A DNA stretch of 41,373 nucleotides from the NCBI GenBank assembly GCA_013314755.1, contig JABUFA010000034.1:1-41373 (forward strand), written 5' to 3'. This DNA is from Chthonomonadia bacterium (GTDB lineage Bacteria; Armatimonadota; HRBIN16). Position 1 is the stretch's first letter. Every line of letters begins with the position of its first letter. A program made the position numbers and the translations under genes. This document shows positions 1 through 41,373 of this stretch, piece by piece. The notes beneath the pieces are model-generated. The model ran no database searches. It had not been told where the DNA came from and worked only from the letters and a program-made list of their open reading frames with translations.

Positions 1-32
1 ACTTCTGGTAGACGCAGGAGCAGTTGTGGCAT
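1..32 (-). CDS. 5' end of a gene that runs off the left edge
   Basis: Only ten codons are visible (MPQLLLRLPE). The start is supported by a strong Shine-Dalgarno AGGAGGT at 38-44 on the minus strand, five bases before the ATG at 32-30. It lies 97 bases downstream of motB on the same strand, so it may belong to the motility operon. The product cannot be recognised from ten residues. Confidence 0.4.
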   Translation of the reverse strand, partial: MPQLLLRLPE

Positions 33-129
33 GGCTTACCTCCTGTGGGATGCCGAGTGGTTCTGGAGATATTTTTCGTGTTGGCGAGCCTTCTACCCTT
101 CAAACCAACCCTTGCTGTAACAGACACGC

Positions 130-915
130 TTACTTCAGCTCCTTGTTGTAGGCAATGAGCAGGCTGATACGCCGGTTCGAATAGTGATACGGATCGTCGG
201 GCACGCGCAGTTTGTTATCGGCATAGCCGCGCACCTCATAAATCTGCCCTTTGCGCACGCCGCCTGCTTCCAGTACCCGCCGTGCGCTGTTCGCCCGGTT
301 GACCGAAAGCTCCCAGTTGGTCATCCCCCCTCGCGAAAACGGGCGACTGTCCGTGTGCCCCTCGATGATAATCCGATTAGGCAGTTTGGCAAGGTATTTG
401 GCGATTTGGAGAAGCAGCTGGCGCGCCTTCGGATTAATCTCCGCGCTGCCCGTTAGAAAGAACACCGACTGCGAGCTCTCCAGCAGTTCTATGCGAAGCC
501 CTTCGTCCACCACCTGTATCTGCACATAGGGTTTCAGGTGCTTGAACTCCGGCATGCCCGCTACCACCTTCTCCAGTTCCTGCTTTGCCAGCTCCATCCT
601 CTGCTTCTCGCTCACCTCGGCGATTTTGGAAGGCTCTTTTTCGCCTGCTTTGGCGGCTCCACCATCTGGGGAAATGCTGAACGCAAGCTTCCCCTCGTTG
701 ACCGCCTTCATAAAGCCCACCGGGTCCTTGAAGTAAGCGGCTATCGCTTCCTTGATGTTCTGGCTCAAGCCGACAATCCACATTACCAGAAAGAAAGCCA
801 TCATGGCGGTCACGAAGTCGGCGTAAGCCACCTTCCACGCGCCGCCGTGATGGCCGTGCTCACCGTGTTTCTTCTTTACGATGCGGATGTCGCCGCCCTT
901 ATTGCTCTCAGCCAT
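130..915 (-). CDS. motB: flagellar motor stator protein MotB
   Basis: MotB anchors the flagellar stator to peptidoglycan and carries the proton-binding aspartate of the stator channel. The 261-aa protein has a short basic cytoplasmic N-terminus, one membrane segment at about 27-50 (YADFVTAMMAFF) with Asp33 at the position of the essential E. coli Asp32, a linker, and a C-terminal OmpA/MotB peptidoglycan-binding domain at about 140-255 with GHTDSRP at 186-192 and NRANSARR near 207. The start has the Shine-Dalgarno AGGAGGA. It follows motA by ten bases, so the two are co-transcribed, as in most bacteria. The length is close to that of proton-type MotB proteins. Sodium-driven PomB is an alternative that the sequence alone does not exclude. 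Confidence 0.95.
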   Translation of the reverse strand: MAESNKGGDIRIVKKKHGEHGHHGGAWKVAYADFVTAMMAFFLVMWIVGLSQNIKEAIAAYFKDPVGFMKAVNEGKLAFSISPDGGAAKAGEKEPSKIAEVSEKQRMELAKQELEKVVAGMPEFKHLKPYVQIQVVDEGLRIELLESSQSVFFLTGSAEINPKARQLLLQIAKYLAKLPNRIIIEGHTDSRPFSRGGMTNWELSVNRANSARRVLEAGGVRKGQIYEVRGYADNKLRVPDDPYHYSNRRISLLIAYNKELK

Positions 916-925
916 GCACGTCCTC

Positions 926-1798
926 CTATGCCGCTGCCGCCTGGCGTCCGGTGCCCTTCACGCTCTCTTCCATCTCGCGGAAGCTGGGACGATAGGCGGG
1001 GGGTATCTGCCGACGCGCAAACTCCACACAGGTAATGGGCGACTCGCCGCGTGCAAACGACAGCAATGCATGGCGAATGCACTGCATGTACTCTTCTTCC
1101 GCCTGCACGCGACCTTCCACCGCCTGCGATAGCGGCTGGAAAACGCCATACGCCAGAAGCACGCCCATGAACGTACCCACCAGCGCAGCAGCCACCTTGT
1201 GCCCGATTTGCTCTGGCGGACCGTTAATCGCCTGCATGGTAATAACCACGCCCAGCACCGCCGCCACGATTCCGAAACCGGGCATCGCGTCGCCTGTCTT
1301 GGAAAGTATGTGCGCGGGCTTCATGGCTTCTTCTTTATGGGTTTCCAGGTCAATCTCCGTCAGGTCGGACAGCTCGTAGTGCCCAACCGCACCGGTCAGG
1401 ATGACCTTGACAGTATCGCACAGGAACTCCATCGCATGATGGTTTGCCATGATGCTCGGATACTGGGCGAACAGCTCGCTGGACTCGGGGTTTTCCACGT
1501 GGCGCTCGAGGGCAAGCAGTCCTTCCTTTCGCGCCAGTGTGAACATGGCAAACAGCATCTGCAGGAGCTCCATGTAGCTATCCTTGCTGACCGGCGGCGG
1601 TTTCAAAAGCCCCATCACCGCTTTAATCAACGCTTGGACGCCGCTGATGCCGTTACCCACAATTACTCCACCGAACGCCGCGCCGCCGATGATAATCACT
1701 TCGGAAATCTGGATAAGCACTCCAATCTGCCCACCGTGCATGATGTAACCAGCCAGAATGGAGCCAAACACTACCGCCAGTCCGATGAGCACGAACAT
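926..1798 (-). CDS. motA: flagellar motor stator protein MotA
   Basis: MotA forms the ion channel of the flagellar stator with MotB and transmits torque to FliG. The 290-aa protein has four predicted membrane segments: two near the N-terminus (about 1-20 and 30-50) and two near 172-192 and 203-225, around a large cytoplasmic loop. Functional residues sit at the E. coli positions: Arg90 and Glu98 in the loop (RKEGLLALE), Pro173 at the start of the third segment (MPGFG) and Pro222 after the fourth. A Shine-Dalgarno AGGAGGT lies about 11 bases before the ATG. motB follows ten bases downstream. A strong hairpin at 1885-1907 separates motA from the prepilin unit upstream, so motA probably has its own promoter within about 85 bases, though I could not identify one confidently. 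Confidence 0.95.
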   Translation of the reverse strand: MFVLIGLAVVFGSILAGYIMHGGQIGVLIQISEVIIIGGAAFGGVIVGNGISGVQALIKAVMGLLKPPPVSKDSYMELLQMLFAMFTLARKEGLLALERHVENPESSELFAQYPSIMANHHAMEFLCDTVKVILTGAVGHYELSDLTEIDLETHKEEAMKPAHILSKTGDAMPGFGIVAAVLGVVITMQAINGPPEQIGHKVAAALVGTFMGVLLAYGVFQPLSQAVEGRVQAEEEYMQCIRHALLSFARGESPITCVEFARRQIPPAYRPSFREMEESVKGTGRQAAAA

Positions 1799-1884
1799 GC
1801 GATTGTTGACCTCCTGTGTGAAGCGTGAGCAAGGTCTTCTATAAAAGTGTCGGCTAAAAGGGGGAGAATGTGCAGGGGAAAAGA

Positions 1885-1907
1885 GGGCGGCTGAGGTTCA
1901 GCCGCCC
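1885..1907 (-). terminator. hairpin terminator after the prepilin/small membrane protein unit
   Basis: A perfect 10-bp stem (GGGCGGCTGA with TCAGCCGCCC) closes a 3-base loop. On the minus strand it is followed by TCTTTTCCCC, a short U-rich tract. It sits 15 bases after the stop of the 71-aa gene and before motA, as expected for an intrinsic terminator. Confidence 0.8.
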
Positions 1908-1922
1908 CGTTCTACGTCACGC

Positions 1923-2138
1923 TTATCGTCCTGCGGGTGCAGGTTGCTCCATGCCTTCCGCGGACGGACCACCCTTCATCAAGCCAGCTTTTCCGCCCGG
2001 CGCGATGTCCAGGTGTCCTATCGCCTTACCCTGCCGTGGTGCAATAAACGACTTGTAGGCAGAAAAGACTGCCAGCACAATAGCGACCACGGCGATGATA
2101 ACCCAGATCGCCGTCTTGCTGGATGATGGTTTGGACAT
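1923..2138 (-). CDS. small single-pass membrane protein, function unknown
   Basis: A 71-aa protein with a short polar, Ser/Lys-rich N-terminus, one hydrophobic segment at about 9-28 (AIWVIIAVVAIVLAVFSAY) and a C-terminal tail rich in Gly, Pro and Ala. No family is recognised. It starts 16 bases after the DUF1559 prepilin stop, has a good Shine-Dalgarno (AAGGAG), and is followed directly by a strong terminator, so the two genes form a two-gene transcription unit under the promoter at 3043-3071. This suggests, without proving it, a role linked to the prepilin-like protein or simply to the cell envelope. Confidence 0.7.
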   Translation of the reverse strand: MSKPSSSKTAIWVIIAVVAIVLAVFSAYKSFIAPRQGKAIGHLDIAPGGKAGLMKGGPSAEGMEQPAPAGR

Positions 2139-2154
2139 AGCTCTTCTCCTTGTT

Positions 2155-3006
2155 TTACGGCTTGAACGCCTCGTTCCAGTGGATGTAGTTGAACATGCGG
2201 TTGTTAACCGCTGTCTGGTCCCATGGCCAGTACATCAGCTGTCTGCGTCGCATGGGCTTGGCATGACCATCTGCCCAGCCAATGGTCATTACTTGATTAT
2301 GGTTCCCCAAAGAGAATTGTGCATCCCCGGTACCGCACCAGTTTACTGTGAAGTAGTTCGGTGCGTCGGGCCAGTTGGGGTCGGCGATGTTGCGGTTATC
2401 CCAGCGCCAGTAGGACATGTGCCTCCCGTAGCTCACCATTGTCCACAGCTCATACATCAGAACCGTTTGCGCGGGGCGGCCCACCTCAGCGGTCGTTTTG
2501 GAATCAGCGCTCGCATAGTAGGCGCATAATCCGAACGTCGCTGTGTTCTCGTACGTGCCAGGCTGGAAGTGGGTGAACGAGTAGCTGATAGGATACCACC
2601 ACCCATTGGGCCCCGTACAGTCGTCGCGGCGCACGTTGTCGCTGGGGCACTTCCACACACCTGTGTTTTTCACGTATGGGTTCAGCATGTCTTCTGCCCC
2701 AATGGCCTGGTCGGGTCCGTTGGGGTCATTGTTCCAGCACTTGCTGGGGCAACCACCAGTGCACGCCCCCGGGTTGGTGTAACAGGTAGGATTGAGTACC
2801 AGCAGGCGATGGAACTTCTCGTCATAGTCCTGCGTGTACATCAAAGCGCCCAGAAGCAACTGCTTTACATTGGAGATGCAGTTTGCCTGTCGCGCCTTCT
2901 CACGCGCCTGGGCGAATACTGGGAACAGGATGGCTGCCAGTATCGCGATAATCGCGATGACCACCAGCAGCTCGATTAACGTAAATGCACGGCGAGACAT
3001 CTTCAT
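2155..3006 (-). CDS. DUF1559 prepilin-type N-terminal cleavage/methylation protein
   Basis: A type IV pilin-like or pseudopilin protein of about 283 aa. The N-terminus MKMSRRA is followed by [16 protein letters not shown], the class III prepilin signal: cleavage is expected before Phe, and Glu lies at +5 of the mature protein. The region after the helix ([16 protein letters not shown]) and the C-terminal part with [10 protein letters not shown] are typical of the DUF1559 family, which is expanded in Armatimonadota and Planctomycetes. The open frame extends upstream to 3153, but the -35/-10 promoter lies inside that extension, so the start is the ATG at 3006 or the ATG at 3000, both downstream of GGAAAGGAG. 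Many cysteines in the mature part (about a dozen) suggest disulfide bonds outside the cell. The specific surface role is unknown. Confidence 0.9.
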
Positions 3007-3042
3007 CAGGCTCCTTTCCTGTTGTGTGTAGCTTGTGATGAT

Positions 3043-3071
3043 ATTATAGAACGGTATACCACAGGTGTCAA
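3043..3071 (-). promoter_or_regulatory. consensus sigma-70 promoter of the DUF1559 prepilin gene
   Basis: On the minus strand TTGACA (3071-3066) is separated by exactly 17 bases from TATAAT (3048-3043). Both hexamers match the consensus. Transcription should start near 3036, giving a leader of about 30 bases before the ATG at 3006. Confidence 0.9.
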
Positions 3072-3169
3072 CGCTTTTGCCCCAGCGGCGGCAAAAATAT
3101 GGAGGATCGCACAGCTCGCCGATGGCGGCAATGACCGAATCATCAGGGATCATTCTGGACGCTACTTCC

Positions 3170-3330
3170 TGTCATGCTGAGCGTTCGCGAAGCATCTCGT
3201 TTTTGAGACCCTTCACTCCGTTCAGGGTGACACATTCAGCGAGACCATTTGCCCCGCCCAGCGCAACAAAAGTATCATTTTGAGCGCAGTGAAGCATCTC
3301 TGAGACTCTTCACTTTGCTCAGATTCACAT
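3170..3330. repeat. dispersed palindromic (REP-like) repeat, two copies plus a degenerate remnant
   Basis: The best copy spans 3170-3232. Its left arm begins TGTCATGCTGAGCG and ends GAAGCATCTC; its right arm begins GAGACCCTTCACT and ends TTCAGGGTGACA. The arms are imperfect reverse complements around the centre GTTTTT, so RNA or single-stranded DNA could fold into a long hairpin. A second, degenerate copy lies at about 3273-3330 (TCATTTTGAGCGCAGTGAAG), with a remnant between the two. A near-identical unit is found at 8996-9057. The whole 3007-3359 gap contains the prepilin promoter at one end, this repeat, and no gene. Confidence 0.8.
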
Positions 3331-3359
3331 AAAAAAGAACATAATGACGAAATATCATA

Positions 3360-4046
3360 TTAAGACAAGGCTGTTTCCAATTTCGTCAACGCCTCACGCG
3401 CCGCTGCCTGCTCGGCTTCTTTCTTGCTCTTGCCTGTGCCGCTGCCCAGAACACGCTCACCCAGGCGCACCTGCACATAGAAGGTTTTATCGTGGTCTGC
3501 GCCGGTCTCGGAAATCACCTCATATTCGGGTGTCTGACGCAGTAGCGCGTGTGTCCTTTCCTGCAGGCGCGACTTGTAGTCGTGTACTCGCGCGGAATCC
3601 GGCGCCCGGTGAATGATGTCACCGAGCACGCGCAGAACAAACCGCCGCGCTTCGTCCAGCCCGCCCTGCAGATACACGGCGGCGATAACCGCCTCGAGGG
3701 CATCGGCTAGGATGCTGGTACGCTGGCGTCCTCCCTGCGCCTCCTCGCCCGTGCTCAGGCGGAGCATCTGGTCAATGCCCAGCCCTTTCGCCACCTGTGC
3801 CAGCGTGCGCCGGCTGACCACCAGTGCACGGGCACGGGAAAGCTCGCCCTCCGTGTGATGGGGAAAGAGATGATACAACGCCTCACTGACAATCAGCCCA
3901 AGCACCACATCTCCCAGAAACTCCAGCCGCTCGTTGCTCGCAGGCGCCCCTTCTGCCAGCGCCGAGCGATGGGTTAACGCCTGTTCAATCAGCGGGATGC
4001 AGGCTTCGTCAATCTGGAGTTTCTGACACCATTCTCGCAGAGACAT
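3360..4046 (-). CDS. rnc: ribonuclease III
   Basis: RNase III cleaves double-stranded RNA in rRNA and mRNA processing. The 228-aa protein has the endonuclease domain with the signature NERLEFLGD at about 38-46, the second acidic cluster (DALEAVIAAVY), and a C-terminal double-stranded RNA-binding domain at about 155-225 ending in the usual GTGKSKKEAEQAAA. The ATG at 4046 comes one base after the stop of darA (TGAGATG), which indicates translational coupling; a TTG start at 4061 overlapping darA is the alternative. It is the last gene of a minus-strand operon with darA, tmk and an R3H ATPase. Confidence 0.95.
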   Translation of the reverse strand: MSLREWCQKLQIDEACIPLIEQALTHRSALAEGAPASNERLEFLGDVVLGLIVSEALYHLFPHHTEGELSRARALVVSRRTLAQVAKGLGIDQMLRLSTGEEAQGGRQRTSILADALEAVIAAVYLQGGLDEARRFVLRVLGDIIHRAPDSARVHDYKSRLQERTHALLRQTPEYEVISETGADHDKTFYVQVRLGERVLGSGTGKSKKEAEQAAAREALTKLETALS

Positions 4047-4047
4047 C

Positions 4048-4377
4048 TCAGAAGCGTTCAAACCGTTCCACGTTCACCACGAAAACGATGGCTCCACCGA
4101 CCAGCACCTTCACCGGGTTGGGCACGAAAGTGCCTACCGGCGCGGCGTCCGGCGGCAGTACGTTAACGTACTGCTCGCGCGTCTTGCAACTCTCGCCAAT
4201 GAGGCGAAGCACCTGCTCCAGGTCCTGGTCCTCCACCCCGATGAAGAGCGTCACGTTGCCCTCGCGCAGGAAGCCACCCGTGCTGGCTACCTTGGTGAAC
4301 TTGAATCCGTTGCGAAGCAGTGCATCCGAAATCTTGTTTTTGTCGCGGTCGTGCACGACAGCGATAACCAGTTTCAT
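4048..4377 (-). CDS. darA: cyclic-di-AMP receptor (DarA/PstA, DUF970 family)
   Basis: A 109-aa PII-like protein of the family that binds c-di-AMP in Bacillus (DarA, formerly YaaQ) and Staphylococcus (PstA). The whole length matches: an N-terminal strand (MKLVIAVVHDRDKNKISDAL), then FKFTKVASTGGFLREGNVTLFIGV with the conserved glycines of the ligand loop, and a C-terminal strand (VKVLVGGAIVFVV). A strong Shine-Dalgarno (AGGAGGGAACAATC) precedes the ATG. It lies 72 bases after tmk, the same neighbour as in Bacillus subtilis, and is coupled to rnc. Its presence implies that the cell makes c-di-AMP; no cyclase is in the window. The output of DarA is not well understood in any organism. Confidence 0.9.
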   Translation of the reverse strand: MKLVIAVVHDRDKNKISDALLRNGFKFTKVASTGGFLREGNVTLFIGVEDQDLEQVLRLIGESCKTREQYVNVLPPDAAPVGTFVPNPVKVLVGGAIVFVVNVERFERF

Positions 4378-4449
4378 GATTGTTCCCTCCTGCCCTGCAG
4401 GTATGTGTATTATACAGGAACAGGCGCGAGCGGTTCAAATCGGCGGTAC

Positions 4450-5037
4450 TCAGAGCAGGGAACGAACATCCTGCCAGATAACTTCCTGCAGCGCCTGCAG
4501 GGGGCGCGTCGCATCCAGCACGAGGAAGCGACGGGGATTCTGCTCTGCCTCTGTCAGGAACCCTTCTCGCACTCGCTGGTGGAAGGCTAACTCCTCGGCA
4601 CCGATGCGGTTCAGCTCCTGCTGACGGCTCAAACCGACCTCCACCGGCAGGTCCAGCAGGTAGGTGCGCACCGGCTCCAGCCCGCCGGTTGCAAAGCGGT
4701 TCAGCTGGCGCACCCACGCGATGTCCAGCCCTCGTCCATAGCCCTGATAGATGAGCGTGGAATCGGCGTAGCGGTCACAGATGACCGTTTTGCCCTCGGC
4801 GAGCGCGTTGCGGATATGGCGGGTGTGGATGGCGCGGTCAGCGATGAACAGCAGGAGCTCCTCTTCGCTTCGGAGGTCGCTGTGTTCCAGAAGCACCTCG
4901 CGCAGGCGCGGCTCCCACGGCTCCCACGTCAGCCAGCAGTCAATCCGTTCTTGCTGAAGGCGTTGTGCCAGCCAGCGGGCAAGAGTGCTCTTGCCCGCTC
5001 CTTCAATGCCCTCGAAGGTGATAAAGGCGGAGTTCAT
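4450..5037 (-). CDS. tmk: thymidylate kinase
   Basis: Tmk phosphorylates dTMP to dTDP in DNA precursor synthesis. The 195-aa protein starts with a P-loop (FEGIEGAGKST, residues 8-18), has the DRY motif (VICDRYADST) that binds the nucleotide, and the substrate-binding segment around YQGYGRG. The length is slightly below the usual 205-215 aa, with no missing motif. The ATG lies three bases after the stop of the R3H ATPase, so translation is probably coupled. darA follows. Confidence 0.95.
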   Translation of the reverse strand: MNSAFITFEGIEGAGKSTLARWLAQRLQQERIDCWLTWEPWEPRLREVLLEHSDLRSEEELLLFIADRAIHTRHIRNALAEGKTVICDRYADSTLIYQGYGRGLDIAWVRQLNRFATGGLEPVRTYLLDLPVEVGLSRQQELNRIGAEELAFHQRVREGFLTEAEQNPRRFLVLDATRPLQALQEVIWQDVRSLL

Positions 5038-5040
5038 CGC

Positions 5041-6654
5041 TCACGGGGGTGAGATGCGCACGCGACGGTTCGGCTCCACCCCCACGCTCTCGGAAACCAG
5101 CCGGTACTTTTCCACCAGCTGATGCTGGAGGCGGCGGATGTAGCTGTTCTGAGGAGACAGGTCCACCGGCATGGAGGTGCGCAGTACCTCCTGAATCGCC
5201 TCTTCGGTCTCCAGCAGCGCCGCTTCGGTGGGGTCTACTGCCGGCTCCGAGTCCTCCCAGCCCTCCGGCGGGCGCATCGCGAATATATCCTGCACGCTAC
5301 CGGCAATCTGCGCGTAGGTGTTGCTCTTCACCACGTACACGGGCAAGCCCTTGTTCGCGGCTTCCTTCATGCGCGTCGGCTCCTTGCGGGCGTTGGCTTT
5401 GAGCGCAATCACCACGTCCGCCTGCTGGACGTCGCGCACGATGTAGGCAGGCACACGCAGTTCCCGGATAGCGCGCTCCAGCCGATTACGGCTGACACCA
5501 TAGGGGAAGATGCGCACCGTTGAAGGCAGCTGCCGCCGCTCCTTGGGAGCGCTGGAGCGAACGGTCAACACGCCGGTCTCTCGCGCAGGCTCGGGGGCAT
5601 CTCCCGTCTGCACCACCTGAATGGTGCCATCCGGCAGGCGCACGCGCACCTCGGGGCGTGGCGTTTCACCGCGCAGGAGGCGGTCTACCGTGCTCGCCAC
5701 GTCGTGGTGAATGGCCAGCTTGTCCTTCTCTATCATTTCGATAACGATGTCGAAGGTGGGCGGAGCCTTGCGCTCCAGAACGGTCTTCTGCGTACCGCGC
5801 CGGCGTGCCTCCTCGTCCGACAGGGTGACCGCCTGAATCCCTCCCACCAGGTCGCACAGGGTGGGGTTCATCAGCAGGTTCTCCAGGGAGTTGCCGTGAG
5901 CGGTGCCGATGAGCTGCACGCCGCGCTCGGCGATGGTGCGCGCTGCGAACGCCTCCGCCTCCGTGCCGATTTCGTCAATCACGATCACTTCGGGCATGTG
6001 GTTCTCCACCGCCTCAATCATGACGGCGTGCTGAAGTTCCGGCGAAGCCACCTGCATGCGGCGCGCCATGCCGATAGCGGGATGTGGAATGTCGCCGTCG
6101 CCGGCAATCTCGTTGGAGGTGTCCACGATGACCACGCGCTTGTTGAACTCATCCGCCAGCACGCGCGCGATTTCGCGAAGCTTGGTGGTCTTGCCGATGC
6201 CCGGACGCCCCAGCATCAGCACACTCTTGCCCCGCTCGATAACGTCCTGAATGATGTCAATCGTGCCGAAAACCGCCCTGCCCACGCGACACGTCAAGCC
6301 AATGATTCGCCCCTGACGGTTGCGGATGGCGGAGATACGGTGCAGAGTACGCTCGATGCCTGCGCGGTTGTCCTTGCCGAACGCGCCCACGCGCTGAACC
6401 ACATAGTCGATGTCGGCTTCGGTGACCTCCATGTTGCTCAACTGCAGGGTACGGTCGGGGAAGCGTGCCTGCGGCTCCCGCCCGAGGTCTAAAATGACCT
6501 CCAGTAAGTCCTCCAGGCTCGGCTCCTGCTCCAGAGCACGGCGCACCTGCAGAGGCAACACGGCTAACAGTTCGTCCAGATTGTCGGTGACGCGCAACTG
6601 CGTTTTCGGGCGCTGAATAATCTGCCCGCCTGTTGCGGAAGCGAAACTGCTCAT
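5041..6654 (-). CDS. R3H-domain AAA ATPase (Ycf45/SpoIIIAA-like)
   Basis: A 537-aa protein of the bacterial and plastid Ycf45 family, annotated elsewhere as 'R3H domain-containing nucleic acid-binding protein' or 'AAA family ATPase'. It has an N-terminal segment, an ATPase domain at about 120-300 with Walker A GRPGIGKTTK and Walker B PEVIVIDEIGTE, a middle region with an IVRDVQQADVVIALK segment, and a C-terminal R3H motif (RRLQHQLVEKY, then GVEPNRRVRI) that binds single-stranded nucleic acid. The ATPase part resembles secretion ATPases and SpoIIIAA. Its cellular role is unknown; the link to tmk, darA and rnc suggests nucleic acid or nucleotide metabolism. The ATG at 6654 has only a weak Shine-Dalgarno. 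A GGAGGG and a small hairpin (6683-6696) lie further upstream in the leader. Confidence 0.9.
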   Translation of the reverse strand: MSSFASATGGQIIQRPKTQLRVTDNLDELLAVLPLQVRRALEQEPSLEDLLEVILDLGREPQARFPDRTLQLSNMEVTEADIDYVVQRVGAFGKDNRAGIERTLHRISAIRNRQGRIIGLTCRVGRAVFGTIDIIQDVIERGKSVLMLGRPGIGKTTKLREIARVLADEFNKRVVIVDTSNEIAGDGDIPHPAIGMARRMQVASPELQHAVMIEAVENHMPEVIVIDEIGTEAEAFAARTIAERGVQLIGTAHGNSLENLLMNPTLCDLVGGIQAVTLSDEEARRRGTQKTVLERKAPPTFDIVIEMIEKDKLAIHHDVASTVDRLLRGETPRPEVRVRLPDGTIQVVQTGDAPEPARETGVLTVRSSAPKERRQLPSTVRIFPYGVSRNRLERAIRELRVPAYIVRDVQQADVVIALKANARKEPTRMKEAANKGLPVYVVKSNTYAQIAGSVQDIFAMRPPEGWEDSEPAVDPTEAALLETEEAIQEVLRTSMPVDLSPQNSYIRRLQHQLVEKYRLVSESVGVEPNRRVRISPP

Positions 6655-6742
6655 GCGGTTAGTAGAGATTCTTGATCCCTCCTGCCGATTGCGGCATGTT
6701 GCAAATTACTTCTCTATTGTTATGATACCGAATCGCAACGGC

Positions 6743-8173
6743 TTAAGGCAAGCGGTTTGAGGGCGAAGCTTTAACGTTTTTTTGAAGCGCCCAGCCCAGC
6801 GCATAGACCACCGTCCCAACCACCAGCCCCGGATACATGGGCTGGATGAAGGAGGGGTCCTGCAGGCGTCCGCTCACCGCACCATATACCATCCACCCCA
6901 GCGACGTGCCAAATCCGAGCACCATCGTTGCCAGCACGAAGGGCGCAGGAGCGCGATACCTGGTGGTATAACTGCCCACCAGCGGCAACAGCAAGCCCGG
7001 AATGAACAGCGAACCAATCAGATACCACAGGTTGACCACCGACTGCACCTTCCACGCCAGCACAATGGCGATGACGCCTACCAGGGTAATTCCCCAGCGC
7101 GTGTAGCGCATCGCCTCCGCCTCGTCACCGCCGCGCCATCGCCACACCAGGTCGCGCCCAAAAGTGACCGCCGACAGGAAGGTGTAGCTGACCACCGTGG
7201 ACATCACCGTTGCGAACATGCCCACAAAGAAGATGCCCTTTGCCACAGGAGGCAACACCCGCTCCGCCAGCACGGGATAGGCAAACTTGGGGTCCGCCAG
7301 CCCATCGCCGAGCACGGCGCGTGCGTAAAGCCCGGCGGTGGTGGTCATCAGGTCAAAAACGAACCAGCAACACACGCTCACCACAATCCCCCACCGCGCC
7401 ACCTGAGGCGAGCGTGCCGCATAACATCGCTGGTGAAAGCCGGGGTCAATCAGCGTCCACAGCGCGATGAAAAACCAGACGATAATGTACTGAAGGCTGT
7501 TTCCACCGTGCCACGTCAGATGCAAAGGAGGCAGATTCTCTCGCAAAAAATCCAGCCCGCCATACCTGCTGACCAGAAACGGCACGATAATCGCGAAGCC
7601 GCCGAACATCATCAGAAACTCCAGAATGTTGACGCGGACATCGGCATGGAGCCCGCCCCTGTACAGGTAAATGGTGCTCAGTATCGTGCCAACCACCAGC
7701 CATATCAGCAGATTCCCCCCGAACAGCAACTGAAACAGAACGCCCAGTATCAGCGTGTAGGGAGCGGGCGTGGTCATGCAAAAGGTCAACAGCGAACCGA
7801 ACAGCCCGCAGGCTCGCCCGTAAATGCTGTACAGGCGGTCGGGAATGGTGAACAGCTCTGCCTCACGCACCCGCGGCGCCAGCAGCCAGGCAAACAGCAG
7901 GGCGAAGACATAGTACGGCAGACCGAAAACCACCCAGTTGGAGACGCCGTACGAGTAGCTGAACTCCCCCACCCCAAGGATTCCGCCGTACCATGTGGCA
8001 ACCAGCGTGGCAACGAAAGCGGGTAGGGTCACCGTTCGCCCTGCCACCAGATAGCCCACCGTATCCCCTTCCCGCACCCCGCGCCGAGCCGTGTACCCCA
8101 CCCACAGCACGGCAACCAGAAAGACGACCAGAACGACGACATCCCCTGCGGAAAAGTGCACCAGCGTTTGCAC
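6743..8173 (-). CDS. sodium:solute symporter family transporter
   Basis: A 476-aa transporter of the SSS family with about 12-13 hydrophobic segments over its length. Family features include the N-terminal pattern GDVVVLVVFLVAVLWVGY, the region around RRGVREGDTVGYLVAGR (the usual SSS segment before TM2) and WYGGILGVGEFSYSYG. The start is GTG at 8173 with AAGGAG ten bases upstream. It lies 28 bases after thiN on the same strand and is very likely co-transcribed. Some SSS members (ThiV) are predicted transporters of thiamine precursors from gene context in other bacteria, so a thiamine or HMP substrate is a reasonable inference. Sequence alone gives no substrate; pantothenate, proline, sugars and nucleobases are other SSS substrates. 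Confidence 0.88.
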   Translation of the reverse strand: MQTLVHFSAGDVVVLVVFLVAVLWVGYTARRGVREGDTVGYLVAGRTVTLPAFVATLVATWYGGILGVGEFSYSYGVSNWVVFGLPYYVFALLFAWLLAPRVREAELFTIPDRLYSIYGRACGLFGSLLTFCMTTPAPYTLILGVLFQLLFGGNLLIWLVVGTILSTIYLYRGGLHADVRVNILEFLMMFGGFAIIVPFLVSRYGGLDFLRENLPPLHLTWHGGNSLQYIIVWFFIALWTLIDPGFHQRCYAARSPQVARWGIVVSVCCWFVFDLMTTTAGLYARAVLGDGLADPKFAYPVLAERVLPPVAKGIFFVGMFATVMSTVVSYTFLSAVTFGRDLVWRWRGGDEAEAMRYTRWGITLVGVIAIVLAWKVQSVVNLWYLIGSLFIPGLLLPLVGSYTTRYRAPAPFVLATMVLGFGTSLGWMVYGAVSGRLQDPSFIQPMYPGLVVGTVVYALGWALQKNVKASPSNRLP

Positions 8174-8201
8174 CAGCCAGCTTCTCCTTTGTCAAATCAA
8201 G

Positions 8202-8843
8202 TTACCACTCGAACCGCTCGCCCGCCCTTAGAAGCCGAATCACTACCAGATAGCCCGATTGCCACTCTACCACCACGGGCGAGCTTTCCACCACGTTGCT
8301 AACGCCCCGCGTGCCGATGCTCAGCGTTTCACCCGCCAGAGCCCACTTCAGCCCCTGCGTGCGAACGCTTTCTGCTTCAGCCAGCGGCAACAGCGAAACC
8401 GTCGCCCCAACAGGCGCGTGAAATTCTACCCGACAGTTGCCGAAATAGCTGACCGATCCGTCTTCCACAAAGCGGATGAACGCCCGGTCGGTATATCGTA
8501 CCGCCCCCAGCACGTTGCCCAGCACATGGTCCAGACGGTCACCTGTTGTGCCAAGCACCACGATTTGCGGGTTCTGCCAGCGCGATACCGCGAAGCGCAG
8601 CGCCTTCTCCAGGTCCGTGTCGTCCTGTCCGGGGTCATGTACCACGCTTTCGGCAGGCAGGGATTGCAGAAGCTCAGCGGGAACCGAGTCGAAATCGCCC
8701 ACCACATAGTCCACACGCAAACCTGCCCCACGAAGGCACACTGCGCCCGCGTCGGCGCCAATCAGCACATCTGCCCCCTGAACCACCGAATCGAGCAGGT
8801 CCCGCCGCGGCACCTGCCCGTTGAGCATAATCACAATGCGCAT
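8202..8843 (-). CDS. thiN: thiamine pyrophosphokinase
   Basis: Thiamine pyrophosphokinase makes thiamine diphosphate directly from thiamine and ATP. The 213-aa protein has the family motifs in order: VLIGADAGA near residue 26, VGDFDSVP at about 48, HDPGQDDTDLEKAL at about 69, and LGTTGDRLDHVLGN at about 97. The C-terminal thiamine-binding region follows (GLKWAL, then RGVSN). A Shine-Dalgarno GAGGGGGT lies before the ATG. An SSS transporter follows in the same operon. I see no TPP riboswitch in the upstream 150 bases. Confidence 0.93.
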   Translation of the reverse strand: MRIVIMLNGQVPRRDLLDSVVQGADVLIGADAGAVCLRGAGLRVDYVVGDFDSVPAELLQSLPAESVVHDPGQDDTDLEKALRFAVSRWQNPQIVVLGTTGDRLDHVLGNVLGAVRYTDRAFIRFVEDGSVSYFGNCRVEFHAPVGATVSLLPLAEAESVRTQGLKWALAGETLSIGTRGVSNVVESSPVVVEWQSGYLVVIRLLRAGERFEW

Positions 8844-8995
8844 CTTGCGGTTACCCCCTCTAAGTATTACGTGAAGAACCCTGCTGGATTCCTGTCTGGG
8901 CGGCGGAACACGGGGCAGAAGGTCGGCAGGCAGAGACTGGGAAGTTTGTCCACCCGAACACTAGACATTTTAATTGTCATCATGAATGCTATTAC

Positions 8996-9092
8996 TGTCA
9001 TGCTGAATGAAGTGAAGCATCTCGTTTTTGAGACCCTTCACTGCGTTCAGGGTGACAAGTATGACGAGACCCTTCGCTTCGCCCAGGGTGAC
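8996..9092. repeat. dispersed palindromic (REP-like) repeat, one full copy plus a half copy
   Basis: The full unit at 8996-9057 begins TGTCATGCTGAATGAAG, has the same GCATCTCGTTTTTGAGACCC centre as the copy at 3170-3232 and ends TTCAGGGTGACA. A right half-unit follows at 9066-9092 (GAGACCCTTCGCTTCG). The gap 8844-9288 between the divergent thiN and 9289 genes holds this repeat and an AT-rich stretch with nine consecutive T (9234-9242) before the next gene; I see no further gene in it. Confidence 0.85.
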
Positions 9093-9288
9093 GTCGGAGC
9101 AGAACGACACGTGAGGTAACCATTAAAGGGACAAGCCGTTTTGCTCAGATGGTCCTTCTTATCGCAACTGCCATTGTGCTACCTCAAATGCACAAATAGC
9201 GATTTTTTACGAGACCAACACCAAGGCTTGCACTTTTTTTTTCGATAGTACACTCTTGGTACATAAGCCCTCAAGGAGGGACACTGAC

Positions 9289-9756
9289 GTGAGAATCGTT
9301 CTGATGGTATTGCTGGCATGTACGCTAATGGCTACGGGCCCAGCTTCGGCACAGTCTTACCTGCCCGAAATGTCGGGAGGATGCGAACTCAACCTTGTCG
9401 AAGTTACCAGTGGTACCCTTTTCCACTACGTCCTGAAACAGAAGGACAAAGATACGCTAGCGAATGGACAGCAGGTACGAGACGACACATGCCTTATCAG
9501 GCCAGTGAAAATCAACAGCATGATATTCTATTCGTGGGGGCGAACGCGCACAGACGACGATGGAACCATTCACTGGACAGTGGTTGGAACCGCAAAAACC
9601 GTAACTCAAGAAACCATTGTCCAAGATGAGTGGCAGCTATACAACAACCGCAGTGATCCGCTTCGCGATCCAGCCCTTCCCGCCGTTCAGTTCGTAAAGA
9701 TAAAGCCTCCACAAACTCAGCCGCCGGGCGGGGAACCTCCAGGAGGGAGTCAGTAG
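9289..9756 (+). CDS. secreted protein of unknown function
   Basis: A 155-aa protein not recognised as a known family. The GTG at 9289 is chosen because a strong Shine-Dalgarno (AAGGAGGG, 9273-9280) lies eight bases before it; an in-frame ATG at 9256 would lie before this site. The first 22 residues form a signal peptide (IVLMVLLACTLMATGPASAQ). The mature part contains two cysteines, alternating hydrophobic stretches that suggest a beta fold, and a Pro/Gly-rich tail (QPPGGEPPGG). It is followed 18 bases later by another secreted gene on the same strand, so they form a two-gene unit that ends at the hairpin 10773-10823. Confidence 0.75.
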   Translation: MRIVLMVLLACTLMATGPASAQSYLPEMSGGCELNLVEVTSGTLFHYVLKQKDKDTLANGQQVRDDTCLIRPVKINSMIFYSWGRTRTDDDGTIHWTVVGTAKTVTQETIVQDEWQLYNNRSDPLRDPALPAVQFVKIKPPQTQPPGGEPPGGSQ

Positions 9757-9774
9757 ATTTTAGAGGTAAAAAAG

Positions 9775-10761
9775 ATGCTACAAAACGTCAGGAAAGTGTT
9801 GTTGATCCTGTCTGCTCTTTACTGGTTTATCGGCACACGTGCCCTAGCCCAGCAGAGCAGCACCAGCCCTGCTTCTGCTCCCGTCACTTTTGCCTCCGCC
9901 TGTGAGCACGTAATACAGCGTTACCCCGTCAATATTGTCGCGGACGTATACCTGACGGGAGACACGGCCGTAACCGAACGGCAGACGCGCAACCTGTCCG
10001 CACAGCAGGCGGTCGAGCAACTTGCCCGAACTTATGAGCGAGAAGTTGTAAGGGTAGGCAGCACATACGTGCTCCGCGCGAAGAAGAGGGCATTCCGCCG
10101 CCACCAGGACGCTGTAGCACAAACGCATTATGGCGCGAAGTGGGCGACCGAAGGCGCGCTGAGCATCAATACGACAGGTGGGCAGATTACCATCAGAGCG
10201 GCTGTCGTGCCTCTGTCGCGCTTTGCCCGCTCGCTGTCTGAGAAAACGGGCTGGAGCCTTCATATTGAAAATGATTTGCAGGACCTGCGGATTATTGCGC
10301 GTTGGCAGAATGCCTCAATTGCAGAGGTTATCGAGGCACTGGCGCTCTTGCTCCGTACGGAGAAGCACGTCTGGCTCTCTCGCTCCGACGAGCAGAAACG
10401 TAAAGAGCAGGAAGAGTTTCGGGAATCTGCAGGGAACCTGACACCCTCCGAACAGGCTTCACAGAAGCTTCTACCAAAACTGATGGAGCTGCTTACCCCC
10501 GAAGAAAGGGCGCGCTGGATGGAGGGAGAAATGGTGGAGTTGCCGCTCTCTCGCCTCCCCTCCGAGATATTTGCCGAAGCGTACGACTACGCCACAAGGG
10601 AGTTTCAGCGTTTTTATGAACGAGCTCCCGAAGAGATACGTCCTCCAGTAGACCTGATCAGCAACCACGCCAGCGTCTTCCTAATACTGCCTCCCCCTGG
10701 GCAGAACGCTATCAGCATTCGCATCAACGATAACAAAAACGGGCGCTCTTACATTTTTTAG
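9775..10761 (+). CDS. secreted protein with STN-like units, paralogue of the 22589-24388 gene
   Basis: A 328-aa protein with a signal peptide (about residues 1-25, ending ALAQQ). Two segments look like the secretin/TonB short N-terminal (STN) fold: about 45-100 (NLSAQQAVEQLARTYEREVV, then GSTYVLRA) and about 135-200 (GGQITIRAAVVPLSRFARSL, then ASIAEVIEALALLLRT). Near 239-261 is a motif R-x3-GE-x8-LP (RWMEGE ... RLP) that recurs twice in the larger protein encoded at 22589-24388. There is no secretin pore domain. The start has the Shine-Dalgarno AGAGGT. It follows the 9289 gene by 18 bases. Function unknown; a periplasmic binding or scaffolding role is a guess from the STN-like units. Confidence 0.75.
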   Translation: MLQNVRKVLLILSALYWFIGTRALAQQSSTSPASAPVTFASACEHVIQRYPVNIVADVYLTGDTAVTERQTRNLSAQQAVEQLARTYEREVVRVGSTYVLRAKKRAFRRHQDAVAQTHYGAKWATEGALSINTTGGQITIRAAVVPLSRFARSLSEKTGWSLHIENDLQDLRIIARWQNASIAEVIEALALLLRTEKHVWLSRSDEQKRKEQEEFRESAGNLTPSEQASQKLLPKLMELLTPEERARWMEGEMVELPLSRLPSEIFAEAYDYATREFQRFYERAPEEIRPPVDLISNHASVFLILPPPGQNAISIRINDNKNGRSYIF

Positions 10762-10772
10762 CGGAACAAGCC

Positions 10773-10823
10773 GGGCAGGTGGACATCTTTCTAGATGCGC
10801 TTAGTCCTGCCCAGTGATTTTTT
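10773..10823 (+). terminator. probable intrinsic terminator after the 9289-10761 gene pair
   Basis: GGGCAGG (10773-10779) pairs with CCTGCCC (10806-10812), and the interior contains a second small stem (CATCT with AGATG). A run of six T follows at 10818-10823. It lies 11 bases after the stop codon. The long loop makes the structure less than ideal. Confidence 0.55.
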
Positions 10824-10854
10824 CCCGCAACAGGGCGCAAATCCCCTTGGATAC

Positions 10855-10884
10855 TTGACTTTTTTGTAAGGATTGAGGTTTAAT
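10855..10884 (+). promoter_or_regulatory. promoter of the suf operon
   Basis: TTGACT (10855-10860) and TTTAAT (10879-10884) are 18 bases apart. This is the only good promoter in the 142-base gap before the Rrf2 regulator, which starts at 10904 and heads the suf operon. Rrf2 repressors usually bind over the -35/-10 region, so self-regulation here is likely but no operator can be defined with certainty. Confidence 0.6.
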
Positions 10885-10903
10885 ATACGCGGAGTGTGAA
10901 CCG

Positions 10904-11422
10904 ATGAAAATCACGGCACAAGAAGAATACGGTCTGCGCTGCATTATGCACCTTGCGCGCGTGCCCTTCGGCGAGACGGTGAACGTACGCCAGATTGCCG
11001 AATGCGAAGGGCTGTCTACCGCCTATGTGGAGAAACTGCTCTACCTGCTGAACCGGGCGGGGCTGACGGAGAGCGTGCGCGGGGCGCAGGGCGGCTATCG
11101 GCTCGCCTACCCCGCGGAGCAAATCAGCCTGAGGCAGGTGCTGGAAGCACTGGGCGGCGTTCTGACCGCCGATAACCTGTGTAACCAGTTTTCGGGCGAC
11201 CGCGAAATCTGCGTGCATCATGGCGGGTGCGAACTGCACTCGGTGTGGAGCTTCGTCGCCGATTACCTGGCGGTCGTTTTCAACCGCATTACGCTGAAGC
11301 ACCTCGCCGATGGGGAGGCGCGGCCGCTGGTGCCGTCCTTTTTCTCGCGCAGTGAGCAGACCATCCCGCTGGCTGGACATCAGCCTGTTCAAACCGCTCA
11401 GACTAACTCGGAGGAGAGATAA
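10904..11422 (+). CDS. Rrf2-family Fe-S regulator (IscR/SufR-like)
   Basis: A 172-aa transcription regulator that heads the suf operon. The N-terminal winged helix (about 1-75) begins [18 protein letters not shown] and has the recognition helix region [17 protein letters not shown], then [10 protein letters not shown]. The sensor region has Cys93, Cys103 and Cys109 plus His112, which matches the Cys3His ligand set of E. coli IscR (Cys92, Cys98, Cys104, His107), except for a longer first spacing (nine residues instead of five). An Fe-S-dependent repressor of the downstream genes is the natural inference. The C-terminal 30 residues form an unrelated polar tail. sufC starts five bases after its stop. 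Confidence 0.9.
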
Positions 11423-11427
11423 CGAAC

Positions 11428-12207
11428 ATGAGCCATCCGCTTCTGGAAATACGCGACCTGCACGTTGCGGTCGACGGTAAGCCAATCCTGAAAGGTGTGA
11501 ACCTGACCATCAATCGGGGCGAGATTCACGCGCTGATGGGGCGCAACGGCTCCGGCAAGAGCACCCTCGCCGCTACCCTGATGGGGCATCCTCGTTACGA
11601 GGTCACCAGGGGAGAGGTTCTGTTTGAGGGGCAGAACCTGCTGGAGATGGAAGTCGACGAACGTGCACGCGCCGGTGTATTTCTTGCCTTCCAGTATCCC
11701 GTTGCCATCCCGGGCGTCAGCGTGGCAAACTTCCTGCGCAGTGCGCTTAAATCGCTGCGTGAGGAAGAGATGAGCGCACGCGAGTTCCGCAACGCCCTGA
11801 AAGAAGAGTTCAAGGCACTGCACATGCCCGACAGCTTCGCCAGCCGCTACGTGAACGAGGGCTTTTCGGGCGGTGAGAAGAAGCGGCTCGAAATCGTGCA
11901 GATGGGCATGATTAAACCCAAGCTGGCAATACTGGACGAAACCGATTCGGGACTGGATATTGACGGCGTGCGTATCGTTTCCGAAAACGTGAACCGCATC
12001 GCCGGTCAGGATACAGGCGTTCTGCTGATTACGCACTACCAGCGTATCCTGCGCTACATTCGCCCGCACTTCGTGCACGTGATGGTGGGCGGACGGATTA
12101 TCCGCTCTGGCGACGAGAGCCTCGCCCACGAGCTGGAACAGCGCGGTTACGACTGGCTGTTGCAGGAAGCGGGAGCAGAGGAAAAAGAGCTACAGGAGGT
12201 GGGTTAA
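11428..12207 (+). CDS. sufC: Fe-S cluster assembly ATPase SufC
   Basis: SufC is the ABC-type ATPase of the SufBCD scaffold complex in the cytoplasm. The 259-aa protein has Walker [10 protein letters not shown] (38-46), the Q-loop region FLAFQYP (about 85-91), the signature SGGEKKR (146-152) and Walker B LAILDE (165-170) followed by TDSGLD, the SufC form of the D-loop. The ATG is preceded by GGAGGAGAG. sufB starts directly after its stop codon, so translation is coupled. Confidence 0.97.
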
Positions 12208-13620
<1,413 letters not shown>

Positions 13621-14949
13621 ATGGCAAGCACATTGATGAACCCCAGCCCCACCGGGCTGGAACTGATAGATACCCTCAGCCGCCATCTGGCGGAACCGGA
13701 ATGGGCAGGCGCGCTGCGCAGGGAGGCATGGCATCGATTCATGCAGGCACCCATGCCCTCGCGCACTCACGAGCACTGGCGGCGCACCGATGTCAGCCAC
13801 CTGAATCTGGAAGACATCACGCCTGCCCTCCCCCGGTCCACCCCTGCCCTGCCCCGTTGGCTAGAGGAGACCATTCGCAAAGGGGCAAAGCGCATCGGGG
13901 GCACGCTGGCTTTCGTGGACGGGAGCCTGGTTTACAGCCATACGGGAGATAGCCTGCGCAAGCACGGCGTCATCTTCACCGACTGGCAACACGCTATTCA
14001 ACAGCATCCCGACGCCATCCGGCAGGTGGCAGAACAGCTGGATTACGACCCTGCCGACGAGAAGTTCACGGCGATGGCTCGCGCCTACGCAACCAGCGGC
14101 ACGGTGCTGATTGTGCCAAGGGGAGTGGCAGTCACTCTGCCCCTGCAAACCTTCTTTGCCGCCAGCGGGGACGGACCGGTGTTTCCGCGAACGCTGGTTG
14201 TGCTCGAAGAGGGCAGTCGCGTTACCTTGCTGGATGGGTTGCTCTCGCCTGACCTGCCAGCGCGAGCGTTCGGAAGCGGAGTAGCGGACCTCGTGCTGGG
14301 CGAGGGCGCGGAATTGACCTATGTGCTGTTCCAGCAGTGGGGACAGGGCATGGAGTATTTCCACCATCAGCGGGCGGTGCTGGGGCGCGATTCGCACCTG
14401 ACCACCATCACCGTCGCGCTGGGCGCGTCGTTGAGCAAAGCCACCATCGAGTCGGTGCTCTGTTCGCCCGGCGCGGTGAGCGATATGCTCGGTGTGGTGT
14501 TCGGCGACGACAACCAGCACTTTGATCACCACACGGTGCAGTTGCACACCGTAGGCAACACTACCAGCGACCTGCTGTTCAAGGTGGCGCTGGATGGACA
14601 GTCATACTCTGCCTACAGCGGGTTGATACGCATTGAGCCGGGCGCCCAGAAGGCAAACGCCTACCAGCGCAACGAGAATCTGGTGCTGAGCAAGCAGGCA
14701 CACGCTGAGACCCTGCCTAATCTGGAGATTGAGGCGAACGATGTGCGTTGTACACACGGGGCAACCGTCGCGCCGGTGGACATCGAGCAGATGTTCTACC
14801 TGATGAGTCGGGGACTGGCGCCTCGCGATGCCAGTCGACTGGTTGTGGAAGGGTTCCTTCAGCCGGTGTTGGACCGTATCAGCGCGAAAAGCCTGCGTGA
14901 GATGGTCAGCGCGAAAGTAGACGCGAAGATAGCTAGCAGGAGGGCGTGA
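13621..14949 (+). CDS. sufD: Fe-S cluster assembly protein SufD
   Basis: SufD is the SufB paralogue in the SufBC2D complex and helps iron entry. The 442-aa protein has a variable N-terminus with W-RRTD (HWRRTDVSHL), as in other SufD proteins, a beta-helix core, and the C-terminal segment (CTHGATVAPVDIEQMFYLMS, then RGL) that is shared with SufB. The ATG follows the sufB stop directly (TAAATG). The Rieske protein gene overlaps or abuts its end. Confidence 0.95.
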   Translation: MASTLMNPSPTGLELIDTLSRHLAEPEWAGALRREAWHRFMQAPMPSRTHEHWRRTDVSHLNLEDITPALPRSTPALPRWLEETIRKGAKRIGGTLAFVDGSLVYSHTGDSLRKHGVIFTDWQHAIQQHPDAIRQVAEQLDYDPADEKFTAMARAYATSGTVLIVPRGVAVTLPLQTFFAASGDGPVFPRTLVVLEEGSRVTLLDGLLSPDLPARAFGSGVADLVLGEGAELTYVLFQQWGQGMEYFHHQRAVLGRDSHLTTITVALGASLSKATIESVLCSPGAVSDMLGVVFGDDNQHFDHHTVQLHTVGNTTSDLLFKVALDGQSYSAYSGLIRIEPGAQKANAYQRNENLVLSKQAHAETLPNLEIEANDVRCTHGATVAPVDIEQMFYLMSRGLAPRDASRLVVEGFLQPVLDRISAKSLREMVSAKVDAKIASRRA

Positions 14950-14951
14950 AA

Positions 14952-15269
14952 ATGGCGATGCGTGTGCGCGTGGCAGATAGCGGAGACGTGCCGGTGGGCA
15001 AGGCAGTGGTGGTACATGCGGGCGGCAGGCGGCTGGCGCTCTGCCGCCCCATCGAAGACGAATGGTATGCGATAGACGACATGTGCACGCACGACGGCGG
15101 TCCGCTGGGCGAGGGCGAGCTGAGCGGTTACGAAATCGAGTGTCCTCGCCACGGTGCCCTCTTCGACGTGCGCACCGGCGAAGCCCTTACCCTTCCCGCA
15201 ACCCGACCGGTCAACGCCTACAAGGTGTACGTCGAGGGTAACGAGGTGTTCGTAGAACTGCCGGAATGA
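14952..15269 (+). CDS. Rieske [2Fe-2S] ferredoxin of the suf operon
   Basis: A 105-aa small Rieske protein. The cluster ligands are all present: Cys45-x-His47 (MCTHDGG) and Cys64-x2-His67 (CPRHGALF). Proteins of this type are often annotated 'non-heme iron oxygenase ferredoxin subunit' and are found between sufD and sufS in several phyla; they may supply electrons for cluster assembly, but this is not proved. The ATG at 14952 is preferred because AGGAGGG lies seven bases upstream; a GTG at 14946 would overlap the sufD stop and sit too near the Shine-Dalgarno. Confidence 0.92.
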   Translation: MAMRVRVADSGDVPVGKAVVVHAGGRRLALCRPIEDEWYAIDDMCTHDGGPLGEGELSGYEIECPRHGALFDVRTGEALTLPATRPVNAYKVYVEGNEVFVELPE

Positions 15270-15290
15270 ATCCAAAAGGGGGCATAGACC

Positions 15291-16547
15291 ATGTCCGTTC
15301 AGATAGCAGCAACCTACGATGTGCAGACCATCCGAGCAGACTTTCCTATTCTGAAGCGGAGGGTGGATGGTAATCCTCTGGTCTATCTGGACAATGCCGC
15401 CACCTCGCAGAAGCCGCGCCAGGTTATTGATGCCTTGGTGCAGTATTACGAACAGTCCAATGCCAACGTGCATCGGGGTCTGCACACGCTGGCAGAAGAG
15501 GCGACCGAAGCGTACGAAACTGCCCGCGCAAAGGTAGCGCACTTCATCGGCGCGGAACCAGAGAGCCTTGTCTTCACACGCAACACTACCGAGGCAATCA
15601 ATCTGGTTGCCTACGCCTGGGGGCTGGCAAATCTTAGAGAGGGCGACCTGATAGTGCTCTCCGAGATGGAGCACCACTCCAATATCGTGCCCTGGCAGCT
15701 GGTCGCCCAGAGGACCGGAGCGAAACTGCATTACGTGCCCTTCACCTCAGAGGGCGAACTGGACATGGAAGCCCTCGAAAGCCTGCTTCGGCAGGAACCC
15801 AAACTGGTGGCAATTACGCACGTCTCCAATGTACTGGGCACGGTCAACCCCGTGCAGGAGATAACGCGCAAGGCACACGCCGTGGGCGCGAAGGTGCTGG
15901 TAGACGGTGCTCAGGCGGTACCCCATAAACTGGTAAACGTCACCCAGATAGATTGCGACTTCTACGCCTTTTCGGGACACAAAATGCTGGCGCCTACGGG
16001 AATCGGTGCGCTGTACGCCCGACAGGAGCTGCTGGAGCAGATGCCGCCGTTTATGGGCGGTGGCAGTATGATCCGCAAGGTCACCCATGAGTTCAGCACG
16101 TGGGCGGATGTGCCTACCAAGTTCGAAGCAGGCACGCCAAACATCGCCGACGCGGTGGCGTTCGGGGTGGCGGTAGATTACCTGCAGAGAGTGGGCATGG
16201 AAGCCATCCAGCAGCACGAACAGTCTCTGACCGAAGAGGCTTTGCGCCTGCTGGAGGCAGAGGAGGATATCGTTATCTATGGACCCCGCGACGCCCGAAA
16301 GCGGTGTGGTCTGGTCTCGTTTAACTTCAAGCATGTACACCCGCACGACGTGGCGCAGATCCTGGATAAGCGCGGTATCGCCATTCGTGCCGGGCACCAC
16401 TGCTGTCAGATCATAATGCGCCGCTTGGATGTTACCGCTACCGCTCGCGCCAGCTTTTACCTGTATAATACGTTAGAGGAGGTGCGAGCCTTCTGGAAAG
16501 CCTTAGACGACGTGAGAAAGGTGTTCGGCAAGTATGGTGGACGATGA
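15291..16547 (+). CDS. sufS: cysteine desulfurase SufS
   Basis: SufS takes sulfur from cysteine as an enzyme persulfide and passes it to SufU. The 418-aa PLP enzyme (class V aminotransferase fold) has the PLP lysine Lys231 in FSGHKMLAPTG, the conserved His/Asp residues in VLVDGAQAVPH, and the active-site cysteine Cys371 in RAGHHCCQ, where group II enzymes usually have GHHCAQ. The extra cysteine (Cys372) is a small deviation. The end overlaps sufU by 14 bases. Confidence 0.96.
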   Translation: MSVQIAATYDVQTIRADFPILKRRVDGNPLVYLDNAATSQKPRQVIDALVQYYEQSNANVHRGLHTLAEEATEAYETARAKVAHFIGAEPESLVFTRNTTEAINLVAYAWGLANLREGDLIVLSEMEHHSNIVPWQLVAQRTGAKLHYVPFTSEGELDMEALESLLRQEPKLVAITHVSNVLGTVNPVQEITRKAHAVGAKVLVDGAQAVPHKLVNVTQIDCDFYAFSGHKMLAPTGIGALYARQELLEQMPPFMGGGSMIRKVTHEFSTWADVPTKFEAGTPNIADAVAFGVAVDYLQRVGMEAIQQHEQSLTEEALRLLEAEEDIVIYGPRDARKRCGLVSFNFKHVHPHDVAQILDKRGIAIRAGHHCCQIIMRRLDVTATARASFYLYNTLEEVRAFWKALDDVRKVFGKYGGR

Positions 16548-16956
16548 ACTGTATCGTGAGATTATTCTGGAACACTATCATCATCCGCGCTACAAGGGTG
16601 CTCTGCCCGATGCCAACCTGACCGCCGAGGGGATAAACCCCCTGTGCGGCGATGAACTCACCCTGTACCTGAAAACTGACGGCGACCGGATTGTAGAGGC
16701 AAGTTTTGAGGGGCGCGGCTGTTCTATCAGTCAGGCGTCGGCGTCCATGCTGACGGAAGCCTTGCGCGGACTGACCATCGAGGAAGCCAGGCAACTGATG
16801 GAGCGCGTGAAGGCGATGCTCACCGGCGCACCGCACGAACCTTTTGATGAGGATGAAGACCTGAGCGCACTGGAGGGCGTGAGAAACTATCCCGTGCGCA
16901 TCAAGTGCGCTCTGCTGGCATGGACAACGCTGGAAGAGATGCTGGAGGCAAAGTAA
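16534..16956 (+). CDS. sufU: zinc-dependent sulfurtransferase SufU
   Basis: SufU accepts the persulfide sulfur from SufS by ligand exchange at zinc, as shown in Bacillus. The 140-aa protein has the zinc ligands Cys38, Asp40, Cys63 and Cys125 (PLCGDE, RGCSIS, RIKCALLAW), each three residues before the position in B. subtilis SufU. The N-terminus (YREIILEHYHHPRYKG) is typical. The 18-21 residue insert that distinguishes SufU from IscU is present between Cys63 and Cys125. The overlap with sufS fits a SufS-SufU pair. Confidence 0.95.
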   Translation: MVDDELYREIILEHYHHPRYKGALPDANLTAEGINPLCGDELTLYLKTDGDRIVEASFEGRGCSISQASASMLTEALRGLTIEEARQLMERVKAMLTGAPHEPFDEDEDLSALEGVRNYPVRIKCALLAWTTLEEMLEAK

Positions 16957-17277
16957 ATGGCATTGACCGCCGAACAGGAGAACCAGATTCGCGAACGCCT
17001 GATGACCGTCTACGACCCGGAGCTGGGCATTGACATTATCAACCTGGGGCTGGTATACGGCATTGATATGGACGATGAGGGCAATGTGCTGATCACCATG
17101 ACCCTGACCAGTCCGGGCTGTCCCATTGGTCCCCTGCTGGAGGAGATGATTCGCGACCGCCTTTCGGAACTGCCGTTTGTCAAGCAGACCTACGTGCAGC
17201 TGGTGTGGCAGCCGCGCTGGGACCCGCGTGTTCACTGCAGTGAAGAGGCAAAAATGGAGCTGGGAATCTGGGAGTAG
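16957..17277 (+). CDS. DUF59 (MIP18) Fe-S assembly factor, SufT-like
   Basis: A 106-aa single-domain DUF59 protein. The family motif DPELGIDIINLGLVYGI at about 20-36 and the conserved cysteine in TSPGCPIGP (Cys55) are present. SufT in Firmicutes and actinobacteria, and PaaD/MIP18 homologues elsewhere, help with Fe-S protein maturation. The C-terminal part (VQLVWQPRWDP) is also typical. The ATG follows the sufU stop directly. The exact substrates are not known. Confidence 0.9.
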   Translation: MALTAEQENQIRERLMTVYDPELGIDIINLGLVYGIDMDDEGNVLITMTLTSPGCPIGPLLEEMIRDRLSELPFVKQTYVQLVWQPRWDPRVHCSEEAKMELGIWE

Positions 17278-17288
17278 AGGTGAGGACA

Positions 17289-17654
17289 ATGGCAGAGGCA
17301 ACCGGCACCGCCTGTCCCGTACAGTTCACCGAGTCCGCCATCAAGCGACTGCGGGCAGTACTGGCTAAACAGGGCAACAACCCCGACCTGCGCATCCGCG
17401 TCGGTGTGCGTGGTGGTGGCTGTTCCGGACTGTCCTACGTGCTGGACGTGGACGCGAAAGTAACCGACCGCGACGACCTGTATGAGGTAGACGGCTTGCC
17501 CGTGGTAATCGACCGCAAGAGTCGGCGGTTTCTGGAGGGTACAGTGATTGACTACTCGTTCCAGAACCTGCTGGCAGGATTCGTGTTCCACAACCCCAAC
17601 GCCGAACGTTCCTGTGGTTGCGGTAGCTCCTTCACTCCAAAGATAACAGGATAG
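17289..17654 (+). CDS. A-type Fe-S carrier protein (SufA/ErpA/IscA family)
   Basis: A 121-aa A-type carrier that moves clusters from the scaffold to targets. The three cysteines are Cys45 (GGGCSGLSY) and Cys109 and Cys111 (SCGCGSSF). The N-terminal motif FTESAIKRL is also typical. The ATG at 17289 is used because AGAGGTGAGG precedes it; a GTG at 17280 is in frame but overlaps that site. It is the last suf gene. No strong terminator follows; the next promoter is at 17671. Confidence 0.93.
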   Translation: MAEATGTACPVQFTESAIKRLRAVLAKQGNNPDLRIRVGVRGGGCSGLSYVLDVDAKVTDRDDLYEVDGLPVVIDRKSRRFLEGTVIDYSFQNLLAGFVFHNPNAERSCGCGSSFTPKITG

Positions 17655-17670
17655 AGGACCCAACAGCAGG

Positions 17671-17700
17671 TTGACGAAATCCCCTGCGTTGTGTTACTCT
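17671..17700 (+). promoter_or_regulatory. probable promoter of tRNA-Ser
   Basis: TTGACG (17671-17676) and TACTCT (17695-17700) are 18 bases apart. Transcription would start near 17707, about 57 bases before the tRNA. There is no other gene between them. Confidence 0.5.
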
Positions 17701-17763
17701 ATTTATGCCGAATCGAACCGCTCTCTTTCAGCGTATATCTATCTGCATCTGTATAGAGAGCGC

Positions 17764-17850
17764 GGAGAGGTGGCCGAGTGGTTGAAGGCACCGGTCTTGA
17801 AAACCGGCAGGCGATGAGCCTCGTGGGTTCGAATCCCACCCTCTCCGCCA
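17764..17850 (+). tRNA. tRNA-Ser (anticodon UGA)
   Basis: A class II tRNA with a long variable arm. The acceptor GGAGAGG (17764-17770) pairs with CCTCTCC (17840-17846); the discriminator is G and CCA is encoded (17848-17850). The anticodon stem CCGGT/ACCGG closes the loop CTTGAAA, giving anticodon TGA at 17798-17800, which reads UCA and related serine codons. The T arm has GGTTCGAATCC. Confidence 0.97.
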
Positions 17851-17890
17851 CCAGTTGCTGTCTTGTTCGCTCTGGAGGACTGGTTCGCAC

Positions 17891-19258
17891 GTGAAAAAGC
17901 GTACCCTGAAATGGTTTTTTTGGCTGTTATGGATTGCCGGCGGGCTGTACTTTGCCAATAAGAGCGCAAGCTACTATCGCCAGGCGAAAGCACTGCCGGA
18001 GAGCGTGCTGAGCGCAATTCCGGAGATGGCTCCTCATCGCGCGGGGGACCGGGTTCTTGTGTTTGCCCCACACCCCGACGATGAGGCGATTGGCTGTGCC
18101 GGAGTTATCCAGCAGGCGGTGCAGGCTGGCGCACAGGTCTGGGTGGTATACATGACCAACGGCGACGGCTTTCGCCTCGCCGTGGAACGTCAATACCGCC
18201 AGTCCAAACCCACCCCCGAACAGTACATCCAGTTCGGTGAGATGCGCCAGCAGGAAGCACGCCGTGCCATGCGCATCCTCGGGCTGGCAGACTGGCGGGT
18301 GACCTTTTTGGGCTACCCCGACCGGGGACTGGAGGCGCTTTGGCGGTCGAACTGGACGCCATGGAACGCCATGAACTCCTACTATACCTCTACCAGCACC
18401 AACCCGTATCGGGATAGCCTGCGACCCAATGCATCCTACTGTGGGCAAAACGTCCTGCGGGATGTGGAAACCATCCTGCGTCAGACCGTTCCCACTCACG
18501 TGTACGTGACCCATCCCGCCGATGACCACCCCGACCATTCCACCACTGCCCTGTTCGTGCAGACAGCGCTCGCACATCTGCGCATGCAAAGGCTGGGTTT
18601 TGCCCAGCGAGTGGTGCTTCGGTATTATATGGTGCACTGCGGCGACTGGCCCCAACCCCAGGGACTGCGCCCGCAGGCATACCTGACACCCCCTTCAGCC
18701 TTCTTCCATATCGGGCTGCACTGGAAAAAGCTGACCCTGACACCACAGCAACAGATGCTGAAACTGAAGGCGATACAGGCTCACGCTTCTCAGGTGCGCA
18801 TGATGTCTCGTTTTCTGCACAGCTTCGTCAGGCAGAACGAACTGTTTATCGAACAACCGGTGGTGCGTACCCTCTCGCCGAGCCAACCGCTGGTCTGGGA
18901 AGAACCGGACGCCGAAGATTTTCTGCGCGAGCTCCAGCCCGCGGGTGACTTCAGTGCCGGAATCGTGCGCACTGAAAACGGGCACATCGTCCTGCAGCTG
19001 TACACGCGCGCCCAGCCTCTTCCGGGCTTTGCTTACCTCTGCACTGCACACGTGCTTCACCCCGACGGCAGTGTCCATTCATTCACCCTGCGCGCCAAGC
19101 CGGGCAGGTCCAGCGCCTCAGCATGGACGGATGTGGACGGCGTCATCTTCCGCCTGCCTGCCGTTCCGAGTGGCTCCATCGTTACCCTGCACGCCCAGTC
19201 GCGCTTTGCTGGACTTCCGGTCGATAAGACCATCGGTCAGGTGCTGCAGACCCAGTAA
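17891..19258 (+). CDS. membrane-anchored PIG-L family deacetylase
   Basis: A 455-aa protein with a PIG-L/LmbE domain, a zinc-dependent deacetylase fold that acts on N-acetylglucosamine-type groups. After a basic N-terminus and one membrane segment (about 8-22) the domain starts near 53 with the metal motif HPDDE (61-65); the third ligand region is HPADDHPDHST, with the conserved His. The C-terminal 150 residues form a separate, probably beta-rich domain (FSAGIVRTENGHIVLQLYTR) that I do not recognise. The start is GTG at 17891; GGAGG lies 12 bases upstream. The anchored enzyme probably works outside the membrane on a surface polysaccharide or glycolipid. It stands alone after the tRNA. Confidence 0.88.
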   Translation: MKKRTLKWFFWLLWIAGGLYFANKSASYYRQAKALPESVLSAIPEMAPHRAGDRVLVFAPHPDDEAIGCAGVIQQAVQAGAQVWVVYMTNGDGFRLAVERQYRQSKPTPEQYIQFGEMRQQEARRAMRILGLADWRVTFLGYPDRGLEALWRSNWTPWNAMNSYYTSTSTNPYRDSLRPNASYCGQNVLRDVETILRQTVPTHVYVTHPADDHPDHSTTALFVQTALAHLRMQRLGFAQRVVLRYYMVHCGDWPQPQGLRPQAYLTPPSAFFHIGLHWKKLTLTPQQQMLKLKAIQAHASQVRMMSRFLHSFVRQNELFIEQPVVRTLSPSQPLVWEEPDAEDFLRELQPAGDFSAGIVRTENGHIVLQLYTRAQPLPGFAYLCTAHVLHPDGSVHSFTLRAKPGRSSASAWTDVDGVIFRLPAVPSGSIVTLHAQSRFAGLPVDKTIGQVLQTQ

Positions 19259-19269
19259 CAGAGCGCAAA

Positions 19270-19291
19270 GGCGCCGGGTTTAGCCGGCGCC
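19270..19291. terminator. hairpin between convergent genes
   Basis: GGCGCCGG and CCGGCGCC form an 8-bp, all G/C stem with a 6-base loop. It lies between the convergent PIG-L and prepilin genes. On the minus strand TTTGCGCTC follows it; there is no long U tract on either side, so it may end transcription weakly in both directions. Confidence 0.6.
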
Positions 19292-19335
19292 TCGCGGGAG
19301 GAGAGGAGGAGGATGGTTGGACGTTAAGTCTTCCC

Positions 19336-20019
19336 TCACGGCGACTGCAACGGGTTAAACTGGCTTACGCTCCATGGACTTACCACTGCCAGCCTGACCC
19401 ACCGCACGTGACCATCTGCAAACACCACGTTGTTTCCATCGTTATGGCGCGGACGCTGCCACTGCACCCGCTCGTGATATGCCGATTCCCAGTTCGGATG
19501 TCGCTCGGCGAGCTGCCCGGGGCTGACATACATCATGTAACTGGCAGTCGCGCCGTTCAGGTTATTCGCATCCGCCCGATTGTTGGGCGTATCGTAAGCC
19601 AGAAACGTGTTCGCTGGCAGGGTGATGCTGTCCAGCATCAATCCGCTGTATCCGTAAGCCGCGCCCATCAGGCGAGGAAAGCCCAACAGCGTATTATATG
19701 CGTAACTGGGCACCGGCTGGGTATTCTCAGGGCATACCCAGATGCGCATATCGGTAATATACGGTCGCAGTGCCGTCATCCATGCCCGTCCTTCGGGGGC
19801 AACGGGCGCATAGGGCATCGCCGCAGGGAGACTGCCTTCCCAGTCCTGGGCATACATCACGAACGCCTGTCCAATCTGGCGCAGATTGCTGACACAGGCG
19901 CTACCGCGTGCCGCCGCACGTGCACGCCCAAACACGGGCATCAACACGGACGACAGTATCGCCACCACGGCGATAACCACGAGCAACTCGACCATCGTAA
20001 AGCCTTTTCGCGTTCTCAT
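19336..20019 (-). CDS. DUF1559 prepilin-type protein, sigma-54 promoter
   Basis: A type IV pilin-like protein of 227 aa. The prepilin peptidase site is RTRKG before FTMVELLVVIAVVAIL, with Glu at +5. After the helix come FGRARAAARGSACVSNLRQI and, near the C-terminus, NVVFADGHVRWV, both standard for DUF1559 proteins. It is shorter than the 283-aa relative at 2155-3006 and has few cysteines. The ATG at 20019 lies eight bases after AAGGAG; a GTG at 20028 overlaps that site and is less likely. A -24/-12 promoter lies at 20108-20124, so it should be transcribed by RpoN with an enhancer-binding protein. Its role may be pilus subunit, minor pilin or pseudopilin. Confidence 0.9.
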   Translation of the reverse strand: MRTRKGFTMVELLVVIAVVAILSSVLMPVFGRARAAARGSACVSNLRQIGQAFVMYAQDWEGSLPAAMPYAPVAPEGRAWMTALRPYITDMRIWVCPENTQPVPSYAYNTLLGFPRLMGAAYGYSGLMLDSITLPANTFLAYDTPNNRADANNLNGATASYMMYVSPGQLAERHPNWESAYHERVQWQRPRHNDGNNVVFADGHVRWVRLAVVSPWSVSQFNPLQSP

Positions 20020-20107
20020 GACACTCACTCCTTATTTCACAGTGTTTGTCCTTGCGGGGCACCGTCTCTTGCGGTAGCCTCCTTTTTGCCTTGCACCACT
20101 ATTAAAT

Positions 20108-20124
20108 AGCAAAAAGCGTGCCAA
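20108..20124 (-). promoter_or_regulatory. sigma-54 (RpoN) promoter of the DUF1559 prepilin
   Basis: The minus strand reads TTGGCACGCTTTTTGCT. It matches TTGGCACG-N4-TTGCT at all conserved positions, with ten bases between the GG (-24) and the GC (-12). Transcription should start near 20097, about 78 bases before the ATG at 20019. The rest of the 20020-20220 gap probably holds enhancer-binding sites and the promoter of the divergent gene, but I cannot identify them. Confidence 0.8.
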
Positions 20125-20220
20125 AGCGGTGATAAAATTACCTGATTTTGCCCTCGAAAGCGGGAAAATGATGCCCTGCTCCCGAAAACATTACGGGTAA
20201 GAACGACGGGGAGGGACACG

Positions 20221-21480
20221 ATGCGCGTCATTGCCGAAGAAACCATTGCGACCTGCGAACCGCCCAATAACGGCTCAGGCCCCCTGTGGTGCTATGGTGC
20301 ACCGCTGATTGTGCGCACAGGAAATGAAGTCTATGCCAGCATCATGGAGACGGGAGCCAACGTGCCACCCCTGTGCAACACACGCCCCCGGCTCTATCGC
20401 AAACGAAAGGGCGAGGCATGGCAGATGGTATGGGCGCCTTCCGCCTTTCGCGAGCGCGAACCCTGTCCCCTCGTGACCACTCAACAGGGTAATCTGTTCC
20501 TCTCGCTGAATACCTCGCTCATGCCCCCAGGCACGCAGTACGGCAAATGCGAGCCGCACCTGCTGGAGTTCGCCCGCAATGCGCCGTCTGCCCCTCGAAA
20601 GCAGGTTCCCCCCTATCCGCGCACCGCCACGTTCACCGACCATTCCTACCGGGGCATCGCGGCAGACGGTGCACGCAATGAGATTCTGCTTCTGCACATC
20701 GACGCCCACACCAGCGAATACCACTACGCACTGCTGAAGAGCGATGGGCAATGGGACGCGCCCGGCGTCATCTCCTTCCCTATCCGCGCCTGCTATCCGC
20801 AGGTGCTCCTGCGCAACCGTTCTGCTTACGCACTGGCTATCGGCGACATTGTGGAACCGGTGGAAGAATGGCGGGGCTACAAACGCGAGAGAACCCAGCG
20901 CGAATGGGACTACGTTTTCCGCCGACTGTTTTTCACCTGGACGCCCAATGTGCTCTCGGAGCCGTTCAGCCCACCGCTGGAGATAGATAACGTGGACGAC
21001 ACCGGCGGGCATATCGTCAACCTGGACCTGTGGCTGGACAGGCGGGGTACGGCGCACGTTCTATACCGTCGAGAGCAGACCACCCCGCTGTTGCGCGAGA
21101 AGTACTTCCCGAACCTGCCCCTGCAGGCATCGCTGGAGTATTGCAGGGTGCAAAATGGACGTGTGGTAGACAGGCAAACGCTGATGCGCGGTGGTGAAGG
21201 TCTGTCCTCACCGCGTCCGCAGTACGCCCGCTTCCACTCACCCGACGGAAGACGCCTGCTGGCGGTCTGTGCGTTCACATCTCCCGAAGGCACATGGCAG
21301 AACGCGATACTGCCTCTACTCCCCAAAATCGGCGAGATGGAACCAATCCCGCTGCGCGAACCTTTCACCACCTTCTTCACCGCCTGTGAGCGAGGCGGAA
21401 GCCGCCCCTCACCGACGATTGACCTGTTCGGCATCGCGCAGGACGGCAGGGTGTTACGCTACGCCTGTGTGCAGATATAG
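20221..21480 (+). CDS. BNR/propeller-like protein of unknown function
   Basis: A 419-aa protein without a signal peptide. Its sequence is full of short beta-strand segments with Asp/Gly turns (WLDRRGTAHVLYRRE, then DGRVLRYACV near the end), as in BNR or sialidase-like beta-propellers, but no strict Asp-box is seen. No family is recognised with certainty. The ATG lies after GGGGAGGGACACG. It ends only seven bases from the end of a convergent sialidase-like gene, and the two may act on related substrates. Other possibilities are a lyase-type propeller or a carbohydrate-binding protein. Confidence 0.75.
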   Translation: MRVIAEETIATCEPPNNGSGPLWCYGAPLIVRTGNEVYASIMETGANVPPLCNTRPRLYRKRKGEAWQMVWAPSAFREREPCPLVTTQQGNLFLSLNTSLMPPGTQYGKCEPHLLEFARNAPSAPRKQVPPYPRTATFTDHSYRGIAADGARNEILLLHIDAHTSEYHYALLKSDGQWDAPGVISFPIRACYPQVLLRNRSAYALAIGDIVEPVEEWRGYKRERTQREWDYVFRRLFFTWTPNVLSEPFSPPLEIDNVDDTGGHIVNLDLWLDRRGTAHVLYRREQTTPLLREKYFPNLPLQASLEYCRVQNGRVVDRQTLMRGGEGLSSPRPQYARFHSPDGRRLLAVCAFTSPEGTWQNAILPLLPKIGEMEPIPLREPFTTFFTACERGGSRPSPTIDLFGIAQDGRVLRYACVQI

Positions 21481-21487
21481 CGGCTTC

Positions 21488-22504
21488 CTATCGTCTGGCT
21501 TCGCGAAGAATATCTGCCTCATCAAACACGGCGTGATAAATGACCGTGCGTTCTTGTGCGCTGAACACCAGGTGGATTTTGCCGTCTTGTGCCTGTATCG
21601 CGCTGGGATAAGCAAAGGCGTCGTTTCCCTCAAAAAGGTTGCGCCGGTAGGGATAGCTCTTATCTCCATCCACTGAAATCGCCGCGGTTAGGGGAGTGCG
21701 CTCGGAGGTGGAGTCATTGTAAATCAGCAGAAGATGCCCGTTGCGCAGGCGCAGAAACTCCACCGCTGAGTTCGGGTTCTTGAATTTCGTCTCCCTGCCA
21801 TCGCTCCAGGTGCGCCCTCCGTCTCGCGATTCCGCCCGCACAATGCGCCTGTCCTTCACGTCCTCGTAACTGCCCCCGGCGCGGCAGTAGCATACCAGAT
21901 GGTCATCCGACAGCGCAGCCACCGCAGGCTGAAGGTTGCCCAGCCTCGAACGAATTCGGTTCGTTTCCGTCCAGGTGTGCTTTTTAGCGTCGTAGATGAA
22001 GAACAGCGAGCAGGTCTCCGGCGAGACCATCTCAGGGTCATCTCCCACCTCGTAGTACGCCGGAAGCAGGATATTGCCGTTGGGCAGGGCAAGCGGGTGG
22101 TTGCGCACCATCATGCCCAGCGTCAGGCTAACAAGCATCGGGTCGGACCACGTCTTTGCGCCGTCGGTGGAAATCTTCGCCAGAATGATGGACGTGGACC
22201 ACGTGGCACCGGTGCGCACCACATAGAAAAGCCACACTTTCCCATCGGGAGCCTGCCAGATAACAGGGTTGCCCTCGGGCTGGTTGGGGGCGTCGGCGAT
22301 AGGAATCGGCTTCGTCCACGCCTTGCGTCCCCGGGGCAGGCGTGCGCCGTAGATAGCGGTGTCGTCGGAATACTCGTCTGAGCCGGCGTAAAACACCAGG
22401 TAGAGGTCACCGTTGGCAAGCTGGGTGATGGACGGCGCATGTTTGTAACGCCCACCCGGATGCTCTGGACCGAACACACGTTGAACAGGAACATTTGCAA
22501 TCAT
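21488..22504 (-). CDS. sialidase-like (BNR repeat) exo-hydrolase
   Basis: A 338-aa protein of the sialidase/neuraminidase superfamily. Asp-box motifs S-x-D-G-x-x-(T/S)-(W/Y) appear in order: ISTDGAKTWSDP, AESRDGGRTWSDG and SVDGDKSYPY. The N-terminal part (GGRYKHAPSITQLANGDLYL) is typical of family members annotated 'exo-alpha-sialidase'. There is no signal peptide with the start used here: the ATG at 22504 lies nine bases after a GGAG. A longer frame to 22600 would lack a Shine-Dalgarno. The true substrate may be a sialic acid, another glycoside or a polysaccharide. It is divergent from the 22589 gene. Confidence 0.85.
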   Translation of the reverse strand: MIANVPVQRVFGPEHPGGRYKHAPSITQLANGDLYLVFYAGSDEYSDDTAIYGARLPRGRKAWTKPIPIADAPNQPEGNPVIWQAPDGKVWLFYVVRTGATWSTSIILAKISTDGAKTWSDPMLVSLTLGMMVRNHPLALPNGNILLPAYYEVGDDPEMVSPETCSLFFIYDAKKHTWTETNRIRSRLGNLQPAVAALSDDHLVCYCRAGGSYEDVKDRRIVRAESRDGGRTWSDGRETKFKNPNSAVEFLRLRNGHLLLIYNDSTSERTPLTAAISVDGDKSYPYRRNLFEGNDAFAYPSAIQAQDGKIHLVFSAQERTVIYHAVFDEADILREARR

Positions 22505-22588
22505 GGCGTAATTCTCCATTGAGAGAGTGGTGATTCGACATTCGGAAACAGCATGAATATTCCTGCCGACAAGGGTCTGGAGGGTTCC

Positions 22589-24388
22589 ATGGTGCGCCAC
22601 AGTGTGGTCATCGTACTTTCCCTTGCAACGATTGGGGCAATACTTGCAGGCATCATCTGGTGGAATCAGCAGAGCGAGAAAACGGTGACCTATCGGATGC
22701 GCGATATGCTATCCCGTTACCTGCCAGCGGATTGTTTGCAGGATTCGCGCCTCGTCAAGCGTGTTACGCTCGACGCCTCTGGCTTACCTGTCGCGGAGGT
22801 GCTCCAGCTGGTCAGCGCGAGTTCGGGCATTCCGCTCTCTCCTGCCCGCGACGTGGGATCACTTCGAGTGTGTGTGCATGTGCGTGAGATGCCACTAATT
22901 GAGCTGATGGCATCGCTTGCTGGCGTGCTCGAACTTCGGTGGCAACCTTCAGAAGGAGGAGGCTACCAGCTCTATCAGCCAGCAGAACTACGCGAAGAAC
23001 TTCACGTGCAAGCACAGCAAAGGACGCAAAAGGCACTGAGAACACTCAGGCATGCCATCGCGGTGGTGAAAGCGGGACGGACAGACGAGCCAGACCACCT
23101 GATGCCTGCTACGACCAATCTACGGTCATCTTACATTCTGGCAGTAGTATCCTCCCTGTCGGCAACGGAGATGAACCGCCTTGTGGCGGGAGAGCCTTTG
23201 TGGATACCCGGAGAGCGGCTGCCTGAAGAGGCAAAAAAGCCTGTGCTTCAGGAGCAAGGCGGCACCAGTGAGAGAGTGTTCGCGGAGCTGAGCGTAAGCC
23301 CGCTTAGCCGTGCGGTATCGGTCATGGTGTACACCGACAATGGAGGTCTTGGTACTGTTATTGACCTGCTGCCCGAGCTCAGCCAGCCGCGCCCGGACCG
23401 TGGTACGCGCGACATGGAAGATTACTCGCTTCTCTTTCGTGAGGGCGAACCGCCCCCTGTAGAAAAGGTGGAGAGGTTCAATCGAGCCGAGAAGCTTACG
23501 GTCACTGAGGCGATTGCTCGAATCGCTCGGCAGCTGGGGCTCAATGTGGTGGCAGAATACTACCCTCTGACCATGCACCGCTACGTTATAGCCACTCGTG
23601 ACCCAAGGAATCTGGTAGCCCGGCTGAGCGAGCCTGTTCTCTACTCCGCGCAACATGTCGACCACACTCTGTGGCTCACCGCTCACTGTCGTGCTGAGCA
23701 CCGACATCTGGACATACCTCCAGAGACCCTTGAACGATGGTTTGAAGGCTCACACGAGTTCGGCTTGACAATGGACATCGCGCTGGAGATTGCCCGATTG
23801 CCGTTGGTGAAACAGGACGCGCTGAAAAACTACGCCATCTCCCGTTACTCGAAGGATACGAAAGTGAGGGTAAAGGATAAAGGGCTGGAGCTGTATGATA
23901 CGCCGCCGTACTCCGAACCTGCAAAGCGTGAAGTGTACACTCAACTTCAGGATCTTACCAACCTCAGTATCAATTCCAAGGTCGCCTCGAGAAACTTTAC
24001 CTCCCCGGTAGTCCGCTTGCTCGCAAGATTACCAGAAGCCCGGCTGAAGCGCGTGCTTGACGGAGAGCCTCTGCCCCTGCGTGCTCTTCCGCCTGAATTT
24101 GCCCCTGTGCTCGAAGAGCTGTTCTACTGCCAGCCTTCCCATCTGCGAAACCTCTGGTTCCGAAGCAAGACTCCGTGCTGGCTGGAGATACAGCGCACGA
24201 TAGGCACCATGTGGGCGACGGAGGCGCAGGGAGTACTGTGGAAATACACATCACCGTCCTCGCAAACTCCTGACGGGAACGCGGTAAACTATCGCGTGCG
24301 CGTGGAAAAGGTGCGGGTGCGACTGCGAACGCCAGCCGAGACCTTTGAGATACCGGGTTGGGAATGGTATCGCTTCAAACGGGTGTAA
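22589..24388 (+). CDS. large membrane-anchored protein with repeated STN-like and R-x3-GE-LP units
   Basis: A 599-aa protein with one N-terminal membrane segment (about 3-25; VIVLSLATIGAILAGIIWW). STN-like segments are seen at about 60-125 (ASGLPVAEVLQLVSASSGIP, then MPLIELMASLAGVLELRW) and about 305-345 (LTVTEAIARIARQLGLNVV). The motif R-x3-GE-x(6-8)-LP occurs at about 197-212 (RLVAGEPLWI) and 488-501 (RVLDGEPLPL); both also resemble the motif in the 9775 protein. The ATG at 22589 follows GGAGGG. No enzyme motif is visible. The protein is probably periplasmic or outer-face; function unknown. Confidence 0.78.
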   Translation: MVRHSVVIVLSLATIGAILAGIIWWNQQSEKTVTYRMRDMLSRYLPADCLQDSRLVKRVTLDASGLPVAEVLQLVSASSGIPLSPARDVGSLRVCVHVREMPLIELMASLAGVLELRWQPSEGGGYQLYQPAELREELHVQAQQRTQKALRTLRHAIAVVKAGRTDEPDHLMPATTNLRSSYILAVVSSLSATEMNRLVAGEPLWIPGERLPEEAKKPVLQEQGGTSERVFAELSVSPLSRAVSVMVYTDNGGLGTVIDLLPELSQPRPDRGTRDMEDYSLLFREGEPPPVEKVERFNRAEKLTVTEAIARIARQLGLNVVAEYYPLTMHRYVIATRDPRNLVARLSEPVLYSAQHVDHTLWLTAHCRAEHRHLDIPPETLERWFEGSHEFGLTMDIALEIARLPLVKQDALKNYAISRYSKDTKVRVKDKGLELYDTPPYSEPAKREVYTQLQDLTNLSINSKVASRNFTSPVVRLLARLPEARLKRVLDGEPLPLRALPPEFAPVLEELFYCQPSHLRNLWFRSKTPCWLEIQRTIGTMWATEAQGVLWKYTSPSSQTPDGNAVNYRVRVEKVRVRLRTPAETFEIPGWEWYRFKRV

Positions 24389-24392
24389 GTAG

Positions 24393-24417
24393 GGGGCACA
24401 CATGCCCTGTGTGCCCC
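24393..24417. terminator. hairpin between convergent genes
   Basis: GGGGCACACA and TGTGTGCCCC form a perfect 10-bp stem with a 5-base loop, five bases after the stop at 24388 and 11 bases before the minus-strand stop at 24429. No U tract follows on either strand, so it may be a shared, less efficient bidirectional terminator. Confidence 0.65.
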
Positions 24418-24428
24418 GAAAAACGCTC

Positions 24429-25466
24429 TTACTTCTCCGCGAACGCCGCGTCGAAAGCGATGCGCGATGGCTCGAAGTCCATCCGCTTCACGAAGGCGCA
24501 GGCTTCCTTCGCGCCATGTTCGCGGTCCATGCCGCTGTCCTCCCACTCCACCGACAGCGGTCCCTGATAGTTCACCTCGTTCAGCGCGCGGATGATGCCC
24601 TCAAAGTCAATGCACCCACGCCCTAACGAGCGGAAGTCCCAGTAGCGCTCGGGATGCCCGAAGTTCAGATGTCCACCGAACACACCCGACAGGCGCGGCG
24701 TGGACGACCAGTACACATCCTTCATGTGCACATGGAAGATGCGCTCACGGAAGGTGCGAATGAACGCCACATAGTCCACGCCCTGATAGCCCAGGTGGCT
24801 CGGGTCGTAGTTGAAGCCAAAGCGCCTGTGCCCGCCGACGGCTTCAATCGCCCTCTGCGCGGTGACGATATCAAAGGCAATCTCGGTTGGGTGCACTTCC
24901 AGCCCGAAGTACACATCCTCCTGCTCAAACACGTCCAGAATGGGCTTCCACCGCGCGGCGAAATCGGCAAAACCTTTGTCCACCAGGTCTGGCGGGTTTG
25001 GCGGGAACGAGTACAGGTAGGGCCAGATGGAACTGCCCGTGAAGCCGTTGACCACCACTCGTTTCAGCTGCGCCTTCACCTCTGGCGGGGCGGCGTTGAA
25101 GAACTTTCGCGCGGCGCGAGCGGTGTTCTTCATCTCCTCCGCCGCACGCTCCTTGACACCTTCGGGCTTGCCATCGCCCCACACGTAGGGCGGCAGAATC
25201 GCCTTGTGACGCTCGTCAATATTGTCGCACACTGCCTGTCCCACCAGATGGTTGCTGATGGCGAAGCACTTCAGCCCGTACTTGCTCAGTATCTCCCAGC
25301 GCGATTCGACGTAACCGTCCTGCGACAGCGCCTTGTCCACCTCAAAGTGGTCGCCCCAGCAGGCAAGCTCCAGTCCGTCGTAGCCGAACTCTTTCGCTTT
25401 CTGCGCCATCACTTCCAGCGGCAAATCCGCCCACTGTCCCGTGAACAGCGTGACTGGTCGCGCCAT
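24429..25466 (-). CDS. sugar phosphate isomerase/epimerase (AP endonuclease 2 fold)
   Basis: A 345-aa TIM-barrel protein of the xylose isomerase-like superfamily. Metal-ligand regions are present: a Glu in [13 protein letters not shown], Asp and His in [11 protein letters not shown], the His pair in RIFHVHMKD, and the last Glu in LSVEWED. An N-terminal [20 protein letters not shown] is also typical. The ATG at 25466 has AGGAGGG seven bases upstream. It follows the GHL10 gene by 67 bases. Related proteins interconvert sugars or inositol derivatives; the substrate here is unknown. Confidence 0.9.
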
Positions 25467-25533
25467 TGCATATCCCTCCTTTGCATGGTGTTCATCTTCT
25501 GGATTCGCGGTCAGGTACGGACTTCCTGCCCGC

Positions 25534-27240
25534 CTAACGCTTCGGCAGCATATCCACCAGTACCGCTTTCGCCTCGTCAATCACTATCTTTCCGCCCTCG
25601 CGGCGAAGCACGCCCTTCACCGTCACCACGTCGCCCTTCAGGAACGGCAGGGGCAGTTCGCCAGGCACTCGCACGGTCACCTCTCCAATCCGAAAGTCGC
25701 CGGTCGTGCCCGGCATCCCCTCGGTGACCGGCTGTTCGGTCAGCAGAACCGTCGTACCGTCCGCCAGCCTTTGCAATTGCTCCAGTCGTCTGACCACCGT
25801 CGCACTGCCGTTCCCCACCAGCAGATTGCGCGTGGTTACCCTGCCCGCCTCTACCTTCGCTTTCAGGGTATACTTGTCCCCTGTTCGCGTGCTGATGTGC
25901 AGGGAATACTCGCCGGGCGGCAGGTAAGCGAAGCCGAAGAAGCCTGTGCCGTCCACGTATTGTTCTCTTTCGATTCCCCTCCCCTTGAGCACCACCAGCG
26001 TGTGGTCGGCAGGGTTCAGCGTATCGGCATACAGTATCGTGCCCTTGATGTGTCCGGCTATCGGCTTCTCTTTCCACACCGCCGGGGGCACGGGAACCCA
26101 CTGCCCAAAGACCTTACCCAGCGTCTCGTAGAAAGCAGGATTATGCTTCTGCTCTTTGCCGCTGGCGTCGGTGTTCGTAGTGGCATAGGAATAGAAGCAG
26201 ATACCACGCGCCCGGTTGCCCCGCTCGGTTGGCTTCCACACCCGCTCTATCTGTTTCAGCGTGTCCTCAATCGGGTTTAGGAAGTTGCCCAGCCCGATGC
26301 CTGCGTAGCGCTCGTACTGATGGTCTTTCACAAACCGCATCCAGTTGTCCAGCCAGCGGGCGTACTTCTGCTCGTTGAAATAGCACATCGGCAGGTTCCA
26401 GTCCAGTATCCCCTCCTCCATCCAGCCGCGCCAGTCCTGATACACGCGCGAGTAGGCAGCGGAACGTGTCCACAGGTCATCCGTCTGCGGTCCGTTGCCC
26501 CACGTGATGGTCGCCGCCGAAACCAGTACCTTCGGGTTGACCGTCATCGCGTAGAGATAGGTTTTGCGTACCAGCGCGGTCACCTGGTCGCGCCGCCACT
26601 GCTTGAACTTCGCGCTCTTGAAGAAGGGAAAGCCGCCTGGCATCCCCCGTCGCTCGTTATACCGCTGAACGCTGACCGGGTTATAGCCCCACTGCTCACC
26701 TCCGTAACGCACGAAGTCAAAATGAATGCCGTCTACGTCGTAGTGCCGAATGACGTCCAGATACACCCGAAACGTCCAGTCTGCCGCGCCCGGATGACCA
26801 GGGTCAATCTTGGTGGCTTCGCCGTCGTAATCCTCGCCCATGTCACTCAGCGACAGATATTCGGGAAATCGGCTTTGAAGGGAGCGCGGATGCCGGTTCC
26901 TGCCCACCGCACAGGTGTTCAGCCATGTATGCACCTGAATATATGGCTTCTCGGTATGCGCTTTCTGGATCAGGTAAGCCAGCGGGTCAAACCCCTCGGC
27001 GATGTCCGAGGCGCGCGGCTCGTAGTGTGAGTTATAGTAGGCGTCCGCGCTTTTGCGAACCTGCACCACCACCGCGTTCAGCCCAGCCTGCCTGACCCGT
27101 GCCAGCAAGGTGTCTACCTGCTCCGGCGTTTTGATGCCCTCGTTGAATCCATCTACCCAGATGGCGCGCAGTTGCGGCTCGGCTGACGGAGTGGCAAACG
27201 CAGGTAACAGCAGAAGAAAGACCGACAAAAGATAACGCAT
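25534..27240 (-). CDS. secreted GHL10 (glycosyl hydrolase-like 10) family protein
   Basis: A 568-aa protein with a signal peptide ([19 protein letters not shown]). The GHL10 domain (about 22-360) is a TIM-barrel with [44 protein letters not shown] and [12 protein letters not shown], the last with the probable catalytic Asp. A carboxypeptidase regulatory-like unit ([17 protein letters not shown]) and an OB-like end ([20 protein letters not shown]) follow. It probably cleaves an extracellular polysaccharide; the substrate is unknown. The ATG has GGGGAGGTGAAG directly upstream. The frame remains open to 27360, but the upstream part lacks a Shine-Dalgarno and lies in the preceding gene. Confidence 0.9.
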
Positions 27241-27257
27241 CTTCACCTCCCCTGTGT

Positions 27258-28578
27258 CTATGTCATGTAAAAATGCCGTTGGTAGCACAGGTGGTCCGCA
27301 GCGCCGAACGGGCGCTTCATATACTGCTTCGCCAGCTTGTGCACCCGAACACCAAGCCAATCATAACGGTCCCTCTCGCTTAACGCCCTTTTGTAACATT
27401 CTATCGCCTCGTTACGGCTTCCTTCCATATCGTAGCAGAAACCGCACACCAGCCACGCCAGCGAGTGTGATACCACATCTTCAGGGGATTGAGATTGCAA
27501 TACCTCCTGCAATTGCTGGCGACACTCCTGCCAGTTACCCAACAAGAAATGGATGTAGGCTCTGCCTTTCGTATCCAAGCACGCCTCGCCATAGAGGGAG
27601 ACGTAAGTCTGTTCCTCTTCTATGGCTTTCAACAGCAGTTTGTTACCGTAAGCAGTTTGCACCCGCCAGTAATGTCGAACTCGTGGTAGGTCGTCGGTAA
27701 AAGTCTCCTGAATCCCCAGCAGATAACTGTGCCATTCCATCGTCGCTTCATAAAGCGTCTTCCCAAAGTGCCGTGTGAACTCCCGATCCATGTCGCCATA
27801 CGATGTATCCGACGCAAATCGCCGGAAAGTTTCCCAGCCGAACTGTTTCAGCAGAAAATTCGTGAAGCTGCCAGATAATAAATAGTGCTGCAATGCGGAG
27901 CCAAAATGACGAAAGGTTGTTTCGTCCAGCAAATAAGGGCTGGACCGTCCACCCTTCCAGAAGCAAAGCCAGCGCGTGAAGGTCAACAGGCTTCCCCCTG
28001 TATGTGCCCGCTATCGCCTCCGCCAAACCTTCCTCCACGCAAGCGGGACTGTTTATCTTCCATGTTGTCCAGCCGCGCCTCAGGTGAACGAGCTCGTGCC
28101 TGGCAGTCTCCTGAAGGTCCGAAAGGTCTTCATCCGAAGGAACCCGTAGTACCACAGTGCCCGGCAGGGAAGATGCAGTGTTGTACGAAGCAAACTTAGA
28201 GTCACTCAGAGCCGGCACTACGATGTACGGTCTGAGCCAGGGTTTACCCAGCTGGGAGATCACGTGTTGAAAGGCGTCATCAAAAACGTCCGCAAGATGT
28301 TTAGCGTCCACCAGGTGGGAGATTCCCCGCGCTACCAGCACTGTGACGAACCTACCTTGATACCTCTTCGCTAACAGCATGGCTTTCAGCATTACCAGCA
28401 GGTAATCCCTCAGCCAATAGAGCCAGATAAGCACAAGAATCAGCAACAGGTGGTACAGCCCACCAAAGGCGGCGAAAAGCGCGTAAATAAGAACCGCTGC
28501 CAGTGCCAGATATCTTATCAACCACCATATTAGGTGAACCGCCTGCCATACCAGCAGAAGCAAAATCCGCAACAGCAT
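27258..28578 (-). pseudogene. frameshifted membrane metalloprotease (HELVH, M1/MA-like)
   Basis: Two frames together make one protein. The first frame (28578 down to about 27950) has two or three membrane segments (1-65), then a gluzincin-like domain with HELVH (161-165) and, 17-18 residues later, VEEGLAEAIAG with the third ligand Glu. It then becomes unlike any protein (RNNLSSFWLRIAA). The other frame continues from about 27960 with LLSGSFTNFLLKQFGWETF, the usual C-terminal part of such domains, and a TPR-like end. The shift is +1 (one extra base, or two lost) and lies between about 27990 and 27910. Joined length would be about 440 aa. Start ATG 28578 lies three bases after the UroD-like gene stop. 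It may be a true pseudogene, an assembly error, or recoded. Confidence 0.7.
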
Positions 28579-28581
28579 GTC

Positions 28582-29844
28582 CTACACCGACTCTGCCTCC
28601 TCCTTCGCTATCTGAACCCAGCGCACCACCCGCTGAGGGTCGTTGCGAATGGTGTGGCAGTCCTTCATGATAATCTCCACGCGGCAGTCGTTCTTCCGAA
28701 GCGAGCGCAACCCCTCGCGCAGGGTTTGCCGAACTCGCTGTTCGTCGAATTCGCCCTCTGCCAGCACGCCCGGATGCGGCTTCCACGAGAAGATGTAGCA
28801 GTTCCCCAATCGTTCCGCCATCGCCTCCACGTTGACCCATGGCGACATGGATACCCGGCGCAACCGCGGAAAACGCTCCACCACGTGCCAGCGGCTGTCC
28901 AGCGGCTCGCAACAGCCATAGCAGTTCAGCCCGAAACGCTCCAGCAGGGAGTACTGATACGGGAAGATGAACTCTTCAAACATCTCAGGCGAGATGCCCA
29001 CGGTCTCCTGGCTTTCGGCGAACCCCCACATGTCTATGGGGCGCACATGACCGTTGAAATCGGGCTGGGGCAGTTCATGCGTCCACCCGAAGCCGCCCGA
29101 ACCGACGTACGTGCCGTCGTTGTTCAGGTAAAGCAAGCTGTTTCGCTCCAGAAAATCCAGCCGCGCCATGTGCCCATCGCGCAGAAAAGCCATCAGCCTG
29201 TGCACACCATCCGGGTTGTCCACCATGTCGTACATCGCCTGCTCCAGCCCACGCAGCATGACCAGCGTCTGCGTCATGCCGAACGACCACCACCAGCTGG
29301 TTTTGAGTCGCACCGTCAGAATGTCACCGAACGTCTCCTGCGCTACCTGCAGAACCGCCTCGGTCGCCTCGTAGTCCACCGTAATCTGCGGGAAGCGCAG
29401 CTTGTCCATATCGTCGTAGCTTTTCAACGGTGCCTCCCACCGCCACGCTCCGCCCTTCTCGCCGCCGATGCGGGTCTCACGCAAACCCCAGTCGGTTTCC
29501 GTATACACGTGCCCCACGTTGAAGTAAGGCTCTATCACCCTGTCGTCGCGCATCTGCGTGCCCCAGAAAATCTCGCGACGCAGATGCCACTCCCACCCCC
29601 TGGCAAGTCCACCTTCGCACCTAAACTGGTCGGGAGTGAGGATTTCGTTCCAGCCGTTTTCGGGGTCGCAGAAGACAAGAGGGCGTGTTGGCTCCAGCGC
29701 GTTGTGGCGATACCACAGGTCGCGCTTTTCCTCCTCTATCGGGCGCGCAGACAGCTCGGCAACCTGCTTCGCCAGCTCACGCAGGATTCGGCGGTCGTTC
29801 TGGCTGATGAAGAATCTCGTTCTGGTGGTGGTCTGTTCTGACAT
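28582..29844 (-). CDS. uroporphyrinogen decarboxylase-like (UroD/MtaA fold) protein
   Basis: A 420-aa TIM-barrel of the URO-D family, longer than HemE (about 350 aa) and without the HemE N-terminal RQAGR-type motif, so it is not the heme enzyme. The family also includes MtaA/MtbA methyltransferases that move methyl groups from corrinoid proteins. A cysteine cluster NCYGCCEP (Cys308, Cys311, Cys312) lies where methyltransferases have the zinc-binding HxCG motif. The C-terminal part (SWKPHPGVLAEGEFDEQRV) is typical of homologues in Armatimonadota and Lentisphaerae. It is preceded by GGAGGT and followed at once by the frameshifted protease. A demethylase or sugar-ether role is speculation. Confidence 0.85.
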   Translation of the reverse strand: MSEQTTTRTRFFISQNDRRILRELAKQVAELSARPIEEEKRDLWYRHNALEPTRPLVFCDPENGWNEILTPDQFRCEGGLARGWEWHLRREIFWGTQMRDDRVIEPYFNVGHVYTETDWGLRETRIGGEKGGAWRWEAPLKSYDDMDKLRFPQITVDYEATEAVLQVAQETFGDILTVRLKTSWWWSFGMTQTLVMLRGLEQAMYDMVDNPDGVHRLMAFLRDGHMARLDFLERNSLLYLNNDGTYVGSGGFGWTHELPQPDFNGHVRPIDMWGFAESQETVGISPEMFEEFIFPYQYSLLERFGLNCYGCCEPLDSRWHVVERFPRLRRVSMSPWVNVEAMAERLGNCYIFSWKPHPGVLAEGEFDEQRVRQTLREGLRSLRKNDCRVEIIMKDCHTIRNDPQRVVRWVQIAKEEAESV

Positions 29845-29853
29845 GATTGTTCT

Positions 29854-30933
29854 CTACCTCCGTCGGCGCAACGCCAGCAATGCGACACCGCCCAGCAACA
29901 CCAGCCCCGATGCCGGCTCGGGTACCGGCTGTGCCAGTATCACGCTCCAGTAGCGCACCCCGCCGATGTCTTCACGGGTGACCCACACCAGCTCGCCCCG
30001 GTCGTTCAGCGCAATGCGGAAACTGCGTGTGGTTCCGCTGTTGTTGGTCAGGGGTATCAGCGTGCCGTCCGCCAGCAGGTGCACATCGTATTTCTGGAAC
30101 AGGATAGCCTGCTCGTATGCCACCCAGCCGAGGTTGTTGATGTCGGGGAAGCTGCTGGCGGCGTTGCCCGTGTTGTTCGTCAGCGGGACGACCCCCGTCG
30201 CCTCCGACCACATTTCAATGTTCCAGTTACTGCCGTTATGGTGCATCCACACCACCTGACCGTTATCATTGAGGTCGGGCGAGGAGTAGTCGTCGCCGAC
30301 GGTGTTCCCGGTCAGGTCGCGGTATGCCCGCATGTCGTCCACATGCGCCAGATAGATTTGCGGGTTCATCTCGCTGTCCACCGCGTTCCAAACCACTTCG
30401 CCCCGATTGTTGATGCGCGGGTTCTGGCTGTCGAAGTCCGCCCAGCTGGTCAAGTTCACGGGAGCGCTGTCGCCGGGCTTCCACAGGTAGATGTCCTGAT
30501 AGCCCGTCATGTTATTCGTCCCGGTGGTCACAACCCAGCCCGAGTCGTTGATGTCGGGCGCACCAAAGCCCACCGAGCCGTCACTGCGGGTAATGTTGGT
30601 GATGATGCCGCTCTCCCACAGCACCACGTCGGACACGGAGCCATCATCGTAGCGCCAGACAATCTGGTTGCGGTTGTTGAGGCGGGGATAGGTGTTCAGT
30701 CGCCACTGTTCGCCCGCGCTGAGGCGGCGCACCTGCGTGCCGTCGTACAGCCACACATCCGAGCGCGTGAAGTCGCCCTCCGACCACACAATCCAGCCGT
30801 TGTTGTTGATGTGCACCGACTGTACCGAGTTCGTGTGGCGGTAGATGACCTGAGTGCGAAATATCGGCTGGGAGGTTGCCCGCAAACACGCCAGCAACAG
30901 CCCCGCCGCCACTGCACACGCCAGAATACGCAC
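29854..30933 (-). CDS. PEP-CTERM protein with a seven-repeat beta-propeller
   Basis: A 359-aa exported protein. It has a signal peptide (about 1-21; ILACAVAAGLLLACLRATS), then seven repeats of 40-50 residues around (I/L)-N-(N/D)-x-G-x-(I/V)-V-W (for example INNNGWIVWSE, INNRGEVVWNA, LNDNGQVVWMH), which fits a seven-bladed propeller. The end is a PEP-CTERM sorting signal: VPEPASG, a hydrophobic stretch and RRRR at the last positions. Exosortase should therefore cleave it and attach it to the surface or to exopolysaccharide. The start is GTG at 30933 with AAGGAGGAG upstream. It lies nine bases before the UroD-like gene. Confidence 0.9.
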   Translation of the reverse strand: MRILACAVAAGLLLACLRATSQPIFRTQVIYRHTNSVQSVHINNNGWIVWSEGDFTRSDVWLYDGTQVRRLSAGEQWRLNTYPRLNNRNQIVWRYDDGSVSDVVLWESGIITNITRSDGSVGFGAPDINDSGWVVTTGTNNMTGYQDIYLWKPGDSAPVNLTSWADFDSQNPRINNRGEVVWNAVDSEMNPQIYLAHVDDMRAYRDLTGNTVGDDYSSPDLNDNGQVVWMHHNGSNWNIEMWSEATGVVPLTNNTGNAASSFPDINNLGWVAYEQAILFQKYDVHLLADGTLIPLTNNSGTTRSFRIALNDRGELVWVTREDIGGVRYWSVILAQPVPEPASGLVLLGGVALLALRRRR

Positions 30934-30972
30934 TGCGTATCTCCTCCTTTCTTGATGATTCCAAGTAGCAGG

Positions 30973-32250
30973 CTACACCCACCTGATGCCGATGTCCGTC
31001 CGGTAGTGCATGTACTCAAAGCGAATACATCGCACCGCGTCGTAGGCTCGTCCTCGCGCCTGAGCCAGCGTATCGCCCAGCGCAGTGACGCCCAGCACAC
31101 GCCCTCCGGCAGTGACAATCCTGTCCCCCTCTTTGCGCGTGCCGGCATGGAACACCACACACTCGGGCACCTGAGACGCCTCGTCCAGCCCCTCAATCGG
31201 GAAGCCCGTCTCGTACTTGCCCGGATAGCCTCCAGAGGCAATTACCACACATACCGCGTAGCGGGGCTTCCACTGCAGAGTAATCTCGTCCAGACGACAC
31301 TCCACCGCCGCCTGCATCACTTCCACAAGGTCGTTCTCCAGCAGGGGCAAAACCGCCTGCGTCTCCGGGTCGCCAAACCGCACGTTAAACTCCAGCGTCT
31401 TCACACCTTCCTGCGTGACCATCGTGCCCGCGTAAAGCACCCCTCGGAAGGGAATGCCCGCATCACGAGTGGCGCGGATGGCGGGATGGATAATCTGCTC
31501 CATCGCCTGCCTCTGCAGTTCGGGCGTCACCAGGCGCAGCGGACAGATACTGCCCATACCACCCGTGTTTGCGCCCCGGTCGTTATCCAGAGCGCGTTTG
31601 TAGTCCTGCACCGGCGGCATCGGCAGAGCGGTGGCGCCATCGGTAAACGCCATCAGCGAGGCTTCCTCCCCGCTCAACACCTCTTCAACCACCACCCGTG
31701 CCCCAGCCTCTCCCAGCACGCGCTCCTCCATCAGCGAACGGATGACCTCCAGCGCTTCGTCCATCTGGTGCACCACAAAGACGCCTTTTCCCGCCGCCTC
31801 GCCGTCTGCCTTAATCACCAGCCCCGGCGCCCCTTCACGAAAACGCTGGTGCACATACATCGCCGCTGCCTGGGGGTCGCTGAAGGCAGAGAAGTCGGCA
31901 GTTGGAATGTGATAGCGGCGCATGACCTCTTTCGCGTAAACCTTGCTTCCTTCCAGACGCGCTGGCTCTTTGCTGGGACCGAACACCGCCAGCCCGCGTC
32001 TCTCAAAGACGTCCACCACACCGGCAATCAGCGGCGACTCGGGACCGACCACCGTCAGGTCCACATGATTGCGCTCGGCAAAATCCGCAAGCCTTTCGAT
32101 GTCGGTTGCTTTCAACGCAACGCACTCCGCCAGTTCGGCGATGCCGGCGTTGCCCGGCGCCGCGTAGATTTTACTCACCTTCGGGCTCTGCGCGATTTTC
32201 CACACCAGAGCGTGCTCGCGCCCGCCCCCACCTATCACCAGTATTTTCAC
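30973..32250 (-). CDS. purD: phosphoribosylamine-glycine ligase
   Basis: PurD makes GAR from phosphoribosylamine, glycine and ATP in purine synthesis. The 425-aa ATP-grasp protein has the N-terminal motif VIGGGGREHAL, VVGPESPLIAG, FGPSKEPARLEGSK, the ATP-binding IKADGEAAGKGV, and the C-terminal NVRFGDPETQAVLP with metal-binding Glu and Asn. Its start is GTG at 32250, directly after the dnaB stop and inside a GGAGGAG leader. The PEP-CTERM gene follows 39 bases later. Confidence 0.96.
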   Translation of the reverse strand: MKILVIGGGGREHALVWKIAQSPKVSKIYAAPGNAGIAELAECVALKATDIERLADFAERNHVDLTVVGPESPLIAGVVDVFERRGLAVFGPSKEPARLEGSKVYAKEVMRRYHIPTADFSAFSDPQAAAMYVHQRFREGAPGLVIKADGEAAGKGVFVVHQMDEALEVIRSLMEERVLGEAGARVVVEEVLSGEEASLMAFTDGATALPMPPVQDYKRALDNDRGANTGGMGSICPLRLVTPELQRQAMEQIIHPAIRATRDAGIPFRGVLYAGTMVTQEGVKTLEFNVRFGDPETQAVLPLLENDLVEVMQAAVECRLDEITLQWKPRYAVCVVIASGGYPGKYETGFPIEGLDEASQVPECVVFHAGTRKEGDRIVTAGGRVLGVTALGDTLAQARGRAYDAVRCIRFEYMHYRTDIGIRWV

Positions 32251-32253
32251 TCT

Positions 32254-33648
32254 TTACTCCTCCCGGTAACGCTCCAGCGGGACAAACCGGGCGTAGTCGG
32301 GCTTGAACCCCACACGCACCGTGCCCGTTGGACCGTTTCGCTGTTTGGCGATAATGATTTCGGCTTCCTCTACCCGCCCCTCCTCGCGAGGCATCGTGCC
32401 CGCGTCAACGTCCTCGGAAGACACCGCCTCCTTCATCGCGTAGTACTCCGGGCGATAGATGAAAGCCACCACGTCTGCCTCCGCCTCAATGGAGCCGCTT
32501 TCGCGCAGGTCCGAGAGCATGGGACGCTTGTTCTCGCGGTGCTCCACCGCGCGGGAGAGCTGCGACAGGGCGATAATCGGTACCCGAAGCTCCCGCGCCA
32601 GCCCCTTCAGCGCGCGAGCGATGTCGGAAATCTCCTGCGTGCGGTTCTCGGAGCGGCGGTGACTGCGCATCAGCTGCAGATAGTCCACAATCACCAGGTC
32701 CAGCCCATGCTCGGCTCGCAGACGCCGACACTTTGCCCGCATCTCCAGCGCGGAAACGTCGGGCGTGTCGTCGATGAAAATCTTCGCCTCCCACAGGTCC
32801 TGTATCGCGCGGGATATCTTGTTCCAGGCAGTTTCGGGCAGCATCCCCAACCGCAAACGATGGGCGTTCACCTCCGCCTGTGAGCAAATCATGCGCTGAA
32901 CCAGCTGCTCTTTGGACATCTCCAGACTGAAGATAGCCACCGTCTTCTTCTCGTGAAGGGCAACATGCTCGCCGATGTTCAAACAGAGGCTGGTCTTGCC
33001 CATACTCGGTCGCGCGGCGATGATAATGAGGTCGGACGGCTGTAAGCCTGCGGTTACGTAGTCCAGCTCGCGAAAGCCGGTGCTCAGCCCCGTGACGAGC
33101 TTGCGCTCGTGATAGAAGGCTTCAAAGCGGTCAAACGCCTCGCCCAGCAGGGGACGGATGCTTTCAAAGCCCTTGCCAATGCGCCGCTGAGCCACCCGAT
33201 AGATGGCGCTTTCCGCCCGGTCGGTGACATCGGCGATGGTCAGCGGCTCCTCCTCGTCCGTGGCCGCCGCCATGTGGATAATCTCCTGAGCCGCCTCTAT
33301 CAGCCGCCGCCGGATGGCGTACTCTTCCACGATGCTGGCATAGTAGTCCACGTTCGCCGCGCTGGGCACGCTGTCGATGAGAGTGGTCAGATATGCAACG
33401 CCGCCCACGTCCTCCAGCTTGCCCCGCCGCTGAAGCTCCTCGCTGACCGTCACCAGGTCCGCCGGCTCGTTACGGCTGGAAAGCGTGACCAGCACGTCGA
33501 AAATGACCCTGTGCGCCTCCCGATAGAAATCCTCGGGCGCGAGGAACTCGCTGACGCGCTCGATGGCGGTGCCATCGATCATCATCGAGCCAAGTGTGGC
33601 TATCTCTGCATCCAGATTGTGCGGCAGGGTGCGCAGGAGCTCGCTCAT
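32254..33648 (-). CDS. dnaB: replicative DNA helicase DnaB
   Basis: DnaB unwinds DNA at the replication fork. The 464-aa protein has the N-terminal domain (PHNLDAEIATLGSMMID), linker, and RecA-like ATPase domain with Walker A ARPSMGKTS (about 212-220), FSLEMSKEQLVQRM and DYLQLM. The last part (ALSQLSRAVEHRENKRPMLS, then DLRESGSIEAEADVV) is standard. There is no intein. The ATG at 33648 has AGGAAG upstream; a longer frame to 33690 lacks a good Shine-Dalgarno. It follows rplI, the usual neighbour in many bacteria. Confidence 0.96.
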   Translation of the reverse strand: MSELLRTLPHNLDAEIATLGSMMIDGTAIERVSEFLAPEDFYREAHRVIFDVLVTLSSRNEPADLVTVSEELQRRGKLEDVGGVAYLTTLIDSVPSAANVDYYASIVEEYAIRRRLIEAAQEIIHMAAATDEEEPLTIADVTDRAESAIYRVAQRRIGKGFESIRPLLGEAFDRFEAFYHERKLVTGLSTGFRELDYVTAGLQPSDLIIIAARPSMGKTSLCLNIGEHVALHEKKTVAIFSLEMSKEQLVQRMICSQAEVNAHRLRLGMLPETAWNKISRAIQDLWEAKIFIDDTPDVSALEMRAKCRRLRAEHGLDLVIVDYLQLMRSHRRSENRTQEISDIARALKGLARELRVPIIALSQLSRAVEHRENKRPMLSDLRESGSIEAEADVVAFIYRPEYYAMKEAVSSEDVDAGTMPREEGRVEEAEIIIAKQRNGPTGTVRVGFKPDYARFVPLERYREE

Positions 33649-33706
33649 GCGTACTTCCTGTCCACCCTGGCGGTCCGAATTCCTTCTCATGGAATCACAC
33701 CACGCT

Positions 33707-34174
33707 TCACGCAGAGGTCTCCTGCGGTACCACTTCCACCTTCAGCGTCAGATGGACATCGTGGTGCAGATGCAGAGCGACTTCGTAATCGCCCAGCGAC
33801 TTAATCGGTTCCAGCAGGGCGATTTTGCGTTTATCCACCTTCACATGATACTGCTGAGCAATCGCGTCGGCAATGTGCTGAGCGGTTACCGCGCCGAACA
33901 GTTTGGTCGTGTTCTTGCCGGCGTGCGCCTTCACCGTTACCGTCTTGCCTCTCAGCATCTCCGCTACCTGTTTTGCCTCCTGTGCCGCCTTTTCGGCGCG
34001 TTGTGCCTCCTGGCGCTGGCGCAGTTCCACGTTCTTCAACGTGCCCTTATTTGCCTCTATCGCCAGCCCACGCGGAAAAAGGTAGTTGCGTGCATAACCC
34101 TCTGACACGCTGACCACCTCGCCGTGCTTGCCCAACGAGGGTACATCGCGGGTCAGTATCACCTTCATTGCCAT
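33707..34174 (-). CDS. rplI: 50S ribosomal protein L9
   Basis: L9 binds 23S rRNA and extends from the ribosome. The 155-aa protein has the N-terminal signature (VILTRDVPSLGKHGEVVSV, then GYARNYLFPRGLA) and the long central helix and C-terminal domain with KLFGAVTAQHIADAI. GGAGGAGG lies nine bases before the ATG at 34174; an ATG at 34168 is equally possible. The neighbours are mlaD upstream and dnaB downstream. Confidence 0.96.
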   Translation of the reverse strand: MAMKVILTRDVPSLGKHGEVVSVSEGYARNYLFPRGLAIEANKGTLKNVELRQRQEAQRAEKAAQEAKQVAEMLRGKTVTVKAHAGKNTTKLFGAVTAQHIADAIAQQYHVKVDKRKIALLEPIKSLGDYEVALHLHHDVHLTLKVEVVPQETSA

Positions 34175-34197
34175 CTCCAGTTTCCTCCTCCTGTATA

Positions 34198-35580
34198 TTA
34201 GCGCACTAACTGCAATCCCAGCACCGGCTCGTTGCGGCTGAACAGGCTATCTATCCCCACCCAGAGGCTCCAGTCGTTGCCCAGATACAGCTTCGCCTTC
34301 GCGTTCAGCTGCGGGTCGTTCGGATTAAACAGGTCACCGCGAATCTGCAGGTTGGGCTTTACCTGCCAGCTCAACCCAACGCCCGGCTTGGAAGCATATA
34401 ATCCATAGCGTAAATCCAGATTCGGCGCAAGACCAAACCCGTACTGCAGAATAATCTTGTTGCTCTCCGTCACGTCATATACGCCCAGGTCCACAAAGCG
34501 GTCGTCGCGGTAGGGAAAGGTCAGCGTGATGTCGGTACGAAACATGCTTTCCCTCACCATCCCGTACACGTCCAGCGCTACCCCCACCGGTCTCAGGGAG
34601 AGGCGCGGTGGCTGTATCAGCCGCTCCACGAAGCGGTTCACTTTTTCGGTCGCCTGTTTCGCTTCGGTGAGCGTTGCCCGGGCTTCTGCGACCGTCGCAC
34701 GAATATTCTCGCGCAGCTCCTCGTCGCCTGTGTACTTGCCGATGTCCTCCGCAATACGGTTCATCTTGACGCTGAGCGCATTCAGCTCGCGGGCTACGCC
34801 GCGCAGGTCCTGCTGGAGCTGCTCATCGCTGACGAAACGGTCAAAGCTTTCGGTAGCATGTTGTGCCGTGCGCACCAGCTCGCGCGACTGTTCCAGCAAG
34901 CCCTGCAGGTCTTCCACCACCTGCGGAAGCATCCGCGTGGAGCGACGAGTATCCTGTACCACCGCGTCAAACGACCGTCCTGCGCTGGCAAGCAGTTTCT
35001 GCGCCTGGTCCACCACCGCCGTCAGCCGCGCCGACGCCTGCTCCACGTTCCTTAGCGTCTGCTTGATGCTCGCCTGCATCTCTGCGTCCCGGTACATATC
35101 AATCAACGCACTGGCGGAGCGCACCAGCTTCTGCACCTCCTGCAGTGCTTCCTGAGCGACCGGCGCGAGGTCGCTGAGGCCCGGCTCTTTGGTGCCGCGG
35201 ATTTCGGTGCCCTCTCCCGCGCTTGTGGACGACCTGCCCGGGATCAGCGCAATCAGCTTATCCACCCCCGCGATGCCGGGCGACATCACCACCGCCGTCG
35301 AGTCCTCGGGGATGACCACATCCTTGCGCACAGCCATCCGCACGCGAGCTCGAAGGTCTGGCGTCAGCCATACTTTTTCCACCTCGCCGACCTCCACACC
35401 GGCGAGGTACACCCGCGCCTGCTCTCGGATGCCCAGCGCGTCGGGAAACACCGCCTCTATATGGTACACCTGCCGCGCCGCCAGCGCACCGCGCAGGTAG
35501 ATGACCGTCACCACTATCCAGATAGTGGACAGGATGATGGTTGAACCGACCAGCAACACCGCCTTGCGCGAGGTAATCAT
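34198..35580 (-). CDS. mlaD: MlaD-like MCE protein with a C-terminal beta-rich domain
   Basis: A 460-aa protein of the MCE family, the periplasmic lipid-binding part of the Mla/YrbD transporter. It has one N-terminal membrane segment (about 8-30), an MCE domain at about 38-115 (VYHIEAVFPDALGIREQARV, then YLAGVEVGEVEKVWL), a long coiled-coil region (about 140-310), and a C-terminal part (about 330-460) of alternating strands (DLRYGLYASKPGVGLSW, then WSLWVGIDSLFSR) that ends in VLGLQLVR, as if it were beta-barrel-like or a beta-sheet at the outer membrane. E. coli MlaD has only 183 aa. It overlaps mlaF by four bases (ATGA). Confidence 0.9.
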   Translation of the reverse strand: MITSRKAVLLVGSTIILSTIWIVVTVIYLRGALAARQVYHIEAVFPDALGIREQARVYLAGVEVGEVEKVWLTPDLRARVRMAVRKDVVIPEDSTAVVMSPGIAGVDKLIALIPGRSSTSAGEGTEIRGTKEPGLSDLAPVAQEALQEVQKLVRSASALIDMYRDAEMQASIKQTLRNVEQASARLTAVVDQAQKLLASAGRSFDAVVQDTRRSTRMLPQVVEDLQGLLEQSRELVRTAQHATESFDRFVSDEQLQQDLRGVARELNALSVKMNRIAEDIGKYTGDEELRENIRATVAEARATLTEAKQATEKVNRFVERLIQPPRLSLRPVGVALDVYGMVRESMFRTDITLTFPYRDDRFVDLGVYDVTESNKIILQYGFGLAPNLDLRYGLYASKPGVGLSWQVKPNLQIRGDLFNPNDPQLNAKAKLYLGNDWSLWVGIDSLFSRNEPVLGLQLVR

Positions 35581-36374
35581 CGGTCATGCTCCTGTATCAC
35601 TGCCGTTTGACCATCCCGTATGATACCACCGGCTTGCAGGAAGCGGCGCACCACCGGATTGGTATCCGCGCGCAACTCCTCCGGCGAGCCGCACGCAACA
35701 ATCTGCCCTTCGTGAAGCATGGCAACCCTGTCTGCGATGTGAAACACGCTGATAATATCGTGCGAAACCACCAGCGAGGTCACCTTCAGGCGCCGGGTGG
35801 TATCCACAATCAGCCTGTCAATGGTTTCCGCCATGATGGGGTCCAACCCTGCCGTCGGCTCATCGTAAAGCACGATTCGGGGGTTCATCGCCAGCGCACG
35901 CGCCAGCCCTACCCGCTTCTGCATCCCTCCCGACAGCTGCGCGGGATACAGCTTCTCCGTGCCAGCCATACCAACCATTTCCAGCCGCTGACGCACGATT
36001 TTCGCCACTTCCTCCTCCCGACGTGTGATGTGCCGGCGCACCCCGAACGCCACATTATCGTAAACCGTCAGCGAATCGAACAGCGCCGCATACTGGAACA
36101 CCAGCCCAACCTGCTTGCGAACAGGGGTCAACGCTGTCTCCGACAACCGCGAGATTTCCACATCACCTATCCATATCTCTCCACGCTGGGGCTTAATCAG
36201 CCCGCCCACCAGCTTCAACAGCGTCGTTTTCCCACAACCCGAAGGTCCCATGATGGCGAATATCTCGCCGGCACGCACCTCCAGAGAAACCCCTTTGAGC
36301 ACCCACCGTGAGTCCACCTCATACCACACATCTACCACACGCACTGCGCTTTGTGCGCCCGATTGCTCCGTCAT
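35577..36374 (-). CDS. mlaF: Mla lipid transport ATPase MlaF
   Basis: The ATPase of the MlaEFD transporter on the cytoplasmic face. The 265-aa protein has Walker A GPSGCGKTT, Q-loop FQYAALFDSLTVYDNV, signature LSGGMQKRVGLARAL, Walker B VLYDEPTAGLDP and the switch His in VVSHD. The ATG at 36374 overlaps the mlaE stop (ATGA); the frame is open further to 36506 but that part lies in mlaE. GGTGGGCG lies just upstream. Confidence 0.95.
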   Translation of the reverse strand: MTEQSGAQSAVRVVDVWYEVDSRWVLKGVSLEVRAGEIFAIMGPSGCGKTTLLKLVGGLIKPQRGEIWIGDVEISRLSETALTPVRKQVGLVFQYAALFDSLTVYDNVAFGVRRHITRREEEVAKIVRQRLEMVGMAGTEKLYPAQLSGGMQKRVGLARALAMNPRIVLYDEPTAGLDPIMAETIDRLIVDTTRRLKVTSLVVSHDIISVFHIADRVAMLHEGQIVACGSPEELRADTNPVVRRFLQAGGIIRDGQTAVIQEHDR

Positions 36375-37165
36375 CGCCCACCAAAAAGCAGATATGCCAG
36401 CACAAAGTTCGTCACGTAAATCAGCAACACGGTCACCACCACGCTGTTTGTGGTCGCCTGTCCCACGCCGACCGCGCCCCCTTCCGTCCTCAATCCTGCC
36501 CGACAACCTACCAGCGCCACAATCGCCCCGAACACCACCGTCTTCAGCAGTCCCGCGAACACATCATAGGTGTCTACCAGGTCGCGAATGCCCATCAGGT
36601 AAGAGGTGGGGGAAACCCCTAGAGGCACCGCCACCGCATATCCCCCAAACACACCTGTCACGAAAGCCAGCAGGCCCAGCATCGGCAGCATGACAAGACA
36701 GGCAATCAGGCGCGGCACCACCAGATACTGCACTGGCGGCACCGCCAGCGCACGCAGGGCATCCACCTGCTCGGTTACCTTCATACTGCCAATCTCGGCG
36801 GCAATCGCCGAGGCGGAACGCGCCGCCACCACCACCCCGGTCACCACCGGTCCCAGCTCTCGCGCCATTGCCAGCGCGACCGCCCCTCCGGCAAGCGAGC
36901 CTACCCCGAACTCCAGCATCAGCTTCGCCGAGTACAGCGCGAGCACCGCGCCCGTAAACCCGCTGGTAATCACCACCATCGGCACCGCCTGCGCCCCGAT
37001 TAAGGCCATCTGCACCACCGTCTCGCGAACTTCCCACCGCCCGCGAAGCACAAAACCTATCGCCTGCGCCAGCAAAATGCCGATATCGCCTACAAACAGC
37101 ACCAGCTGGGTGGCTTGCTCGGCGAGACCATACACAGGATGACGTAACGGCGCTCGTGTTTGCAT
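36371..37165 (-). CDS. mlaE: Mla lipid transport permease MlaE
   Basis: The permease of the Mla complex. The 264-aa protein has five or six membrane segments and the family motifs GAQAVPMVVITSGFTGAVLA, VVTGVVVAARSASAIAAEIG, SMKVTEQVDAL and GILGGY-like FGGYAVAVPLGVSP. It is the first gene of the mlaE-mlaF-mlaD set, with the promoter at 37186-37215. MlaB and MlaC homologues are not in the window. Confidence 0.95.
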   Translation of the reverse strand: MQTRAPLRHPVYGLAEQATQLVLFVGDIGILLAQAIGFVLRGRWEVRETVVQMALIGAQAVPMVVITSGFTGAVLALYSAKLMLEFGVGSLAGGAVALAMARELGPVVTGVVVAARSASAIAAEIGSMKVTEQVDALRALAVPPVQYLVVPRLIACLVMLPMLGLLAFVTGVFGGYAVAVPLGVSPTSYLMGIRDLVDTYDVFAGLLKTVVFGAIVALVGCRAGLRTEGGAVGVGQATTNSVVVTVLLIYVTNFVLAYLLFGGR

Positions 37166-37185
37166 CTCTACCCCGTCGCGCTAAC

Positions 37186-37215
37186 AGTATAGTCTCTTCT
37201 GCTCTCGCTTGTCAA
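37186..37215 (-). promoter_or_regulatory. promoter of the mlaEFD operon
   Basis: On the minus strand TTGACA (37215-37210) is separated by 18 bases from TATACT (37191-37186). Transcription should start near 37179, leaving only a very short leader of about 14 bases before the ATG at 37165. Confidence 0.75.
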
Positions 37216-37248
37216 CACGCGAGCCCTTACCTTACCCCACCAAACAGG

Positions 37249-37277
37249 TTGACATCTTCACAAAAGTGTTGTATTCT
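37249..37277 (+). promoter_or_regulatory. promoter of the 37316-39280 gene
   Basis: TTGACA (37249-37254) and TATTCT (37272-37277) are separated by 17 bases. Transcription would start near 37284, 32 bases before the ATG. It is divergent from the mlaE promoter, 33 bases away. Confidence 0.8.
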
Positions 37278-37315
37278 GTGAGTAGACTTCTACCTCCCGT
37301 GAAAGGAGCAAGAAG

Positions 37316-39280
37316 ATGAAACGCTTTGCTTTGCAAACTAAACGGGAGGGGGGACTGACCACCCTCGCCATCTTCACCGTGCTCGGCGCAAGCCTGCTGT
37401 GTCCCTCTAACGCCTTCGCCTCGGTTAGAATGTACGCGCTGTGGTATCCCTATACAAACTCTGGACAGGGCGCAGCGGTTGCTCACTCGGGAGCCACCAT
37501 CGGCGGGCAGTTTGCCGTGCGGGTGGTGGTGCAACCCGAACAGGGCGAAGGCACCATCGTCAGCGCCAGCATCATCCAGCAGTCCATCAGAGAACTGACC
37601 AATGTCCATCCGGTCACCTCTGGGCAGCTGGCGGAGTTTCAACGCGTTGACCCCAATCCGCAATACGGTGACCCCACTGGCAATGTGGTGGTGCTGGAAA
37701 GCCCCTTTATAAACCTCGCAGGGCACAACGGCACTTATCAGATTGATGTGACGGTGAGTTACGTAGTAGCGACGGGTAATCCTCCACCCAATAACTGGCG
37801 GACAATCAATCCGCCACCTGTAAGCATGACGTTGACCATGAACAATCTGGTGCTGGTGGACAGCCGGTCGGAACCGTATTTTGTGTGGAAGCCGCTGGAG
37901 GTGGCTCCTCCACCCCAACCACGAAACGTTCTGATAGAGGACCCTGTTCCCATCGGGCCCACGGTTCCTTTTTCGGTTCAGATACAGCACGCGCAGAGCG
38001 GGGTATGCACGTTACGTTTGGAGATATTCACCAGTGAGAACAACCAGACCCCGATACTGGTGAAGGAGTTTACGAACGTGCCTCGTCCGGGTGTGTGGCA
38101 GTGGGAGTGGGATGGGAAGCTGGCGGATGGGACCACGGCTCCTCGTGGGATATATCTGTACCGGCTCTCTGCGGAGGCGTATGTGCCCACCCTGCCAGAC
38201 AGAGACAGCAATCGGTCGGCGTTTCTTGAGTCGCTGCGGGCGTACGACGAGAACAACGAGCCGATTTTATACGCCGAGTACTGGGGTTATGATGATAAGA
38301 GCACCCCGGAAGACGAAAGTGACGATGAGCACCTGTATTTTGTGCGCTGGTATGTGTTGAGGGACAGCCTGAACACGAACGCCAGCAGTGGACGCATCTG
38401 GCTGTTCAACCCCGATTTGAACCCGGTGTACAGCTGGGACATGACGGCGTTGCGGTGTCTGGAGCATAACGAAGCGACAGACGGTTTGCGGGCAGACAGC
38501 ACTGGCATCAAGCATGGAGTCATCGTGCCGGTGCCCGTTAGTGTCATGCCGCTGGGAGGTGATTATCGCTTCCTGTTGCAGGTGAAAGACGACCACGTAG
38601 CGTATGAGAAAGCGCATCGGTTGAAACCTGCACTGGAATTGAATGCGAAGACACCTCGCGAGGCGCTGCATATCTGGCTTGATGGCAGGACGGATGGAGA
38701 CATTCGGAGCAGGGTGAATTGGGACAAGGTTGCCGAAGCTTTCTTCTGGCTTGCTGGACTGCCTGCAAGAGTACACCGAGAAGACACGGCAGGCAACAGG
38801 GAAGAGCGCTACTTTGGAGCACCTTTTTTCAAGGTCGACTACCATGCTCTGAGCGATACCCAAAAACGCAACAGCAGCAAGCGCACGGTCATTGTTCAGA
38901 CCAGAACCAGCGGACAGACAACCCATCCTGGTGCGACCCAAGAAGGAAAGCTATCCCCCGAAAACCCAGCAGTTTCTGTTATAAGCACCTGGTCAGTAGA
39001 GAACTTCAAGCCAGAAGGAGGTGATCTGCGTTGGGGATACACGAATGCTGTTATCCATGAAATAACCCATGTTGTGATGGATGACGATACCCACTGCAGT
39101 TCCGCATCGAGTTGCGTTTGGCGTGAACGGATTCGACCCTACTTCTACTTCGGATGGGGCAACCTGCTTCAGTTTGTCAAGCCGGACGGAGTAAGATGGC
39201 AGTATTGGTCACCATGGCATTCCTTAGATGAGATTGTCACTATGCAGCGGAATCTCGGTGTACCGCCGTACAGACCATAG
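37316..39280 (+). CDS. secreted HEITH zinc-metalloprotease candidate with a FlgD-like Ig domain
   Basis: A 654-aa exported protein not recognised as a named family. A signal peptide is seen at about 1-35 (LTTLAIFTVLGASLLCPSNA). A FlgD-like/CHU-type Ig segment lies near 205-285 (WEWDGKLADGTTAPRGIYLY). The C-terminal part has a zinc-protease motif HEITH (581-585) in TNAVIHEITHVVMDDDTH; Asp589 or His593 could be a third ligand, and the residues after it (HCSSASSCV) have two cysteines for a possible disulfide. The start has AAAGGAG upstream and its own strong promoter. The product is probably an extracellular protease or a degenerate relative; the substrate is unknown. A propeller gene follows after 31 bases. 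Confidence 0.7.
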   Translation: MKRFALQTKREGGLTTLAIFTVLGASLLCPSNAFASVRMYALWYPYTNSGQGAAVAHSGATIGGQFAVRVVVQPEQGEGTIVSASIIQQSIRELTNVHPVTSGQLAEFQRVDPNPQYGDPTGNVVVLESPFINLAGHNGTYQIDVTVSYVVATGNPPPNNWRTINPPPVSMTLTMNNLVLVDSRSEPYFVWKPLEVAPPPQPRNVLIEDPVPIGPTVPFSVQIQHAQSGVCTLRLEIFTSENNQTPILVKEFTNVPRPGVWQWEWDGKLADGTTAPRGIYLYRLSAEAYVPTLPDRDSNRSAFLESLRAYDENNEPILYAEYWGYDDKSTPEDESDDEHLYFVRWYVLRDSLNTNASSGRIWLFNPDLNPVYSWDMTALRCLEHNEATDGLRADSTGIKHGVIVPVPVSVMPLGGDYRFLLQVKDDHVAYEKAHRLKPALELNAKTPREALHIWLDGRTDGDIRSRVNWDKVAEAFFWLAGLPARVHREDTAGNREERYFGAPFFKVDYHALSDTQKRNSSKRTVIVQTRTSGQTTHPGATQEGKLSPENPAVSVISTWSVENFKPEGGDLRWGYTNAVIHEITHVVMDDDTHCSSASSCVWRERIRPYFYFGWGNLLQFVKPDGVRWQYWSPWHSLDEIVTMQRNLGVPPYRP

Positions 39281-39311
39281 AGACCATCAAACAGAAAGTA
39301 AGGTGTCTTCT

Positions 39312-40622
39312 ATGCAGAAGCAAGTCGAGCGCATCCGGAGTCCTCGATATCAACGCCATTGGAGGCTGACTGGCAAAGAGTTCCTACTGGAACTGGAATT
39401 TCTTGATGGAAGTAAGCCTCACGGTATCTATGCGTTGGACCCCTTCGCCGATCGTCCTCAGCCACAGATCCTTATCCCCGGCGGACAGCGCCCCGTCTGG
39501 AGCTTGGCAAGAGACTACTTCGCCTACCTGTATGGGGGTTGGCTTCGTGTTGTCCGTCGGGAGAACTCACTAGACGCGCTCTACGCGGAGGCATCGTTCG
39601 AAACGGGGACTCACGAACCTATCGTGCAATGGACACCGGGCGAAGGCTTTATCATCGTAGACAGGAACCCCAGTTACGGCTCCATCGCCTGCCCCGTGGA
39701 AACGACCCTGTCTGTCTACGGCAAAGATATGAAAGATATCTACCAAGGCGCTGTGATGGGACGTTACTTTATTCCCCTGCGAAGGCCTGGGGCGCTCGGC
39801 GGCGGGGAAAGAGAATGGTATCCTGACCTACTCACAGCCAACAATCTCACCTGCTCCCCAGACGGTCGCCACTTCGCGGCAGAAGTTTATCCTACGCCCC
39901 TTGACCTCTGCCGGAGTCAGAGCCGGATCTACATCTATGAAAGGGACTACTACAGTGGAAAAGGAGAAGCATGGTATTATCAGGGGTTGGTGTTGAGCAA
40001 ACCCGGTCGGCGGTTGACCCGGCTGAATGGCCCTACCTGCGAACTGAACCCATTATGGAATCCTTCGGACGAACAATGGATTGCCTTCACAGTAGTGGAC
40101 TTCAAAGAAGCATACATTGCTCCTGCGGTTGTGCACCCTGACGGGAGTGATCTGAAGTTTCTGGTTTCCCACGAGCACCCGGATGGCTCAATCGCGTTTG
40201 ATACCAGCAGGTGGACGGAGATAGGTTTGAGTAGCATACCTGCTCAAAAGGTCCGTCGGCGTGCGATGATCGCGATGAGTGGTGGTTGGGGGCGTCCGCA
40301 CATACAGGCAATACAGTGGTCACCGGACGGGCGTTATCTCCTGCTTAACGAATGGCGCCGGTATGGATTTCTCAGCGTGGTCAAACGGGAAGGCAACCGC
40401 TGGCTGGCTAGGAGCGCTTGGGGCGAGACCTACCTGAGGCTTGTGCAATGGTCATCTCACCCCGGCTGGTTGGTGAGAGTTCCCGAGATCGTTCCGCGTG
40501 GATATGATGCTTTACTGCTGTCGGAATACCCGGCGATGATAAAGATGAGCCATGTGGAAACAGAAGAACACCGCACGATAAACCTGGGGTATGGGGTGGT
40601 TGTTCACTGGCTTAGTGCGTGA
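39312..40622 (+). CDS. WD40/TolB-like beta-propeller protein
   Basis: A 436-aa protein made of repeated strand units with sequence such as WSPDGRYLLLNEW, WNPSDEQWIAFTVVDF and CSPDGRHFAAEVY, the TolB/WD40-like propeller pattern. The N-terminus (WRLTGKEFLLELEF, then GIYALDPF and GGQRPVW) matches the truncated gene at 40721-41181. No signal peptide is seen. The ATG at 39312 has a weak AAGGTG upstream. It lies 31 bases after the metalloprotease gene and is probably co-transcribed. Binding partner or substrate unknown. Confidence 0.75.
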   Translation: MQKQVERIRSPRYQRHWRLTGKEFLLELEFLDGSKPHGIYALDPFADRPQPQILIPGGQRPVWSLARDYFAYLYGGWLRVVRRENSLDALYAEASFETGTHEPIVQWTPGEGFIIVDRNPSYGSIACPVETTLSVYGKDMKDIYQGAVMGRYFIPLRRPGALGGGEREWYPDLLTANNLTCSPDGRHFAAEVYPTPLDLCRSQSRIYIYERDYYSGKGEAWYYQGLVLSKPGRRLTRLNGPTCELNPLWNPSDEQWIAFTVVDFKEAYIAPAVVHPDGSDLKFLVSHEHPDGSIAFDTSRWTEIGLSSIPAQKVRRRAMIAMSGGWGRPHIQAIQWSPDGRYLLLNEWRRYGFLSVVKREGNRWLARSAWGETYLRLVQWSSHPGWLVRVPEIVPRGYDALLLSEYPAMIKMSHVETEEHRTINLGYGVVVHWLSA

Positions 40623-40720
40623 ACGAGGCTTGACCCCAGCAAGGAACAAGGCCGGTGTCTTAACTAGATGCACCGATATCTGAGGCTGGACCCTGTTCCC
40701 CCGTGAAAGGAAGTGAAAAC

Positions 40721-41181
40721 ATGTCCAAGTTTGTACCAGAAAGACGGTATGGCTGGAGGCTGACCGGCGACGAAATCCTACTGGATTTGACAGCAGAAGA
40801 TGGCAAACGGGGCATCTACGCGCTCAACCCGTTTGAGACGGAGCCAAAACCCAAACTGCTTATCCGTGGCGGGATGCGTCCCGTCTGGAACCACCGGAGG
40901 ACGCTTTTCGCCTACTACCGCACTTGGTCCTGCGGAATGACACCCATCTGGTGGTAGCGACGTTTGACAGGGGGACATGGTTTATCAAGATCGGGTGGTA
41001 TTGGCTTTCGAACGCTCTGCCCCCACGCCCAGCTCTTGGTCCCGACAGAGGGGGGCAGTGCCTTGTCGCTGGGTGCAGTTTCGGTGTCTCGGTGAACATT
41101 GATGACCTGGCACGCTCACGTTTCCGAAACCCGCAACGTGTGTTGCTAGAGGATTTTGTCATCAACTGGATTGACTGGTAG
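40721..41181 (+). pseudogene. frameshifted, truncated copy of the propeller gene
   Basis: The first frame, starting at 40721 after AAAGGAAGTG, is similar to the start of the protein at 39312: WRLTGDEILLDLTAEDGKRG, GIYALNPF, GGMRPVW and FAYY at equivalent spacing. It stops at 40957. The match continues in another frame from about 40924 (VLRNDTHLVVATFDRGTW) to the stop at 41181, so the shift is -1 (one base lost, or two gained). Even with the shift fixed, only about 150 of some 430 residues remain. It looks like a tandem duplicate in decay. Confidence 0.65.
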
Positions 41182-41328
41182 AGGGTAGCGAATGGTTTCG
41201 AGCTGCCCCCGCCCACATCGCGCGATGTCAAACACCTCTCAAACCTGAGGTCAGGACGCGAGTTAGGACATACCATCAGAAAGGTCGTATCATTTTACTG
41301 AAAATCCTTGATACTCAGGAGGTGCTTG

Positions 41329-41373
41329 ATGAACAACCACACGCTGGATACCTATGCTTTCTTCCAATACCTG
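41329..41373 (+). CDS. 5' end of a gene that runs off the right edge
   Basis: Fifteen codons are visible (MNNHTLDTYAFFQYL). AGGAGG (41317-41322) lies six bases before the ATG, which gives good support for a real start. It may belong to the same plus-strand group as the propeller genes; the product cannot be identified. Confidence 0.5.
   Translation, partial: MNNHTLDTYAFFQYL

Follow-up and report, generated by a model that had tools for sequence, protein, structure and literature searches.

The stretch of DNA analysed here (the window; 41,373 nucleotides) carries on its minus strand a -24/-12 element ahead of a DUF1559 prepilin gene. We consider it probable, from comparison of sequences within the genome and across its genus, that this element is a working promoter that places the gene in a single sigma-54 regulon of the cell exterior, served by an activator that lacks a DNA-binding domain. 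The prepilin gene (19336..20019, minus strand; 227 aa; Pfam PF07963 and PF07596, TIGR02532, TIGR04294) encodes an N-terminal methylation motif followed by the DUF1559 domain (PF07596) and an H-X9-DG C-terminal motif. It has this C-terminus in place of a PEP-CTERM tail and no TIGR02595 match, and so is not a PEP-CTERM protein. The promoter, at 20108-20124, sits between the prepilin gene and a divergent gene of 419 aa that matched no Pfam family (20221..21480, plus strand); the convergent neighbour on the other side encodes a PIG-L-type deacetylase (17855..19258, plus strand; PF02585). This arrangement is conserved, with the deacetylase gene beside the prepilin ortholog in all seven other loci and the divergent gene's ortholog (69-77% identical) adjoining it in six of the seven. 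Elsewhere in the window, a PEP-CTERM gene at 29857-29925 (minus strand; about 359 aa, ending VPEPASGLVLLGGVALLALRRRR) has no sigma-54 box, its best site having three mismatches.

Read on the minus strand from 20124 to 20108, the box is TTGGCACGCTTTTTGCT, or TTGGCACG-N4-TTGCT. In the window motif scan its TGGCACG-N4-TTGCT core (20108-20123) has no mismatch to TGGCACG-N4-TTGCW, and it likewise fits GG-N10-GC with the consensus TGGCAC-N5-TTGCW without a mismatch. The original prediction, that the minus-strand motif matches the -24/-12 consensus with exact spacing, is thereby borne out. The GG lies at 20122-20121 and the GC at 20110-20109, with the start site predicted at the G at 20097. The box does lie upstream of the prepilin gene as had been proposed, but not at the proposed 78 bases: 88 bases separate its end from the ATG at 20019 (79 from an upstream in-frame GTG), and 78 fits the span between the predicted start site and the ATG. 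A promoter scan of 19250-20300 found no sigma-70-type site above threshold, and none overlapping the box.

Every other site in the window has at least two mismatches, and allowing for two gives no enrichment there (7 observed against 9.6 expected from shuffles), so the window alone is insufficient to settle the matter. Across the genome (3.95 Mb in 88 contigs), however, the pattern TGGYACG-N4-TTGCW (TGGYACGNNNNTTGCW) occurs 24 times against 3 for its reversed control, and TGGCACR-N4-TTGCW 13 times against 2. At the control rate, we calculate about 0.03 exact sites per 41-kb window. Summed over the ten genomes of the genus, which make up the whole sample of the order, the first pattern is found 181 times against 28 for the control; the excess is present in all ten genomes, and is weak in G007 (6 against 3; 77% complete).

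Close orthologs of the prepilin (77-86% identical) are found in seven other genomes, or eight of ten including the window's own, while G003 (89% complete) and G007 yielded paralog-level matches only. The members of the genus include 'bacterium HR16' (unclassified at NCBI) and three other metagenome-assembled genomes. The box precedes seven of the eight orthologs, 98 to 104 bases ahead of the ATG, in the form TGG[C/T]ACGC[T/A]TTTTGC[A/T]. Among these seven, 13 of its 16 columns are invariant, a higher share than at four-fold codon positions (19 of 75) or in the leader (9 of 40 columns), and the changes are confined to the two positions at which the consensus itself allows two bases and to one spacer base. 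The exception is G004, whose ortholog (77% identical) lacks a box within the 222 bases that its contig extends upstream, which counts against assigning the gene to the regulon. Because rpoN is present in the genome and the box stands before seven of eight orthologs, the assignment of 20108-20124 as what looks like a true sigma-54 promoter is supported.

A search for rpoN, which the original prediction had called for, recovered a single copy whose product has all three sigma-54 domains, for activator interaction, core binding and DNA binding. Of 151 genomes sampled across the phylum, 102 are RpoN-positive, ten of these belonging to the genus. The genome encodes one true sigma-54 activator (PF00158, 250.9 bits; the other five matches score 24.6-33.3). 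At E <= 1e-30, a cut-off that leaves out weak AAA+ matches such as those five, exactly one activator is found in nine of the ten genomes and none in G007. The protein in the window's genome is 405 aa long and consists of a receiver, an AAA+ domain and its lid. By Pfam, the AAA lid is the last domain in all nine genus activators, with neither an HTH nor any other C-terminal DNA-binding domain behind it and no downstream room, the architecture of a group V activator. In the eight of these nine activators that were viewed for it, the GAFTGA loop reads NAFTGA or SAFTGA. Upstream of the activator gene lies a histidine kinase gene with the domain order GAF-GAF-PAS-HisKA-HATPase; its product shows no clear transmembrane stretch, the one window just above the Kyte-Doolittle threshold falling within the second GAF domain. 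A further box (TGGYACGGAAYTTGCA) is found 36-63 bases behind the activator's stop codon in nine of nine genomes. In the window's genome the gene behind the activator and this box encodes a REC-PilZ protein by Pfam, and ComM- and RarA-like frames, read by eye, also follow.

We then asked which genes stand behind the other boxes. Counting the prepilin's own, 19 of the 24 boxes stand ahead of genes of surface type, four of these 19 assigned by eye. Six boxes lie directly before PEP-CTERM genes identified by TIGR02595 or their tails (C2:24447, C5:15621, C21:65342, C66:111500, C67:42538 and C67:46570; contig:position), and one before a gene with a PEP-CTERM-like tail recognised by eye (C83:1424; no NCBIfam hit). 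Two more precede secreted proteins with an 'IPDAST...RRKR' tail, also read by eye (C5:7247, with no NCBIfam hit, and C66:135413). The box at C35:105682 heads an operon for an exosortase (TIGR02602), EpsI (TIGR02914) and a chain-length tyrosine autokinase (TIGR01007), all above their NCBIfam cut-offs. Exosortase, PEP-CTERM proteins and boxes before PEP-CTERM genes are thus all present in this genome, as in a PEP-CTERM/exosortase regulon. RHS proteins follow the boxes at C65:38350, C78:53180 and C87:13164, and a further one lies behind a TPR protein at C5:126522. Dockerin-type proteins follow C8:42082 and C52:62270 (the latter also a subtilase), with HMM scores at or just below the Pfam cut-off, and a protein with a dockerin-like tail, read by eye, follows C14:20753. 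Apart from C14:20753, HMM hits underlie the naming of the RHS, dockerin-type and cold-shock proteins of this genome.

At C85:41401 (L102:3401-4045), the box is followed by a gene for a sigma-70 region 4 protein and then by a PEP-CTERM gene, and a sigma cascade into the surface regulon is possible there.

The five boxes that do not precede surface genes count against a regulon of the exterior: one lies inside a gene and is taken as chance (C32:12585), two have no clear target (C40:36532 and C85:40055), and the others stand before a cold-shock protein (C66:310367) and a REC-PilZ regulator (C60:30839), both assigned by Pfam. In four or more genomes of the genus, a perfect box lies some 120 bases ahead of a gene for a cold-shock domain protein (L013, at C66:310367, and L262, L265 and L276; assigned by Pfam in G000 and by eye in G002, G005 and G007). 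The cold-shock protein is an unusual sigma-54 target. In the other nine genomes we viewed 27 loci, three in each, of which 14 could be assigned by eye: five PEP-CTERM-type, three cold-shock and two REC-PilZ genes, together with an exosortase, a polysaccharide-export-like, a dockerin-type and a prepilin gene. The remaining 13 were truncated, without assignment or intragenic.

The PEP-CTERM genes of the genome are of two classes, with and without a box. A perfect box precedes 7 of the 32 TIGR02595 matches, and at least 10 of the 32 have one with no more than one mismatch, the figure being a lower bound since two loci without an exact box (L168 and L247) stand outside the one-mismatch count. The automatic frame was off at three of the 32 loci (L168, L178 and L248) and missing at L247; L178 (box C21:65342) and the gene at C66:18908 (box C66:19810, one mismatch) were counted from separate scans, and the L156 match was counted through its operon box at C85:41401. 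From these counts, sigma-54 would serve only a subset of the PEP-CTERM genes.

This combination of genes and regulators resembles known systems in part. The passages of Haft 2006 drawn on here (PMC1569441) describe sigma-54 motifs before PEP-CTERM genes together with PrsK/PrsR/PrsT; among the species discussed there, Proteobacteria alone share this motif. The same passages place PrsR in the Fis family, with a separate motif some 63 bases off upstream, and describe PrsK as transmembrane. In Aquincola, the PEP-CTERM gene pepA is shown to depend on RpoN (PMC9850573). As far as these accounts go, our genome is like the PrsK/PrsR system in having -24/-12 elements before PEP-CTERM genes, a receiver-AAA+ activator beside a kinase, and an association with exosortase and EPS genes. 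Unlike PrsR, however, the activator has no DNA-binding domain; it is not PrsR, scoring 414.7 bits with TIGR02915 against a cut-off of 502.6 and showing no Fis-type domain. The kinase differs from PrsK in its lack of a clear membrane stretch. The set of boxed genes differs as well from the Proteobacterial PEP-CTERM regulon as outlined there, in that an exosortase operon, RHS, REC-PilZ and prepilin genes are also boxed here.

Receiver-AAA+ activators without a DNA-binding domain have been classed as group V or type Ic, with FlgR of Helicobacter and CtcC of Chlamydia as examples in the sections consulted (PMC7175178, PMC3162934, PMC7482065). The activator described here shares this architecture and is the genome's sole true sigma-54 activator. 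The targets of FlgR are flagella and those of CtcC late and type III secretion genes, whereas exosortase and other surface genes are boxed here. Going by the same sections, a further difference from FlgR and CtcC is the conserved T-/A-tract element upstream of 18 of 22 boxes, described below. Our search of the literature by title and abstract opening, which left most subscription papers outside its coverage, found no earlier description of this regulon.

Together, these findings suggest how the prepilin promoter may operate. Sigma-54 polymerase would wait at the box as a closed complex, and the GAF-GAF-PAS histidine kinase, with no evident membrane helices, would phosphorylate the receiver of the sole AAA+ activator. 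Because this activator lacks a DNA-binding domain, it would open the box from solution as an AAA+ hexamer, as FlgR and CtcC do, and most likely acts in the same way on the closed complexes at every box, that of the prepilin among them; genome-wide, with one true activator, we found no other protein able to open this promoter. The regulon so controlled would mainly build the cell exterior (exosortase, PEP-CTERM proteins, polysaccharide chain-length kinase, RHS and dockerin-type proteins) and would also include the REC-PilZ regulator. The prepilin would then be made when this surface or matrix programme is on, at the same time as its other products, whereas housekeeping-type promoters stand before many of its sister DUF1559 genes. 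The gene is thus probably switched on along with the surface coat, and not by a regulator devoted to pili.

To describe these promoters beyond the box, we used 22 of the 24 sites to train a profile, holding out the window site as a test and excluding the intragenic C32 site. Besides the box itself, the profile contains, above the TGG, a T-tract at about 30 bases and an AAAACC tract at about 10 and, below the box, TATA followed by GTGGA. The upstream part scores at p <= 0.0005 against shuffles of the same composition in 18 of 22 left-out sites, values that are not independent owing to near-duplicate training promoters (C5:126522 and C87:13164, for example). These two tracts are conserved above the boxes despite the lack of a DNA-binding domain in the activator. 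The element at L145 forms a perfect inverted repeat, TTTTTGCCCC-AAA-GGGGCAAAAA.

The prepilin promoter fits this profile only in part. Its start region (ATTTAATAGTGGTGCAAGGCAAAAAG; 20082..20107, minus strand) resembles those below the other boxes (TATA...GTGGA), with a shuffle p of 0.0023 for the downstream profile at the window site and 0.007 to 0.16 for six orthologs. The upstream element, however, was not found in place within the 40 bases above the box (p 0.53; six orthologs 0.22-0.62), and the spacer is CTTT compared with AWTC at most sites of the regulon, which counts against membership. A copy of the element shifted 12-13 bases upstream is the best fit in seven of seven orthologs, yet it is not significant. 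The window's shifted copy is equalled in score by 11 of the 74 regions upstream of other DUF1559 genes, and the copies of the six orthologs by 3 to 26 of these 74, so we do not count it as evidence.

Directly above the box, 18 of 26 columns (20149-20124) are invariant in the seven orthologs. Column conservation among them delimits a block, GGCAAAATCAGGTAATTTTATCAC (20129..20152, minus strand), which is possibly an operator of the prepilin promoter. Its core, GGTAATTTTATCAC (20142-20129), has this one exact site in the genome and three more with one mismatch, compared with six for the reversed control. A role for the block GGTARTTTTNTCAC in a wider regulon was rejected, since it has no other exact site, and four places in all with no more than one mismatch against six for the control.

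An extension of the regulon reading, which we put forward tentatively and as less than even in probability, is a genus-wide exterior regulon in which the group V activator is combined with a T-/A-tract element read by another factor or by the polymerase, the prepilin promoter having a variant, shifted or replaced form of that element. If so, the aiming of a group V activator would be in two parts, and differences between promoters would be set by the element and not by the activator.

Alternatively, the prepilin promoter may form a separate sigma-54 branch with its own inducing condition, on which a putative dedicated protein would bind GGCAAAA.C.GGTAATTTT.TCAC just above the -24 element, either as a co-activator or as a repressor that competes with polymerase. 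The invariant columns above the box, a block core that is unique in the genome and an upstream region without the regulon element in place would all fit such a protein. However, conservation of a short block within one genus may reflect only the shape of A/T-tract DNA, and the block coincides in part with the weak, shifted fit to the regulon element. We regard this arrangement as unlikely.

The original prediction had envisaged a third arrangement. In Proteobacteria, pilA is under sigma-54 control through PilS/PilR, and the same logic was proposed for this pilus subunit. The prepilin gene is like pilA in that a sigma-54 box precedes a type IV-type prepilin with an N-methylation motif; rpoN is present, and a pair consisting of a kinase and a receiver-AAA+ protein exists. 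Nevertheless, logic of the PilS/PilR type is not supported. The genome-wide PF00158 search found no PilR-type activator with a DNA-binding domain, separate from other activators, and such an activator is ruled out by the single true activator without an HTH, which would serve all boxes. Behind that activator lie REC-PilZ and frames resembling ComM and RarA, not pilus genes, its kinase is of the GAF/PAS type without a clear membrane stretch, and most of the boxed genes belong to exosortase/PEP-CTERM and other surface systems, including RHS and dockerin-type proteins. Unlike pilA, the gene is one of 75 that encode DUF1559 proteins. Dedicated pilus control of this kind appears very improbable.

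We next examined the DUF1559 family as a whole, scanning up to 350 bases upstream of each of the 75 genes with a PF07596 match for -24/-12 elements, as had been suggested. A sigma-54 box with no more than one mismatch precedes only 1 of the 75, the prepilin gene at 19336-20019, and two further genes have a box with two mismatches; the reversed control gives none at up to one mismatch and one at up to two. By contrast, sigma-70-like promoters (no more than 2 mismatches in 12) precede 26 of the 75 genes, against 3 with reversed hexamers, whereas the best such site of the boxed prepilin has 4 mismatches in 12. A perfect TTGACA-N16/17-TATAAT is found before four of the 75, among them the window's other DUF1559 gene, where the predicted TTGACA-N17-TATAAT is indeed present (3043..3071, minus strand, reading from 3071 to 3043; a sequence match). 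In its long frame, this second prepilin (2155..3153, minus strand; Pfam) would begin upstream of its own promoter; its real start is probably at 3006 or 3000, downstream of the promoter, because the PF07963 match begins at residue 52 of the long frame and because of the start context. The contrast drawn between a sigma-54 and a sigma-70 promoter for the two prepilins therefore holds, with the boxed gene as the exception in its family.

A chance match or unused sigma-54 site, with another sigma factor transcribing the prepilin gene, seems scarcely credible: exact matches do arise randomly (the three in the reversed control), one of the 24 sites is intragenic and one ortholog has no box, but a background site within 350 bases of any of the 75 DUF1559 genes on the right strand would be expected with a probability of only about 1% (3 x 75 x 350 / 7.9 Mb), no sigma-70 site lies nearby, and the genome counts together with retention of the box in seven of eight orthologs, with changes only at tolerated positions and one spacer base, led us to reject it.

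In the sections of Francke 2011 consulted (PMC3162934), sigma-54 is proposed as a controller of the bacterial exterior. As far as that proposal is set out there, the genes boxed in this genome fit it closely, though here the main boxed classes are PEP-CTERM/exosortase and RHS genes, in an uncultured genus. The regulon extends the link between sigma-54 and exosortase/PEP-CTERM systems beyond Proteobacteria, with a group V activator. For this uncultured lineage, it also offers a nearly complete and testable picture of sigma-54 control, consisting of one sigma factor, one activator and about two dozen promoters that mostly concern the exterior. Finally, one of some 75 otherwise uncharacterised DUF1559 prepilins gains a regulatory context, that of the surface or matrix, which makes it a priority for study.
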